This document shows, one piece after another, positions 1 through 64,000 of a stretch of DNA of 64,000 bases. Source of the DNA: Cellulomonas sp. JZ18 (GTDB lineage Bacteria > Actinomycetota > Actinomycetes > Actinomycetales > Cellulomonadaceae); contig NZ_CP045245.1 in assembly GCF_009720485.1 (NCBI RefSeq), forward strand, positions 1,488,001-1,552,000. Reading direction: 5' to 3'. The notes beneath the pieces are model-generated. The model searched no databases. It was not told where the DNA came from and saw only the letters and a list, made by a program, of their open reading frames with translations. Both the position numbers and the translations under genes were made by a program. Position 1 is the first letter of the stretch. Each line of letters begins with the position of its first letter.

Positions 1-1224
1 GACCCAACACCATGGCCAGAGCTCGAAGACGCGTTCAGCGGAGTCCTCATCAAAGTCCTTGCCGTCGAAGATGATCGACGTGCCTTCTTGGGTCGATACC
101 TGAATGGGAACGTTGCACGGTTTCAATACGAGGATGAGGTCGAATTCGAGCGCGGTGACGTCATCGTGGCCAACGATCAGGCATGGAGGCTTGCTCCTTC
201 AAAGTCGTGGCCCGACGACACGCGCATCGGGATCGTTAGGCGGATCACGAAGGACGCGGTAGTCGTCGACGGGCCGACCGGTCTCCAAATGCTCGATGGG
301 CAGGTGGATCCGAACCTCCAAGTCGGAAACACGGTCCAATACGACGATTACAGTGGCATTCGGCAGGTGGTCTCATCAACGCCGTTGAGGCCGCGCGAGA
401 ACGACCTGGACGAGTCCCTCGCGGAATACCGCGCGAGCGTCGGGACGGGCGGAGAGTCCGGATTCCACTCGTTCGGGGGCTATAAGGACGTCATCGCCCG
501 CGCTCGTGAACTGATCGAGACGCAACTTGAACGCCGTGAGGACTTAGATTCGATCGGCGCCCAACCGGTTCGTGGCGTCATCTTCACCGGCCCTCCCGGA
601 ACCGGAAAGACCCACCTCGCACGCGCGATTGCTGCGGAAGCTTCAGCGGAGTTCTACGTAGTCAGCGGCCCCGCGGTGGTCAGCAAGTGGGTGGGCGACA
701 GTGAGCAGACGCTCAGGAGACTCTTTGAAGCAGCATCGAAGGATGATCGAGCGATTATATTCTTCGACGAGATCGACAGCATTGCCGCCAAGCGGAGCAG
801 TGACTCGCAGGGCGACGCTAAGCGGCTCGTAGCACAGTTGCTAACGCTGCTGGACGGGTTCACGGAGACCGGCAACATCATCGTCATCGCCGCGACAAAC
901 CGTATCGAAGATGTCGATGAAGCTCTCCTTCGGCCAGGGCGGTTCGATTGGGAAATCGAATTCGGTCTGCCCAGCCGAGACGATCGCTTACAGATACTCC
1001 GCGTCCGGTCGGCTTCGCTATCGACCGAACAGGATCTCCCCTTGAACGAGTTGGCATCGATGACAGAAGGGTGGTCTGGGGCCGAATTGTCCGCTATCTG
1101 GACCGAGGCCGCTCTTGCGGCAGCGAAGGATCGGCGCCGTGCCATCTCGGCGGAGGATCTCGCTCTAGCATTTGAGCGCGTTGCTACCCGCCCGGAGCGC
1201 GTTCGATCCGGGGGAACTTCGTGA
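1..1224 (+). CDS. AAA-family ATPase, truncated by the left window edge
   Basis: The reading frame is open from base 1, so the start codon lies upstream and the 407 visible residues are the C-terminal part of the protein. A beta-rich segment of about 120 residues precedes a classical AAA module: Walker A GPPGTGKT at ~197-204, Walker B IIFFDEID at ~252-259, and a second region of homology with RPGRFD at ~311-316, followed by a helical lid. This is the layout of FtsH/Cdc48/proteasomal-type protein unfoldases, but no protease domain follows. The stop overlaps the next start by four bases, so the two genes are translationally coupled. Third codon positions carry more A/T than the core genes to the right. 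The substrate is unknown; a defence or stress role is inference. Confidence 0.85.
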   Translation, partial: DPTPWPELEDAFSGVLIKVLAVEDDRRAFLGRYLNGNVARFQYEDEVEFERGDVIVANDQAWRLAPSKSWPDDTRIGIVRRITKDAVVVDGPTGLQMLDGQVDPNLQVGNTVQYDDYSGIRQVVSSTPLRPRENDLDESLAEYRASVGTGGESGFHSFGGYKDVIARARELIETQLERREDLDSIGAQPVRGVIFTGPPGTGKTHLARAIAAEASAEFYVVSGPAVVSKWVGDSEQTLRRLFEAASKDDRAIIFFDEIDSIAAKRSSDSQGDAKRLVAQLLTLLDGFTETGNIIVIAATNRIEDVDEALLRPGRFDWEIEFGLPSRDDRLQILRVRSASLSTEQDLPLNELASMTEGWSGAELSAIWTEAALAAAKDRRRAISAEDLALAFERVATRPERVRSGGTS

Positions 1225-2567
1225 ACATTCGTCAGTGGCCGTCGAGGTTCAGGAGGTGGCGCTTCGAGCGCCAGCGCTCGAAGCGTCTCAAGAGCGCGGC
1301 TGGGTCCCAGGCAGAGACCCCACCTTTGCGAGAGTTCGTCTACCTCGATGCGGTGAGTCTCCAGAGTCTTCTCGTGTCGCAAGCGATGACTATCCCCGAG
1401 TCGGTGATGCTTGCCGCGGGGCGCGGTAGCGAGGCGGAGATCTCGAGTTCCCTCTCGGCGGACGCTCTGGTAGGTAGTGGCGAAGTCGCCGCGCGCTATC
1501 AGACTATGAGTTCTAGCAGCCAAGAAGTATCACGCCGCGCGTTGATCCAGAGCTCATTCAAGGAGTTTCGAGAACTGCCGCTCGAGTTCAAATTGTCGGA
1601 GTTTGACAAGCGAACGGCCGGTGGCTTCAGCATGCTCTCCGAGTTTGGGGTGAAGGCTGACGGACTTCGTCGAGGCGAGTTGGTTGAGATCGAGGTCATC
1701 TTAGAGGTCGACCCGGTCTACAAACTCGCCGCGATGGTGTCGGAATACTCCGAGATGGCGAACGCGTACCCGCAGATGTTCGAAGGCGGAGTCTTGGGAT
1801 TCCTTCGAGGCTCGCAGCCGATCATCAAGGTGCTACAGCGCTTTCTCGCTGGCTTGATTCCGATTCGAGCAACGGCCGCGAGTATCGTGGTGATCGAACA
1901 TGAGGGTCAGGAGTACGTGGCCGAGTCCGGCTCCGCTGGCCCTGATGTGCGCGAGCGACCGTTGCGGATCGTGGGGGTCACGGAGCAGCAGAACTACTGG
2001 AAGGACGTGCGGCGAGTCCTCTTCTCGGACTCGCGCGTGAGGGTCCTCGGTCGTATTGCGCGCGATGGTCTACACGATTCGTGGACTCCGGTAAAGCTCG
2101 CCGACTTGTTCAGCGATGTCTCGCCCGACTTGGTTGACAATATCAATGCTATTGAGGCTCCGAGTGCAACTTCGACCACGAGCGGAGGATTCGACGGCAG
2201 CGGTCCAATGGTTGAGGCACTGCGCATGTACAAGGATCACCTTGTTGCCAATGTTCCCGGAGCACTCTGGCCGAGTGGAAGCGAGTTCGTTCTCTCGCTG
2301 CTTGGGGCAGGAGTCGAGACGGCAGCTCAGCAGAGGCAGGCGTTCGATGAGGTGCGAAGCATCACCTTGGCGAGCGCCGGCAGCGCCTCCATCTCGCCTG
2401 AGGACGATCTAGCCGCCCGTACTATGGCGCGCGCTGCTGCTGGAGTCAGCCTGTTCCCTAGCGCTTCCACGGGTCCGTCCGCGACCACCACCAGCGCAGA
2501 AGGCAACGGAACGCGCGGCGACCATGGGCGCTTCCTTGATATCGAGATCGTGGCGATCTACTGGTAG
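1221..2567 (+). CDS. DUF6414-like protein of unknown function, coupled to the AAA ATPase
   Basis: 448 residues from a GTG that overlaps the upstream stop (GTGA). After a basic N-terminus (residues 1-30), the segment REFVYLDAVSLQSLLVSQ (~37-54) resembles the start of DUF6414 proteins as I recall that family; this assignment is from memory. No catalytic motif is evident. The middle (~150-300) is mixed alpha/beta, and the C-terminus is Ser/Thr/Gly-rich before a short hydrophobic end (IEIVAIYW). No signal peptide or membrane segment is apparent, so it is probably cytoplasmic. Codon use is less GC-biased than in genes beyond ~2.9 kb, matching its ATPase partner. The overlap suggests that the two products act together. 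Confidence 0.65.
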   Translation: MNIRQWPSRFRRWRFERQRSKRLKSAAGSQAETPPLREFVYLDAVSLQSLLVSQAMTIPESVMLAAGRGSEAEISSSLSADALVGSGEVAARYQTMSSSSQEVSRRALIQSSFKEFRELPLEFKLSEFDKRTAGGFSMLSEFGVKADGLRRGELVEIEVILEVDPVYKLAAMVSEYSEMANAYPQMFEGGVLGFLRGSQPIIKVLQRFLAGLIPIRATAASIVVIEHEGQEYVAESGSAGPDVRERPLRIVGVTEQQNYWKDVRRVLFSDSRVRVLGRIARDGLHDSWTPVKLADLFSDVSPDLVDNINAIEAPSATSTTSGGFDGSGPMVEALRMYKDHLVANVPGALWPSGSEFVLSLLGAGVETAAQQRQAFDEVRSITLASAGSASISPEDDLAARTMARAAAGVSLFPSASTGPSATTTSAEGNGTRGDHGRFLDIEIVAIYW

Positions 2568-2793
2568 TAATCGGCAACGCTCCGTACCGGGGGCATGTCG
2601 GCCGCCGTTGGCTCGGCTCGCGCCACCCCGTAGAGCGGCTGCGGTGTGGCATCACATTGAGCACAATGAATTGGCCGGCAAGAGTTCCCACTATTCGCCT
2701 CCCACGTCCTCCCGCTGTATGAACGTCAACAGGCGATGAGTGTGCAGTGACGGTGCTGCGTTACGGGTCAGGTCCAACGAAGGAGGAGGTCAA
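2568..2793. other. Intergenic gap, possible island edge
   Basis: 226 bases between the DUF6414-like gene and the next start. I see no convincing gene, tRNA or terminator hairpin. The only clear signal is a strong Shine-Dalgarno at 2781-2790 (AGGAGGAGGT) serving the GTG at 2794. Composition is intermediate between the low-GC left end and the high-GC core. Confidence 0.5.
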
Positions 2794-3569
2794 GTGGAAG
2801 ATCGAGTCAAGATCGCAGTGCAGTTGCAGCCGCAGCACGCGGACTACAGTCAGATTCGGGATGCATTGCGAAGGGCTGAGGATGTCGGTGTTGATATTTG
2901 TATGAATTGGGACCACTTCTTCCCCCTCAGCGGGGACCCGACGGCAAGCACTTCGAGTGCTGGACGATGCTCGGCGCGTGGGCGGAGCAGACGAGCCGCG
3001 TCGAGATCGGCGCGCTCGTCACGTGCAACTCGTACCGCAACCCGGACCTGCTCGCCGACATGGCGCGCACGGTCGACCACATCAGCGGGGGTCGCCTGAT
3101 CCTGGGCATCGGCGCGGGGTGGTTCGAGCGCGACTACACCGAGTACGGGTACGAGTTCGGCACGGCGGGCGCGCGCATCGCCGACCTGGCCGAGGCGATG
3201 CCGCGCATCAAGGCCCGCTGGGCGGCGATGAACCCGACGCCGACGCGGGACATCCCCGTTATGATCGGCGGCGGCGGGGAGCGCAAGACGCTGCGGGTCG
3301 TCGCCGAGCACGCCGACGTCTGGCACTCGTTCGGCGACGCGGAGACGCTGCGGCGCAAGAGCGCCGTCCTCGACGAGCACGGCCGGGACGTCGGGCGGGA
3401 CACGGCGTCCCTGGTCACCCGCTCGATCGGCGTCGACGGGTCGGACCCCGAGGACGTCGCCGACGAGCTGCTCGCGGCGGGCGTGCGCCTGTTCACGTGC
3501 AGCGCCGGCGGACCGGACTACGACCTGGGCCGCGCCGAGAGGTGGGTGCGCTGGCGCGACGCGCTGTGA
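2794..3569 (+). CDS. LLM-class (luciferase-like) F420-dependent oxidoreductase, frameshifted
   Basis: A luciferase-like TIM-barrel oxidoreductase of about 258 residues, of the type that uses F420 or flavin. The N-terminus (VKIAVQLQPQHADYSQIRDA, then MNWDHFFPLSGDP) reads in one frame and the rest (DGKHFECWTMLGAWAEQ through the C-terminus) in another. Restoring one C in the run at 2937-2939 joins them into the expected GDPDGKHFECW. GISGGRLILGIGAG-like and IPVMIGGGGERKTLR segments are typical of the family. The start is the GTG behind a near-perfect Shine-Dalgarno. The first ~45 codons have much lower GC than the remainder, so the gene appears to span an island/core junction. The break may be a sequencing error, as in other genes here, or real decay at that junction. 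Confidence 0.75.
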
Positions 3570-3627
3570 CGCGGTGGGCGCGGCGCGCCGAGGCGGACGC
3601 GCCGGGTCGCGCATAGGCTCGGGGCCG

Positions 3628-5637
3628 ATGGACGACCCGCGGACCCCAGCACCGCAGGCCGAGGCACCCGCGGCCCCGACGCCCTGGTGGCGGCGGCCCC
3701 TGCGCCTCCGGTGGCCGCGCGCGTCGACGCTGGTGCTCGCGGTGCTCGCCGTCGTGGCGTCCGTCGTGTTCGGGGTCACGACCGCGTCCGTGCAGGCGTC
3801 CCTCGGGCCCCACCTGGCCCGCTACGACGTCACGACGGACGCGACGGTCACGATCGACCTCGGCCCGCTCGGCACGCTGCAGATCGACTCGCCGCTGCCG
3901 CTCACGCTCGGCGCACGCGCCACCGTGCAGGAGATCCCCGCCCAGTTCACGGAGGTGGACGAGGCGACGACGCTGCAGGCGCTCGGGGACGACCTGACGT
4001 CGTACCTGCAGTTCTTCGCCGGACCGGAGGCGGCGGTGCGCGACGTCGTGGTCGCGCTCGTCGCCGACGCCGCAGCCCGGTCCCTCCTCGCGCTCGTCGT
4101 CCTCGTCGTGGTGTGGTGGACCGGCCGCCTGCTCCTGGGCGCCGCCCGGCGTGCCGAGCTCGCGGCCCGGCTGGGCCCGTACCGGCGCCCCGCCGTCGCG
4201 GCGGGTCTCGCGGTCGTCACCGGGGCGACGGTCCTGACGTCGAGCGTCGCACCGCCCGACCGGCCGTCCGTGCGCACGGTGGCCTCCGCGGTCTTCGAGG
4301 GGACACCGCTCGCGGGTGCGCGCGTGACCGGACGTCTCGGCGGCGTGATCGACACGTACGGCGGGTACGCGGTCGACGCGTGGCGCCGCAACGAGGAGTT
4401 CTACGCCACCGCGGACGAGGCGCTCGCGGTCGCGTGGGCGGACCGGCAGGAGCAGGACGCCCGTGCGGCCGAGGACGCGGCACCGACGCCCGGTGCGTCG
4501 CCCGACGACCCCGCGGCCGACCCCGCCGCCGACCCCACGGCGGGCGGCGCTACCGACCCTGCCGCCGACCCCGTGGCCGACCCCGTGGCCGACGCCGGTG
4601 CCGGCGCCGCGGGGCAGGACGCCCCGCAGGAGGGAGCGACCGACGGCGCGGGGGTCCCGGGCGCGACGGCGACCGCCACCGCCACGGCGGCCGGAGCCCG
4701 CCCCTCGGACGCCGCGACGCAGGACGAGGTCGAGCCGGTGGTGCTGCTGGTGGTCTCGGACCTGCACTGCAACGTGGGCATGGCGCCGCTGGTCGGCACC
4801 CTGGCGCGCCTCGCGGACGTGGACGCGGTGCTCGACGCCGGCGACACGACGATGAACGGCACGTCGGTCGAGCAGTACTGCGTGACGTCCTTCGCGCGGG
4901 CCGTGCCCGCGGGCGTGCCGCTCGTGACGTCGCCGGGCAACCACGACTCGGCCGACACCTCGCGCCGGTACGCGCGCGCCGGGGCGACGGTCCTCGACGG
5001 CTCCGTCGTCGACGTGGCGGGGGTGCGGGTGCTGGGCGACCGCGACGTGAACGAGACCCGGGTGGGCGGCGGTACGACGTCCGCCGTGGACGAGACGCCC
5101 GGCGAGGCGTCACGTCGGCTCGCGGAGGTCGCCTGCGACGCCCGGGACGTCGACCTGCTGCTCATCCACACGCCGACCGTGGGGGACGACGCCCTCGAGG
5201 ACGGGTGCGTGCCGGCGCAGGTCTCGGGGCACTACCACCGGCGCGTGGGCCCGGAGCAGGTCGGCCGGGGCGTGCGCTTCATCAGCTCGAGCACGGCGGG
5301 TGCGACGCTCGGCGAGCCGACCGTCGGGCCGCTGCGCGGTGCCGCGGAGATGACGCTCCTGCGGTTCGACCCGCGCGAGCGGCGCTTCCTCGACGTGCAG
5401 GTGGTGCAGGTGTCGCCGGACGCGACCGTCCGTGTCCTCGACCGCCAGCCGTGGCCCGAGCCGGCGCCCGAGCCCGGGTCGGGCGACGACCCCGAGCGGG
5501 AGGACGGGCCCGAGCAGGAGGACGGGGCGCAGGACGGGCTCGACCAGGAGGGCGGGTCGCAGGCGGTGGACCCCGCCGGCGGCGACCCGGGCACGGCGAC
5601 GGGCACCGGTACGGGGGGCTCCGCCGGCACCGGGTGA
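3628..5637 (+). CDS. Membrane-anchored metallophosphoesterase
   Basis: 669 residues. Membrane segments are visible at ~33-52, ~142-168 and ~190-206. A low-complexity Ala/Asp/Pro linker (~285-360, repeats of DPAAD and DPVAD) leads to a calcineurin-like phosphoesterase domain. The metal-binding signature is complete: SDLHCN (~377), DAGDTT (~403), GNHD (~437) and GHYHRR (~533). A second acidic Gly/Glu/Gln tail closes the protein. The ATG lies eight bases after a TAGGCT -10-like box, so the message may be leaderless. The phosphoesterase domain is preceded by membrane helices and is probably displayed outside or at the membrane. The substrate cannot be read from sequence. The low-complexity linkers are likely flexible tethers. 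Confidence 0.85.
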   Translation: MDDPRTPAPQAEAPAAPTPWWRRPLRLRWPRASTLVLAVLAVVASVVFGVTTASVQASLGPHLARYDVTTDATVTIDLGPLGTLQIDSPLPLTLGARATVQEIPAQFTEVDEATTLQALGDDLTSYLQFFAGPEAAVRDVVVALVADAAARSLLALVVLVVVWWTGRLLLGAARRAELAARLGPYRRPAVAAGLAVVTGATVLTSSVAPPDRPSVRTVASAVFEGTPLAGARVTGRLGGVIDTYGGYAVDAWRRNEEFYATADEALAVAWADRQEQDARAAEDAAPTPGASPDDPAADPAADPTAGGATDPAADPVADPVADAGAGAAGQDAPQEGATDGAGVPGATATATATAAGARPSDAATQDEVEPVVLLVVSDLHCNVGMAPLVGTLARLADVDAVLDAGDTTMNGTSVEQYCVTSFARAVPAGVPLVTSPGNHDSADTSRRYARAGATVLDGSVVDVAGVRVLGDRDVNETRVGGGTTSAVDETPGEASRRLAEVACDARDVDLLLIHTPTVGDDALEDGCVPAQVSGHYHRRVGPEQVGRGVRFISSSTAGATLGEPTVGPLRGAAEMTLLRFDPRERRFLDVQVVQVSPDATVRVLDRQPWPEPAPEPGSGDDPEREDGPEQEDGAQDGLDQEGGSQAVDPAGGDPGTATGTGTGGSAGTG

Positions 5638-5756
5638 TCCCGGCGCCGGGGCGTACGAGGCGCGGGCAGGGTCTTGCGCTCGCGGCCGGGAGATGTTCGC
5701 CTGGTCCTGCGTCGGCGTCCGCAGGGGCGGTGCGCCGACGCCCGGGGGAGGAACGC

Positions 5757-7388
5757 GTGCGCCTGCCGTCCGTCGTCGTGCTGACCGTGCCGCTCGTCGC
5801 GGCGCTGCTGGTCGCGTCCGGGGCGCCCGCCGTCGCCGCGCCCGGCGAGGACGTGCTGCGCGCGGGGGAGACGCTCGCCGCGGGCGAGGGCCTGCGCGCG
5901 CCGGGTGGTGCGCACACCCTCGTGCTCGCGGCCGACGGCTCGCTGGGGCTGCACGGCCTGGGCGGCGAGGTCCGCTGGTCGTCGGGGCGCGGCGTGCCCG
6001 GCTCGACGCTGCGCACGAGCGAGGCCGGTGACGTCGAGGTGGTGGCACCCGACGGGACGGTCGTGTGGCGGGCGGGCGCGAGCGCGCCGGGCGGCACGCT
6101 GCGGCTGCGCGACGACGGCGCCCTCGTGCTCGAGGACGCCGCGGGTGCCGTCGCGTGGGAGAGCGGCACGGCGCAGCAGCCGGCCACCCGCTCCGGCCCC
6201 GTGCGCCTGGAGGCGGGCGACGTCCTGTCCTCGCCCGACGGCCTGCACAACCTCTTCGTCCTGCCCGACGTCGGCGTGCAGCTCATGGGTCCCGACGGCA
6301 CCGTCCGCTGGACGCCCGGCACGGACGGCGCTGCCGTGGACGGGCGCCCGGCCACCGACGGCGCGGCGGCCGCGGACGGCCCGCGCGGCACGGACGGCGC
6401 CGACCCGGCGCCCTCGGGTCCGGCGGCCCCGGCGGTCGCCCTCGAGCTGCGGCGCGACGGCAACCTCGTCGCGGTCGACGAGGACGGCCGGTGGCTGTGG
6501 CGCAGCCGCACCGCGGGCCAGGGCGGGACGACCCTCTCGCTGCAGGACGACGGGAACCTCGTGCTGCTCGACGCCGGCGGTGCGCCGGTGTGGTCGTCGC
6601 GGACGCCGATCGGTCCCTCGGAGCTGGGACCGGGCGGCGAGCTGCGCGCCGGCGCGTCGCTGGGGTCGCCGTCCGGCCACCTGCGGGTCGAGGTGCTCCG
6701 GGGCGCCCTCGTCGTGTCGTACGACGGCGAGCCGGTCTGGACGTCCGGGACGACGACGGGAACGGCCGTGCGCCTGCAGCCGGACGGCGACCTCGTGCTC
6801 GTCGACGCGGCGGGCGCTGCGGTCTGGAGCACCGCGACCGCCGGCCGTGCCGGTGCGCGGCTGGTGCTCGAGGAGGCCGCCGCGGTGCTGCTGGGGCCGG
6901 TCGGCGAGGTGCTGTGGCAGGTGGCGGTGCCGGCCGAGGCCGTCGCGAGCGAGGCGCAGCCGGCCGACTGCGACCTCGTCGACGGGCCGGTCGCGCAGGC
7001 GGACACCGTGGTGACGCGCACCGGGTTCCGGGTGCACCCATGCCTCGCGGAGTCCGTCGACGCGCTCGTCGAGGCGGCACGCGCGGACGGCGTCGAGCTG
7101 CGGGGCGGCGGCTGGCGCAGCCCCGAGCAGCAGGTGGCGCTGCGGCGGGCGCACTGCGGGCCCACGGACTGGCACGTGTACGAGGCGCCCGCCTCGTCCT
7201 GCTCGCCGAGCACCGCCCGGCCGGGCTCGTCCCGGCACGAGCGGGGCCTGGCGATCGACTTCACGTCGGGCGGGCGGACCCTGGGCACCGGCTCCGCGGC
7301 CTACGCGTGGCTCACGGAGCACGCGGAGGACTACGGGCTGCGCAACCTGCCCGGCGAGCCGTGGCACTGGAGCGTCGACGGACGCTGA
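5757..7388 (+). CDS. Secreted bulb-type lectin repeats fused to M15 D-Ala-D-Ala carboxypeptidase
   Basis: 543 residues from a GTG with the Shine-Dalgarno GGGGGAGG. Residues 1-28 form a Sec signal peptide ending APAVAA. Residues ~30-385 hold several B-lectin (bulb-type mannose-binding) repeats, recognisable by DGNLV or DGDLVLVD followed by VWSS or VWST. Residues ~420-543 are a VanY-like M15 peptidase with GGGWRSPEQQ, RHERGLAIDF (~495-505) and EPWHWS (~532-537), which carry the zinc and catalytic residues. It should act in the cell wall or outside the cell: the lectin part binds glycans and the peptidase trims D-Ala from peptidoglycan stems. The fusion order suggests wall or surface targeting of the hydrolase. 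A short Asp/Gly/Ala-rich insert lies at ~180-215. Confidence 0.85.
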   Translation: MRLPSVVVLTVPLVAALLVASGAPAVAAPGEDVLRAGETLAAGEGLRAPGGAHTLVLAADGSLGLHGLGGEVRWSSGRGVPGSTLRTSEAGDVEVVAPDGTVVWRAGASAPGGTLRLRDDGALVLEDAAGAVAWESGTAQQPATRSGPVRLEAGDVLSSPDGLHNLFVLPDVGVQLMGPDGTVRWTPGTDGAAVDGRPATDGAAAADGPRGTDGADPAPSGPAAPAVALELRRDGNLVAVDEDGRWLWRSRTAGQGGTTLSLQDDGNLVLLDAGGAPVWSSRTPIGPSELGPGGELRAGASLGSPSGHLRVEVLRGALVVSYDGEPVWTSGTTTGTAVRLQPDGDLVLVDAAGAAVWSTATAGRAGARLVLEEAAAVLLGPVGEVLWQVAVPAEAVASEAQPADCDLVDGPVAQADTVVTRTGFRVHPCLAESVDALVEAARADGVELRGGGWRSPEQQVALRRAHCGPTDWHVYEAPASSCSPSTARPGSSRHERGLAIDFTSGGRTLGTGSAAYAWLTEHAEDYGLRNLPGEPWHWSVDGR

Positions 7389-7407
7389 CCCGCCTACCCT
7401 GGTCACC

Positions 7408-8106
7408 GTGACACCGGAGAGCCCTGCCCCGCTGACGGCCGTCGGCCAGGACTACCTCAAGGTGATCTGGGGTGCGCAGGAGTGGTCCGACGCCCCCGTG
7501 ACGACCAAGCTCCTCGCCGGCCGGCTCGGCGTGGGCCCGTCCACCGTGTCGGAGACCGTGCGCCGCCTCGCCGACGCGGGCCTCGTGACGCACCGCCCGT
7601 ACGGCGCCGTCGAGCTCACGGAGGTCGGCCGCGCGCACGCCGTGGCGATGGTCCGCCGGCACCGCCTGCTCGAGACGTACCTCGTCGAGAAGCTCGGCTA
7701 CGCCTGGGACGAGGTCCACGACGAGGCGGAGGTGCTCGAGCACGCGGTGAGCGACCGGTTCGTCGAGCGCGTCGCCGAGCTGCTGGGTCATCCCGACCGC
7801 GACCCGCACGGCGACCCGATCCCGGGCCCCGACGGGTCGGTGCACCTGCCGGACGCACGGGTCATGTGGGAGGTCGAGCCGGGCGACTACGTGGTGGCGC
7901 GGATCTCCGACGCGGACCCCGAGCTGCTGCGCTACCTCGACGACGTCGGCCTCGTCCTGGACGCACACGTGCGGCTCGAGGAACGGCGGGCCGTCACGGG
8001 CGTGGTCAGCGTGGAGATCGGTGCCGACGCGACGGGCTCGGCGCGGGTGGAGCTGGGCGAGGTCGCCGCCAGCGCGATCTGGCTCGCGGAGCCCCTGCCG
8101 GCGTAG
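7408..8106 (+). CDS. mntR: DtxR-family metalloregulator, MntR-like
   Basis: 232 residues, the length of three-domain DtxR proteins: winged helix (~8-70, with GVGPSTVSETVRRL as recognition region), metal-binding dimerisation domain (~75-145) and a C-terminal SH3-like domain. The helix DEAEVLEH (~105-112) places Glu, Glu and His where B. subtilis MntR has E99, E102 and H103. The iron sensors DtxR and IdeR have Cys at the first of these positions. This favours manganese sensing over iron; it is inference from the alignment. The start is a GTG seven bases after TACCCT, consistent with a leaderless message. No manganese transporter adjoins it, so its targets are probably elsewhere. Confidence 0.8.
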   Translation: MTPESPAPLTAVGQDYLKVIWGAQEWSDAPVTTKLLAGRLGVGPSTVSETVRRLADAGLVTHRPYGAVELTEVGRAHAVAMVRRHRLLETYLVEKLGYAWDEVHDEAEVLEHAVSDRFVERVAELLGHPDRDPHGDPIPGPDGSVHLPDARVMWEVEPGDYVVARISDADPELLRYLDDVGLVLDAHVRLEERRAVTGVVSVEIGADATGSARVELGEVAASAIWLAEPLPA

Positions 8107-8126
8107 GCCCGGACGGGCGCTCCCGG

Positions 8127-8157
8127 TTGTCGGCGCGCCCGCGCGGAGCGGTAAGGT
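8127..8157 (+). promoter_or_regulatory. Promoter of the leuS leader
   Basis: -35 TTGTCG (8127-8132) and -10 TAAGGT (8152-8157) with a 19-base spacer. The leuA leader promoter has the same spacing (TTGCGG, 19 bases, TATGGT). Transcription would start at or next to the GTG of the leader peptide. Confidence 0.6.
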
Positions 8158-8163
8158 CGGCGG

Positions 8164-8211
8164 GTGCTGGCGAGCACGTTCCTCCTTCGACGCCGCGGCG
8201 AGACCCCTTAG
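8164..8211 (+). CDS. leuS leader peptide (leucine-responsive)
   Basis: A 15-codon ORF reading MLASTFLLRRRGETP, with consecutive Leu codons CTC CTT followed by three Arg codons. The GTG lies six bases after the -10 box, so it is probably translated from a leaderless message. Its stop codon TAG sits in the loop of a perfect 10-bp hairpin. The same plan precedes leuA (MAFRSLLLRRRDEAL), which strongly supports a ribosome-stalling leader that senses charged tRNA-Leu. It is too short for automatic gene callers. Confidence 0.75.
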   Translation: MLASTFLLRRRGETP

Positions 8212-8266
8212 GCCGGTCCCTCGCCGCGGTGCGCGTGGTGCCGGCTGACCCCCGACGAGACCCGCG
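8193..8266 (+). promoter_or_regulatory. Leucine leader hairpin/pseudoknot upstream of leuS
   Basis: A perfect 10-bp stem (8193-8202 with 8220-8229) closes a 17-base loop that carries the leader stop codon and GGCCGG. Downstream CCGGCT (8241-8246) can pair with that loop to form a pseudoknot. The conserved block CGAGACCCGCG (8256-8266) follows just before the leuS ribosome-binding region. The leuA leader repeats every element with the same stem and loop lengths. Stalling at the Leu codons would disrupt the stem. Whether the switch controls transcription or translation cannot be decided from sequence. Confidence 0.7.
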
Positions 8267-8279
8267 GTGAAGGACGACC

Positions 8280-11191
<2,912 letters not shown>

Positions 11192-11226
11192 CCGGGCGCG
11201 CAGCACCGCACCCGCGCCGGGTCGCG

Positions 11227-12144
11227 GTGGTGACGGACTCGACGGCGGCCCTGCCGCCCGCCCTCGCGGCGGCGGCGGGGCTGACCGTCGTGCCGCTCGA
11301 CGTCACGATCGACGGGGTGCGCCACGTCGAGGGCGTGGACGTGACGCCCGCGCAGCTGCTGCACGCGCTCGAGCGGGGCGCGCGCGTCACGACGTCCCAG
11401 CCCCCGCCCTCGGCGTTCGCGGCGGCGTACGAGCGCGCCGCCGCCGCCGGCGCGCGGGAGATCGTCTCCGTGCACCTGTCCGGCGAGATGTCGGGCACCG
11501 TGCGCTCGGCGCGCACGGCGGCGACCGTGAGCCCGGTGCCGGTGCGCGTCGTGGACTCGGGGACCGTCGCGCTGGGCCTCGGGTTCGCCGCCCTCGCGGC
11601 CGCACGGTGCGCGGCGACGCCCGTCGCACCCGCCGCGGTGGATCCCGAGCGGCAGCGCCGCCGGCGGCCGGCACCGACCCTCGGGCGCCGTCGGGTGCTG
11701 CCACCCGCGTGGCCGGACGTGGACCGTGTCGCGGAGGTCGCCGCGGCCACCGCGGCGAGCACCCGGACGTGGTTCCTCGTGGAGTCGCTCGAGCACCTGC
11801 GACGCGGTGGCCGGCTCAGCGCGCCGGCGGCGGCGCTCGGCACCGTGCTCGGGCTGCGTCCGCTGCTGGCCGTGCAGGACGGCCGCGTCGTCGTGGCCGA
11901 CAAGGTGCGCACGCGGCGCGCGGCGCGGGAGCGCCTCGAGCAGGTCGCCGCGGCCGAGGTCGGGGCACGGGGGGCGGTGCGCCTCGGCGTCCACCACGCG
12001 GGTGACCCCGCGGCGGCCGAGGCCCTGGCCCAGCGGCTCACGGGGCACGCCGAGACGGTCGAGGCCGTCGTCGCGGACGCGGGGGCGGTGCTCGGCGCGC
12101 ACGCCGGACCGGGGCTGCTCGCGGTCGTCGTCGCCGACGCCTGA
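11227..12144 (+). CDS. DegV-family fatty-acid-binding protein
   Basis: About 305 residues. The N-terminus VAVVTDSTAALPP is the DegV hallmark, TTSQPPPSAF provides the conserved lipid-contact loop, and HLSGEMSGTVRSA and ESLEHLRRGGRLSAP follow the family order. In Gram-positive bacteria such proteins (FakB-like) bind fatty acids for a kinase partner; no kinase lies next to it here. An Arg/Pro-rich insert (~residues 140-165) replaces the short helix usually found at that point. It may be a genuine linker or a local sequence problem. The start is one of two adjacent GTG codons (11227 or 11230) about 35 bases after leuS; no good Shine-Dalgarno marks either. Confidence 0.8.
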   Translation: MVTDSTAALPPALAAAAGLTVVPLDVTIDGVRHVEGVDVTPAQLLHALERGARVTTSQPPPSAFAAAYERAAAAGAREIVSVHLSGEMSGTVRSARTAATVSPVPVRVVDSGTVALGLGFAALAAARCAATPVAPAAVDPERQRRRRPAPTLGRRRVLPPAWPDVDRVAEVAAATAASTRTWFLVESLEHLRRGGRLSAPAAALGTVLGLRPLLAVQDGRVVVADKVRTRRAARERLEQVAAAEVGARGAVRLGVHHAGDPAAAEALAQRLTGHAETVEAVVADAGAVLGAHAGPGLLAVVVADA

Positions 12145-12560
12145 GGTGGCCGCACCGGCGCCGCCCGCCCACAGCCCGGCGCTCCGGCGGCGCCGTCCAC
12201 GCGGGGCCGGGTGGTCGGCGGACCGGGCGGCGTCGTCGCCCTAGCGTCCCCGCGTGCTCTCCCGCGACCGTCCCGCCCCGCCGTCGCGCACCGGCTCTCG
12301 GTGCTCGCCGCGGGCGCCTCCCCGCCCCCGCCGGGTCCGAGCGCGACCTGGCCGGATGGTCGTCCGCGCTGAGCCGGGCCGCGCAGGACGCCGCGGCGAC
12401 CGGGGTCGCGTCCACCGACGAGGGTGCCCGGTGGGACGACCTCGTCCACGGCACGGCGACCACCGGCACGGCGACCACAGGCACCGCGTCCGCCGGCGGC
12501 GCGTCCACCGACGAGGACGACACGTGGAACGCCGGGGACCGGGTCCCTCCCGCGGGCGCC
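12145..12560 (+). other. Gap before comEA that still looks coding
   Basis: The frame of comEA stays open upstream of the usable GTG at 12561, back through this region, and reads like protein (ERDLAGWSSALSRAAQ, ASTDEGARWDDLVHG, ASTDEDDTW). A -10-like TAGCGT (12242-12247) followed six bases later by GTG 12254 is a typical leaderless start for this genome, but that GTG is in another frame. The true N-terminus of ComEA may begin at 12254 with one or two missing bases between 12280 and 12350. No other gene is seen. Confidence 0.4.
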
Positions 12561-13514
12561 GTGGTGTCCTGGGGCCTCGCTCCGCTCCGGACCACCACCG
12601 TGGGCGGGAGCACCACCGGACGGCGGACGTCGTCCGGAGGTGGCGACGCCGGCGCGGGGTCGGCGTCCGCGGCCGGCGGATGGGTGCCCCGCCCCGCGGT
12701 CGCGCCGCTCGCCGCGGGGGCCGCGCGTCCGGACGCGCCGGTCCGGACCGTGCGTGCGCTCGCGGACGTCGCGGCGGGCGCGGCGGCGGCGGGCGAGCGT
12801 GACGCACGCGGGTACGACGAGCGGGAGGGCGAGGGTCACCGCGACCGTCGTCGCGACCGCGACCGCGACCGCGACCGCGACCCCGTCCGGTTCCGGTGGG
12901 CCGTCACCCCCCGCGCCGCCGCGGTCGCGGGCCTCGCGGTGGCGCTGCTGGCCGGTGGCGTGGCGCTGCGTGCGTCGACCGCGCCACGGACCGATGCCGT
13001 CGAGGTGCTGCGACCGACGGCGTCGTCGACGAGCCCGGACGCGGTCGGCACTCCCACGGCACCGGCGGCACCGGGTGCCGGCACGGCCGTCGTGCACGTG
13101 GTCGGGGCGGTCGGCGCGCCGGGTCTCGTCACGCTGCCCGCGGACGCCCGCGTCGCGGACGCGGTGGCGGCCGCCGGCGGCGGCACCGACGGCGCGGACC
13201 TCGCGGCGCTGAACCTGGCGCGCGTCGTCGTGGACGGCGAACAGCTGCACGTGCCGCGCCAGGGCGAGGCACCCGCGCCAGCCGGCGCCGAGGGCGTCGC
13301 GCCGCCGGCAGCACCGTCTGCCGACGCCCGCGTCGACCTCAACACGGCGGACGCCGCGGCGCTCGACGCGCTGCCCGGCGTCGGGCCGGTGCTCGCCCAG
13401 CGGATCCTCGAGCGGCGTGCCCGGGGACCGTTCACCTCGGTGGACGAGCTCGACGACGTGAGCGGCATCGGGCCCGCCGTGCTCGAGCGGCTGCGTCCCC
13501 TGGTGCGGGTGTGA
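12561..13514 (+). CDS. comEA: ComEA-type helix-hairpin-helix DNA-binding protein
   Basis: 317 residues from the first in-frame GTG, although the protein probably starts further upstream (coding-like sequence reaches ~12254). A charged stretch with an (RD)n repeat precedes one membrane helix (~125-145, AAAVAGLAVALLAGGVAL). Next come a SLBB-like domain (VVHVVGAVGAPGLVTLP) and the C-terminal helix-hairpin-helix pair (VDLNTADAAALDALPGVGP and DVSGIGPAVLERL). ComEA is the membrane-bound receptor that binds incoming double-stranded DNA during natural transformation. It overlaps comEC by four bases, the standard arrangement for the uptake machinery. The N-terminal part is highly variable in this family. 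Confidence 0.88.
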   Translation: MVSWGLAPLRTTTVGGSTTGRRTSSGGGDAGAGSASAAGGWVPRPAVAPLAAGAARPDAPVRTVRALADVAAGAAAAGERDARGYDEREGEGHRDRRRDRDRDRDRDPVRFRWAVTPRAAAVAGLAVALLAGGVALRASTAPRTDAVEVLRPTASSTSPDAVGTPTAPAAPGAGTAVVHVVGAVGAPGLVTLPADARVADAVAAAGGGTDGADLAALNLARVVVDGEQLHVPRQGEAPAPAGAEGVAPPAAPSADARVDLNTADAAALDALPGVGPVLAQRILERRARGPFTSVDELDDVSGIGPAVLERLRPLVRV

Positions 13515-15213
13515 GCGGCGCGCGCCCCGCGCGTGCGCGGTCGGGCCCGGGACGGGCGGCGCGCACTGCGACATCCCGCGCGCCGGCCCCGACGCCCGTG
13601 CCGCGCGTGCCGGCCGCCACGCGCGTGCCTCGCGTGCCGGACCTGCCGCTCGTACCGCGCGCGCCTGTGCCGGGCAGGCGCCGGCAGGCCGCCGCGGACC
13701 CGGCCCCGCCGGACGCTCCGCGCACCGACCTGCGGCTGCTGCCGTCGGCCCTCGCCGCGTGGGCCGCGGCCGCGTGGGTCGTGCTCGCTCCGGGCCCCGC
13801 CACGGTCGCCGTCGGCGCCGTCGCCGTACCGCTCGCCGTGGCGCTGCTCCTCGGGCCGCGCCGCGCACGCCGGGCGCGGACCACGCCCGCGGTCCTGCTC
13901 GCCACCGCCGTGGCCGCGTCCGTCCTCGTCGCCGGCGGCCTGCAGGAGGCCGCGTCCCGGCCCGCCGGGCTGGTGGCCGCGGCACGGGCGGGGACCGCGG
14001 TCGAGGTCGTCGGACGGGTGGCGGAACCGCCGCGGGTCCGCAGCGGGGGAGCGGGGCCGACGCGCACGCACGTCCCGGTCGTCGCGGCGGAGGTGCGCGA
14101 GGCGGCGACGGGCCGTCTGATCGCCGCGGACGTGCCTCTCGTGCTGCTCGTGGAGGCAGAGCCGGACCACGCCGGGCCGGCGGGCGGCGACCTCCCGCCG
14201 CTCGGCACGCGGCTGGTCGCGCAGGGCCGCGCGCGGCCGGGGCAGCCCGGCGACCGGGCGGCCGCCACCGTCGCGCTCGTGCGGCCGCCGACCGTCTCGA
14301 GCCGACCCGGCCCGTGGTCCGCCTGGTCGGCCGCGGCGCGAGGCCGTGCGACGGCGCTCGCCGCCGCGCTGCCCGGCGACGCCGGTGCCCTGCTGCCGGG
14401 GGTGACCGTGGGCGACACGGCCACGGTGCCCGACGACCTGGCGCAGGCGATGCGTGCGGCCGGCCTCAGCCACCTGACCGCCGTGTCCGGCGCGCACTTC
14501 GCGCTCGTCGGAGCGCTCGTGCTCGGCGTGGCGGGCGCGGTCCGCGCGCCCGTGCCCGTCCGCGCGCTGCTCGTCGCCGGTGCCGGCGCGGCGCTCGTGC
14601 TCGTGGTGGGCCCCGCCCCGAGCGTCGTGCGCGCCGCGGCCATGGGTGCCGTCGGGCTGCTGGCCCTGCTCGCCGGCCGCCGGTCCGTCGGGCCCGCGGC
14701 GCTGTGCACGGCGGTCGTGGTCCTGCTGGTGCACGACCCCTGGCTCGCCCTCGCCCCGGGCTTCGCGCTCTCCGTGGCGGCCACCGCGGGCCTGGTCGCC
14801 GTGGGCCCGCGTCTGGTGGCCCGGTGGTCACCCTGGTGCAGGCGGACCGGTGCCGCGGCCCTGGCCGCACCCGTCGCCGCACAGCTCGGCTGCCTGCCGG
14901 TGGTCCTCGCGCTGTGGCCGACGCTCGGGGTCTGGTCGGTGCCCGCGAACCTCGTCGCGGCGCCCGTGGTCGCGCCCGCGACGGTGCTCGGTCTGGCGGC
15001 TGTGCTCGTCGCGCCCTGGTGGCCCGCGGGGCGGAGGGGCTCGCGGCGGTGGCGGGGGCCGCCTGCTGGTGGATCGGTACGGTCGCGCGCACCGGCGCGG
15101 CGCTGCCGGCGGCGACGGTGCCCTGGCTGCCGGGTCCCCTGGGTGTGGTGGCCGCGGTGCTGACCGCCACCGCGGCGGCCGTCCTGCTCGTCCGGCGCGG
15201 CGCACGTCGTTGA
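13511..15213 (+). CDS. comEC: ComEC/Rec2-type DNA uptake channel, frameshifted, no visible metallo-hydrolase domain
   Basis: About 568 residues when joined across a break. After a Pro/Arg-rich cytoplasmic start there are membrane helices at ~80-140, an OB-like DUF4131 region (EVVGRVAEPPRV), and the competence domain with HLTAVSGAHFALV followed by many helices. The frame switches at the G-run 15028-15031; one extra G gives VAPWWPAG continuing into AEGLAAVAGAACWWIG. The protein ends soon after the last helices. The C-terminal metallo-beta-lactamase domain found in many ComEC proteins is absent. It should form the inner-membrane channel for single-stranded DNA, with ComEA as receptor. The GTG start overlaps the comEA stop. 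Confidence 0.85.
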
Positions 15214-15294
15214 CGTCACCGGCCTCGCACGCGTCGGCGGGCCGGCCGCGCCTGCGGCACCGGAGGTGTCGGTGCCGTCCGGCACACTGGTGGC

Positions 15295-16341
15295 GTGCCG
15301 CCCCGTCCGTCGTCCCGCTCGTCCGCGCGCTCGTCGTCCTCGGGGCGGGGTGGGCGCGGCTCCGCGCCGGCCGGTGTGCCCTGGACGCAGGCGGAACCGG
15401 CTCCCGTGGTGCTCGTCTCCGGACCCGAGGAGCTCCTCGCGGAGCGTGCCGCCGAGCGCGTCGTGGCACGCGTGCGGGAACGTGACCCGGACGTCGAGGT
15501 CGCGCGCGTGGACGCCGCGCAGTACACGGCGGGGGAGCTGGCCGTCCTGACGAGCCCGTCGCTGTTCGCGGAGGGCAAGGTCGTCCTCGTCGAGGGCGTC
15601 GAGCGGGCCGGCGACGCGCTGCTGCTCGACGCGGAGGCGTACCTGGCCGCACCCGTGCCGGACGTCGTCGTCGTCCTGCGCCACGCGGGCGGCCAGCGCG
15701 GCAAGCGGCTGCTCGACGCGGCACGCGCCGCGTCCGTGCCGACCGTCACCTGCGAGACCGTGAAGTCGGACGCCGACAAGGCTGCCTTCGTGCAGGACGA
15801 GCTCGCGCGAGCTGGCCGTCGCGCCGACGCCCGAGGTGTGCGCGCGCTGGTCGACGCCGTGGGCTCGGACCTGCGCGAGCTCGCGGCCGCGTGCGCGCAG
15901 CTGGTCGCCGACACCACGGGCCTGATCGGCGAGGAAGCGGTGCAGCGGTACCACGGCGGCCGGGTCGAGGCGACCGGCTTCCAGGTCGCCGACGCGGCGG
16001 TCGCCGGTGACGCCGGCCGAGCGGTCGCGCTCCTGAGGCACGCGCTGGCGACCGGGCTCGACCCGGTCCCGGTCGTGGCCGCCCTCGCGGCGCGGCTGCG
16101 CACCCTGGCGAAGGTGGGAGCCGTGCGGGGGCGCGGTGCGGCGGCGGCCCGGGAGCTCGGGATGGCGCCCTGGCAGGTCGACCGCGCGGCGGCCGACCTG
16201 CGGCGGTGGACGCCCGAGGGGCTGGCCACCGCGATCTCCGCGGTCGCGCAGGCGGACGCCGAGGTGAAGGGCGAGGGGCGGGACGCCCGGTTCGCCGTGG
16301 AGCGTGCCGTGCTGCGCGTCGCGGCGGCCGTCGAGCGCTGA
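15295..16341 (+). CDS. holA: DNA polymerase III subunit delta
   Basis: 348 residues. After a disordered Ser/Arg-rich N-terminus (1-30) the delta fold begins with APVVLVSGPEELLAERAA, in which the Walker A motif is degenerate as expected for delta. Conserved VDAAQYTAGELAVLTSPSLFAEGKVVLVEGVE follows as shorter blocks, then the lid and collar domains (YHGGRVEATGFQVADAAV). The subunit opens the sliding clamp within the clamp loader. holA commonly follows comEA-comEC in bacteria, which supports all three calls. The GTG lies six bases after a CACACT -10-like box, so it may have its own leaderless message. Confidence 0.92.
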   Translation: MPPRPSSRSSARSSSSGRGGRGSAPAGVPWTQAEPAPVVLVSGPEELLAERAAERVVARVRERDPDVEVARVDAAQYTAGELAVLTSPSLFAEGKVVLVEGVERAGDALLLDAEAYLAAPVPDVVVVLRHAGGQRGKRLLDAARAASVPTVTCETVKSDADKAAFVQDELARAGRRADARGVRALVDAVGSDLRELAAACAQLVADTTGLIGEEAVQRYHGGRVEATGFQVADAAVAGDAGRAVALLRHALATGLDPVPVVAALAARLRTLAKVGAVRGRGAAAARELGMAPWQVDRAAADLRRWTPEGLATAISAVAQADAEVKGEGRDARFAVERAVLRVAAAVER

Positions 16342-16373
16342 CGGTGCCGCGGCGCCACGCGGGGGCGTCAGCG
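16336..16373. terminator. Bidirectional terminator hairpin
   Basis: Arms CGCTGACG (16336-16343) and CGTCAGCG (16366-16373), with an extra CCGC/GCGG pairing inside. They lie between the convergent holA and EAL-protein genes. There is no U-tract. Confidence 0.5.
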
Positions 16374-16405
16374 GTCGGCGTCCGCCGAGCCGTGCGCCGT
16401 CGCGC

Positions 16406-17134
16406 TCACCGTCCGACGAGCCGCGCCCCGGCGCGGTCGAGGACGCCCGCCCGCTCGATGAGGTTGCCCTGGAAGAGGGTCAGCCCGAGGTCCCGCGCGT
16501 GCCGCAGCGTCTCCTGGGTCTCGACGTACTCGGCGACGAGCAGGGCGCCGAACGAGCGGGCGACACCCACGACGGGGTGCCCCTCGACGTCGAGGTCGCG
16601 CACGTCGATCTTCACCACGTCCGCGAGGGGGAGCAGCCGCCGCTGGTCGGGCCGGTCCACGAAGGACGGCAGGGCCACGCGGAACCCGCGCTCCCGCAGG
16701 CGGCGGATCCCGGCGAGCACCTGGCCGTCGACCTCCGTGGCGCTGCTGACCTCGATCACGAGCCGGTCCGGCCGCGCCGGCAGCTCGAGCTCGCCCACGA
16801 GGTGCGCCCGGGGGCAGCGCACGAACAGCAGACGCCCGTGCGCGACGCTCTCCAGGTCGGCCCGGCCGAAGGTCGCCCGCAGCACGTGCTCGGTCGCGCG
16901 CTCGTGGTCGCGCCGGCCCCAGCCGCGTGCGACGTCGGCGTGGTGGCCGGGCGCGCGGTAGGAGAACTGGTAGCCGAACGGGCGGCCGTGTGCGGTGTAG
17001 ATCCCCTGCCGGGCGACGAGCACGGGACGGCGCGCCACGTGCTCCTCCCACGCGCGCCGCAGCTCGCGGGGGATCGCCGCGTCGACCGCAGCCCCCAGCT
17101 GCGCGAGCGCGGACTCGCCGGCATCGGGTGTCAT
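16406..17134 (-). CDS. EAL-like domain protein, probably not catalytic
   Basis: 242 residues with the fold order of EAL phosphodiesterases. The opening is RQGIYTAHGRPFGYQFSYR instead of one containing the E-A-L triplet. LVIEVSS replaces the LELTE-type strand, ADVVKIDV gives the KxD strand, AEYVETQE replaces AEGVET, and LFQGNLIERAG ends the barrel. This resembles YuxH-type EAL proteins but lacks the HDOD half. With the EAL triplet and the Gly of AEGVET altered, turnover of cyclic di-GMP is doubtful, and a binding or adaptor role is more likely. It is divergently transcribed from the small secreted peptide gene, and an inverted repeat overlaps its start codon. Confidence 0.7.
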   Translation of the reverse strand: MTPDAGESALAQLGAAVDAAIPRELRRAWEEHVARRPVLVARQGIYTAHGRPFGYQFSYRAPGHHADVARGWGRRDHERATEHVLRATFGRADLESVAHGRLLFVRCPRAHLVGELELPARPDRLVIEVSSATEVDGQVLAGIRRLRERGFRVALPSFVDRPDQRRLLPLADVVKIDVRDLDVEGHPVVGVARSFGALLVAEYVETQETLRHARDLGLTLFQGNLIERAGVLDRAGARLVGR

Positions 17135-17148
17135 GGCGACTATGACAC
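17128..17148 (-). promoter_or_regulatory. Operator-like dyad over the EAL gene start
   Basis: GTGTCAT (17128-17134) and ATGACAC (17142-17148) form a perfect 7-bp inverted repeat with a 7-base spacer. It covers the start codon and a CATAGT -10-like box on the minus strand. It looks like a repressor site; the protein that binds it is unknown. Confidence 0.4.
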
Positions 17149-17255
17149 CACAAGTCTCACCGTGTGATCACCCTTCCCCAGGGTGGAATCGACGGATCCG
17201 CCGGTCAGCCGTCCGCGCGGTTCACGCGGGTCCTCCCGGTGTGTCACCCTTGCCG

Positions 17256-17283
17256 CGACGCCCTCGGCCTGGCGAGGGCGTCG
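17256..17283 (+). promoter_or_regulatory. Hairpin in the peptide-gene 5' region
   Basis: A perfect 11-bp inverted repeat (CGACGCCCTCG, 17256-17266, with 17273-17283) with a 6-base loop, about 40 bases before the small peptide ATG. Just upstream, GTGTGTCACCCTT (17239-17251) nearly repeats GTGTGATCACCCTT (17162-17175). These may be protein-binding sites or an mRNA structure. Confidence 0.4.
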
Positions 17284-17323
17284 AAGTCCCCGCCCAGGCG
17301 CCGAGCCCTGACAGGAGAACGAC

Positions 17324-17455
17324 ATGAAGTCCGTCGCCAGCGCCCTCGCCGCTCTCGTGATCGCCGGATCCCTCGCCGCAAGCGTCCCCGCGGTCACCGC
17401 GTCGTCGGTGTCGCTCAACGGCGGTGCCAGCGGCTGCTGCAAGGACGCCGTCTGA
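17324..17455 (+). CDS. Small secreted peptide with a Cys-Cys motif
   Basis: A 43-residue ORF that automatic callers would miss. It has Shine-Dalgarno AGGAGA (17313-17318) five bases before ATG, a clear Sec signal (MKSVASALAALVIAGSLAAS) and a likely cleavage after AVTA. The predicted mature peptide is SSVSLNGGASGCCKDAV. A strong terminator follows immediately, so it forms its own short transcript. It sits just upstream of, and in the same direction as, an HTH-TPR regulator. In Gram-positive bacteria, peptide-pheromone genes often lie beside their HTH-TPR receptors. A signalling role is therefore an attractive inference, but I recognise no known pheromone family. Alternatives are a toxin, a bacteriocin-like peptide or an orphan secreted peptide. 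Confidence 0.65.
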   Translation: MKSVASALAALVIAGSLAASVPAVTASSVSLNGGASGCCKDAV

Positions 17456-17467
17456 CCGGAGCACCCG

Positions 17468-17506
17468 CCGGCGGGGCGCCCGCGACGTCGCGAGGCGCCC
17501 CGCCGG
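17468..17506 (+). terminator. Strong terminator after the small peptide gene
   Basis: A perfect 13-bp stem, 17468-17480 with 17494-17506. The loop itself folds further as CGCGA/TCGCG. It begins 13 bases after the peptide stop codon and isolates it from the downstream regulator. Confidence 0.7.
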
Positions 17507-17571
17507 GTCCTGCCCTGCGTCCCTGCCGACGCGCCGTCGACTCGCCGCTGTGAAGGTCTGGCGCCGAGCGG

Positions 17572-17586
17572 CGTCACACGTACAAT
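17572..17586 (+). promoter_or_regulatory. Promoter/operator of the HTH-TPR regulator
   Basis: -10 box TACAAT (17581-17586) eight bases before the ATG, directly preceded by CGTCACACG (17572-17580). The reverse complement of that element, CGTGTGACG, echoes the GTGTGAtCAC and GTGTGTCAC elements at 17162 and 17239. This placement would suit autoregulation. Confidence 0.4.
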
Positions 17587-17594
17587 GACTTGCC

Positions 17595-18919
17595 ATGTCG
17601 ACCATCGGTGACCGCGTGCGCGAGGCACGCCTGGCGGCCGGGCTGTCCCAGACGGCCCTCGCCGGGAACGCGTTCTCGCCCAGCTACATCTCCCTCATCG
17701 AGGCCGGGCACCGGGAGCCCACGGACGCGGCACTGACCGTCCTGGCCGAACGGCTCGGCACCACCCTCGAGTTCCTCAAGCACGGCGACGACGGGCCCAA
17801 CGAGGCGCGTACCCGCCTCGAGCTGGACTACGCGCGTCTCGACCTCGCGAGCGGCGACCCGGCCGGCGCGGTCCACCGCATCAAGTCCCTCGACCTGGCG
17901 GTCGTCACGCCGACCCTGCGCTCCGAGGCGCTGACCACGCTCGCGCGTGCGCACGAGATGAGCGGCGAGCTCGAGGCGGCCATCACGATCCTCGAGCCGC
18001 TGCTCGCCGAGACCCAGGGGCGCAACGACCAGCTGCGCGCGGCCGTGCTGACGACCGCGCTCGTGGGCTGCTACCTGGAGGCGGGCGACCTGCACCGCGC
18101 GGTCGAGGTGGGCGAGCGCACGCTGTCCGACCTCGACCAGGCGGACCTCGTCGGCACCGACGAGCACCTGCGCCTGGCGTCCACGGTCCTGTGGGCGTAC
18201 GTCGAGCGCGGGGACCTGATGTACGCGACGCACCGTGCCGCCGAGCTCGTGCGTCTCGCGGAGTCCCTCGGCACGCCGCGCGGGCGCGGGTCGGTGTACT
18301 GGAACGCGGCACTCGTGGCCGAGCAGCGCCGCGACTACGAGCTGGCGCAGCGCTACACGGAACGGGCCCTGGCGCTGCTCTCGGAGGGGGAGCCGGACCG
18401 CGACCTGCCGCGCCTGCGTGTGAACTACGCGTGGCTCCTGCTGCGCTCGGAGCCGGCCGACCCGCGTGCGGCGCTCGAGCAGATCGACCAGGCCGAGCCG
18501 GGCCTGTCGGCGGTGGGCTCGACCCTCGACGTCGCACGCCTGCAGGTCGAGCGCTCGCGCGCGCACCTGCTGCTCGGGACCCGGAGGCCGCGGAGGCCGA
18601 CGCCCGCGCTGCGCTCGCCGCGCTCGGGGACGCCCCGCGCCTCGAGGCCGCGACCGCCCACCTCGCGCTGGGGGACGTCCTCGACGCCCGCGGCGACCAG
18701 GACGGTGCCGCCGCGGCGTACCGGTGGGGCGCGGACATGCTCGGGATGATGGCGGCGACCCGCCACTCCGCGGGCGTGTGGCGTGAGCTCGGGGACCGCT
18801 ACCTGCGACGCGGGGACGTGGACGAGGCGGCGCGCGCGTACGACCGGGCGCTGCGGGAGGCGGGCTTCCAGCCGTCGCTCCCGACGGGGATCCCGCACCA
18901 GACCTGGTCGCTGGGCTGA
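17595..18919 (+). CDS. HTH-TPR transcriptional regulator (RRNPP-like architecture), frameshifted
   Basis: About 441 residues when joined. Residues ~5-65 are an XRE-type helix-turn-helix (GDRVREARLAAGLSQTALAG, then SPSYISLIEAGHREP). The rest is a series of tetratricopeptide-like helical pairs (for example ALTTLARAHEMSGELEAAIT and ATAHLALGDVLDARGDQDGA). This N-HTH plus C-TPR plan is that of peptide-sensing regulators such as PlcR, Rgg and PrgX. The frame breaks at the G-run 18576-18578; one more G restores LLLGDPEAAEADARAALAAL. The ATG follows a TACAAT box by eight bases. A gene for a small secreted peptide lies immediately upstream. DNA-binding activity is confident; the peptide ligand is inference. 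Confidence 0.8.
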
Positions 18920-18938
18920 CGGCCGGCGACCACACGCG

Positions 18939-18973
18939 ACGAGGGCGTCACCCCCGCGGGGTGACGCCCTCGT
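18939..18973. terminator. Bidirectional terminator
   Basis: A perfect 16-bp inverted repeat (18939-18954 with 18958-18973) with a 3-base loop, between the convergent HTH-TPR gene and rpsT. Confidence 0.8.
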
Positions 18974-19029
18974 GCGTCGACGTGCTGTGCGGCTGAGCCG
19001 GTGCGGTGCGCCGGCCGGCCTGCGGGACG

Positions 19030-19290
19030 TCAGAGGCCGTTGACGGACTTCGCCAGCGCCGACTTGCGGTTGGCCGCCTGGTTGGCGTGGATGACGCCCT
19101 TCGACACGGCCTTGTCGAGCTTGCGCGTCGCGACGACGAGCGCCGCGGCAGCGGCGTCCTTGTCACCGCCGGCGACCGCCTCGCGGACGCGACGGATGTA
19201 CGTCTTCAGCTCCGACTTGACGGCCTTGTTGCGCAGGCGCGCCGTCTCGTTCGTGCGGATGCGCTTGATCTGGGACTTGATGTTCGCCAC
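19030..19290 (-). CDS. rpsT: 30S ribosomal protein S20
   Basis: 86 residues, the usual S20 length, all-helical and rich in Lys, Arg and Ala. The conserved start [18 protein letters not shown] and the end [14 protein letters not shown] are unmistakable. S20 binds 16S rRNA early in 30S assembly. The gene is transcribed singly on the minus strand from a GTG start, ending at a shared terminator. Confidence 0.97.
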
Positions 19291-19434
19291 GTGTGGACTC
19301 TCTGGTGTGGTCGCCGAAGCGATCTGACAGGTCGTAGAGGGCGTGCGCAGCGCCGGGACTGGGGCGTGGGGACACCCGCGGGGAACGGCCTGCGCTGGTG
19401 CCCGCCGACCCGGGCGGACACGCGGATCAGGATC

Positions 19435-19893
19435 CTACCAGCCGTGCAGGCGAGCGGCGGCACGGGCCACCCGTTCGAACACCGAGCGGTCGAGCGCGGC
19501 ACCCTCGCGGCGCACGGCGTGCGCAGGCAGGCGCAGCACGCGGTCGAGCCGGACCTCGCTCGGCCGGCGCCGCGCGTCCCACCCGCCGGTGCCGACGTCG
19601 GTCCACACCCGCCCGTGGCGGGCCTCGTCCGCGGCGTCGCGGTCGTGGTCCTGGCTGCTGAGCATGAGCGCCACGAGCGTGCGCCCCTCGCGCGCGAGGA
19701 CGAGCACCGGACGGTCCTTGCCGCGCGCGGGGTCGTCCTCGTAGGGGACCCACGCCCACACCACCTCGCCGGGGTCCGGGTCACCGTCCGCGGCAGGGGC
19801 GTAGGTCGGGCGCACCGGCCCGGGCGTCGCCGCGCTCCGGCCCCGGCGGGCGGTGCCCGGCGCGCGCGGCGTCCGGCGTGCCGGTCGGAGCAC
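19435..19893 (-). CDS. PemK/MazF-like protein without a visible antitoxin
   Basis: About 152 residues from the GTG at 19891-19893. The frame stays open to an ATG at 20061, but that longer form would overlap the divergent gene's start and is only Arg/Pro-rich. After a basic disordered start, the core GEVVWAWVPYEDDPARGKDR followed by PVLVLAREGRTLVALMLSSQ matches the SH3-like fold of PemK/MazF ribonucleases, including the GEVVW and RPVLVL strands. The C-terminal half (SEVRLDRVLRLPAHAVRREG) fits the family. No antitoxin gene adjoins it, so it may be a housekeeping relative instead of half of a toxin-antitoxin pair. Confidence 0.6.
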   Translation of the reverse strand: MLRPARRTPRAPGTARRGRSAATPGPVRPTYAPAADGDPDPGEVVWAWVPYEDDPARGKDRPVLVLAREGRTLVALMLSSQDHDRDAADEARHGRVWTDVGTGGWDARRRPSEVRLDRVLRLPAHAVRREGAALDRSVFERVARAAARLHGW

Positions 19894-20059
19894 CCCTCGT
19901 GCGACGGCCCGAGCACGGACGTCCAACGGCGCGGGCTCACGGGCGCCGAGCGTAGCGGGCGTACCCCGGGCACGGGTCCGGCGCAGCCCGTCCGCCGCCC
20001 CGTCGGCACGGCGCCGTGCCGTAACGCGGCGGTGACACGGCGGGGCTAGATTCGCGGCC

Positions 20060-21636
20060 ATGGCGGACCTGTTCGACGACTACCCGGCAGGGCCGGCCTG
20101 GGACGAGATGATCGGCCCCGACGGCGACGTCCACGCCGCCTACCGCAACGTGCACGCGGCGCTCGCGCAGCTGTCCGACGGCGAGCTGCGCGCCCGAGCC
20201 GAGACGCTGGCCCGCTCGTACCTGACGCAGGGCGTCACGTTCGACTTCGCGGGGGAGGAGCGCCCCTTCCCGCTCGACGTCGTGCCGCGCGTCCTCGGAG
20301 GGGACGAGTGGGAGCACGTCGCGCCGGGGGTGCAGCAGCGGGTGCGCGCGCTCGAGGCGTTCCTCGCGGACGTGTACGGCCCGCAGAAGGCCGTCGCGGA
20401 CGGCGTCGTCCCGCGGTCGGTCGTCGTCTCCTCGACGCACTTCCACCGGGCGGCGCGGGGCGTCGAGCCGCCGAACGGCGTGCGCGTCCACGTGTCCGGC
20501 ATCGACCTCGTCCGGGACTCGCTCGGCGGGTGGCGCGTGCTGGAGGACAACGTGCGCGTGCCCTCCGGGGTCAGCTACGTGCTGTCGAACCGGCGCGCCA
20601 TGGCGCAGACGTTCCCGGAGCTGTTCACCACGCTGCGCATCCGCCCGGTCGCGGACTACTCCCGGCGCCTGCTCGCGGCGCTCATCGCCGCGGCGCCGGC
20701 GGGCGTCGACGACCCGACCGTCGTCGTCCTGACCCCGGGCGTCTACAACAGCGCCTACTTCGAGCACACCCTGCTGGCCCGCACGATGGGCGTCGAGCTC
20801 GTCGAGGGCCGTGACCTGTACTGCGCGGGCGGGCGCGTCTGGATGCGCACGACGCAGGGGCGCCGGCGGGTGGACGTCATCTACCGGCGGGTCGACGACG
20901 AGTTCCTCGACCCCGTGGCGTTCCGCTCCGACTCGCTGCTCGGGTGCCCCGGGCTCATGACGTGCGCGCGGCTCGGCACGGTCACGCTCGCGAACGCGGT
21001 GGGCAACGGCGTCGCGGACGACAAGCTGCTGTACACCTACGTGCCGGACCTCATCCGCTACCACCTGGGCGAGGAGCCGATCCTCCCGAACGTCGACACG
21101 TGGCGGCTCGAGGACCGCGGTGCGCTCGAGGAGGTGCTCGACCGGCTCGACGAGCTGGTCGTCAAGCCCGTCGACGGGTCCGGCGGCAAGGGGCTCGTGG
21201 TCGGGCCGACGGCGTCCCCGTCCGAGCTCGACGCGCTGCGCGCCCGGCTGCGGGAGGACCCGCGGGGGTGGATCGCGCAACCGGTCGTGCAGCTCTCGAC
21301 CGTCCCGACGCTCGTCGAGGACGGTCTGCGCCCCCGGCACGTGGACCTGCGCCCGTTCGCGGTGAACGACGGCGAGTCGGTCTACGTGCTGCCGGGCGGG
21401 CTGACGCGCGTGGCGCTGCCCGAGGGGCAGCTGGTCGTCAACTCCTCCCAGGGCGGTGGCTCCAAGGACACGTGGGTGCTCGGGGGCGCGTACCGCGCCG
21501 CGCGCAGCAGCACGGGCAGCAGCAGCCGCAGCCCGTCGCGCAGGACGCGTCCGTGCCGATCGACTCCAGCCCCCAGGACGCCCGCGTGCAGGTCATGCAG
21601 CAGCAGCAGCAGGCGACGGGCGGTGGGACGTGCTGA
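20060..21636 (+). CDS. Circularly permuted type 2 ATP-grasp protein, frameshifted
   Basis: About 525 residues. Recognisable blocks of this family (DUF404/DUF407 type) are PFPLDVVPRVLGGDEW, VHVSGIDLVRD, WRVLEDNVRVPSGVSYVL, LTPGVYNSAYFEH, DVIYRRVDDEFLDP, NAVGNGVADDKLLYTYVPDL and VVKPVDGSGGKGLVVGP. The C-terminus reads in another frame after the G-run 21482-21486. One extra G gives a Gln-rich tail (RRAQQHGQQQPQPVAQDA, then MQQQQQATGGG) that ends exactly where the next gene starts. Such proteins are commonly encoded with alpha-E and transglutaminase-like proteins, as here, and are thought to make or modify a peptide. ATG follows TAGATT by seven bases. Confidence 0.88.
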
Positions 21637-22559
21637 GCCGGATCGCCGAGTCGCTGTTCTGGATCGGTCGGTACGTCGAGCGGGCGGACGACACCGCGCG
21701 TCTGCTCGACGTGCACGTGCAGATCCTCCTGGAGGACCCGTGGGCGGAGGAGGACGCCGCCTGCCGCTCGCTGCTGTCGGTCATGGACCGTCCGGCGCCG
21801 CCGCCCGACGTGGACGTGGGCCGCGAGCACGTGCTCGACGTCCTCGCCTACGACCGGTTCTCCCCGTCGGCGATCGCGGGCGCGCTCGTCGCGGCCCGCG
21901 AGAACGCCCGGCGCGCGCGCGAGATCGTCTCCACCGAGCTGTGGGAGTGCCTCAACGCGACGTGGAACCAGCTCCCGACGCACATGCGGCCCACCCGCCC
22001 GCACGACTACTTCACGTGGGTGCGGGAGCGCGCCGCGATCGTCGCCGGGATCATGGACGGCACGACGTCGCGCGACGAGACGTGGTCCTTCATGGTGCTC
22101 GGGCGCTCGATCGAGCGGGCCGACATGACAGCCCGGCTCCTGACGACACGCGCGCTCGCGGGCTCCGCCGGGCCCGGCTGGACCACGCTGCTGCGCTCGT
22201 GCGGTGCGCACGAGGCGTTCCTGCGCACGTACCGCGGCACGGCGCCGGACGAGCGGGCGGCCGGCTTCCTGCTGCTGGACCGGCTGTTCCCACGGTCGAT
22301 CGTGTCGGCCCTCAACCAGGCCGAGGCCTGCCTGACGGCGCTGGAGCCCGTCGCCGACCGCGTGGGCGTCGACGACGCCCGCCGCCACCTCGGCCACGTC
22401 CGTTCGAACCTGGAGTACCGCCCGCTGATGGAGATCCTCGACGACCTGCCGCGCGAGATGGAGCTCGTCCAGCGGGCGTGCTCCGCGGCGTCCGACTCGG
22501 TGCGCGGCCGGTACTTCCCGACGGGTGCGGAGCTGACGTGGGTCGGGGAGGCGCTGTGA
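21630..22559 (+). CDS. Alpha-E domain-containing protein
   Basis: 309 residues, almost entirely helical. It opens with MLSRIAESLFWIGRYVERAD, the signature of the alpha-E (DUF403) family, and later contains FMVLGRSIERADMTARLL. The GTG start overlaps the stop of the ATP-grasp gene and its own stop overlaps the transglutaminase start, so all three are translationally coupled. Its biochemical role is unknown; the constant linkage suggests that it works in the same complex or pathway as its neighbours. Confidence 0.92.
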   Translation: MLSRIAESLFWIGRYVERADDTARLLDVHVQILLEDPWAEEDAACRSLLSVMDRPAPPPDVDVGREHVLDVLAYDRFSPSAIAGALVAARENARRAREIVSTELWECLNATWNQLPTHMRPTRPHDYFTWVRERAAIVAGIMDGTTSRDETWSFMVLGRSIERADMTARLLTTRALAGSAGPGWTTLLRSCGAHEAFLRTYRGTAPDERAAGFLLLDRLFPRSIVSALNQAEACLTALEPVADRVGVDDARRHLGHVRSNLEYRPLMEILDDLPREMELVQRACSAASDSVRGRYFPTGAELTWVGEAL

Positions 22560-23395
22560 GCCGGCTGCACGTGGTGCACACGTCGACGTTCCGGTACGCG
22601 CAGCCGGTGCAGGCGTCGTACAACGAGGCCCGCATGACGCCGCTGTCGCAGCCCGGGCAGCAGGTGCTGTCGTCGCGCCTGGAGGCGCAGCCGCACACCT
22701 GGTCCCACGAGTACCGCGACTACTGGGGGACGCACGTCACGGCGTTCGAGGTGCTCGCACCCCACACGGGCCTCGTGCTGACGGCCGAGCACGTCGTGGA
22801 GGTCGCGCCGCGCCCGTCGCGCTCGCTGGACGTCGGGTGGGACCTGCTGCACGGAGCCGAGGTCCGGGACCGGTTCGCCGAGCTCCTGGCCGACGGTCCG
22901 ACGACGACCGTGCCGGACGAGGTCGTCGCCCTGGCGCGCGCCGCCGCGGACGGGCTCGCGCCCGCGGCCGCCGCCGAGGCGGTGTGCCTCGCCGTGCGCG
23001 ACGGGCTCGAGTACGTCCCCGGCGTGACGACGGTGCACACGCCGGCGGCGGAGGCGTGGGCGCGCCGCACGGGTGTGTGCCAGGACATGGCGCACCTCGC
23101 CCTCGGGGCGCTGCGCTCGGTGGGCATCCCGGCGCGGTACGTCTCGGGGTACCTGCACCCGGACGCGAGCGGCGAGATCGGGCGCACGGTCACCGGCGAG
23201 TCGCACGCGTGGGTCGAGTGGTGGACCGGGGAGTGGTGCGGCTTCGACCCCACGAACCGGGTCGCCGTGGGGGAGCACCACGTCGTGCTGGGGCGGGGCC
23301 GGTCCTACGACGACGTGCCGCCGCTGCGCGGCATCTACGCCGGTCCGCCGACCGAGGACCTCGTCGTGCAGGTGCGCATCACGCGCGAGGCCTGA
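22556..23395 (+). CDS. Transglutaminase-like cysteine protease family protein
   Basis: 279 residues. The N-terminal beta domain opens MSRLHVVHTSTFRYAQPVQA, typical of bacterial transglutaminase N-terminal domains. The papain-like triad is visible: Cys in RTGVCQDMAHL, His in GESHAWVEWW and Asp in GFDPTNRV. No signal peptide is seen, so it should be cytoplasmic. It is the last gene of the ATP-grasp/alpha-E/transglutaminase set. The inferred function is proteolysis or cross-linking of the ATP-grasp product. Confidence 0.92.
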   Translation: MSRLHVVHTSTFRYAQPVQASYNEARMTPLSQPGQQVLSSRLEAQPHTWSHEYRDYWGTHVTAFEVLAPHTGLVLTAEHVVEVAPRPSRSLDVGWDLLHGAEVRDRFAELLADGPTTTVPDEVVALARAAADGLAPAAAAEAVCLAVRDGLEYVPGVTTVHTPAAEAWARRTGVCQDMAHLALGALRSVGIPARYVSGYLHPDASGEIGRTVTGESHAWVEWWTGEWCGFDPTNRVAVGEHHVVLGRGRSYDDVPPLRGIYAGPPTEDLVVQVRITREA

Positions 23396-23422
23396 CCTGC
23401 GGCGTCGCGGCTCGTGCGGCCG

Positions 23423-24181
23423 TCAGGGGGTCGTGCGCTCGGCGAGCATGTGGTCGAGCGCCTCCCGGCTGCCCTGCACGCGCACGCCGCCGTCGTCCGC
23501 CCCGCGGCGGCGCCACAGCAGCAGCGCGAGCTGCTCGGCCGGTCCCGCGACGACGACGTCGGGCTCCGTGGACACCTCCGGCGCCGCCTCGAAGGTCCAC
23601 GCGCGGGCGACGTCCTCCGCCTCGACACGGACCCGCACGGGCAGCGGCGCCATGCGGCCCAGCCGGACCTGGCGGGGCTGCATGACGGTGACGAGCTCGT
23701 CGACGGTGTCCGCCCAGAGTGCCGCGGGCGACGGCGCGGGCACGCCCGCCGCCGTGCGCAGGTCCCAGAGGTGCACGAGCGTCTCGTGCACCTGCCGGCG
23801 GTGCCAGAACGCCACCGGTCCCGGCCCGACGAGCGTGCTGGTCGTCGCGTCGGGGTCCAGCGCGCCGAGCGTCTCGCGCAGCTCCCGCGCGCACCCGTCG
23901 TACAGCTCGTCGAGGACGAACGGACCGCGCCCGAGCGGCACCTCCCGCGTGCGCGCCGCCTGCGCCGCCGCCCAGTGGTGGATCCGCGCGAGGTGCACGA
24001 CGAGGTGGCGCACCCGCCACCGCCCGCACCAGGGCACGCGCGCCTCCGGGTCCGTCCGCCGGGCGGCGTCGAGGAACCGCGCCTGCAGGTCGGCGAGCAG
24101 ATCGAGGTAGGTGGCGTCGACCCCGGGCGGGCGCGGAGCGGCACCCGCGGGGACGGGTGGGGCCGACAGGTCGCTCGTCAT
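23423..24181 (-). CDS. Maleylpyruvate isomerase family (DinB-like, mycothiol-dependent type) protein
   Basis: 252 residues in the actinobacterial TIGR03083 pattern. An N-terminal four-helix DinB-like bundle has metal-binding histidines in WRVRHLVVHLARIHHW and HRRQVHETLVHLWDLRTA. A C-terminal domain (~165-250) ends with PAEQLALLLWRRRG. Members are presumed metal-dependent, thiol-cofactor enzymes, in actinobacteria probably using mycothiol. The substrate is not readable from sequence. It lies convergent to the transglutaminase gene and divergent from lepA. Confidence 0.8.
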   Translation of the reverse strand: MTSDLSAPPVPAGAAPRPPGVDATYLDLLADLQARFLDAARRTDPEARVPWCGRWRVRHLVVHLARIHHWAAAQAARTREVPLGRGPFVLDELYDGCARELRETLGALDPDATTSTLVGPGPVAFWHRRQVHETLVHLWDLRTAAGVPAPSPAALWADTVDELVTVMQPRQVRLGRMAPLPVRVRVEAEDVARAWTFEAAPEVSTEPDVVVAGPAEQLALLLWRRRGADDGGVRVQGSREALDHMLAERTTP

Positions 24182-24300
24182 GGGAGCATGGTGGTACCGA
24201 CCCCTGACACCGAGCCAGACCCCGCGCCCGGTGCCGTCGGACCCAGACGAACCCTCGTGCCGGACGCGGCACGGACCAGAACCGGGAGCTGAGAGAGCGC

Positions 24301-26190
24301 GTGTCCCCGATCCCGAGCGCCGCCGCCGCGGCTCGCATCGCCCCGGCGGCGACGACGCCCGAGCTGCTGCGCAACTTCTGCATCATCGCGCACATCGACC
24401 ACGGGAAGTCGACCCTGGCCGACCGCATGCTGCAGCTCACGGGCGTCGTCGAGGCGCGCGCCATGCGCGCGCAGTACCTCGACCGGATGGACATCGAGCG
24501 CGAGCGCGGCATCACGATCAAGTCGCAGGCCGTGCGCATGCCGTGGGAGGTCGACGGCACGCCGTACGCGCTCAACATGATCGACACCCCGGGGCACGTG
24601 GACTTCACGTACGAGGTCTCGCGCTCCCTCGCCGCCTGCGAGGGCGCGGTGCTGCTGGTCGACGCGGCGCAGGGCATCGAGGCGCAGACGCTCGCGAACC
24701 TCTACCTGGCGCTCGAGAACGACCTGCAGATCATCCCGGTGCTGAACAAGATCGACCTCCCCGCCGCCCAGCCGGAGAAGTACGCCGAGGAGCTCGCGGG
24801 GCTCGTGGGCGGCGAGCCCGAGGACGTCCTGCGCGTCTCGGGCAAGACGGGCGAGGGCGTCGAGGCGCTGCTCGACCGGATCGTGCGCACCGTGCCCGCG
24901 CCCGTGGGTGTCGCGGACGCGCCCGCCCGCGCCATGATCTTCGACTCCGTGTACGACACCTACCGCGGCGTCGTGACCTACGTCCGCGTGGTCGACGGCC
25001 GGCTGGACCCGCGCGAGCGCATCGCGATGATGTCGACGCGCGCCACCCACGAGCTGCTCGAGATCGGCGTCATCTCGCCCGAGCCGGTCCCGACGAAGGG
25101 GCTCGGCGTCGGCGAGGTGGGCTACCTCATCACGGGCGTGAAGGACGTGCGCCAGTCGAAGGTCGGCGACACCGTCACCAACCAGGCGAAGCCGGCGACC
25201 GAGGCGCTCGGCGGCTACTCCGACCCCAAGCCCATGGTCTTCTCGGGCCTCTACCCGATCGACGGCTCGGACTACCCGGCGCTGCGCGACGCGCTCGACA
25301 AGCTGAAGCTCAACGACGCGGCGCTCAACTACGAGCCCGAGACGTCGGTCGCGCTGGGCTTCGGGTTCCGCGTCGGGTTCCTCGGCCTGCTGCACCTGGA
25401 GATCATCCGGGAGCGCCTCGAGCGCGAGTTCGACCTCGACCTCATCTCGACCGCACCGAACGTCGTGTACGAGGTCGTGCTGGAGGACCGCACGCGCGTC
25501 GAGGTCACGAACCCCAGCGAGTTCCCGGGCGGCAAGATCCGCGAGGTGCACGAGCCGGTCGTCAAGGCCACGATCCTCGCCCCGAGCGAGTTCATCGGCG
25601 CGATCATGGAGCTCTGCCAGTCCAAGCGCGGCGACCTCAAGGGCATGGACTACCTGTCCGAGGACCGCGTCGAGATGCGCTACGTCCTGCCGCTCGCCGA
25701 GATCGTCTTCGACTTCTTCGACCAGCTGAAGTCGCGCACGCGCGGGTACGCCAGCCTCGACTACGAGCCCCTGGGCGACCAGGTCGCCGACCTCGTCAAG
25801 GTCGACATCCTGCTGCAGGGCGAGCAGGTCGACGCGTTCAGCGCGATCGTCCACAAGGACAAGGCGTACGCGTACGGCGTCATGATGACGGCGAAGCTCA
25901 AGGAGCTCATCCCGCGCCAGCAGTTCGAGGTGCCGATCCAGGCCGCCATCGGCTCGCGGATCATCGCCCGCGAGACCATCCGCGCGATCCGCAAGGACGT
26001 CCTCGCCAAGTGCTACGGCGGCGACATCACCCGCAAGCGCAAGCTGCTGGAGAAGCAGAAGGAGGGCAAGAAGCGCATGAAGACGATCGGCCGGGTCGAC
26101 GTGCCGCAGGAGGCCTTCATCGCCGCGCTCTCCTCGGACGGTGCGGGCTCCGGTGGCGGCAAGGACGCGAAGGACGCGAAGAAGAAGTGA
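24301..26190 (+). CDS. lepA: Elongation factor 4 (LepA)
   Basis: 629 residues. The translational GTPase motifs are intact: [14 protein letters not shown] (G1), RGITIKSQ (G2), DTPGHVDF (G3), NKIDL (G4) and SGKTGEG (G5). Domains II and III, the EF-G-like domain V and the LepA-specific C-terminal domain ([17 protein letters not shown]) follow. LepA acts on the ribosome in elongation quality control and 30S assembly. The GTG follows a weak GAGAG. hemW begins 10 bases downstream, the same pairing found in many bacteria. Confidence 0.97.
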
Positions 26191-26200
26191 CGGTGCGGGC

Positions 26201-27439
26201 ATGAGCCCGGCCCTGCCCGAGGGCGACGTCCCGCCGCCCGACGGTGCGCTGCCGGCGTCGGTCGTGGCGCGCTCGGCGGGCCGCGCGTTCGGCGTCTACC
26301 TGCACGTGCCGTTCTGCGCCGTGCGGTGCGGCTACTGCGACTTCAACACCTACACGGCGACGGAGCTCGGCGGTGGCGCGAGCCTGGCCGCCTACGCGTC
26401 GACGGCGCTCGAGGAGATCGCTCTCGCCGACCGCGTGCTGCGGGGGGCCGGTCTCCCGGCCCGGCAGGTGTCGACCGTGTTCGTGGGTGGGGGCACGCCC
26501 ACGCTGCTGCCGGTCGACGACCTCGTGCGGATGCTCGACGGCGTGCGAGCGACGTGGGGCCTGGCACCGGGAGCCGAGGTGACGACGGAGGCGAACCCGG
26601 ACTCGGTGACGCCCGACGGCCTGCGCCGGCTCGCCGCGGCGGGGTTCACCCGGGTGTCCTTCGGCATGCAGTCGGCGGTGCCCCACGTCCTCGCGACCCT
26701 CGACCGCACGCACGACCCGCGGCGCGTCCCCGACGTGGTGCGCTGGGCCAGGGACGCGGGCCTGCGCGTGTCGCTCGACCTGATCTACGGGACGCCGGGC
26801 GAGACCCTGGACGACTGGCGCCGCAGCCTCGAGGTCGCGCTCGCCACCGGGGTCGACCACGTCAGCGCGTACGCGCTGGTCGTGGAGCCGGGCACCCGCA
26901 TGGCGGTCCAGGTCCGCCGGGGCGAGCTGACCCTCCCCGACGAGGACGACCAGGCGGCGAAGTACGAGCTCGCGGACGAGCTGCTCACGGCCGCCGGCCT
27001 GCGCTGGTACGAGGTGAGCAACTGGGCGCGCACGCCCGCGGACGCCTCGGCCCACAACCTCGGGTACTGGCGGGGCGACGACTGGTGGGGCGTGGGCCCG
27101 GGCGCGCACAGCCACGTCGGCGGCGTGCGCTGGTGGAACGTCAAGCACCCGCGCGCGTACGCGGACCGCCTGGCGTCCGGGCGCAGCCCCGCCGCCGGCC
27201 GTGAGGTCGTCGACGCGGGGACGGCGGCGCTCGAGCACGTCATGCTCGGGGTGCGCATCGCCGAGGGCCTGCCCATCGGCGAGCTCGCGCCGCCGGCACG
27301 GGCCGCCGTCGCGGGTCTGGTCGCCGACGGCCTCGTCGACCCGCGTGCGGCCCTGGGCATCGACGGGACGCGGCGCGTCGTCCTGACCCGCCGCGGACGG
27401 CTGCTCGCCGACGCCGTGGTCCGCACGCTCGCGGCCTGA
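26201..27439 (+). CDS. hemW: Radical SAM heme chaperone HemW
   Basis: 412 residues from an ATG ten bases after lepA. The radical SAM cluster motif is CAVRCGYC with a phenylalanine (F-N-T-Y) following; GGGTPTLL and EANPDS bind SAM, and the C-terminal HemW domain includes SNWARTPADASAHNLGYWRG. This family was long annotated as oxygen-independent coproporphyrinogen oxidase but acts as a heme-trafficking chaperone. The lepA-hemW order supports the call. A 40-residue N-terminal extension precedes VYLHVPFC. Confidence 0.95.
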   Translation: MSPALPEGDVPPPDGALPASVVARSAGRAFGVYLHVPFCAVRCGYCDFNTYTATELGGGASLAAYASTALEEIALADRVLRGAGLPARQVSTVFVGGGTPTLLPVDDLVRMLDGVRATWGLAPGAEVTTEANPDSVTPDGLRRLAAAGFTRVSFGMQSAVPHVLATLDRTHDPRRVPDVVRWARDAGLRVSLDLIYGTPGETLDDWRRSLEVALATGVDHVSAYALVVEPGTRMAVQVRRGELTLPDEDDQAAKYELADELLTAAGLRWYEVSNWARTPADASAHNLGYWRGDDWWGVGPGAHSHVGGVRWWNVKHPRAYADRLASGRSPAAGREVVDAGTAALEHVMLGVRIAEGLPIGELAPPARAAVAGLVADGLVDPRAALGIDGTRRVVLTRRGRLLADAVVRTLAA

Positions 27440-27682
27440 CGGCGGCACGGCGCGAGCACCTCGTCCGGGCCGCAGCCCGGGCGGTGCGCGGACGCGCCGA
27501 GGTCGCCGTGCTCGGGGCGAGGGGCAGAACCGGCGCGGGGACCGCGTGACAGCCATCACCGTCCGGGCCTGGGAATGGATCCGCGCTGGGTCCGGTTGAG
27601 AGTCGTGAGGGCAGCGCGACGGCCCCGGCGAGCACCTCCGCGAGCAGGGCGGACCGCGTGACCGTGGTCACCGGCGGCAGGG

Positions 27683-27712
27683 TTTGCGTGGGGGGCTGGG
27701 TTCGCGTAATGT
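27683..27712 (+). promoter_or_regulatory. Candidate distal rrn promoter P0
   Basis: TTTGCG (27683-27688), an 18-base spacer and TAATGT (27707-27712). It lies upstream of the three repeated promoter units and differs from them in sequence. Confidence 0.4.
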
Positions 27713-27866
27713 TCTCTAGGCCCGCCCGGCAGGGAGGCACGGACACCGTGATGGTGGCCGGTCCCGCGGAGCAGGGCACAACCCCGGTTCGGATCACCCA
27801 GGCGCTGTGCGCGTCGGGGTGTGAGGTGCGGGTGGGTCGTTTCTTGCGTGTGCTGGTCGTTTCGGC

Positions 27867-27897
27867 GGTCGGGGTGCGGGGAATGGCCTGGTAGCGT
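27867..27897 (+). promoter_or_regulatory. rrn promoter unit P1
   Basis: GGTCGGGG (27867-27874) followed 17 bases later by TAGCGT (27892-27897) and GTGGAAA. It is the first of three related units spaced about 72 bases apart. Confidence 0.55.
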
Positions 27898-27939
27898 GGA
27901 AATCGTTGCTGGAGAGGGAATTGTGTCGGCCGTTACGGC

Positions 27940-27969
27940 GGTCGGGGCGAGGAATTCTTCTGGTACGGT
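27940..27969 (+). promoter_or_regulatory. rrn promoter unit P2
   Basis: GGTCGGGG (27940-27947), a 16-base spacer and TACGGT (27964-27969), followed by GGAAACAC. It repeats the plan of P1. Confidence 0.55.
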
Positions 27970-28010
27970 GGAAACACAACGGCAGTCCTGCTGGAAACGG
28001 TCACCTCGGT

Positions 28011-28041
28011 GGTCGGGGAAAGCGTAAGGGTCTGCTAGGGT
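28011..28041 (+). promoter_or_regulatory. rrn promoter unit P3
   Basis: GGTCGGGG (28011-28018), a 17-base spacer and TAGGGT (28036-28041), followed by GGATGAG. It is closest to the 16S gene and about 50 bases before the conserved leader block. Confidence 0.55.
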
Positions 28042-28275
28042 GGATGAGCCTCCTGCGGGAAGCCCGAGAGGGTGGATCGAGGATGAGCGTCTGTTCCTTG
28101 AGAACTCAACAGTGTGCCAAGTAGTCGATGCCATTTGTTTGGTGTCGAGCCCAGATCGTGATCCGCGTCCCCGTGGTGATGGTCTGGGGTAGAGACCAGT
28201 TTCGGCCCTGCTTCGTGTGGGGTTTCTTTGTGTGTCTGTTGCCTGCCGGGTTCGCCTGGTGGGTGGCGTGTGACA

Positions 28276-33402
<5,127 letters not shown>

Positions 33403-33483
33403 CACTTCATTCTTTGCTACGCGTCCACTGTGCGGTTCCCGAGAAATCAACGGGTCCACGACCTGCTTGACAATCTCGACCGT
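33403..33483 (+). other. 23S-5S spacer with the 3' half of the processing stem
   Basis: Bases 33421-33438 (GCGTCCACTGTGCGGTTC) pair with 30256-30273 over 18 positions with one G-U pair, bracketing the 23S rRNA. This is the expected RNase III-type substrate. Confidence 0.7.
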
Positions 33484-33600
33484 GTTACGGCGGTCATAGC
33501 GAAGGGGAAACGCCCGGTCCCATTCCGAACCCGGAAGCTAAGCCCTTCAGCGCCGATGGTACTGCACTCGCCAGGGTGTGGGAGAGTAGGACGCCGCCGG
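33484..33600 (+). rRNA. rrf: 5S ribosomal RNA
   Basis: About 117 bases starting GTTACGGCGGTCATAGC and ending at the complementary GGACGCCGCCGG. The conserved CCGAACCCGGAAGCTAAGCC loop is present. The ends are approximate. Confidence 0.95.
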
Positions 33601-33610
33601 ACAACCATTC

Positions 33611-33646
33611 CACGAAGGCCCACCCGACACCGGGTGGGCCTTCGTG
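33611..33646 (+). terminator. rrn operon terminator
   Basis: A perfect 16-bp stem, 33611-33626 with 33631-33646, with a 4-base loop, starting ten bases after 5S. Confidence 0.9.
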
Positions 33647-34015
33647 CATTCCCGGCACCTTTCGCGTCATAGCTTCTCCGAGACCGTCCGCACCCTTACC
33701 GGTTCTTCCACCCCGCTGGTCCGCTCCGGCACGGCTTCGGAGGCTCACCGAGCTCGGCATCGTGTGCTCGCTCGCCCGGCACGGTCCCCGCCGTCACGGG
33801 CCGCCTGCACGCGCCGTGAACGCGCGTCCCGCAAGCCGAACCCGTGCCGCCACCGGCACGTGCGAACAGTCGGCGCGTCGCGGCCGATGCGCGTGCGAGT
33901 GCACGCGCATGAGCGGGCGGCGTGAGGCGGGCGCCGGGCCGCCATCGACGTAGGCCACGCAGACCCTCAGCTCGACGTACTCGCCGCCGGCGTCGTGACG
34001 GCGTCGCTCCGCGCC
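33647..34015. other. Intergenic region, no gene seen
   Basis: 369 bases between the rrn terminator and the DUF4870 gene end. ORFs here on both strands are short and low-complexity (Arg/Pro/Ala) and overlap each other. I see no tRNA or repeat. Confidence 0.5.
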
Positions 34016-34387
34016 TCAGGCTGCGGCGCCCACGAAGCGCACCGACACCGGGTAGCGGAACCATGCCCCACGCGCGGCGGCGACCGCCGCGACGACCTGC
34101 ACGACGACCGCGGCGACGGCCACCACGTACGGGACCGCGTCGAGCGCCGCCGGTCCGGCGACCGCGAGCAGCGCCGTCACGAGCAGCAGGCCCAGCGCGG
34201 TGATCTGGAAGTTGAGCGACTCCCGGGCGTGGTGCGCGACGAACTCGTCCCGCCGCCGCCACGCCAGCCAGACGAGGAGCGGTCCCACGAACAGGAGCAG
34301 GAGGGGCAGCAGGTGCGCGAGGACCGCCCAGGTCCTCGCCGACGGCGCCTCGTGGCCGGCGCCGGGCGCCCCGCCGTCCGAGGTCAC
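34016..34387 (-). CDS. DUF4870 membrane protein (downstream copy)
   Basis: 123 residues from a GTG that overlaps the stop of its upstream paralogue. SARTWAVLAHLLPLLLLFVG begins the first helix, and WLAWRRRDEFVAHHARESLNFQ is the DUF4870 hallmark, followed by two more helices. These small Tic20-like membrane proteins have no established enzymatic role. The two adjacent paralogues overlap by four bases and are likely co-translated. Confidence 0.85.
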   Translation of the reverse strand: MTSDGGAPGAGHEAPSARTWAVLAHLLPLLLLFVGPLLVWLAWRRRDEFVAHHARESLNFQITALGLLLVTALLAVAGPAALDAVPYVVAVAAVVVQVVAAVAAARGAWFRYPVSVRFVGAAA

Positions 34388-34761
34388 CGGACGAGCTCGA
34401 GCGCGAAGGGGTAGCGGTGCCGTGCCCCCGTGCTGGCGGCCACGGCGGCGAGGACCGCGAGGACGAGAGCCGTGATGCCGAGGCCCACGCGCGCGATGGC
34501 TCCGACCACGCCGACGAAGGGGAACTCCTCCACGATGCGAGCGGCGACGAGCGCCACGAGGACCGTGAGCTGGAAGTTCAGCGCCGAGCGCGCCTCCTGA
34601 GCCACCACGTGGTCGGTGCGGCGGTGCAGCAGCCACACGACGAGCGGCGCGACCCAGCCGAGGAAGAAGTAGGCGACGATCCCACCGAGGTGCGCGAGCA
34701 CCGCCCATGTCGCGGGCGACGTCGCTCGGGCCGGTGTCGCGTGCGGGTGGTCGTCGTGCAC
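34384..34761 (-). CDS. DUF4870 membrane protein (upstream copy)
   Basis: 125 residues from a GTG behind GAGGGAGA. It has the same domain as its neighbour: TWAVLAHLGGIVAYFFLGWV, then LLHRRTDHVVAQEARSALNF and two further helices, ending RHRYPFALELVR. Its C-terminal end resembles the paralogue's end (AWFRYPVSVRFV). The pair looks like a tandem duplication that has diverged; the two may form a heteromer. Confidence 0.85.
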   Translation of the reverse strand: MHDDHPHATPARATSPATWAVLAHLGGIVAYFFLGWVAPLVVWLLHRRTDHVVAQEARSALNFQLTVLVALVAARIVEEFPFVGVVGAIARVGLGITALVLAVLAAVAASTGARHRYPFALELVR

Positions 34762-34971
34762 GGCGGTCTCCCTCGGGCTGGCGGGCGCCCGCGGCGCGCA
34801 CGAGGGCTGCGCCGGCTGCGGGACGCCCGCGGGCGTTATGTCCGGCTCGTAGGGTAGCGTCGCGGCGGCGCACGGGTGCCCGGGGCGCCGGCCGGGCTTG
34901 ACACGGCTTTCGGCGTGTCGGTTCGCTGACCTGCGAGGGCGCGCTCGCGTCCGTGGACCAGGAGGACCCCC

Positions 34972-36035
34972 ATGAGTGAGAACCCCGGCGGGCCGTCGCC
35001 CCGCGACGACGACGCGGGCCGACCGGCACCCGGGCCCGGTGAGCCGGGCGCCTACCCGCCCCCGCAGCAGCCCGACGCCGCGGGCGCGCCGGGGGCAGCG
35101 GGGTACCCGTCGCCGGCCCCCGGTGCGTACTCGCCGCCGTCCGGTGGCTACCCGCCCGCGGGCGGCTACCCGCCGCCTGCGCCCGGTGCTGCCGGTGCCT
35201 ACCCGCCGCCGGGGCAGTCCCCGTACGGTCCGCCCGCGGGTGGCTACCCGCCTCCCGGGCAGGCGTACGGCCAGCCCGCCGGGGGTACGGGCAGACGCCG
35301 TACGGGCAGACGCCGTACGGGCAGCCCTACGGCGCCGGTGCACCTCGGGGCACCGGGATGGACGTCGGCGCGGCCTTCTCGTGGGCCTTCAGCAAGTTCG
35401 GGCAGAACTGGGTGGCACTCGTCGTCGGCGGGCTGGCGTGGGCGGTCGGCATCGTCGTCGTCTCGCTGCTCGCCACCGTCGCGTTCGGGGGCGTGGGGGC
35501 GGTCCTGCAGGGGACGGGTCGTGAGCCGGGGCCCGGCCTCGCGATCGGGTTCGGCGTCGGCAGCATCGTGGTGGGCGCCGTGTCGGTGCTCCTCGGCGCC
35601 CTGTGGGTCGCGTCGTACGTGCGGGCCGCGCTGCGCATCGCGGACGGCCGGACGCTGACGATCGGGGACATGTTCGACCTGTCGCAGGCCGTTCCGGTCT
35701 TCGTCGTGGGGCTGCTCGTCACGGTCGCGTACCTGCTCGCGAACCTCACGTGGATCTTCGCGCCCCTGGTGATGCTCGCGGTCGTGTACTTCGTGTACTT
35801 CGCCGTGCACTTCGTCCTCGACAAGGGGCAGTCGGCGATCGAGGCGATCCGTTCGAGCGTGCAGCTGCAGACGCGCGAGATCGCCTCGACGGTGCTCGTG
35901 GTGCTGCTCGCGTGGGTCGTCTCGGCTGTCGGCGCCGCACTGTGCGGCGTCGGCGCGCTCGTCGGGACGCCGGTCGCGATCCTGCTCTCCACGTACGCCT
36001 TCCGGCGCCTGACGGGCGGACCGGTCGCGTCCTGA
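34972..36035 (+). CDS. Proline/glycine/tyrosine-rich multi-pass membrane protein, frameshifted
   Basis: About 354 residues when joined. Residues 1-130 are a disordered Pro/Gly/Tyr-rich tail with GGYPPP and YGQTPYGQ repeats, as in many actinobacterial membrane proteins. Next is [20 protein letters not shown] and five or six membrane helices. The domain resembles DUF975/glycerophosphodiester phosphodiesterase membrane-domain proteins, without a catalytic domain. The tail and the membrane part are in different frames; adding one G to the run 35281-35285 restores [23 protein letters not shown] follows a weak Shine-Dalgarno (AGGAGG, 34958-34963 region). Function unknown. Confidence 0.75.
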
Positions 36036-36046
36036 CCCGTGGCGTG

Positions 36047-36092
36047 GCACGACGACGCCCCGCCGGCGCGAGGCGGCGGGGCGTCGTCGTGC
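36047..36092. terminator. Bidirectional terminator
   Basis: A perfect 18-bp inverted repeat (36047-36064 with 36075-36092) between convergent genes. Confidence 0.85.
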
Positions 36093-36093
36093 G

Positions 36094-36951
36094 TCATGCC
36101 GTGACGAAGTCGATCAGCTCCTCGACCCGGCCCAGGAGGCTCGGCTCGAGGTCGGCGTAGCTGCGGACGGAGCGCAGGATGCGGACCCACGCGCGGGCGA
36201 CGTCCGCCTGGTCGTCGGCCGGCCAGCCCAGCTCGCGCAGGATCCCGCGCTTCCACTCCGTCCCGCGCTCGATCGTCGGCCACGCGGTCAGCCCGAGGCG
36301 CTCGGGACGTACCGCCTGCCAGACGTCGACGTAGGGGTGGCCCAGCACCAGGACGGTGCCGGCGGGGGCGGCCCGCACGACGTCGGCCGCGATGCGGCTC
36401 TCCTTGGACCCGGGCACCAGGTGGTCGACGAGGACCCCGACCCGCCGGTCGGCGGTGGGGCGGAAGTCGCGCACCGCGTCCGCCAGGTGGTCGATGCCGT
36501 CGAGCAGCTCGACGACGACGCCCTCGACGCGCAGGTCGTCGCCCCACACCTTCTCGACCAGCTCGGCGTCGTGCTTGCCCTCGACCCAGATGCGGCTGCC
36601 GCGGGCGACGCGCGCGGGGGCGTCCGGGACCGCCACCGAGCCGGACGCGGTGCGCGCGGGCCGCGCCGGCGCGGAGCGCGCGACGGGCGGCACGAGCACC
36701 ACCGGCTCGCCGTCCACCCAGAACCCCGGTCCGAGCGTGAAGGTGCGGGTGCGGCCGCGGCGGTCCTCGAGCACGACCACGTGCTGCCCGCCCGACTTCT
36801 CGACCCGGACGACCGCGCCCACCCAGCCGGTCTCGACGTCCTCGACGACGAGACCCTTCTCGGCGGGCTGCTCGCGCGAGGTGCGGGCGGGCCGGTGGTG
36901 GCGGGTCGGACCGGCGGAGAGGACGTCAGGGCCGTAGCGGTCGTGGCTCAC
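36094..36951 (-). CDS. DUF3097 family protein
   Basis: 285 residues, matching the actinobacterial DUF3097 family as I recall it. After an N-terminal beta domain ([20 protein letters not shown]), the core [20 protein letters not shown] and [19 protein letters not shown] resembles a Toprim-like fold (EGKHDA then [18 protein letters not shown]). It might therefore act on nucleic acid, but no function is established. It ends at the shared terminator and starts from a GTG about 270 bases from hrcA on the other strand. Confidence 0.82.
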
Positions 36952-37081
36952 GGCGGCACGGTAGCCGCCGGTCCCTCGACCGGCACGCAGCGGACCCGCG
37001 CGTCGCGGGGAGCGCGCGGGCGGGGTGCCACCGTGACGCGGCCGTCACGGTGGCGCCGTGCCGCCTGTCCGTGGCTCGGCG

Positions 37082-37113
37082 TAGAATTGGCACTCGCGGC
37101 AGGGGAGTGCTAC
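37082..37113 (+). promoter_or_regulatory. CIRCE operator and promoter of hrcA-dnaJ
   Basis: TTGGCACTC (37087-37095), nine bases, GAGTGCTAC (37105-37113): a clear match to the CIRCE consensus TTAGCACTC-N9-GAGTGCTAA, the HrcA binding site. The -10 box TAGAAT (37082-37087) abuts it, so HrcA bound here would block RNA polymerase. hrcA follows after 110 bases. Confidence 0.93.
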
Positions 37114-37224
37114 CGGCGCGGCGCCCGCACCGCGGGGCGCGGCACCGCTCCCCGCGGCGGGCAGCCGTCGCCGCCGCGACGGCCGCCGGCACGGGGCCGC
37201 CCGAGACGCACGGGAGGAGGGACC

Positions 37225-38244
37225 ATGAGCGAGGACCGCCGGCTGGACGTGCTCCGCGCGATCGTCGAGGACTACGTCGCCACGCGCGAGCCCGTCGGGT
37301 CACGCGCGCTCACCGAGCGGCACGCCCTCGGGGTCTCGCCCGCGACGATCCGCAACGACATGGCCGCGCTGGAGGACGCCGGGCTCATCGTGCAGCCGCA
37401 CACGTCGGCCGGTCGCGTGCCGACCGACCTCGGGTACCGGGTGTTCGTGGACCGGTTGTCGGGCGTCAAGCCGCTCTCGGCCGCCGAGAAGCGCGCGATC
37501 GGCACGCTGCTCGAGCAGGCCGTCGACCTCGACGACGTCATCGACCGCGCGGTGCGGCTGCTCGCGCAGCTGACCCAGCAGGTCGCGGTCGTGCAGTACC
37601 CGTCGCTGCGGCGTTCCGCGCTGCGGCACGTCGAGCTCGTGCCCGTCGGCGCGCGGCACCTGCTCGTCGTCATCATCACGACCACCGGGCGCGTCGAGCA
37701 GCGCACGCTCGAGCTGCCGGAGGACCTCGACGAGGTCACAGTGGCGCGCCTGCGCGTCCGCCTCAACGTCGCCGCGGCGGGCCTGCGCCTCGCCGAGCTC
37801 GACCAGGCGCTCGAGGCGCTCCCCACCGAGTTCGCGGCCGACGGTGCCACCCTCGCCCGCGCCGTCGTCGCGGCGGTCGCCGAGACGCTCGCGCAGGAGC
37901 GGGAGGAGCGCGTCGTCGTGGCCGGGGCCTCGCACCTGGCGCGCACCGCGGGGGCCGACTTCCCGCACACCATCGGCCCGGTCCTCGAGGCCCTCGAGGA
38001 GCAGGTGGTGCTCCTGCGCCTGCTGTCCGAGATGGCGGAGGACAGCGCCGGCGTGGCCGTGCGCATCGGCCGCGAGACCCAGCACGAGGGCCTCGCGGAG
38101 ACCAGCATCGTGACGAGCGGCTACGGCGCGGAGGGCGGCGTGGCCGTGCTCGGGTCGGTCGGGCCGCTGCGGATGGACTACCCCGGGACGATGTCGGCGG
38201 TGCGGGCCGTGGCCCGCTACCTCACGCGCATCCTCGCCGGCTGA
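37225..38244 (+). CDS. hrcA: Heat-inducible transcriptional repressor HrcA
   Basis: 339 residues from an ATG behind GGGAGGAGG. The winged helix (~1-75) contains [20 protein letters not shown] and [20 protein letters not shown]; the GAF-like dimer domain follows, ending [24 protein letters not shown]. HrcA represses chaperone genes through CIRCE until heat titrates GroEL away. Its own promoter carries a CIRCE element, so it is autoregulated. dnaJ follows 49 bases downstream in the same transcript. Confidence 0.97.
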
Positions 38245-38293
38245 CCGGCAGCCCGACGGCTCGGCGACGAGCAGGAAGCGAGCAGCACCCCTC

Positions 38294-39421
38294 GTGACGG
38301 ACTACTACGAGATCCTCGGCGTCGCCCGCGACGCCAGCCCCGAGCAGATCAAGAAGGCGTACCGCAAGCTCGCCCGCGAGCTGCACCCCGACGTCGCGGG
38401 CTCCGACCCTGCGGCCGAGGAGCGGTTCAAGGACGTCTCGCGCGCGTACGACGTGCTCGGCAACCCCGACAAGCGCCGTGCCTACGACATGGGTGCCGAC
38501 CCGGCCTCGCCCGGCGGCGGCATGGGCGGCGGCTTCGGCTTCCAGGACATCTTCGAGACGTTCTTCGGCGCGGCCGCCGGCGCCGGGGCGCCGCGCGGGC
38601 CCATGCCGCGTGCGCGCCGCGGGCAGGACGCCCTCGTGCGCCTCGACGTCGACCTCGCCGAGACGACGTTCGGCGCGCACCGCGAGGTCCAGGTGGACAC
38701 CGCGGTGCTGTGCCCCACCTGCGGCGGCACGTGCTGCCGCCCCGGCACCTCCCCGCGCACCTGCGAGGTCTGCGGCGGCCGCGGCTCGGTGCAGCGCGTC
38801 GCCCGCTCCTTCCTCGGGCAGGTCATGACGACCCAGCCGTGCGCCGCGTGCCACGGGTTCGGCACGGTCATCCCCGAGCCCTGCACCGAGTGCGCCGGCG
38901 AGGGGCGGGTGCGCTCGCGGCGGACGCTGTCGGTCGACATCCCGGCGGGCGTCGACACCGGGACGCGCATCAAGCTCACGGGCCAGGGCGAGGTCGGTCC
39001 CGCGGGCGGTCCCGCCGGCGACGTGTACCTCGAGATCCGCGAGCGGCGGCACGACACGTTCGTGCGCAAGGGCGACGACCTGCACGCGACGCTCCAGGTG
39101 CCGATGACGGCGGCCGCGCTCGGCACGGTCCTCACCATGGAGACCCTCGACGGGCCGCACGAGGTCGACCTGCGGCCGGGCACCCAGCCGGGCCAGGTCG
39201 TGACCCTCAAGGGGCTCGGCGTCGGGCACCTGCACGTCGGCGGCCGCGGCGACCTGCACGTGCACGTGGACGTCCAGGTGCCGACCGCGCTGGACGACGA
39301 GCAGGCCGACCTGCTGCGCCGGCTGGCGAACCTGCGCGGGGAGGAGCGTCCCGAGGCGCGGCTGTCGGCCGCGAACCCGGGGGTGTTCGCGAAGCTGCGC
39401 GACAAGCTCGCCGGCCGGTGA
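38294..39421 (+). CDS. dnaJ: Chaperone protein DnaJ
   Basis: 375 residues, type I DnaJ. The J domain (1-66) has the HPD motif (ELHPDVAG) that stimulates DnaK. A Gly/Phe-rich linker follows, then four zinc-finger repeats: CPTCGGTC, CEVCGGRG, CAACHGFG and CTECAGEG. The first repeat is CxxCGGTC instead of CxxCxGxG, with an extra Cys next to it. The C-terminal substrate domains are complete. It is co-transcribed with hrcA, and rsmE overlaps its stop by four bases. This hrcA-dnaJ-rsmE order is conserved in actinobacteria. Confidence 0.97.
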   Translation: MTDYYEILGVARDASPEQIKKAYRKLARELHPDVAGSDPAAEERFKDVSRAYDVLGNPDKRRAYDMGADPASPGGGMGGGFGFQDIFETFFGAAAGAGAPRGPMPRARRGQDALVRLDVDLAETTFGAHREVQVDTAVLCPTCGGTCCRPGTSPRTCEVCGGRGSVQRVARSFLGQVMTTQPCAACHGFGTVIPEPCTECAGEGRVRSRRTLSVDIPAGVDTGTRIKLTGQGEVGPAGGPAGDVYLEIRERRHDTFVRKGDDLHATLQVPMTAAALGTVLTMETLDGPHEVDLRPGTQPGQVVTLKGLGVGHLHVGGRGDLHVHVDVQVPTALDDEQADLLRRLANLRGEERPEARLSAANPGVFAKLRDKLAGR

Positions 39422-40176
39422 GCGCCCCGGTCTTCCTCGTCGAGCCGGGCGCGCTCGCGCACGTCGCGGCGGGGGACACGTACCTGCTGGACGGGTCCGA
39501 GGGGCGGCACGCCGGCGTCGTGCAGCGGCGCGGGCCCGGGGAGCGGGTCGACGTCGTCGACGGTGCGGGCGTGCGCCTGGTCGGGACCGTCGCGGCGGTC
39601 GGCCCCGAGGGCGTGCACCTGGCGGTCGAGGACGTCCGGGTCGAGCCGGAGCCGTCACCGCGGCTCGTGCTGGTGCAGGCGCTCGCCAAGGGCGACCGCG
39701 ACGAGATGGCGATCGAGGCGGCCACCGAGGTCGGGGCGGACGCGGTCGTGCCGTGGCAGGCCGAGCGCTCGATCGTCGTCTGGCGCGGCGACCGGGCGGC
39801 CAAGAGCCGGGCCCGCTGGGTCGGCACGGTGCGTGCGGCGACCAAGCAGTCGCGCCGGGCGCGTGCGCCGGAGGTCGCGCAGGCCGTCGACGGGGCGGGG
39901 CTGCGGGCGCTCGTGGCGTCCACCGGCGCGGCCGGCGGCGCGACGCTCGTGCTGCACGAGGAGGCGACGACGCCGCTCGCCGACGTCCCGCTGCCCGCGA
40001 CGGGCGACGTGCTCGTCGTCGTCGGGCCCGAGGGCGGCATCGGCGAGCGGGAGCTCGACGGGCTGGTCGCGGCTGGCGCGACGACGGCCCGGCTCGGTCC
40101 GCACGTGCTGCGCACGTCGACCGCCGGGCCGGTCGCGCTGGCCCTGCTCGCCCAGCGTCTGGGCCGCTGGTCCTGA
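39418..40176 (+). CDS. rsmE: 16S rRNA (uracil(1498)-N3)-methyltransferase
   Basis: 252 residues. A PUA-like N-terminal domain (FLVEPGALAHV, EGRHAGVVQR) is followed by a SPOUT methyltransferase: ALAKGDRDEMAIEAATEVGA, WQAERSIVVW, ATKQSRRARAPEV, VVVGPEGGIGERELD and LGPHVLRTSTAGPVALALL, which forms the SAM-binding trefoil knot. It methylates U1498 of 16S rRNA in assembled 30S subunits. The GTG overlaps dnaJ's stop. Confidence 0.95.
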   Translation: MSAPVFLVEPGALAHVAAGDTYLLDGSEGRHAGVVQRRGPGERVDVVDGAGVRLVGTVAAVGPEGVHLAVEDVRVEPEPSPRLVLVQALAKGDRDEMAIEAATEVGADAVVPWQAERSIVVWRGDRAAKSRARWVGTVRAATKQSRRARAPEVAQAVDGAGLRALVASTGAAGGATLVLHEEATTPLADVPLPATGDVLVVVGPEGGIGERELDGLVAAGATTARLGPHVLRTSTAGPVALALLAQRLGRWS

Positions 40177-40254
40177 CGTCGGGCCCGTGGCGCGCCGTGC
40201 GCCGCCAGTCGGCCGGTGACAGCGGCCGGTGACGACCGGCTGGCGCGCCGCCGC

Positions 40255-42966
40255 TCAGCGGGCGTCGTCGCCTCCGTGCGCGACCGCGGCCCGTCCGGCC
40301 TCCAGCCGGGCCACCGGCACGCGGAACGGCGAGCACGACACGTAGTCCAGCCCCACGTCGTGGAAGAAGTGGATCGACTCCGGGTCGCCCCCGTGCTCCC
40401 CGCACACCCCCAGGACCAGGTCGGGACGCGCGGCACGTCCCTCCTCGACGGCGATCCGCACGAGCCGGCCCACACCGCGCTCGTCGATCGTCTCGAACGG
40501 CGACACGCCGAGGACGCCGTTCGCGGCGTACTGGGGGAAGAACGCGCCCTCGACGTCGTCGCGGCTGAAGCCCCACGTGGTCTGCGTGAGGTCGTTGGTG
40601 CCGAACGAGAAGAACTGCGCCTCCTCCGCGATGCGGTCCGCCGTGAGCGCGGCGCGCGGCAGCTCGATCATGCAGCCGATCGGCAGGTCGAGGGCCGTGC
40701 CGTGCGCGGCACCGACCTCCGCGAGGACGGCACGGGCCCGCTCGCGCACGAGGTGCAGCTCCTGGACGGACCCGACCAGGGGGACCATCACCTCGGCGTG
40801 CGGGTCCCCGCCCGCCGCGCGGCGGGCAGCGACGGCCTCGCCGACGGCCCGCACCTGCAGGTCGAACAGCCCGGGCACGACGAGCCCCAGGCGCACCCCG
40901 CGCAGGCCGAGCATCGGGTTGGCCTCGTGCATGCGCTCCACCGCGGCGAGCAGGCGCACGTCGTGCTCGTCGACCTCGCCCCGCTCGCGCGCCACCGCGA
41001 CCCGCACCGCGAGCGCCGTCAGGTCGGGCAGGAACTCGTGCAGCGGCGGGTCGATGAGCCGGATGGTCGTGGGCTGCCCGTCGGTCGCCTCCAGCAGTGC
41101 GGTGAGGTCCTCGCGCTGCAGGGGCAGCAGCGCGTCGAGGGCGGCTTGCCGCTCGTCGTCGTCGGTCGCCAGCACGACGCGCTCGACGAGCACGCGCCGC
41201 TCGCCGAGGAACATGTGCTCGGTGCGGCACAGGCCGACGCCCTGCGCGCCGAGCCGACGGGCGTGCGCGGCGTCCGCGGCGGTGTCCGCGTTCGCGTGGA
41301 CGCGCAGGCGCCGCACCTCGTCCGCGTGGGTGAGGATGCGGTCGACGGCAGTGACCAGCTCGCGCGACTCGTCGTCGTCGGCGCCCGCCAGCGCGGCGTC
41401 GAGCCCCTCCTCGAGGTACGTGGTGACGGGGGACGGGACGACGGGCACCGGACCGAGCCAGACCTCGCCGGTGTTCCCGTCGACCGCGACCACCTCACCC
41501 TCGCGCAGCGTGCGCCCGCCGGCGGACACGGTGCGGGCGCGCAGGTCGATCGCGAGGCCCTCCGCACCGACGACGCACGTGCGCCCCATGCCGCGGGCGA
41601 CGACGGCGGCGTGGGACGTCTTCCCGCCGCGGGCCGTCAGCACGCCCACCGCCGCGATCATGCCGCCGAGGTCGTCGGGGCTCGTCTCGCGCCGCACCAG
41701 CACGACGTCCTCGCCGCGCGCGGCCCGCTCCTGCGCCGTCGCGGCGTCGAGCACGACCTGGCCGACCACCGCCCCCGGGGACGCCGGCATGCCGCGCACG
41801 AGCAGGTCCCGCCCGCCGCCGTCGTCGGCGAACCGCGGGAACACGAGCCGCGCCAGCTGGTCGCCGCTGACGCGTGCGAGGGCCTCGTCCATGGTGATGA
41901 GGTGCTCGTCGACGAGCTGGCAGGCGATGCGGAACGCCGCCGGCGCGGTGCGCTTGCCGACGCGCGTCTGCAGCATCCAGAGCTTGCCGCGCTCGATGGT
42001 GAACTCGATGTCGCACAGGTCGCGGTAGTGCGTCTCCAGGCGGCGCATGACCTGGCGCAGCTCGGCGTGCGCGGCCGGGTCGACGCGCTCGAGGTCCGCG
42101 AGGCCGAGCGTGTTCCGGATGCCCGCGACGACGTCCTCGCCCTGGGCGTTGACGAGGTAGTCGCCGTAGTCGCCCGCGCGTCCCGTCGCGGGGTCGCGCG
42201 TGAAGGCCACGCCGGTGCCGGACGTCGGCCCGAGGTTGCCGAAGACCATCGTGACGACGTTGACGGCCGTGCCGAGGTCGTCGGGGATGCGCTCGCGGCG
42301 CCGGTACAGCCGGGCCCGCTCGGTGCCCCACGAGCCGAGCACCGCGACGATCGCCATGTCGAGCTGCTCGCGCGGGTGCTGCGGGAACTCCCGGCCGGCG
42401 TGCTCGCGGACGATCCGCTTGTAGGTGTCGACGAGGGCGCGCAGGTCGTCGGCGGTCAGGTCGACCTCGCTCGTGACCCCGCGCGACGCCGTCGCCTTCT
42501 CCAGCGCGTCCGAGAACAGCGCGCCGTCGAGCCCGAGCACGGTGCGGCCGAACATCTGCACGAGCCGGCGGTAGGAGTCCCACGCGAAGCGCTCGTCGCC
42601 GGACAGCTCCGCCAGCCCCTGCACGGACGCGTCGTTGAGGCCGACGTTGAGGACGGTCTCCATCATCCCGGGCATCGAGAACTTCGCGCCCGAGCGGACG
42701 GAGACGAGCAGCGGGTCGTGGAAGTCGCCCAGGCGTCGGCCGAGCGCGTCCTCGAGCCGCCGCACGGCCATCGTGACCTCGACGCGCAGCTCGGGCGGCA
42801 CGCGGCCCGTGCGCATGTACGCCCGGCACGCCTCCGTCGTGATCGTGAAGCCCGGCGGGACGGGCAGACCGAGCCGTGTCATCTCGGCGAGGTTCGCCCC
42901 CTTGCCGCCGAGCAGGTCCTTCTGGTCCCGGTCACCCTCGGTGAAGTCCTGCACGTAGCGCGCCAC
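40255..42966 (-). CDS. ppdK: Pyruvate, phosphate dikinase
   Basis: 903 residues from a GTG behind GGAGGAGGGG (minus strand). The N-terminal ATP-grasp domain begins YVQDFTEGDRDQKDLLGGKG. The swivelling domain carries the phosphorylated His in GGKTSHAAVVARGMGR. The C-terminal PEP/pyruvate barrel has GCMIELPRAAL, FSFGTNDLTQTTWGFSRDD and GVCGEHGGDPESIHFF. It interconverts pyruvate + ATP + Pi and PEP + AMP + PPi in the cytoplasm, either for gluconeogenesis or for PPi-linked glycolysis. It stands alone, convergent to rsmE. The reading frame extends further upstream, but that part is only a Gly/Pro/Arg-rich shadow. Confidence 0.96.
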   Translation of the reverse strand: MARYVQDFTEGDRDQKDLLGGKGANLAEMTRLGLPVPPGFTITTEACRAYMRTGRVPPELRVEVTMAVRRLEDALGRRLGDFHDPLLVSVRSGAKFSMPGMMETVLNVGLNDASVQGLAELSGDERFAWDSYRRLVQMFGRTVLGLDGALFSDALEKATASRGVTSEVDLTADDLRALVDTYKRIVREHAGREFPQHPREQLDMAIVAVLGSWGTERARLYRRRERIPDDLGTAVNVVTMVFGNLGPTSGTGVAFTRDPATGRAGDYGDYLVNAQGEDVVAGIRNTLGLADLERVDPAAHAELRQVMRRLETHYRDLCDIEFTIERGKLWMLQTRVGKRTAPAAFRIACQLVDEHLITMDEALARVSGDQLARLVFPRFADDGGGRDLLVRGMPASPGAVVGQVVLDAATAQERAARGEDVVLVRRETSPDDLGGMIAAVGVLTARGGKTSHAAVVARGMGRTCVVGAEGLAIDLRARTVSAGGRTLREGEVVAVDGNTGEVWLGPVPVVPSPVTTYLEEGLDAALAGADDDESRELVTAVDRILTHADEVRRLRVHANADTAADAAHARRLGAQGVGLCRTEHMFLGERRVLVERVVLATDDDERQAALDALLPLQREDLTALLEATDGQPTTIRLIDPPLHEFLPDLTALAVRVAVARERGEVDEHDVRLLAAVERMHEANPMLGLRGVRLGLVVPGLFDLQVRAVGEAVAARRAAGGDPHAEVMVPLVGSVQELHLVRERARAVLAEVGAAHGTALDLPIGCMIELPRAALTADRIAEEAQFFSFGTNDLTQTTWGFSRDDVEGAFFPQYAANGVLGVSPFETIDERGVGRLVRIAVEEGRAARPDLVLGVCGEHGGDPESIHFFHDVGLDYVSCSPFRVPVARLEAGRAAVAHGGDDAR

Positions 42967-43208
42967 GGCCCCTCCTCCGCTCGCTCGCCGGCGCCGGGAC
43001 GCGGGAGACCCGGCGGGTCCGTCCCAGTCTGTCCCGTCCTGCCCGGCAGCGGGAGGGGCCCCGGCTGCCCCTCCCGGCCGGTGGTGCGCGCCGGGGCCTC
43101 GGTAGGATGGGGGCAGGCCCACGGAGCAGCCGCGCGGCCGGCCGGACCCCCGACGGGGGCGACCGGCACGCCGCCCGACCGAAGGAGCGCACGGCGCCCG
43201 CCGAGCAC

Positions 43209-44210
43209 ATGGCCGACTCCAGCCCCACCCCCAGCGTCCCCGAGCCGCCGCACGCGCGGATCGAGCACCGCATCACCGTCCCGCCCGAGGTGTCGATGGT
43301 CGAGCTGCTCGGCCTGCGCGACGAGGTGCTGCGCGCCATCGAGGACGGTTTCCGCAGCGTCGACGTGCACGTGCGCGGCAACGAGGTCTCGCTCGCCGGC
43401 CCGGCCGGCGACGTCGCGCTCGTGACGCGGCTCGTCGACGAGCTCGTCGAGATGGCCGCGGCCGGCACGCCGCTCAGCCCCGAGGTCGTGACCCGGTCGG
43501 TCGCGATGCTCACGCAGGGCTCGCAGGCGCGCCCCGCGGACGTCCTCACCTTCAACATCCTGTCCACCCGCGGGCGCACCATCCGCCCCAAGACGGCGGG
43601 CCAGAAGGAGTACGTGGACGCGATCGAGCGCAACACGGTCACCTTCGGCATCGGCCCGGCGGGCACCGGCAAGACGTACCTCGCGATGGCGAAGGCCGTG
43701 CAGTCGCTGCAGGCGCGACGCGTCAACCGCATCGTGCTCACGCGGCCCGCGGTCGAGGCGGGGGAGCGGCTCGGGTTCCTGCCGGGGACCCTGTCGGAGA
43801 AGATCGACCCCTACCTGCGCCCGCTGTACGACGCGCTGCACGACATGGTCGACCCCGAGTCGATCCCGCGGCTCATGGAGGCCGGGACGATCGAGGTCGC
43901 CCCGCTCGCGTACATGCGCGGCCGCACGCTCAACGACGCGTTCATCATCCTCGACGAGGCGCAGAACACCTCGACCGAGCAGATGAAGATGTTCCTCACG
44001 CGGCTCGGCTTCGGGTCGAAGGTCGTCGTCACCGGCGACGTCACGCAGACCGACCTGCCGTCCGGCACGACGTCGGGCCTGCGCGTCGTCGAGAAGATCC
44101 TCGGCGACGTCGAGGACGTGGCGTTCTGCCGGCTGTCGTCCGCGGACGTGGTCCGCCACCGGCTCGTCGGGGAGATCATCGACGCCTACGCGCGGTGGGA
44201 CCGGTCATGA
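43209..44210 (+). CDS. phoH: PhoH family ATPase/RNA helicase-like protein
   Basis: 333 residues from the first plausible ATG. A small N-terminal KH-like region precedes the P-loop domain: [20 protein letters not shown] (Walker A), [35 protein letters not shown] (Walker B) and [14 protein letters not shown]. PhoH-like proteins of this position are linked to RNA metabolism. A TAGGAT -10 box (43103-43108) would give an untranslated leader of about 95 bases. Its stop overlaps ybeY (ATGA), beginning the operon phoH-ybeY-CNNM-era. Confidence 0.95.
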
Positions 44211-44659
44211 GCATCGAGGTCAGCAACGAGTCGGGGCACGAGGTCGACGAGGCGGAGTTCGCCGCGCTCGGGCGGTTCGTGCTCGACGCGATGCACGTGC
44301 ACCCGCAGGCGGACCTGTTCGTGCGCTTCGTCGACTCCGCGACGATGAGCGACCTGCACGTGCGCTGGATGGACGAGCCCGGCCCCACGGACGTGCTCTC
44401 GTTCCCGATGGACGAGCTGCGGCCGGGGCGCGAGGGCGAGCCGGCCGGTCCCGGCGTGCTCGGCGACGTCGTGCTGTGCCCGGAGGTCGCCGCCACGCAG
44501 GCGCGCGCGGCCGGGCACTCCACCGTCGAGGAGATGCTCCTGCTGACGACCCACGGCATCCTCCACCTGCTCGGGTACGACCACGCCGAGCCGGACGAGG
44601 AGAAGGAGATGTTCGCCCTGCAGCGCACGCTGCTGCTGACGTTCCTGGCGAGCCGATGA
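44207..44659 (+). CDS. ybeY: Endoribonuclease YbeY (rRNA maturation factor)
   Basis: 150 residues. The zinc motif [20 protein letters not shown] near the C-terminus is diagnostic (H-x3-H-x5-H), and [14 protein letters not shown] is conserved. YbeY trims the 16S rRNA 3' end and takes part in ribosome quality control. The ATG overlaps phoH's stop and its own stop overlaps the CNNM gene start, so the operon is tightly coupled. Confidence 0.97.
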
Positions 44660-45992
44660 GCGACGTGCCCGTCGCGCTGCTCGTCGCGGTCGCGGTCGTC
44701 GGCATCGTGCTGGCCGCGACGCTGTCCGCCGGTGAGGTCGCCGTCCTGCGCGTGACGCGCGCGCGGGTCGCCGAGCTGGAGGCGGAGCGGCCGGGCGCCG
44801 CCGCGCGCGTGCGCCGCCTCGTCGAGGACCCGGCACGGGTCGCGCAGGCCGCGTCGTTCGTGCGGCTGCTGGGCGAGATGACGGCCACCGTCTCGATCAC
44901 GCTCGCCATCAGCGCCGGCAGCCTGTCGTGGTGGGCCACGGCGCTGCTCGCGGTCGCCGCCTGCGCGGTCGTCGCCTTCCTGCTCGTGCGGGTCAGCCCG
45001 CGCAGCACCGCGCGCCGTCACCCGGTGGGCGTCCTCGCGGCGCTGTCCCGCCTGCTCCTCGTGACGACCGCGCTCGCGGGCGGTGTCGGCCGCCGCTCGC
45101 CGACCGTCGGGTCCGCGGTCGAGCACGACGACGCCGAGCTGCGCGACATGGTCGAGCGCGTGAGCGAGTCGGAGGCGATCGAGGACGAGGAGCGCGAGAT
45201 GTTCCGCTCGGTCCTCGAGCTGGGCGACACGCTGACGCGCGAGGTCATGGTGCCGCGCACCGACATGATCACGACGCACGCCGACACGCCGCTGCACAAG
45301 GTCCTCGCGCTGCTGCTGCGGTCCGGGTACTCGCGCGTGCCGGTCGTGGGGGAGTCGGTCGACGAGGTCGTCGGGGTGCTCTACCTCAAGGACGTCGTGC
45401 GCCGGCTGCGCCCCTCGCGGCCGAGGACGCCGAGGACCCGCTGGACGCGCCCGCGTCGTCCCTCGCGCGGCCCGCCGTGTTCGTGCCCGAGTCGAAGCCG
45501 GTCGACGACCTGCTGCGCGAGCTGCGCGACGGGTCGAGCCACATCGCGCTCGTCGTCGACGAGTACGGCGGCATCGCCGGCCTCGTCACGATCGAGGACG
45601 CGCTCGAGGAGATCGTGGGCGAGCTGACCGACGAGCACGACGCGAGCGCGCCCGGCGTCGAGGACCTCGGCGACGGCAGCTTCCGCGTACCGGCGCGTCT
45701 GGGCCGCGACGAGCTCGGGGAGCTGTTCGGCAGCGACGTCGAGGACGAGGACGTGGACACGGCCGCCGGCCTGCTCGCCAAGGCGCTGGGCAAGGTCCCG
45801 CTGCCGGGCTCGGAGGCCGTGATCCACGGGCTGCACCTGCAGGCCGAACGCGTCGAGGGACGACGCAAGCGCCTCGCCACGCTCGTGGTGCGACGCGCCG
45901 AGGAACCGGAGGACGACACGGACGCCACCACGACGCCCGCCCGCGGCACCGCCGCGGTCCGCGACCAGCGCCAGACGGAGGGAGCCCGATGA
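44656..45992 (+). CDS. CNNM/CorC family transporter (hemolysin-like), frameshifted
   Basis: About 445 residues when joined. An N-terminal CNNM membrane domain (helices at ~5-25, ~75-110 and ~125-145) is shorter than usual. A CBS pair follows ([37 protein letters not shown], then [19 protein letters not shown]) and a C-terminal CorC_HlyC domain ([20 protein letters not shown]). The family is implicated in magnesium or cobalt export. The frame breaks at the C-run 45411-45414; one more C restores [19 protein letters not shown]. The start overlaps ybeY and the stop overlaps era, so a functional full-length gene is expected. Confidence 0.88.
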
Positions 45993-46906
45993 GCCACCGG
46001 TCCGGCTTCGCCTGCCTGGTCGGACGGCCCAACGCCGGCAAGTCGACGCTGACGAACGCCCTCGTGGGGCAGAAGGTCGCGATCACGTCCGGGCGCCCCC
46101 AGACCACGCGGCACGTCGTGCGGGGCATCGTGCACCGCGAGGACGCGCAGCTCGTCCTCGTCGACACGCCGGGCCTGCACCGTCCGCGCACGCTGCTGGG
46201 CGAGCGGCTCAACGACCTGGTGCGCGACACGCTCACCGAGGTCGACGTCATCGGCTTCTGCCTGCCCGCGGACCAGAAGATCGGCCCCGGGGACCGCTAC
46301 ATCGCCGAGCAGCTGGCGCACCTCGCCCCGGAGGGCAGGCCCGGCACGCCCGTCGTCGCGATCGTCACCAAGACGGACCTGGTGCCGCGCGCGCGCCTCA
46401 CCGAGCACCTGATCGCCGTCGACCAGCTCGGCACGTGGGCCGACATCGTCCCGGTGTCGGCGCAGGGCGGGTACCAGGTGGACGTCCTCACCGACGTGCT
46501 GGTCTCGCACCTGCCCGAGGGGCCCGCGCTGTACCCCGAGGGCGAGCTGACCGACGAGCCCGAGCAGGTGATGGTCGCCGAGCTCGTGCGCGAGGCCGCG
46601 CTCGAGGGCGTGCGGGACGAGCTGCCGCACTCGCTGGCGGTCGTCGTCGAGGAGATCGTCCCGCGCGAGCGCCCGGCGTCCGACGGCGCGCCCATGCTGG
46701 ACGTGCGCGTCCACCTGTTCGTCGAGCGGGACAGCCAGAAGGCGATCGTCATCGGCCGCGGTGGCGCCCGGCTGCGCGACGTGGGCACGCGTGCCCGCGG
46801 TCAGATCGAGGCGCTGCTCGGCGCGCGCGTGTTCCTCGACCTGCACGTGAAGGTCGCCAAGGACTGGCAGCGGGACCCCAAGCAGCTCGGTCGGCTGGGC
46901 TTCTGA
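45989..46906 (+). CDS. era: GTPase Era
   Basis: 305 residues. GTPase motifs: [16 protein letters not shown] (G1), QTTRH (G2), DTPGLH (G3) and TKTD (G4), followed by a C-terminal KH domain with [20 protein letters not shown]. Era binds the 3' end of 16S rRNA and couples 30S assembly to growth. The ATG overlaps the CNNM stop. Its place after ybeY matches their joint role in 16S maturation. Confidence 0.98.
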
Positions 46907-46907
46907 G

Positions 46908-48553
46908 GTGGGGGCGGGGGCCACGGGCGCGTGGCGCCGGACGACGCGCGCGCTGAGCGCGTCGGTCGCGCGCACGAGCCGGTTGTCGTCGGCGTACCGG
47001 CTCGTCGCGAGCGTCGCGTTCGTGAGCGTGCTGCTCGCGGTCGTCGGCGCCGCGCTCGGGCCGGGGTGGTCGCCGGCGCCGATGACGGAGACCGTGCGCG
47101 TCGAGACGACGAGCACGGCGATCGGGGGCGCGCCGGAGCCCGGGCGCTACGACGTGCGCACCGAGGAGCTGGAGGTGGAGCTCGACGGTGCGACCGTCGG
47201 CGCCCGGCTGAGCCTGCCGGTGGGCGCGGACGAGCCCGTCCCGGGCGTGGTGTTCGTGCACGGTGCCGGGACCGGGCGCTTCACGGAGGCGTTCGTCGCG
47301 CAGGCGCGCGCGCTCGCCGCGTCGGGCATCGCCGCCCTGGTGCCGGACAAGCGCCTCGACACGTACACCACGAGCCACCGCGACTACGTGGCGATGGCGG
47401 CGGACTACGCGCGGTCCGTGGCGGTCCTGCGCGAGCGGCCCGAGGTCGACGCGGCCCGCGTCGGCGTGTACGCCGAGAGCGAGGGCGGGTGGATCGCGCC
47501 GGTCATGGCCGTCGACGACCCCGCGCTCGACTTCGTCGTGCTCGTGTCCGCCCCGGTCGTGCCGCCGCGGCAGCAGGCCGCGTTCGCGACCGACGCCTAC
47601 CTGCGCAACACGCAGGTCCCGCACGGCGTCTTCCGTGCCATCCCGCGCGCGGTCGGCATGTCGATGCCGGGCGGGGGTTCGAGTACGTCGACTTCGACGT
47701 GCAGCCCTACCAGCAGCGCATGCGTCAGCCGGTGCTCGTCGTCTACGGCACGGGCGACGCGTCGATGCCGGTGGTCCAGGGGGCCCTGCAGGTCCGGGCG
47801 GACGCCGCGGTCGCGGGCAACGACAGCGTGACGGTGCGCTACTACGAGGACGCCAACCACGGGATCCGGGTCGAGGGCGAGGTCGTGCCCGCGTTCCTCG
47901 AGGACCTGTCGGGCTGGGTGCTCGGCCTGCCCGCGACCGCCGACGCCGCGCCGCGCACCGCGGGTGCGCAGCCGACGCAGCCGTACCTCGCCGCGCCCGT
48001 GCCGGAGCCGGGCTGGCTGCGCGACGGGACGGTCATGGTGGCGCTCGTCGTCGTCGCGCTCGCCGCGCTCGTCCTCGCCGGGCTGTCGGTCGGCGCGTCG
48101 CGCGGTGCGCACGGCGCCGCGGCGCTCGTGCGACGCGGGGTCCGCGGGCGGCCGGGGGCGGCCGTGACGTCCGCGTCGCACGAGGCCGGACGCGCCGACG
48201 AGTCGCACCGCTACGCCCCCGGCGTGGCCCTGCGCCTCGCGGCGCTGGCGGTCACGACGGCGCTCACGGTCGTCGCGCTCGTCTGGTACCTGCTGTCCGT
48301 GGCCCGGCTCGCGCTCGACTACGAGCGCAACGCGTGGGTCGTGCAGGGCGGCTGGCTCGTGGTGCGCGCGCTCGGCGTCGCGGCCGTCGTGACGGCCGTG
48401 CTGCTGGCGCGGCGCGCGACCGCCGCCCGGGAGGCGCACGTGCCCGTCGCCCCGGGTGTCGTGCGGTCCGTCGCGCTCGGGACCGTGCTCGCCGCGTGCC
48501 TCGTGCTGCTGGTCGTGCTCGCGTACTGGGGCGTGTTCCAGCTCGGCATCTGA
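46908..48553 (+). CDS. Membrane-anchored alpha/beta hydrolase with C-terminal helices, frameshifted
   Basis: About 549 residues when joined. One membrane helix (~31-50) anchors an external hydrolase domain: [15 protein letters not shown] (oxyanion region), [15 protein letters not shown] (nucleophile Ser), YGTGDASMP (Asp) and YEDANHGIR (His). Three further membrane helices follow (~380-400, ~445-470, ~480-545). The break is in the G-run 47673-47677; one more G gives [20 protein letters not shown]. The start is a GTG one base after era's stop. The substrate is unknown; dienelactone-hydrolase-like esterases are the nearest type. An alternative is a membrane peptidase-like acyl hydrolase. Confidence 0.75.
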
Positions 48554-48639
48554 CGCGGCCCGCCGGTGTCGGTGCGGCCCCAGGGCTCAGGTACGGCACG
48601 ATGTGCGCCGATAGGACGACAGGCGGGGAGGGTGGTGCT

Positions 48640-49539
48640 GTGCGCACGGCGTGGGGATCGGCCACGGACCGCGGCCGCGTCCGCGAGGTGAACGAGGACG
48701 CGCTGCTCGCGTACCCCCCGGTCTTCCTCGTGGCGGACGGCATGGGCGGCCACGACGCGGGCGACCTCGCGAGCCGGATCGCGGTCGAGGAGTTCGCGCA
48801 GCTCGCGGGGCGCACGAGCGCCGGCGCGGACGACGTGCACGCGTGCTTCGCGCGGACGTCGGCCCGCATCCGTGACGAGTTCACGGGTGGCCGACAGGGC
48901 GGCACGACCGTCGCCGGGGCTGCCGTCGCCGAGCACGACGGCGGTTCGTACTGGCTCGTCTTCAACGTCGGCGACTCGCGGGTGTACCGGTGGGCGGACG
49001 ACGCCCTGGCCCAGGTCAGCGTCGACCACTCGGTCGTCCAGGAGCTGCTGGAGTCGGGGGAGATCGAGCCGGCCCAGGTGCCGCGGCACCCCGAGCGGCA
49101 CGTCCTGACCCGCGCGCTGGGCACGGGGGAGCCACCCGAGCCGGACTACTGGCTGCTGCCCGCCGGCCCGCAGGACCGTCTCCTCATCTGCACGGACGGA
49201 CTCACCCGCGAGCTCGACGACGCCGCGATCGCGGCGGTCCTGTCCACCGTGGCCGACCCTCAGGAGGCCGCCGCCCGGCTCGTCCGGGACGCGCTCGCGC
49301 ACGGCGGCCGCGACAACGTCAGCGCCGTCGTCGTCGACGTCGCGGCGACGGTGACCGCGCCGGACGACGTGCAGGCGACCGCGCCGCGCCCCGCGGCCGA
49401 CGTCGAGCCGTTCCTGTGGGACGAGATGCTCAACGGCGCGACGCTGCCGCGCGCCCCCCGGATCCCCGCCACGACGCCCCCCGACGGGCCGACGGCCCCC
49501 GACCCCGCCCCGCACGACGTCCAGGAGGACCGGCCATGA
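48640..49539 (+). CDS. PP2C-family serine/threonine protein phosphatase
   Basis: 299 residues from a GTG behind GGGGAGGG; an in-frame ATG at 48601 would add 13 residues. The PPM metal and catalytic motifs are all present: GRVREVNEDALL, VADGMGGHDAGD, GGTTVAGA, NVGDSRVYRW, DHSVVQELLESGEI, ICTDGLTRELDD and GGRDNVSAVVVDV. A Pro/Ala-rich tail (~250-299) follows. It removes phosphate from Ser/Thr on proteins, probably reversing a kinase encoded elsewhere. Its stop overlaps the FHA gene start, linking the phosphatase to phospho-recognition proteins. Confidence 0.93.
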   Translation: MRTAWGSATDRGRVREVNEDALLAYPPVFLVADGMGGHDAGDLASRIAVEEFAQLAGRTSAGADDVHACFARTSARIRDEFTGGRQGGTTVAGAAVAEHDGGSYWLVFNVGDSRVYRWADDALAQVSVDHSVVQELLESGEIEPAQVPRHPERHVLTRALGTGEPPEPDYWLLPAGPQDRLLICTDGLTRELDDAAIAAVLSTVADPQEAAARLVRDALAHGGRDNVSAVVVDVAATVTAPDDVQATAPRPAADVEPFLWDEMLNGATLPRAPRIPATTPPDGPTAPDPAPHDVQEDRP

Positions 49540-51238
49540 ACGACGCCACCCGCGCGCACGAGTACGCCGAGGGGGAGTGGACGGCCGTCGCCGCGGACGG
49601 ACTGCTCGCGCTCGTCGCACCCGGGGCGCGTCCCGACGTCGCCGCCGGGCTGTGGGACGTCGCACGGGCCGGCGGGGACGTGCTGTCCGCGCTGGGCGTG
49701 CTCGCGGCCGCCGGCTTCGCCGAGCTGCCGCAGTTCGCGGTGGTGACGACCGAGCGGGACGGCGGGCTGCGGGCGGTGCTGCGCGGTCCCGTCGAGCTGC
49801 GGGTGCGCGACGCCGACGGCGAGCAGGTGCTGGCCGCCCGCGAGGACGCCGTGTGGACCGAGCACCGCGCGGAGGGGGTCGTCGCCCTCGAGCTGCGTGC
49901 CGGTGCGGGCGCCCCCGCCGAGGCGCCGCGCTGGCCGCTGGTCGCCGGCGTGGTGCGCGCGGCGGTGCTGCGACGGCCGGCCGCCGGCGGTCAGGTCGCC
50001 CGTGACGCGGCGACGAGCGCGGAGCCGCGCGACAGCGGTGCCGGCGACGGCGACGCCGAGGAGGGCTCCCGGACGGGCGGTGCGGGCACGACCGCGCACG
50101 CGGGCGCGCCGGCCGTCGCGGCCGGGACGGTGGACGTGGTGCCCGAGCCCGCCGGGGCCGAGGCGGTCACGCTGTGGCCGGAGCCGACCCCTGACCCGGA
50201 GCCGGCGGCTGAGGCAGTGCCGGAGCCGGCGGCTGAGGCAGTGCCGGAGCCGGCGGCTGAGGCAGCGCCGGAGCCGGAGGCAGAGCCCCACGCGGCGGCT
50301 GAGGTGGACGCCGCGCCGGAGCCGCAGGCCGCATCGGAACCGCAGGAGCCGGTCGCCGGCCGGTCGGCGACCGAGCCGGAGGCCGAGCCGGAGGCCGAGC
50401 CGGAGCCCGAGCGCCTCAGGTCGGCCGCGTCGGTCGCGGAGGCGGTCGACGTCCCCGCCGCGGACGGGGAGCGCGACCCCCACGCGGGGCCGCACCCACG
50501 CCGCTGCCGCTCGAGGTCGCCGCCGCGTCCGCACCGTTCGACGCGGCCCCCGGTGCTCTCGCCGCCCTGGACGCCGAGGACGACGTGCAGGACACCGTGC
50601 TCCAGGACGGCTGGTGGCAGTCGAGCCCGGTACCGGAGGTCGTCGCGGCGCCGCCGGCCGCACCGACCGGTGCCGCGACGGCGGCGACCGCGGCGGTCGC
50701 GGCCCCCGCGGCCGTGCACCCGTGGGCCCCGCCCGCGTCCGAGCCCGTCCCGGCCGGCACCGCGCTCGACCCGTCGGACGACGACCACGACGGCATGACG
50801 ATCCTGTCGAGCGACCTCGCGCGGCTGCGCGACCGGCTGCCGGCCTGGACGCACGACGCCGTCCCCGGCCCGTTCCCGACCCCGCAGGCCGCGCCGCTGC
50901 CCGCGCGCATCGTGCTCTCGACCGGCCTGGTCGTGGACCTCGACCGCGCCGTCCTGCTCGGTCGCGCGCCGCAGGTCTCGCGCGTCACCAACCGCGAGCT
51001 GCCGCGGCTCGTGACCGTGCCCAGCCCGAACCAGGACATCTCGCGCACGCACGCGGAGGTCCGTCTCGAGGGCGACCACGTCGTGGTGACGGACCTCGAC
51101 TCGACCAACGGCGTCCACGTGTCGCGTCCGGGCGAGGGCGTGCGCCGGCTGCACGCGGGCGAGCCGAGCGTCGTCGGGACCGACGAGGTCGTCGACCTGG
51201 GCGACGGGGTGACGTTCACCGTGGAGCGGACCGCGTGA
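49536..51238 (+). CDS. FHA-domain protein with acidic repeat linker, frameshifted
   Basis: About 568 residues when joined. The N-terminal ~150 residues form an uncharacterised beta-rich domain (VARAGGDVLSALGVLAAAGF, QFAVVTTERDGGLRAVLRG). A long Glu/Ala/Pro linker includes three exact-length EPAAEAVP repeats. The C-terminus is an FHA domain (VLLGRAPQ, ISRTHAEVRLEGDHVVVTDL, DSTNGVHV) that binds phosphothreonine. The frame changes near the G-run 50486-50489; one more G connects it to APTPLPLEVAAASAPFDAAP. ATG has Shine-Dalgarno AGGAGG and overlaps the phosphatase stop. It is probably a substrate or scaffold in Ser/Thr phosphorylation signalling. Confidence 0.85.
50199..50270 (+). repeat. Three 24-bp tandem repeats in the FHA gene
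   Basis: The unit GAGCCGGCGGCTGAGGCAGT plus GCCG occurs three times (50199, 50223, 50247), encoding EPAAEAVP. The third copy has one change (V to A). Copy number may vary between strains. Confidence 0.8.
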
Positions 51239-51272
51239 GCGCGCGCGCCGCCGTCCGCCGCGGGGGCCGGTC

Positions 51273-52664
51273 GTGACGCACCGGGCGGGCGCGCCCTTCC
51301 CGGGCGGGGACGTGACCGACACGCCGGCGAGCCTGGGACGCCGCTTCCTCGCCGTGGCGGTCGACCAGGTGCTCGTCGGCCTCCTCACGGCGCCGTTCAC
51401 CGTCGAGGTGCTGCGACGGGCCCTCGCGACGACGGCGACCGACGACGCCGCCGTGGTGGTCGCCCCGGTCGGGGTCGGCGCGCTGCTCGGGCTCGGCGTG
51501 GCGACCGCGGTCTCGCTCGCGCAGTGGGTGCTGCACGGCCGGTACGGCTGGACGCTCGGGCGTCGGCTGCTCGGTGTGCGCACCGTCGACGTGCACAGCC
51601 GCCGCCCGATCGGCGTGCTGCGCGTGCTGCTGCGGGGCCTCGTCGTCGCCGCGGGCACGCTCGCCTGCCTCGTCGGCCAGGTCGCGGTGCTCGCGTCGCC
51701 CGCGCTCGACCGCACCGGGCGCAACCGCGGGTGGCACGACCGTGCGGTGGACGCCGAGGTGCTGCGGGCCCTGCCGGCGGCCTCCACGGCGGGGCACCGC
51801 GACGCGCACGCCGCCCGTGCGGTCCGGGGGCGCGGCGACGGGACGGGCCACGCGCCGGACGGGTCCGGCGGGTCCGGCGACGGCCGCACCGGCACGCCCG
51901 GGTGGGCCGCGCTCGCGGAGCCGGGCACGGCACCGCCCGACGCCGCGACGTCGGGACCGGGCGCCGCGGTCCGCGGCACGGTCCCCGCCACCCGGCCGGC
52001 CGGTCCCGTCGCCTCGCGCGGCACGGTGCGCGCCGCCGACGTCCCCGCCACGACGGGCAGCCTGGTCCTGCCCCCGCTCGACCCGCCCCGCGCGGCACCC
52101 GACCTCGACACCCGGGCCCTGCCCCTCGTGCGCGCGGGTGCGGCGGCCGCGCCCGGGCCGAGCGCGCCGGTGGACGAGGCCGACGAGCCGGCGGGGCTGG
52201 CGCCCGAGCTCGAGCTCACCCGCCCTGCCCCACCCCGTCCCGACGTCGTCCCGGCGCCGCGCCGCGCCGCGGCGCGGGGGCTGCGCGTCGCGCTGGACGA
52301 CGGCAGGACCCTCACGGTGGAGCGCGTCGCGCTGCTGGGGCGCAACCCGTCGCCCGCACCCGGCGTGCAGGTCGTGCGCGTGACGGACCCCGAGCGCTCG
52401 GTGTCGAAGACGCACCTCGAGCTGGGCGCGGACGCGTCCGGCGCGTGGGTGACGGACCGTGGCTCGACCAACGGGACCGTCGTCACGCTGCCGGACGGTG
52501 CACAGGTCGTGTGCCGGGTGGACCACCCGGTGCGGCTGCGACCGGGGTCCGTGGTCGTGTTCGGCGACCGGTCCCTGCGGGTCGTCGCGACCCCGGGGTC
52601 GTCGGTCGCGGACGTGCTGCGCGACCAGGGCGCGCACCGCGCGCAGGACGGGAGCCCGGCCTAG
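51273..52664 (+). CDS. RDD-family membrane protein fused to an FHA domain
   Basis: 463 residues. An RDD domain (~15-160) carries the name motif as LGRRFLAVAVDQVLVGLL, with helices and RTGRNRGWHDRAVD. A long Pro/Ala/Gly linker leads to a C-terminal FHA domain (VALLGRNPS, SVSKTHLELG, DRGSTNGTVV). The RDD part anchors in the membrane and the FHA part should face the cytoplasm and bind phosphothreonine. The GTG start lacks an obvious Shine-Dalgarno. Gene order phosphatase, FHA, RDD-FHA suggests a membrane signalling complex. Confidence 0.88.
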   Translation: MTHRAGAPFPGGDVTDTPASLGRRFLAVAVDQVLVGLLTAPFTVEVLRRALATTATDDAAVVVAPVGVGALLGLGVATAVSLAQWVLHGRYGWTLGRRLLGVRTVDVHSRRPIGVLRVLLRGLVVAAGTLACLVGQVAVLASPALDRTGRNRGWHDRAVDAEVLRALPAASTAGHRDAHAARAVRGRGDGTGHAPDGSGGSGDGRTGTPGWAALAEPGTAPPDAATSGPGAAVRGTVPATRPAGPVASRGTVRAADVPATTGSLVLPPLDPPRAAPDLDTRALPLVRAGAAAAPGPSAPVDEADEPAGLAPELELTRPAPPRPDVVPAPRRAAARGLRVALDDGRTLTVERVALLGRNPSPAPGVQVVRVTDPERSVSKTHLELGADASGAWVTDRGSTNGTVVTLPDGAQVVCRVDHPVRLRPGSVVVFGDRSLRVVATPGSSVADVLRDQGAHRAQDGSPA

Positions 52665-52674
52665 AGTCGGCCCC

Positions 52675-54129
52675 ATGGCGGGCGTGCGCCCGGCTGCACG
52701 GATGCAGCCGGTCGTCCTCACCGACGTGGACGACGAGGACGCGTCGGTGCCCGACGACGTCCCGCCGCCGGACGACGACGGCGACGACCGTCCCGGTGCG
52801 GACCGGCACCGGCGGCGCCGCTGGTGGCCCGCCGCGGCCGTGGCGGTGGCGCTGCTCGCGGCCGCGGCCGTCGCGTCGCAGGTCGCCGGCCGCGCCGCGG
52901 ACGCCCGCGCCGACGCGATCGCCCGGGTGCCGGGCCTCGTGCGGCCGCTCGACGGCCCGCCCGTCGAGCTGTGGCGCGCCCGGGTCTCCGGACGCGGTGC
53001 GGTCGTGGCGGCCGCGGGCGTCCTGGTCACCGTCGAGGAGACCCCGCGGGCCTGGCGCGTGCGCGGGCACGACCCGGCGGACGGCGAGGTGCTGTGGAGC
53101 GTCGAGGCGACGGAGCGCAGCCGCGGGGCCGGCCTCGACCCGGTCGTGGTCACGTGCCTGCCGGGACCGCCGGCCGGCGACGTCGTCCTGTGCCGGTGGA
53201 CGGCGTCCCGGCCCGTGACGGGCCGTGGCGGGCTCCCGGTGCCGCCGACCCACGTCCTCGCACTGGACGGCCGGGACGGGCAGCGGCTCGGCGCGTGGAG
53301 CGTCCCCGCGCCGGTGGCGGCGCTGCGCCGCGTCGAGGACGACGTCGTCGTCGCGACCGTCGACGACGACCGGCGCGTGCGCGTGGAGCGGCGCAGCGGC
53401 CCCGACGGCACCGTGCTGTGGTCGCACCGGACGTCGCAGACGCTCGCCGCGCGCAGCGGCAGCCGCGCCGGCCCGTCGCTGACCGTCGCCGGGGACGTGG
53501 TGGTGCTCGGCGGGCCGTCGGTCACGGTGCTCGAGGCGACCACGGGAGACGTCGTCACGCAGGAGGCGGCAGGGCGCCGGCTCGTGGTCGGTCCGCTGCC
53601 GGGCGGCCGGTTCGCGACGTGGGCGACGGGCACGGGCGCGCTGCTGCACGGCAGCGACGGCCGGCCCGCGTCCCGCGTCCCGGGCGTCCCCTCGCGGCTC
53701 GGCGCGGACGACGGCTCGCTCGACCTGCTGCTCAGCGACGTCGGGAGCGGGGTGGTGGGGCTGGATCCGGCGTCGACGGAGGTCGCCTGGCGTCTGCCGA
53801 CGGTGCAGAGCCCGGTCGCGGTGGTCGACGGCGCCGTCGTGCTGTGGGGCGACGACGCGGTGGGCGTCGCCGACGGCGCGCAGGGGCGGCTGCTGTGGGA
53901 GCAGGCGCTGGGCGAGGCCGTCCCGTTCGCGCCCGTCACGGACGGCCGCCTGGTGATCGCGGCCGAGCCCGACGGGCTCGGTGGACGTGCCCTGGTGGGG
54001 CGGGGCCTGCGCGACGGCGTGCGGGTGTGGTCCGCGCCGCTGCCCGCCGGTGTGACGGGCCTCGAAGGCGTGGGCGGCGTGCTCGTCGCCCGCACGGACG
54101 GCGAGGCGGTGGTGCTCGGGCGTCCCTGA
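52675..54129 (+). CDS. Membrane-anchored PQQ-like beta-propeller protein
   Basis: 484 residues. An acidic N-terminus (~15-40, DVDDEDASVPDD) and basic RHRRRRWW precede one membrane helix (~48-68), then an external beta-propeller with repeats such as DGEVLWS, LDGRDGQRLGAWSV, GTVLWSH, STEVAWRLP and GRLLWEQ. No dehydrogenase cofactor residues are apparent, so it is probably a binding or sensor domain. ATG follows a TAGAGT box by seven bases, indicating its own leaderless message. It closes the phosphatase/FHA group; a function in envelope sensing is inference. Confidence 0.8.
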   Translation: MAGVRPAARMQPVVLTDVDDEDASVPDDVPPPDDDGDDRPGADRHRRRRWWPAAAVAVALLAAAAVASQVAGRAADARADAIARVPGLVRPLDGPPVELWRARVSGRGAVVAAAGVLVTVEETPRAWRVRGHDPADGEVLWSVEATERSRGAGLDPVVVTCLPGPPAGDVVLCRWTASRPVTGRGGLPVPPTHVLALDGRDGQRLGAWSVPAPVAALRRVEDDVVVATVDDDRRVRVERRSGPDGTVLWSHRTSQTLAARSGSRAGPSLTVAGDVVVLGGPSVTVLEATTGDVVTQEAAGRRLVVGPLPGGRFATWATGTGALLHGSDGRPASRVPGVPSRLGADDGSLDLLLSDVGSGVVGLDPASTEVAWRLPTVQSPVAVVDGAVVLWGDDAVGVADGAQGRLLWEQALGEAVPFAPVTDGRLVIAAEPDGLGGRALVGRGLRDGVRVWSAPLPAGVTGLEGVGGVLVARTDGEAVVLGRP

Positions 54130-54143
54130 CGCCGCGGGCGTGG

Positions 54144-54174
54144 TTGCGGCGCACGGCCGCCGCGGGGGTATGGT
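54144..54174 (+). promoter_or_regulatory. Promoter of the leuA leader
   Basis: -35 TTGCGG (54144-54149), a 19-base spacer and -10 TATGGT (54169-54174), matching the leuS leader promoter in spacing and position. The leader GTG starts eight bases after the -10. Confidence 0.6.
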
Positions 54175-54181
54175 CGTCGTC

Positions 54182-54210
54182 GTGGCGTTCCGCTCGCTCC
54201 TTCTTCGTCG

Positions 54211-54229
<19 letters not shown>
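54182..54229 (+). CDS. leuA leader peptide (leucine-responsive)
   Basis: A 15-codon ORF reading MAFRSLLLRRRDEAL, with three consecutive Leu codons (CTC CTT CTT), three Arg codons and a final Leu. It is the same length as the leuS leader and its stop lies in the loop of the same 10-bp hairpin. Leader-peptide control of leuA is known in actinobacteria. Stalling for lack of charged tRNA-Leu should raise leuA expression. Confidence 0.85.
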
Positions 54230-56068
<1,839 letters not shown>

Positions 56069-56177
56069 CGCGGCACCGCCGCGTCCCACCGGCTCCACCG
56101 GCGCACCACAGGCGACCCCTGCCCGCGCCCGGTGGACGCCGGGACCGGACGACCTCCGCGTCCCGGCGTGACACGCC

Positions 56178-56215
56178 GTGCCGCCGGCACCCGCACGCCC
56201 GGGTGTCGGCGGCAC
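56178..56215 (+). terminator. Terminator after leuA
   Basis: A 16-bp stem with one G-U pair (56178-56193 with 56200-56215), ending just before the recO promoter. Confidence 0.7.
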
Positions 56216-56231
56216 GGGGCAGAATGGCCCG

Positions 56232-56963
56232 GTGAGCCTCTACCGCGACGAGGCGATCGTCCTGCGCACCCACAAGCTGGGGGAGGCCGACCGCATCGTC
56301 ACCCTCCTCAGCCGTGAGCACGGCAAGGTCCGTGCCGTCGGCAAGGGCGTGCGGCGCACGACGTCGCGGTTCGGCTCGCGGCTCGAGCCGTTCATGCACG
56401 TCGACGTGCAGCTGAGCACCGGCCGCAACCTGGACGTCGTGACCCAGGCCGAGACGCTCGGCCCGTACGGGCGGCGCATCGGCGAGGACTACACCCTCTA
56501 CACGGCGGGCACGGTCATGCTCGAGACGGCCGACCGGCTCGTCGAGGCCGAGCGTGAGCCCGCCGTGCAGCAGTACTGGCTCCTCGTCGGTGCGGTCCGC
56601 GCGCTCGCGACGCGTGAGCACGCCCCCGGCCTCGTCCTCGACTCCTACCTGCTGCGCGCGCTCGCGATCGCCGGCTGGGCGCCGAGCTTCACCGACTGCG
56701 CCCGCTGCGGGACGCCGGGGCCGCACCACGCGTTCGCCGTCGCCGTCGGCGGGGCGGTGTGCGGGGGGTGCCGGCCACCCGGTGCCGCGGCGCCGGCACC
56801 CGAGACCTTCGCGCTGCTCGCGGCGCTGCTGTCCGGTGACTGGCCGGTCGCCGACGCGAGCGCCGAGCGGCACCGCGCCGAGGGCAACGGCCTGGTCGCC
56901 GCGTTCTGCCAGTTCCACCTCGAGCGCCGGCTGCGCTCGCTGCCGATGGTCGAGAGGGTCTGA
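56232..56963 (+). CDS. recO: DNA repair protein RecO
   Basis: 243 residues. The N-terminal OB fold begins [20 protein letters not shown] and continues [20 protein letters not shown]. The helical domain holds a zinc-binding set, CARCG with CGGC about 22 residues later. RecO loads RecA onto SSB-coated DNA in gap repair. The GTG lies six bases after CAGAAT, so it is probably leaderless. uppS follows with a one-base TGATG overlap, a common actinobacterial pair. Confidence 0.96.
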
Positions 56964-57781
56964 TGCCGGTCCCGCCCCCGCCGCACCCGAGCGGTGCGCG
57001 TCCCCCCGTCCTGCCCCGCGAGCTCGTCCCGCGGCACGTCGCCGTCGTCATGGACGGCAACGGCCGGTGGGCGAACGCGCGCGGCCTGCCGCGCACCGCC
57101 GGGCACGCCGCGGGGGAGGCCTCGCTGCTCGACGTCGTCGCCGGCGCCATCGAGATCGGCGTCGAGTACGTCTCCGCCTACGCGTTCTCGACGGAGAACT
57201 GGAACCGCTCGCCCGACGAGGTGCGCTTCCTCATGGGGTTCAACCGTGACGTGCTGCGCCGTCGGCGCGACCTCATGGACTCGTGGGGCGTCCGCGTGCG
57301 GTGGGCGGGCCGCCGGCCGCGGCTGTGGCGCTCGGTGATCGCGGAGCTGGAGACGGCCGAGCGGCAGACGGTGCGCAACACCACCTGCACGTTGACCATG
57401 TGCGTGAACTACGGCGGGCGGGCGGAGATCGCCGACGCCGCCCAGGCGGTCGCGCGCGAGGTCGCCGCGGGGCGCCTGAAGCCCGAGAAGGTGAACGAGA
57501 AGGTGCTCGCGCGCTACCTCGACGAGCCCGACCTGCCGGACGTGGACCTCTTCCTGCGCTCGTCGGGAGAGCAGCGGATCTCCAACTTCATGCTCTGGCA
57601 GGCCGCGTACGCGGAGATGGTCTTCCTGGACGAGCCGTGGCCGGACGTGGACCGGCGCCACCTGTGGCGCGCGGTCGAGACGTACGCCCGCCGCGACCGC
57701 CGCTACGGCGGGGCGGTGGACGCGCCGGCAGCGGCGACGGAGTCCGCGACCGAGCCCGCCACCGGGTCGCCGGCGTCCTGA
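56963..57781 (+). CDS. uppS: Isoprenyl (undecaprenyl-type) diphosphate synthase
   Basis: 272 residues of the cis-prenyltransferase family. Motifs: [20 protein letters not shown] (catalytic Asp), [54 protein letters not shown] and [14 protein letters not shown]. It extends allylic diphosphates to the polyprenyl carrier used for peptidoglycan and other wall polymers. The chain length cannot be told from sequence. A short acidic tail follows the catalytic domain. It is coupled to recO. Confidence 0.96.
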
Positions 57782-57841
57782 CGCGGCGGGCAGCAGGGCG
57801 GCGCCCGCCCGGTGTCGGCGCCGCCCGCTAGCGTGCGGTCC

Positions 57842-58255
57842 ATGACCGACCACGACGTCCCCGCCCCCCTCGTCCCGCCCGTCCCCGGCACGACCGCTCC
57901 CGCGGTGCGCGTCGGCATGGTCACGTTCGACACCGCCGACGCGGCGGCGCTCGCGTCCTGGTGGGCGGCGCGCACCGGCGGGCGCGCCGAGCAGCACCCG
58001 GGCTTCGCGATGGTCCTGCCCGCCGCGCCGGGCGGCGTCACGCTGGGCTTCCAGGAGGTGCCGGACCCGACGCCGGGCAAGAACCGGGTGCACGTCGACC
58101 TCGCGGTCGAGGACGTGCCCTCCTGGGTCGAGGGCGCCCTGGCGGCGGGCGCCACACGCGTCGGGGAGCACACGCTCCCGGACGGCTTCCGGTGGACGGT
58201 CCTCGCGGACCCGGACGGCAACCAGTTCTGCGTCTCGCCCGCGCACGAGGGGTGA
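57842..58255 (+). CDS. VOC-family (glyoxalase-like) protein
   Basis: 137 residues. The paired beta-alpha-beta-beta-beta modules of vicinal-oxygen-chelate proteins are visible: GMVTFDTADAAALASWWAAR at the start, VHVDLAVEDVPSWVEGALAA in the middle and TVLADPDGNQFCVSPAHEG at the end. The last block, DPDGNxFC, is typical of the actinobacterial glyoxalase-like group. Substrate unknown. ATG follows TAGCGT by seven bases, so the gene is probably transcribed alone and leaderless. Confidence 0.88.
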   Translation: MTDHDVPAPLVPPVPGTTAPAVRVGMVTFDTADAAALASWWAARTGGRAEQHPGFAMVLPAAPGGVTLGFQEVPDPTPGKNRVHVDLAVEDVPSWVEGALAAGATRVGEHTLPDGFRWTVLADPDGNQFCVSPAHEG

Positions 58256-58312
58256 GGGCGCGCGGCCGGGCCCGACGCGCGGGCGACGGGCCCGGCACGT
58301 AGCGTGAGTCGC

Positions 58313-58570
58313 ATGACCAGCGACTCGGAGCAGACCCCGGCGCAGGACACGCCGACGTCCGTCACGCCCGAGACGGGCACGATCAAGGACCCCGACGAGT
58401 GGGCGACGGGGGACGAGCCGGCCACCGGTGCGCAGCTCAGCTACCTGAGCACGCTGGCCCGGGAGTCGGAGCGTGAGGTGCCGGAGAACCTGACCAAGGC
58501 GGACGCGTCGAAGCTGATCGACGAGCTGCAGGGCAGCAGCCCGCGGGTCGCGCAGGAGCCGCCGGACTGA
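58313..58570 (+). CDS. DUF3072 family protein
   Basis: 85 residues. After a disordered start, IKDPDEWATGDEPATGAQLS, YLSTLARESEREVPENLTKA and DASKLIDELQ match the short DUF3072 domain. Function unknown; probably cytoplasmic. ATG lies seven bases after TAGCGT, the same arrangement as the VOC gene. It ends six bases from the convergent membrane-protein gene. Confidence 0.85.
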   Translation: MTSDSEQTPAQDTPTSVTPETGTIKDPDEWATGDEPATGAQLSYLSTLARESEREVPENLTKADASKLIDELQGSSPRVAQEPPD

Positions 58571-58576
58571 CCCCGG

Positions 58577-59140
58577 TCAGCGCGCCGAGGTCGCGGTCGT
58601 GGCCGGCGCCGGAGCCGCTCTGCGGCGCCGGCGCGCGTGCACCGCCACCCCGGTCACGACCACCGCGACCGCGACGAGCACGGCGAGCCCCCAGGGCGAT
58701 CCCGCCGCGAGGGCGAGCGCGCCCCAGACGGCGCTCATCCCGACGGTGCCCCACACGAGCGCCCAGGCGAGCGACCCGGGCAGCGACGCGACCGTGAACC
58801 GCAGGTACGGCATCCGCAGCAGCCCGGCCGCGGCGAACACGGCCGACTGGACGCCGACGGTCAGGTAGGCGAACGTCACCGCGACCGGACCCCACCGGTG
58901 CACCATCCGGAGACCCGTGCGCGCGAGCGGTGTCGTCGCGAACCGCGCGAGCCGGTCGACCGTCCGCTGCCACAGCGCAGGCCCGTGCCGCCGCTCGCCC
59001 TCGTACCGGGCACCGCGGGCGACGGCCCGCCCCGCCCAGTACGTGGCGTGGGACCGGGCGAGGACCACGACGAGGAGCACGACGAGCAGTGCCCCCAGGG
59101 GGAGGCCGTCGAGGCCGTAGGCACGCACGACCTCCGTCAC
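58577..59140 (-). CDS. VTT-domain (DedA-like) membrane protein
   Basis: 187 residues. Membrane helices appear at ~14-28, ~85-110, ~125-145 and ~150-170. The VTT-like core VGVQSAVFAAAGLLRMPYLR followed by FTVASLPGSLAWALVWGTVG resembles DedA/VTT proteins, which move lipids between membrane leaflets. It is shorter than typical DedA (~200-220) and ends in a basic tail. The start is GTG at 59138-59140. Confidence 0.75.
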   Translation of the reverse strand: MTEVVRAYGLDGLPLGALLVVLLVVVLARSHATYWAGRAVARGARYEGERRHGPALWQRTVDRLARFATTPLARTGLRMVHRWGPVAVTFAYLTVGVQSAVFAAAGLLRMPYLRFTVASLPGSLAWALVWGTVGMSAVWGALALAAGSPWGLAVLVAVAVVVTGVAVHARRRRRAAPAPATTATSAR

Positions 59141-59249
59141 GGCTCGATCCTACGGCGCGTGCGCAGCACCCCCGTCGGGACCTGCGTCCCTGGTGCACGC
59201 GTCGCCCCCGTGCCCGCCGGCCGGCTCCGCGTCGGCTTCGGCGCCCGGT

Positions 59250-60203
59250 TCAGCGTCCGGCCGACGCGGTCGCGGGCGGGCAGTCCTCGCCGGCCGTGGC
59301 CGGGACGAGGACGTCGTCGGACATGTCGGGGTGCGGGTCGTCCTCGGGACGGTGCCCGTGCACCAGCGGCCGCACGAGCGCGCCGACGGCGTACACGGCG
59401 ATGGCCAGCACGACGATGGTGGCGCCCGGCGGCACGTCGTTCCACCACGTGAGCGTCAGGCCCACCACGCTCACGACCACGCCGAGGCCGCTGGCCAGCG
59501 CCATCGTGCGTCCGAAGGAACGGGCGTACAGCTGCGCGACCGCCACGGGCACGATCATCAGCGCGCTGACCAGCAGCAGCCCCACGACCCGCATGGCGAT
59601 GGTGACGGTGAGCGCCGCCAGCGTGGCGACGGTCATCGACACCAGCCGCACGGGCAGGCCGCTGGCACGCGCGAACTCCTCGTCGTGGCTGACCGCGAAC
59701 AGCACCCACCGCAGGCCCACGCCCACGGTGAGCACGAGCGCGGCGAGCGCGACGGTCCACCACAGGTCGGCGGTGCTCACGGTGGCGATCGAGCCGAACA
59801 GGTAGCTCATGAGGTTCGCGTTCGTGCCACCCGCGACCTTGATGAGCAGGACCCCGCCCGCGATGCCGCCGTAGAACATGATCGCGAGCGCGAGGTCGCC
59901 GCTGGTGCGCCCGCGCTCGCGCACGAGCTCGATGACGACCGAGCCGACCACCGCGGCGACGACCGCGCCGGGCACCGCGAACGCGTCGGCGGGGGAGGCC
60001 GCCGCCCACGAGCCGACGAGCCAGCCGACGGCCACACCGGTGAGCGCGACGTGGCCGATGCCGTCGCCCATGAGCGCGAGCCGGCGCTGCACGAGGAACG
60101 TGCCGACGACCGGCGCGGCCGCACCCACGAGCACGGCGGCGACGAGCGCCCGCTGCATCAGCGGGGAGGACAGGAGCTCGGCCAGCGAGTCCCACCACGT
60201 CAC
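59250..60203 (-). CDS. znuB: Zinc ABC transporter permease ZnuB
   Basis: 317 residues, about eight membrane helices, ABC-3 family. It opens SPLMQRALVAAVLVGAAAPV and contains GDGIGHVALTGVAVGW and MRVVGLLLVSALMIVPVAVA, the conserved cytoplasmic-loop region. The GTG overlaps the znuC stop by four bases. A Pro/Asp/His tail ends the protein. The operon order is znuA-znuC-znuB. Manganese transporters share this fold; the His-rich partner and the operator argue for zinc. Confidence 0.92.
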   Translation of the reverse strand: MTWWDSLAELLSSPLMQRALVAAVLVGAAAPVVGTFLVQRRLALMGDGIGHVALTGVAVGWLVGSWAAASPADAFAVPGAVVAAVVGSVVIELVRERGRTSGDLALAIMFYGGIAGGVLLIKVAGGTNANLMSYLFGSIATVSTADLWWTVALAALVLTVGVGLRWVLFAVSHDEEFARASGLPVRLVSMTVATLAALTVTIAMRVVGLLLVSALMIVPVAVAQLYARSFGRTMALASGLGVVVSVVGLTLTWWNDVPPGATIVVLAIAVYAVGALVRPLVHGHRPEDDPHPDMSDDVLVPATAGEDCPPATASAGR

Positions 60204-61027
60204 GAGGTCACCCCCAGGGTGAGGTCGGGGCCCTCGGACGGGGGCACGGGGTCGGCGTGCGGGTGCGTGTGGTCGTGCTCGACCGAGCCGTGCTCGCCGC
60301 GGGCCTGGGGCGGCGCGCCGTCGTGCACGACGCGTCCGTGCCGCAGCACCACCGCCCGGTCGATGAGCGGGGCGAACGGGCCGATCTCGTGCAGGATCAC
60401 CAGCACCGTCGTGCCGGCGTCGCGCAGCTGCGCCACGGTCCGCACGAACGCCTCCTGCGTCGGTAGGTCGATGCCCGACGTCGGCTCGTCGAGCACGAGC
60501 AGGCGGGGGTCGCGCACGAGGGCGCGGGCGATGAGGACGCGCTGCTGCTGCCCGCCCGAGAGCTCCTGGACCCGCCGGTGCAGCAGGTGCCCGACGCCGA
60601 GCGTCTCGAGCGCCGCGCGAGCGCGAGCCCGCCGGTCGCGCGGCGGCAGGAGCCGCCGGCCGTGCAGCAGCCCCGAGCCGACCACCTCGAGGGCGGTGGC
60701 CGGGATGCCGCCGCCGGCGGCCATGCGCTGCGGCACGTACCCGACGCGGTCCCACGGCACCCGCGGCCCGAGCGGCGCACCGAGCAGGTGCACCGACCCC
60801 GACGCGACCGGCACGACGCCGAGCAGCGAGCGCACGAGCGTGGACTTGCCGGAGCCGTTGGCGCCGAGCAGCGCGAGCACCTGGCCAGCGGGGACGGCGA
60901 GGTCGACGCCGCGGACGATGGGCCGCCCGCCGAGCGTCACGTGGACGTCGCGCGCGTCGATCGCGGGGGCCGCCGGCGCGCCGGTGGTGCGGGACCCCGC
61001 GGCGGGAGCGGGGGACGACGAGGTCAC
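60200..61027 (-). CDS. znuC: Zinc ABC transporter ATP-binding protein ZnuC
   Basis: 275 residues. ATPase motifs: LLGANGSGKSTLVRSLLG (Walker A), VPQRM (Q-loop region), LSGGQQQRVLIARAL (signature), LLVLDEPTSGID (Walker B) and ILHEIG (H-loop). It is shorter than many importers but complete, and its C-terminal tail is His-rich (EHDHTHPHADP), which may bind metal. The start overlaps znuA's stop and its stop overlaps znuB's start. Confidence 0.94.
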   Translation of the reverse strand: MTSSSPAPAAGSRTTGAPAAPAIDARDVHVTLGGRPIVRGVDLAVPAGQVLALLGANGSGKSTLVRSLLGVVPVASGSVHLLGAPLGPRVPWDRVGYVPQRMAAGGGIPATALEVVGSGLLHGRRLLPPRDRRARARAALETLGVGHLLHRRVQELSGGQQQRVLIARALVRDPRLLVLDEPTSGIDLPTQEAFVRTVAQLRDAGTTVLVILHEIGPFAPLIDRAVVLRHGRVVHDGAPPQARGEHGSVEHDHTHPHADPVPPSEGPDLTLGVTS

Positions 61028-62013
61028 GAGCACGACAATGCCACGCGCAGCGCGTCGAGGTTCTGCTCGGCGACCGTGAAGTAGTCCTCGTCCTCGTCCG
61101 CCAGGCCCTCGAGCGGGTCGAGCACGGCGGTCTCGATGCCGAGGTCGGTCGCGAGCGTCTCGGCCACCTTGGGGCTGACGAGCGTCTCGAAGAAGATCGT
61201 CGTCACGCCGTTGGTGCGCACCACGTCGCCGACCTCGCGCAGGCGGGCGGGCGACGGCTCGGCCTCGGGGTCGACGCCGGAGATCCCGACCTGCTCGAGC
61301 CCGTACCGCTCGGCCAGGTAGCCGAACGCCTCGTGCGACGTGACGATGACGTCGCGCTCGCACGCGGCGAGCCCGGTGGCGTACGCCTCGTCGAGGGCGG
61401 CGAAGCGCTCGTCGAGGGCCGCCGCGTTGGCCCGGTAGGTGTCGGCGCCGTCGGGGTCGACCTCGGCGAGCGCGTCCGCCACGGCGTCGGCGACCGCCGG
61501 CATGAGGGTGGGGTCGAGCCAGAAGTGCGGGTCGCCGCTGGAGTGCTGGTGGCCGTCCTCGCCGTGCTCCTCCTCCCCGTGCTCCTCCTCCGCGTGCTCG
61601 TCCTCGGCGTGCTCGTCGTCGCCGCTCGGGGCTCCCTCGGCGTGCGCACCGCCCTCACCGATCCCGGCCGCTGCGGTCGCGTCGACGACGTGCGCCGGCT
61701 GCGACTGGTCGACGGCCTCGTCCACGGCCGCCTGGAACCCGGACTGGTAGACGACGAGGTCGGCGGCGGACACCTCCGCGACCTGCGCGGGGGACAGCTC
61801 GAGGTCGTGCGGCTCCGCGCTCGGGGGTGTCATCGACGACACCTCGACGCGGTCCCCGCCGACCTGCTCGGCGACGAACTGCAGGGGGTAGAAGGAGGCG
61901 AGCACCTGGACGCCGTCCTCGCCGGCGGCGCCGTCCGTCCCGCCCGACGAGCACCCGGCCGCGAGCAGGACGGGGACGGCGAGCAGCGCGAGGGCGCGGG
62001 AGGACCTGGACAT
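61024..62013 (-). CDS. znuA: Zinc ABC transporter substrate-binding lipoprotein ZnuA
   Basis: 329 residues from the ATG seven bases after the -10 box. A lipoprotein signal ends with lipobox LLAAGC, so the mature protein is anchored by the modified Cys. The solute-binding fold follows: VLASFYPLQFVAEQVGGDRV, PHDLELSPAQV (metal His), a His/Glu/Asp-rich loop (~140-170, HAEDEHAEEEHGEEEHGEDG), DPHFWLDP (His), VTSHEAFGYLA (His) and IFFETLVSPKVAETLA. The charged His-rich loop is characteristic of zinc-specific members. Confidence 0.95.
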   Translation of the reverse strand: MSRSSRALALLAVPVLLAAGCSSGGTDGAAGEDGVQVLASFYPLQFVAEQVGGDRVEVSSMTPPSAEPHDLELSPAQVAEVSAADLVVYQSGFQAAVDEAVDQSQPAHVVDATAAAGIGEGGAHAEGAPSGDDEHAEDEHAEEEHGEEEHGEDGHQHSSGDPHFWLDPTLMPAVADAVADALAEVDPDGADTYRANAAALDERFAALDEAYATGLAACERDVIVTSHEAFGYLAERYGLEQVGISGVDPEAEPSPARLREVGDVVRTNGVTTIFFETLVSPKVAETLATDLGIETAVLDPLEGLADEDEDYFTVAEQNLDALRVALSCS

Positions 62014-62050
62014 GAGACCGATTCTCAACTGCACCAGGCGTGGATGTCAA
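62013..62050 (-). promoter_or_regulatory. znuACB promoter with Zur-like operator
   Basis: On the minus strand, -35 TTGACA (62045-62050) and -10 GAGAAT (62021-62026) are 18 bases apart. A palindrome TGAGAnnnnnTCTCA (62013-62027) covers the -10 box and runs to the start codon. Its position suits zinc-dependent repression by Zur. The motif resembles, but is not identical to, published actinobacterial Zur sites as I recall them. Confidence 0.6.
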
Positions 62051-62145
62051 AGTCGCTGCGCCGTGGGGGTGCACGTCGCGGCTAGGCTGTCCCGGTTGTG
62101 CCCCGCGACACCCAGCCGCGGGCTTCCTCGACCCAGGAGAAACCA

Positions 62146-63534
62146 GTGGCCAGCACCGCCTCCCGCCTCGACGCCGTCGTCTCCCTCGCCAAGCGCCGGG
62201 GGTTCGTCTTCCCGAGCGGCGAGATCTACGGGGGCACCCGCTCCGCGTGGGACTACGGGCCGCTCGGCGTCGAGCTGAAGGAGAACATCAAGCGCCAGTG
62301 GTGGCGTGCGATGGTGACCAGCCGCGACGACATCGTCGGCCTGGACTCCTCCGTCATCCTCCCGCGGCAGGTCTGGGTGGCGTCGGGCCACGTCGGCGTG
62401 TTCACCGACCCGCTGACCGAGTGCCTGTCCTGCCACAAGCGCTTCCGCGAGGACCACCTCGTCGAGGACTTCGAGGCGAAGAAGGGCCGCGCGCCGGAGA
62501 ACGGCCTGGCCGAGATCGCCTGCCCCAACTGCGGCACCCGCGGCGAGTGGACCGAGCCGCGCGACTTCAACATGATGCTGAAGACGTACCTCGGCCCCGT
62601 CGAGGACGAGTCCGGGCTGCACTACCTGCGTCCCGAGACCGCGCAGGGCATCTTCGTGAACTTCCAGAACGTGCTCACCGCCGCGCGCAAGAAGCCGCCG
62701 TTCGGCATCGGCCAGATCGGCAAGTCGTTCCGCAACGAGATCACGCCGGGCAACTTCATCTTCCGCACGCGCGAGTTCGAGCAGATGGAGATGGAGTTCT
62801 TCGTCGAGCCGGGCACCGACGAGCAGTGGCACCAGTACTGGATCGACACGCGCACCGACTGGTACGTCGACCTGGGCATCGACCGCGAGAACCTGCGCCA
62901 CTACGAGCACCCGCAGGAGAAGCTGTCGCACTACTCGAAGCGGACCGTCGACATCGAGTACCGGTTCGGCTTCTCCGGCTCGGAGTGGGGCGAGCTCGAG
63001 GGCATCGCGAACCGCACCGACTTCGACCTGTCGACGCACGGCGAGCACTCCGGCAAGGACCTGTCCTACCGTGACCCGGCGACGAACGAGAAGTACGTGC
63101 CGTACGTCATCGAGCCGGCCGCCGGCCTGACGCGCTCGCTGATGGCGTTCCTCGTCGAGTCGTACACGGTGGACCAGGCGCCGAACACCAAGGGCGGCGT
63201 CGACGAGCGCGTCGTGCTCCGGCTCGACCCGCGCCTGGCGCCCGTCAAGGCCGCGGTGCTCCCGCTGTCGCGCAACGAGCAGTTCAGCCCCAAGGCGCGC
63301 GACCTCGCCGCCGAGCTGCGCCGGAACTGGAACGTCGACTTCGACGACGCCGGCGCCATCGGTCGCCGCTACCGCCGTCAGGACGAGATCGGCACGCCCT
63401 TCTGCATCACGGTCGACTTCGACACCCTCGACGACCAGGCCGTGACGATCCGCCACCGCGACGACATGACGCAGGAGCGCGTCGCGCTCGACCAGGTCAC
63501 CGGCTACCTCGCGCAGCGGCTCGTCGGGGCCTGA
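62146..63534 (+). CDS. glyS: Glycyl-tRNA synthetase (alpha2 type)
   Basis: 462 residues from GTG behind AGGAGA (62135-62140), the expected length. A GTG at 62098, ten bases after TAGGCT, would add 16 residues. Class II motifs: [20 protein letters not shown], zinc Cys pairs CLSCHKRF and [40 protein letters not shown] (motif 2) and [13 protein letters not shown] (motif 3). It charges tRNA-Gly. The gene is divergent from znuA, and a very large hairpin begins ten bases after its stop. Confidence 0.97.
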
Positions 63535-63538
63535 CGGC

Positions 63539-64000
63539 GTGCCGACGGGCGTCGCGTCCCGCCGCCACGACCTGCCGGTCGGGTTCGACCCGCAGGTCGT
63601 GGCGGCGGTCGACGCCCGTCTGCACGGCGTGGCGGCCGAGCACGGCGTGCACGTGCCGTGGGCGGTCGAGAGCGGCAGCCGGGCGTGGGGCTTCCCGTCG
63701 CCCGACAGCGACTACGACTGCCGCTTCTTCTTCGTCCGGCCCCTCGACGCGTACCTGGACCCGTGGCCCGCACGCGACGTCATCGAGACGCCTCTCGACG
63801 CCGTGCTGGACGTCAACGGCTGGGACCTGGTCAAGGCGGTGCGGCTGGCGGTCGCCGGCAACGCCACGGTCGGTGAGTGGCTGCGCTCGCCGCACGTGTA
63901 CGCCGGCGACGTGCGGTTCCGGGACGAGCTGCTGGCGCTCGTCGACGACGTGACGGACCGGGACCGCGTGATGCGCCACTACCTGAGCGTCGGGACCGAC
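63539..64000 (+). CDS. Nucleotidyltransferase (RlaP/DNA polymerase beta superfamily type), truncated by the right window edge
   Basis: 154 codons are open to the end of the window; the 3' part is missing. The nucleotidyltransferase motif is clear: WAVESGSRAWGFPSPDSDYD, with Gly-Ser and the two metal Asp residues, followed by CRFFFVRPLDAYLDP. This matches the family that includes RlaP of RNA repair operons. RtcB or another partner cannot be checked here. The start codon is uncertain: GTG at 63539 is four bases after glyS, but a very large dyad covers 63544-63620 and a start inside or after it is possible. Confidence 0.8.
   Translation, partial: MPTGVASRRHDLPVGFDPQVVAAVDARLHGVAAEHGVHVPWAVESGSRAWGFPSPDSDYDCRFFFVRPLDAYLDPWPARDVIETPLDAVLDVNGWDLVKAVRLAVAGNATVGEWLRSPHVYAGDVRFRDELLALVDDVTDRDRVMRHYLSVGTD
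63544..63620 (+). terminator. Very large dyad after glyS, overlapping the next ORF
   Basis: An outer 11-bp stem (63544-63554 with 63610-63620), an inner perfect 17-bp stem (63559-63575 with 63592-63608) and a terminal 5-bp stem give about 33 pairs. It starts ten bases after the glyS stop, as a terminator would, yet it covers the apparent start of the nucleotidyltransferase. Confidence 0.6.

Follow-up and report, generated by a model that had tools for sequence, protein, structure and literature searches.

A small Cys-Cys peptide gene paired with an HTH-TPR regulator suggests peptide signalling in Actinomycetota

Introduction

Firmicutes are known to carry out peptide quorum sensing through intracellular TPR receptors. 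In Cellulomonas sp. JZ18, we analysed a stretch of 64 kb (64,000 nucleotides; hereafter the window) in which a small ORF with a signal-type N-terminus and two adjacent Cys codons (a CC ORF) lies beside a gene for an HTH-TPR regulator. Do these two genes form a ligand-receptor pair of the RRNPP kind in an actinobacterium? A large RRNPP survey covered Firmicutes and viruses only and describes actinobacterial signals as typically small molecules (PMC10075063). A literature search, mainly of open-access journal articles, found no description of a system made of a CC peptide and an HTH-TPR protein.

Results

A secreted-type peptide gene and its neighbours

The locus has the gene order holA (15295-16341), EAL-domain gene, small ORF, HTH-TPR gene and rpsT (Table 1). 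The original prediction had proposed a 43-residue ORF with a Shine-Dalgarno (SD) sequence, a signal peptide and a 17-residue remainder, and such an ORF is present at 17324-17455. Its N-terminus contains Lys in the n-region, a hydrophobic core and an AVTA cleavage-type site, the export signal of this and other small ORFs being assessed from composition alone. The predicted mature peptide of 17 residues has the C-terminus GGASGCCKDAV. When a strict filter (SD, signal-like core and CC within the last 12 residues) was applied, this ORF was the one hit in the whole 64 kb, and 15 control loci from the same genome, 45 kb in total, yielded none. Pfam and NCBIfam contained no family above cut-off for the 11 peptides tried. 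A strong terminator had also been proposed behind the ORF. The strong hairpin exists, and hairpins (z from -1.95 to -5.87) were also seen at the nine other loci that were folded, but a T tract is absent; because the hairpin has no T run, the terminator scan gave no entry for 17468..17506. We rejected a known RNA element at the locus, as Rfam had no match in 16900-19400.

Table 1 Features of the peptide-regulator locus, in window coordinates
Feature	Position	Strand	Evidence or remark
EAL-domain gene, divergent, 242 aa, probable local target	16406..17134	-	Pfam EAL 3.5e-11
Operator-like repeat GTCATGGCGACTATGAC over EAL start codon	17130..17146	.	Present in 42/46 loci
Degenerate repeat GTCACCCTTGCCGCGAC upstream of peptide gene	17243..17259	.	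One mismatch in window
Shine-Dalgarno AGGAGA, 5 nt before ATG	17313..17318	+	Sequence
Small ORF, candidate pro-peptide, 43 aa	17324..17455	+	Conserved in 45/46 relatives
Sec-type signal peptide, 26 residues	17324..17401	+	Sequence; omega 0.26; putative cleavage after AVTA
Predicted mature peptide SSVSLNGGASGCCKDAV, core GGASGCCK	17402..17452	+	Omega core 0.06, tail 1.78
Strong hairpin behind the peptide ORF; possible terminator, no T run	17468..17506	+	-48.5 kcal/mol, z -4.5
Operator-like repeat GTCACACGTACAATGAC at regulator promoter, over -10	17573..17589	.	GTCA-N9-TGAC here in 44/46 loci
TACAAT, leaderless-type -10 box, 8 nt before regulator ATG	17581..17586	+	Sequence
HTH-TPR regulator, first part	17595..18587	+	Residues 1-331 of L005 (Cellulomonas telluris), 94% identical
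HTH-TPR regulator, last part, other frame	18545..18916	+	L005 residues 319-441, 86% identical; stop 18919
rpsT	19030-19290	-	

As proposed, an HTH-TPR gene follows the peptide ORF; it starts at 17595 and encodes HTH_3 and TPR families (Pfam). It is not a single ORF: in comparison with intact relatives, the window copy is divided into two frames by a frameshift near 18580 (within 18545-18590), and 18919, the end given in the original prediction, is the stop of the second frame. The window regulator would therefore be truncated in this assembly, and the frameshift may be a sequencing error or a real loss. The proposed RRNPP-type architecture held up: RRNPP receptors have about 250-500 aa, C-terminal TPRs and often an N-terminal HTH, and the regulator combines HTH_3 with TPR families in relatives mostly of 437-445 aa. 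An adjacent small pro-peptide gene with an export signal, judged by composition, is likewise present. The regulator matched PlcR and ComR through the HTH alone and RapJ weakly in the TPRs; no known RRNPP receptor family was among its Pfam and NCBIfam results at cut-off. Its predicted fold resembles known peptide receptors.

The remaining 45 loci of the window's type (type 1) each have a match to the EAL gene on their upstream side. The window EAL protein has Q at the Glu position of the EAL motif, a Glu that is kept in relatives such as L037-L043 (L, G and f denote our loci, genomes and families). Since this Glu has a role in phosphodiesterase activity, the window protein may be inactive as a phosphodiesterase. 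Past rpsT, a 1111-aa frame (20060-23395) shifts in character after about residue 480 and is overlapped by a frame at 21456-22559 that resembles a separate protein; a second frameshift may lie here.

The peptide core is conserved and under selection

Scanning named genomes, we obtained 46 relatives of the regulator (40 Cellulomonas, Pengzhenrongella, one record named Cellulosimicrobium and four MAGs). The original prediction had called for the ORF to be kept upstream of orthologous regulators, and a CC ORF was found there in 45 of the 46, with 41-48 aa, a signal-type N-terminus and a C-terminal core, about 70-196 nt before the regulator. The genus search added a CC ORF at 30/30 further loci, some of which are the same places as in the set of 46. 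In 46/46 loci the start that was chosen has an SD-like string before it, SD being a criterion in choosing starts.

The Cys pair, singled out earlier as unusual, shows no variation among the 46 peptides of the window's type (window included; ORFs were recognised by CC); with two exceptions, the next residue is K or R. The pair also recurs more widely (see below). Core counts were 11 for GGASGCCK, 9 each for GGATGCCR and SGATGCCR, and 7 for GGASGCCR. We calculated omega from codon counts in 37 of the 46 peptides, placed in ten groups of close relatives with 9 singletons left out. Omega was lowest in the GGxxGCC core (0.06), compared with 0.26 in the signal peptide, 0.67 in the middle and 1.78 in the tail; pairwise counts are non-independent, and the tail value comes from few sites. 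This codon pattern describes a peptide whose C-terminal core is constrained and whose tail changes fast.

A shared repeat marks the promoters of the locus

Together, the 46 upstream regions (31.8 kb) contain 115 copies of the inverted repeat GTCA-N9-TGAC, and the regulator ORF bodies (59 kb) contain none. Besides the copies at the regulator and EAL promoters (Table 1), 29/46 loci, outside the window's own subclade, have an exact copy some 50 nt ahead of the peptide start. At the regulator start, 45 of the 46 loci carry TANNNT-N5-8-ATG; TANNNT close to ATG is a mark of leaderless transcripts in actinobacterial promoters. From the placement of the repeats at promoters, we infer that the HTH-TPR protein binds GTCA-N9-TGAC.

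Across the genome, GTCAYN7RTGAC was found at 33 places, against 4 for the pattern read backwards. All 31 places outside the window lie inside long open frames according to a rough longest-frame test, which is weak in GC-rich DNA; a wide regulon was rejected on this weak test, and further targets are possible. Repeat scans of 20 loci each gave CCGGA-N3 downstream in 13/20 for type 2 and CTGTC-N2 upstream in 12/20 for f38, with no inverted repeat as regular as that of type 1 in either set. L158 is the sole Cellulomonadaceae regulator without a peptide ORF among the 157 regulators described below; by eye it has kept EAL-like and rpsT-like neighbours, and it has zero repeat copies. The L158 regulator sits on a long tree branch.

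CC peptides recur beside related regulators

The window's genome encodes a second regulator of this family, 38% identical, followed by a secreted-type peptide ending in APCCKY. The genus search found the regulator in 50 of 60 genomes and none in 10; the first copies read were 30 loci, L127 and L146, which came along with the second copies, and L158 and L159. A second copy (37-42% identical) was present in 22 other genomes, with a CC ORF beside 22/22: downstream in 20 genomes, of which 12 have one, 6 have two and 2 have four, and between tandem copies, as one CC ORF, in the remaining two. With the paralogue as query, the family search matched 11 of 61 genomes, and a CC ORF was found at 12/12 matched loci. 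At L134 and L138, one regulator is followed by four tandem CC peptide genes. Tandem regulator arrays were also seen, with four matches at L152 (G191) and two at L150 (G256).

At the thresholds used, regulators of the window's family were found in 15/248 genomes in the order and 95/394 in the class. Loci were fetched by regulator, not by peptide. At the class level, 69 of 122 places outside the own genome were examined, 29 fetched by search and 40 picked by rank and family before the peptide search; the places left out are mostly f35 and f37. More than half of the regulators examined in f15, f16, f18, f27, f32, f38, f39, f44, f45, f46 and f54 are accompanied by a CC ORF, which in most cases is divergent and often has CC as its last two residues. 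Together with the CC-poor families f35 (5/16) and f37 (0/3), these families have a CC ORF at 59/80 loci, which contain 65 CC matches near the regulator (the L202 ORF counted twice) and 2 far from it. The f38 loci L172, L175, L176 and L180 have another CC peptide gene 3' of the regulator, whose product has GGSDFCC, GGSDYCC or GGSLYCC as its C-terminus.

Combining family, order and class with duplicates removed, an adjacent secreted-type CC ORF was found upstream, downstream or divergent at 135 of 157 distinct regulators; this count takes CC ORFs within 700 nt without requiring an SD, and its length filter leaves out the window's split copy and extra tandem pieces in G191. Exactly in CC end 51 of the 150 distinct CC peptides. 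The 22 regulators without a CC ORF are L158, L049, L185, L163, L201, L213, L203, L204, 11 of f35 and 3 of f37. L049, from the same MAG as L153 and L115, has a divergent ORF with GGSMPCCRGFQ and about 30 residues after CC. A signal-type ORF without CC lies beside the regulator at L199, L208 and L210 (f35) and at L229 and L230 (f37). One secreted-type ORF without a Cys pair in these two families ends in GWGWPG, and such ORFs are perhaps peptides that changed or never had the Cys pair. No CC ORF was found near the regulator at the G191 loci L121, L125 and L126.

On a FastTree phylogeny of 156 regulators with a midpoint root, the CC label required 12 changes, compared with 40.6 when labels were shuffled. 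Of the 109 CC rows, 106 fall on a single side of the root, which comprises 126 rows and has a branch support of 89. We sampled the outer limit with 28 loci (L246-L273), 22 of them outside f37. A CC ORF was beside the regulator at 3 loci, all among the 7 of f60; none was found in f66, f97, f101, f105 or the 6 f37 loci of this sample. At the three f60 loci L260, L261 and L271, which lie outside the class, divergent tiny ORFs end in PPCC, PGCCG and PHCC, and a further CC match over the L271 regulator start looks like chance.

Discussion

These comparisons support a peptide-signalling interpretation of the locus, and the recurrent pairing of CC peptide and regulator points to an undescribed actinobacterial peptide signalling system. 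The conserved pairing, the occurrence of several peptides per single regulator, the selection on the short C-terminal core, the receptor-like fold and the shared repeat favour a ligand-receptor pair with autoregulation. At a probability of roughly 0.65, we propose that the locus is a peptide-pheromone circuit working like RRNPP systems. The small gene would yield a Sec-exported pro-peptide, which would be matured, and the mature form or a C-terminal part with the GGASGCC core would be re-imported. In RRNPP systems an oligopeptide permease brings the mature peptide back into the cell, and the four SBP_bac_5 proteins encoded by the genome make peptide import possible. Inside the cell, the peptide would bind the TPR superhelix of the neighbouring regulator and alter its hold on GTCA-N9-TGAC operators. 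As these lie at the regulator's own, the peptide and the divergent EAL promoters, both feedback and a local output would result.

More tentatively, and at somewhat below even odds, the locus may represent a phylum-scale Actinomycetota family of HTH-TPR receptors, each with a secreted CC peptide, often with the pair at the very C-terminus, in which a thiol, vicinal-disulfide or metal state is part of the signal. If so, a CC-peptide circuit would sense redox or metal status along with cell density. The gene pair is compact and occurs in many actinobacterial families, and because ligand, receptor and operator can all be named, actinobacterial peptide signalling becomes directly testable by means of synthetic peptides about 17 residues long. 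Chemically, the conserved Cys pair raises the question whether it acts as thiols, a disulfide or a metal ligand.

The peptide might instead be the output, a secreted thiol, metal-binding or antimicrobial peptide, with the regulator sensing something else. Metal binding and disulfide formation are both within reach of two neighbouring Cys residues, an effector gene under simple control would also explain why the peptide promoter has the shared repeat, and peptide-regulator binding is itself a prediction from sequence. We consider this unlikely, given that strong selection is confined to the short C-terminal core, that the pairing with the regulator persists from family to family although the peptide otherwise differs, and that the type 1 locus (holA/EAL to rpsT) has no conserved immunity, transport or modification gene. 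A RiPP, a ribosomally made and enzymatically modified peptide with Cys residues in its core, would likewise have a short precursor and conserved C-terminal Cys residues. However, the ORF has a typical Sec signal and no RiPP leader, the 11 peptides tried gave no Pfam or NCBIfam hit above cut-off, and no modifying enzyme was recognised in the immediate locus between holA and rpsT, including the EAL gene and the regulator. We rejected the RiPP reading on these grounds and hold it to be very improbable indeed.

Attenuation has precedents in mycobacterial polycysteine uORFs and CutF-type copper sensing, and a small Cys-pair ORF that, together with a strong hairpin, immediately precedes the regulator would suit a leader or nascent-chain sensor, in which translation of the Cys codons or the exported chain attenuates regulator expression. 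An attenuator has its regulated gene downstream on the same transcript, whereas the regulator appears to have a leaderless-type -10 of its own after the hairpin in 45/46 loci. The signal peptide is also under selection, and the peptide gene is downstream in the paralogues and divergent or convergent in most other families. The variable gene order and the regulator's own promoter argue against attenuation; we rejected it on these grounds and regard it as very improbable. A chance ORF has a practically nil probability: we found nothing in its favour and rejected it on conservation, selection and specificity under the strict filter.

The preferred reading, an RRNPP-like circuit, can be compared with known systems. 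Relative to PlcR-PapR and NprR-NprX of the Bacillus cereus group, the regulator is similar to PlcR in the HTH alone, and the Cys pair in the peptide, the actinobacterial host and the leaderless-type regulator promoter are differences. To our knowledge, Rap proteins have no HTH and Phr peptides no Cys pair, so that an HTH in the regulator and a Cys pair in the peptide distinguish the present locus from Rap-Phr. Streptococcal Rgg-SHP and ComR-ComS consist of an HTH-TPR regulator and a small peptide gene, often as neighbours, and the locus shares this composition, with ComR matched through the HTH. Their peptides are, as far as we know, hydrophobic and without a Cys pair or a typical Sec signal, in contrast to the Cys pair and Sec-type signal found here. 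The mycobacterial polycysteine uORFs are also short actinobacterial ORFs with adjacent Cys codons. We know of none with a signal peptide or acting other than on a co-transcribed gene, whereas here the regulator would have its own promoter and the orientation of the two genes varies.
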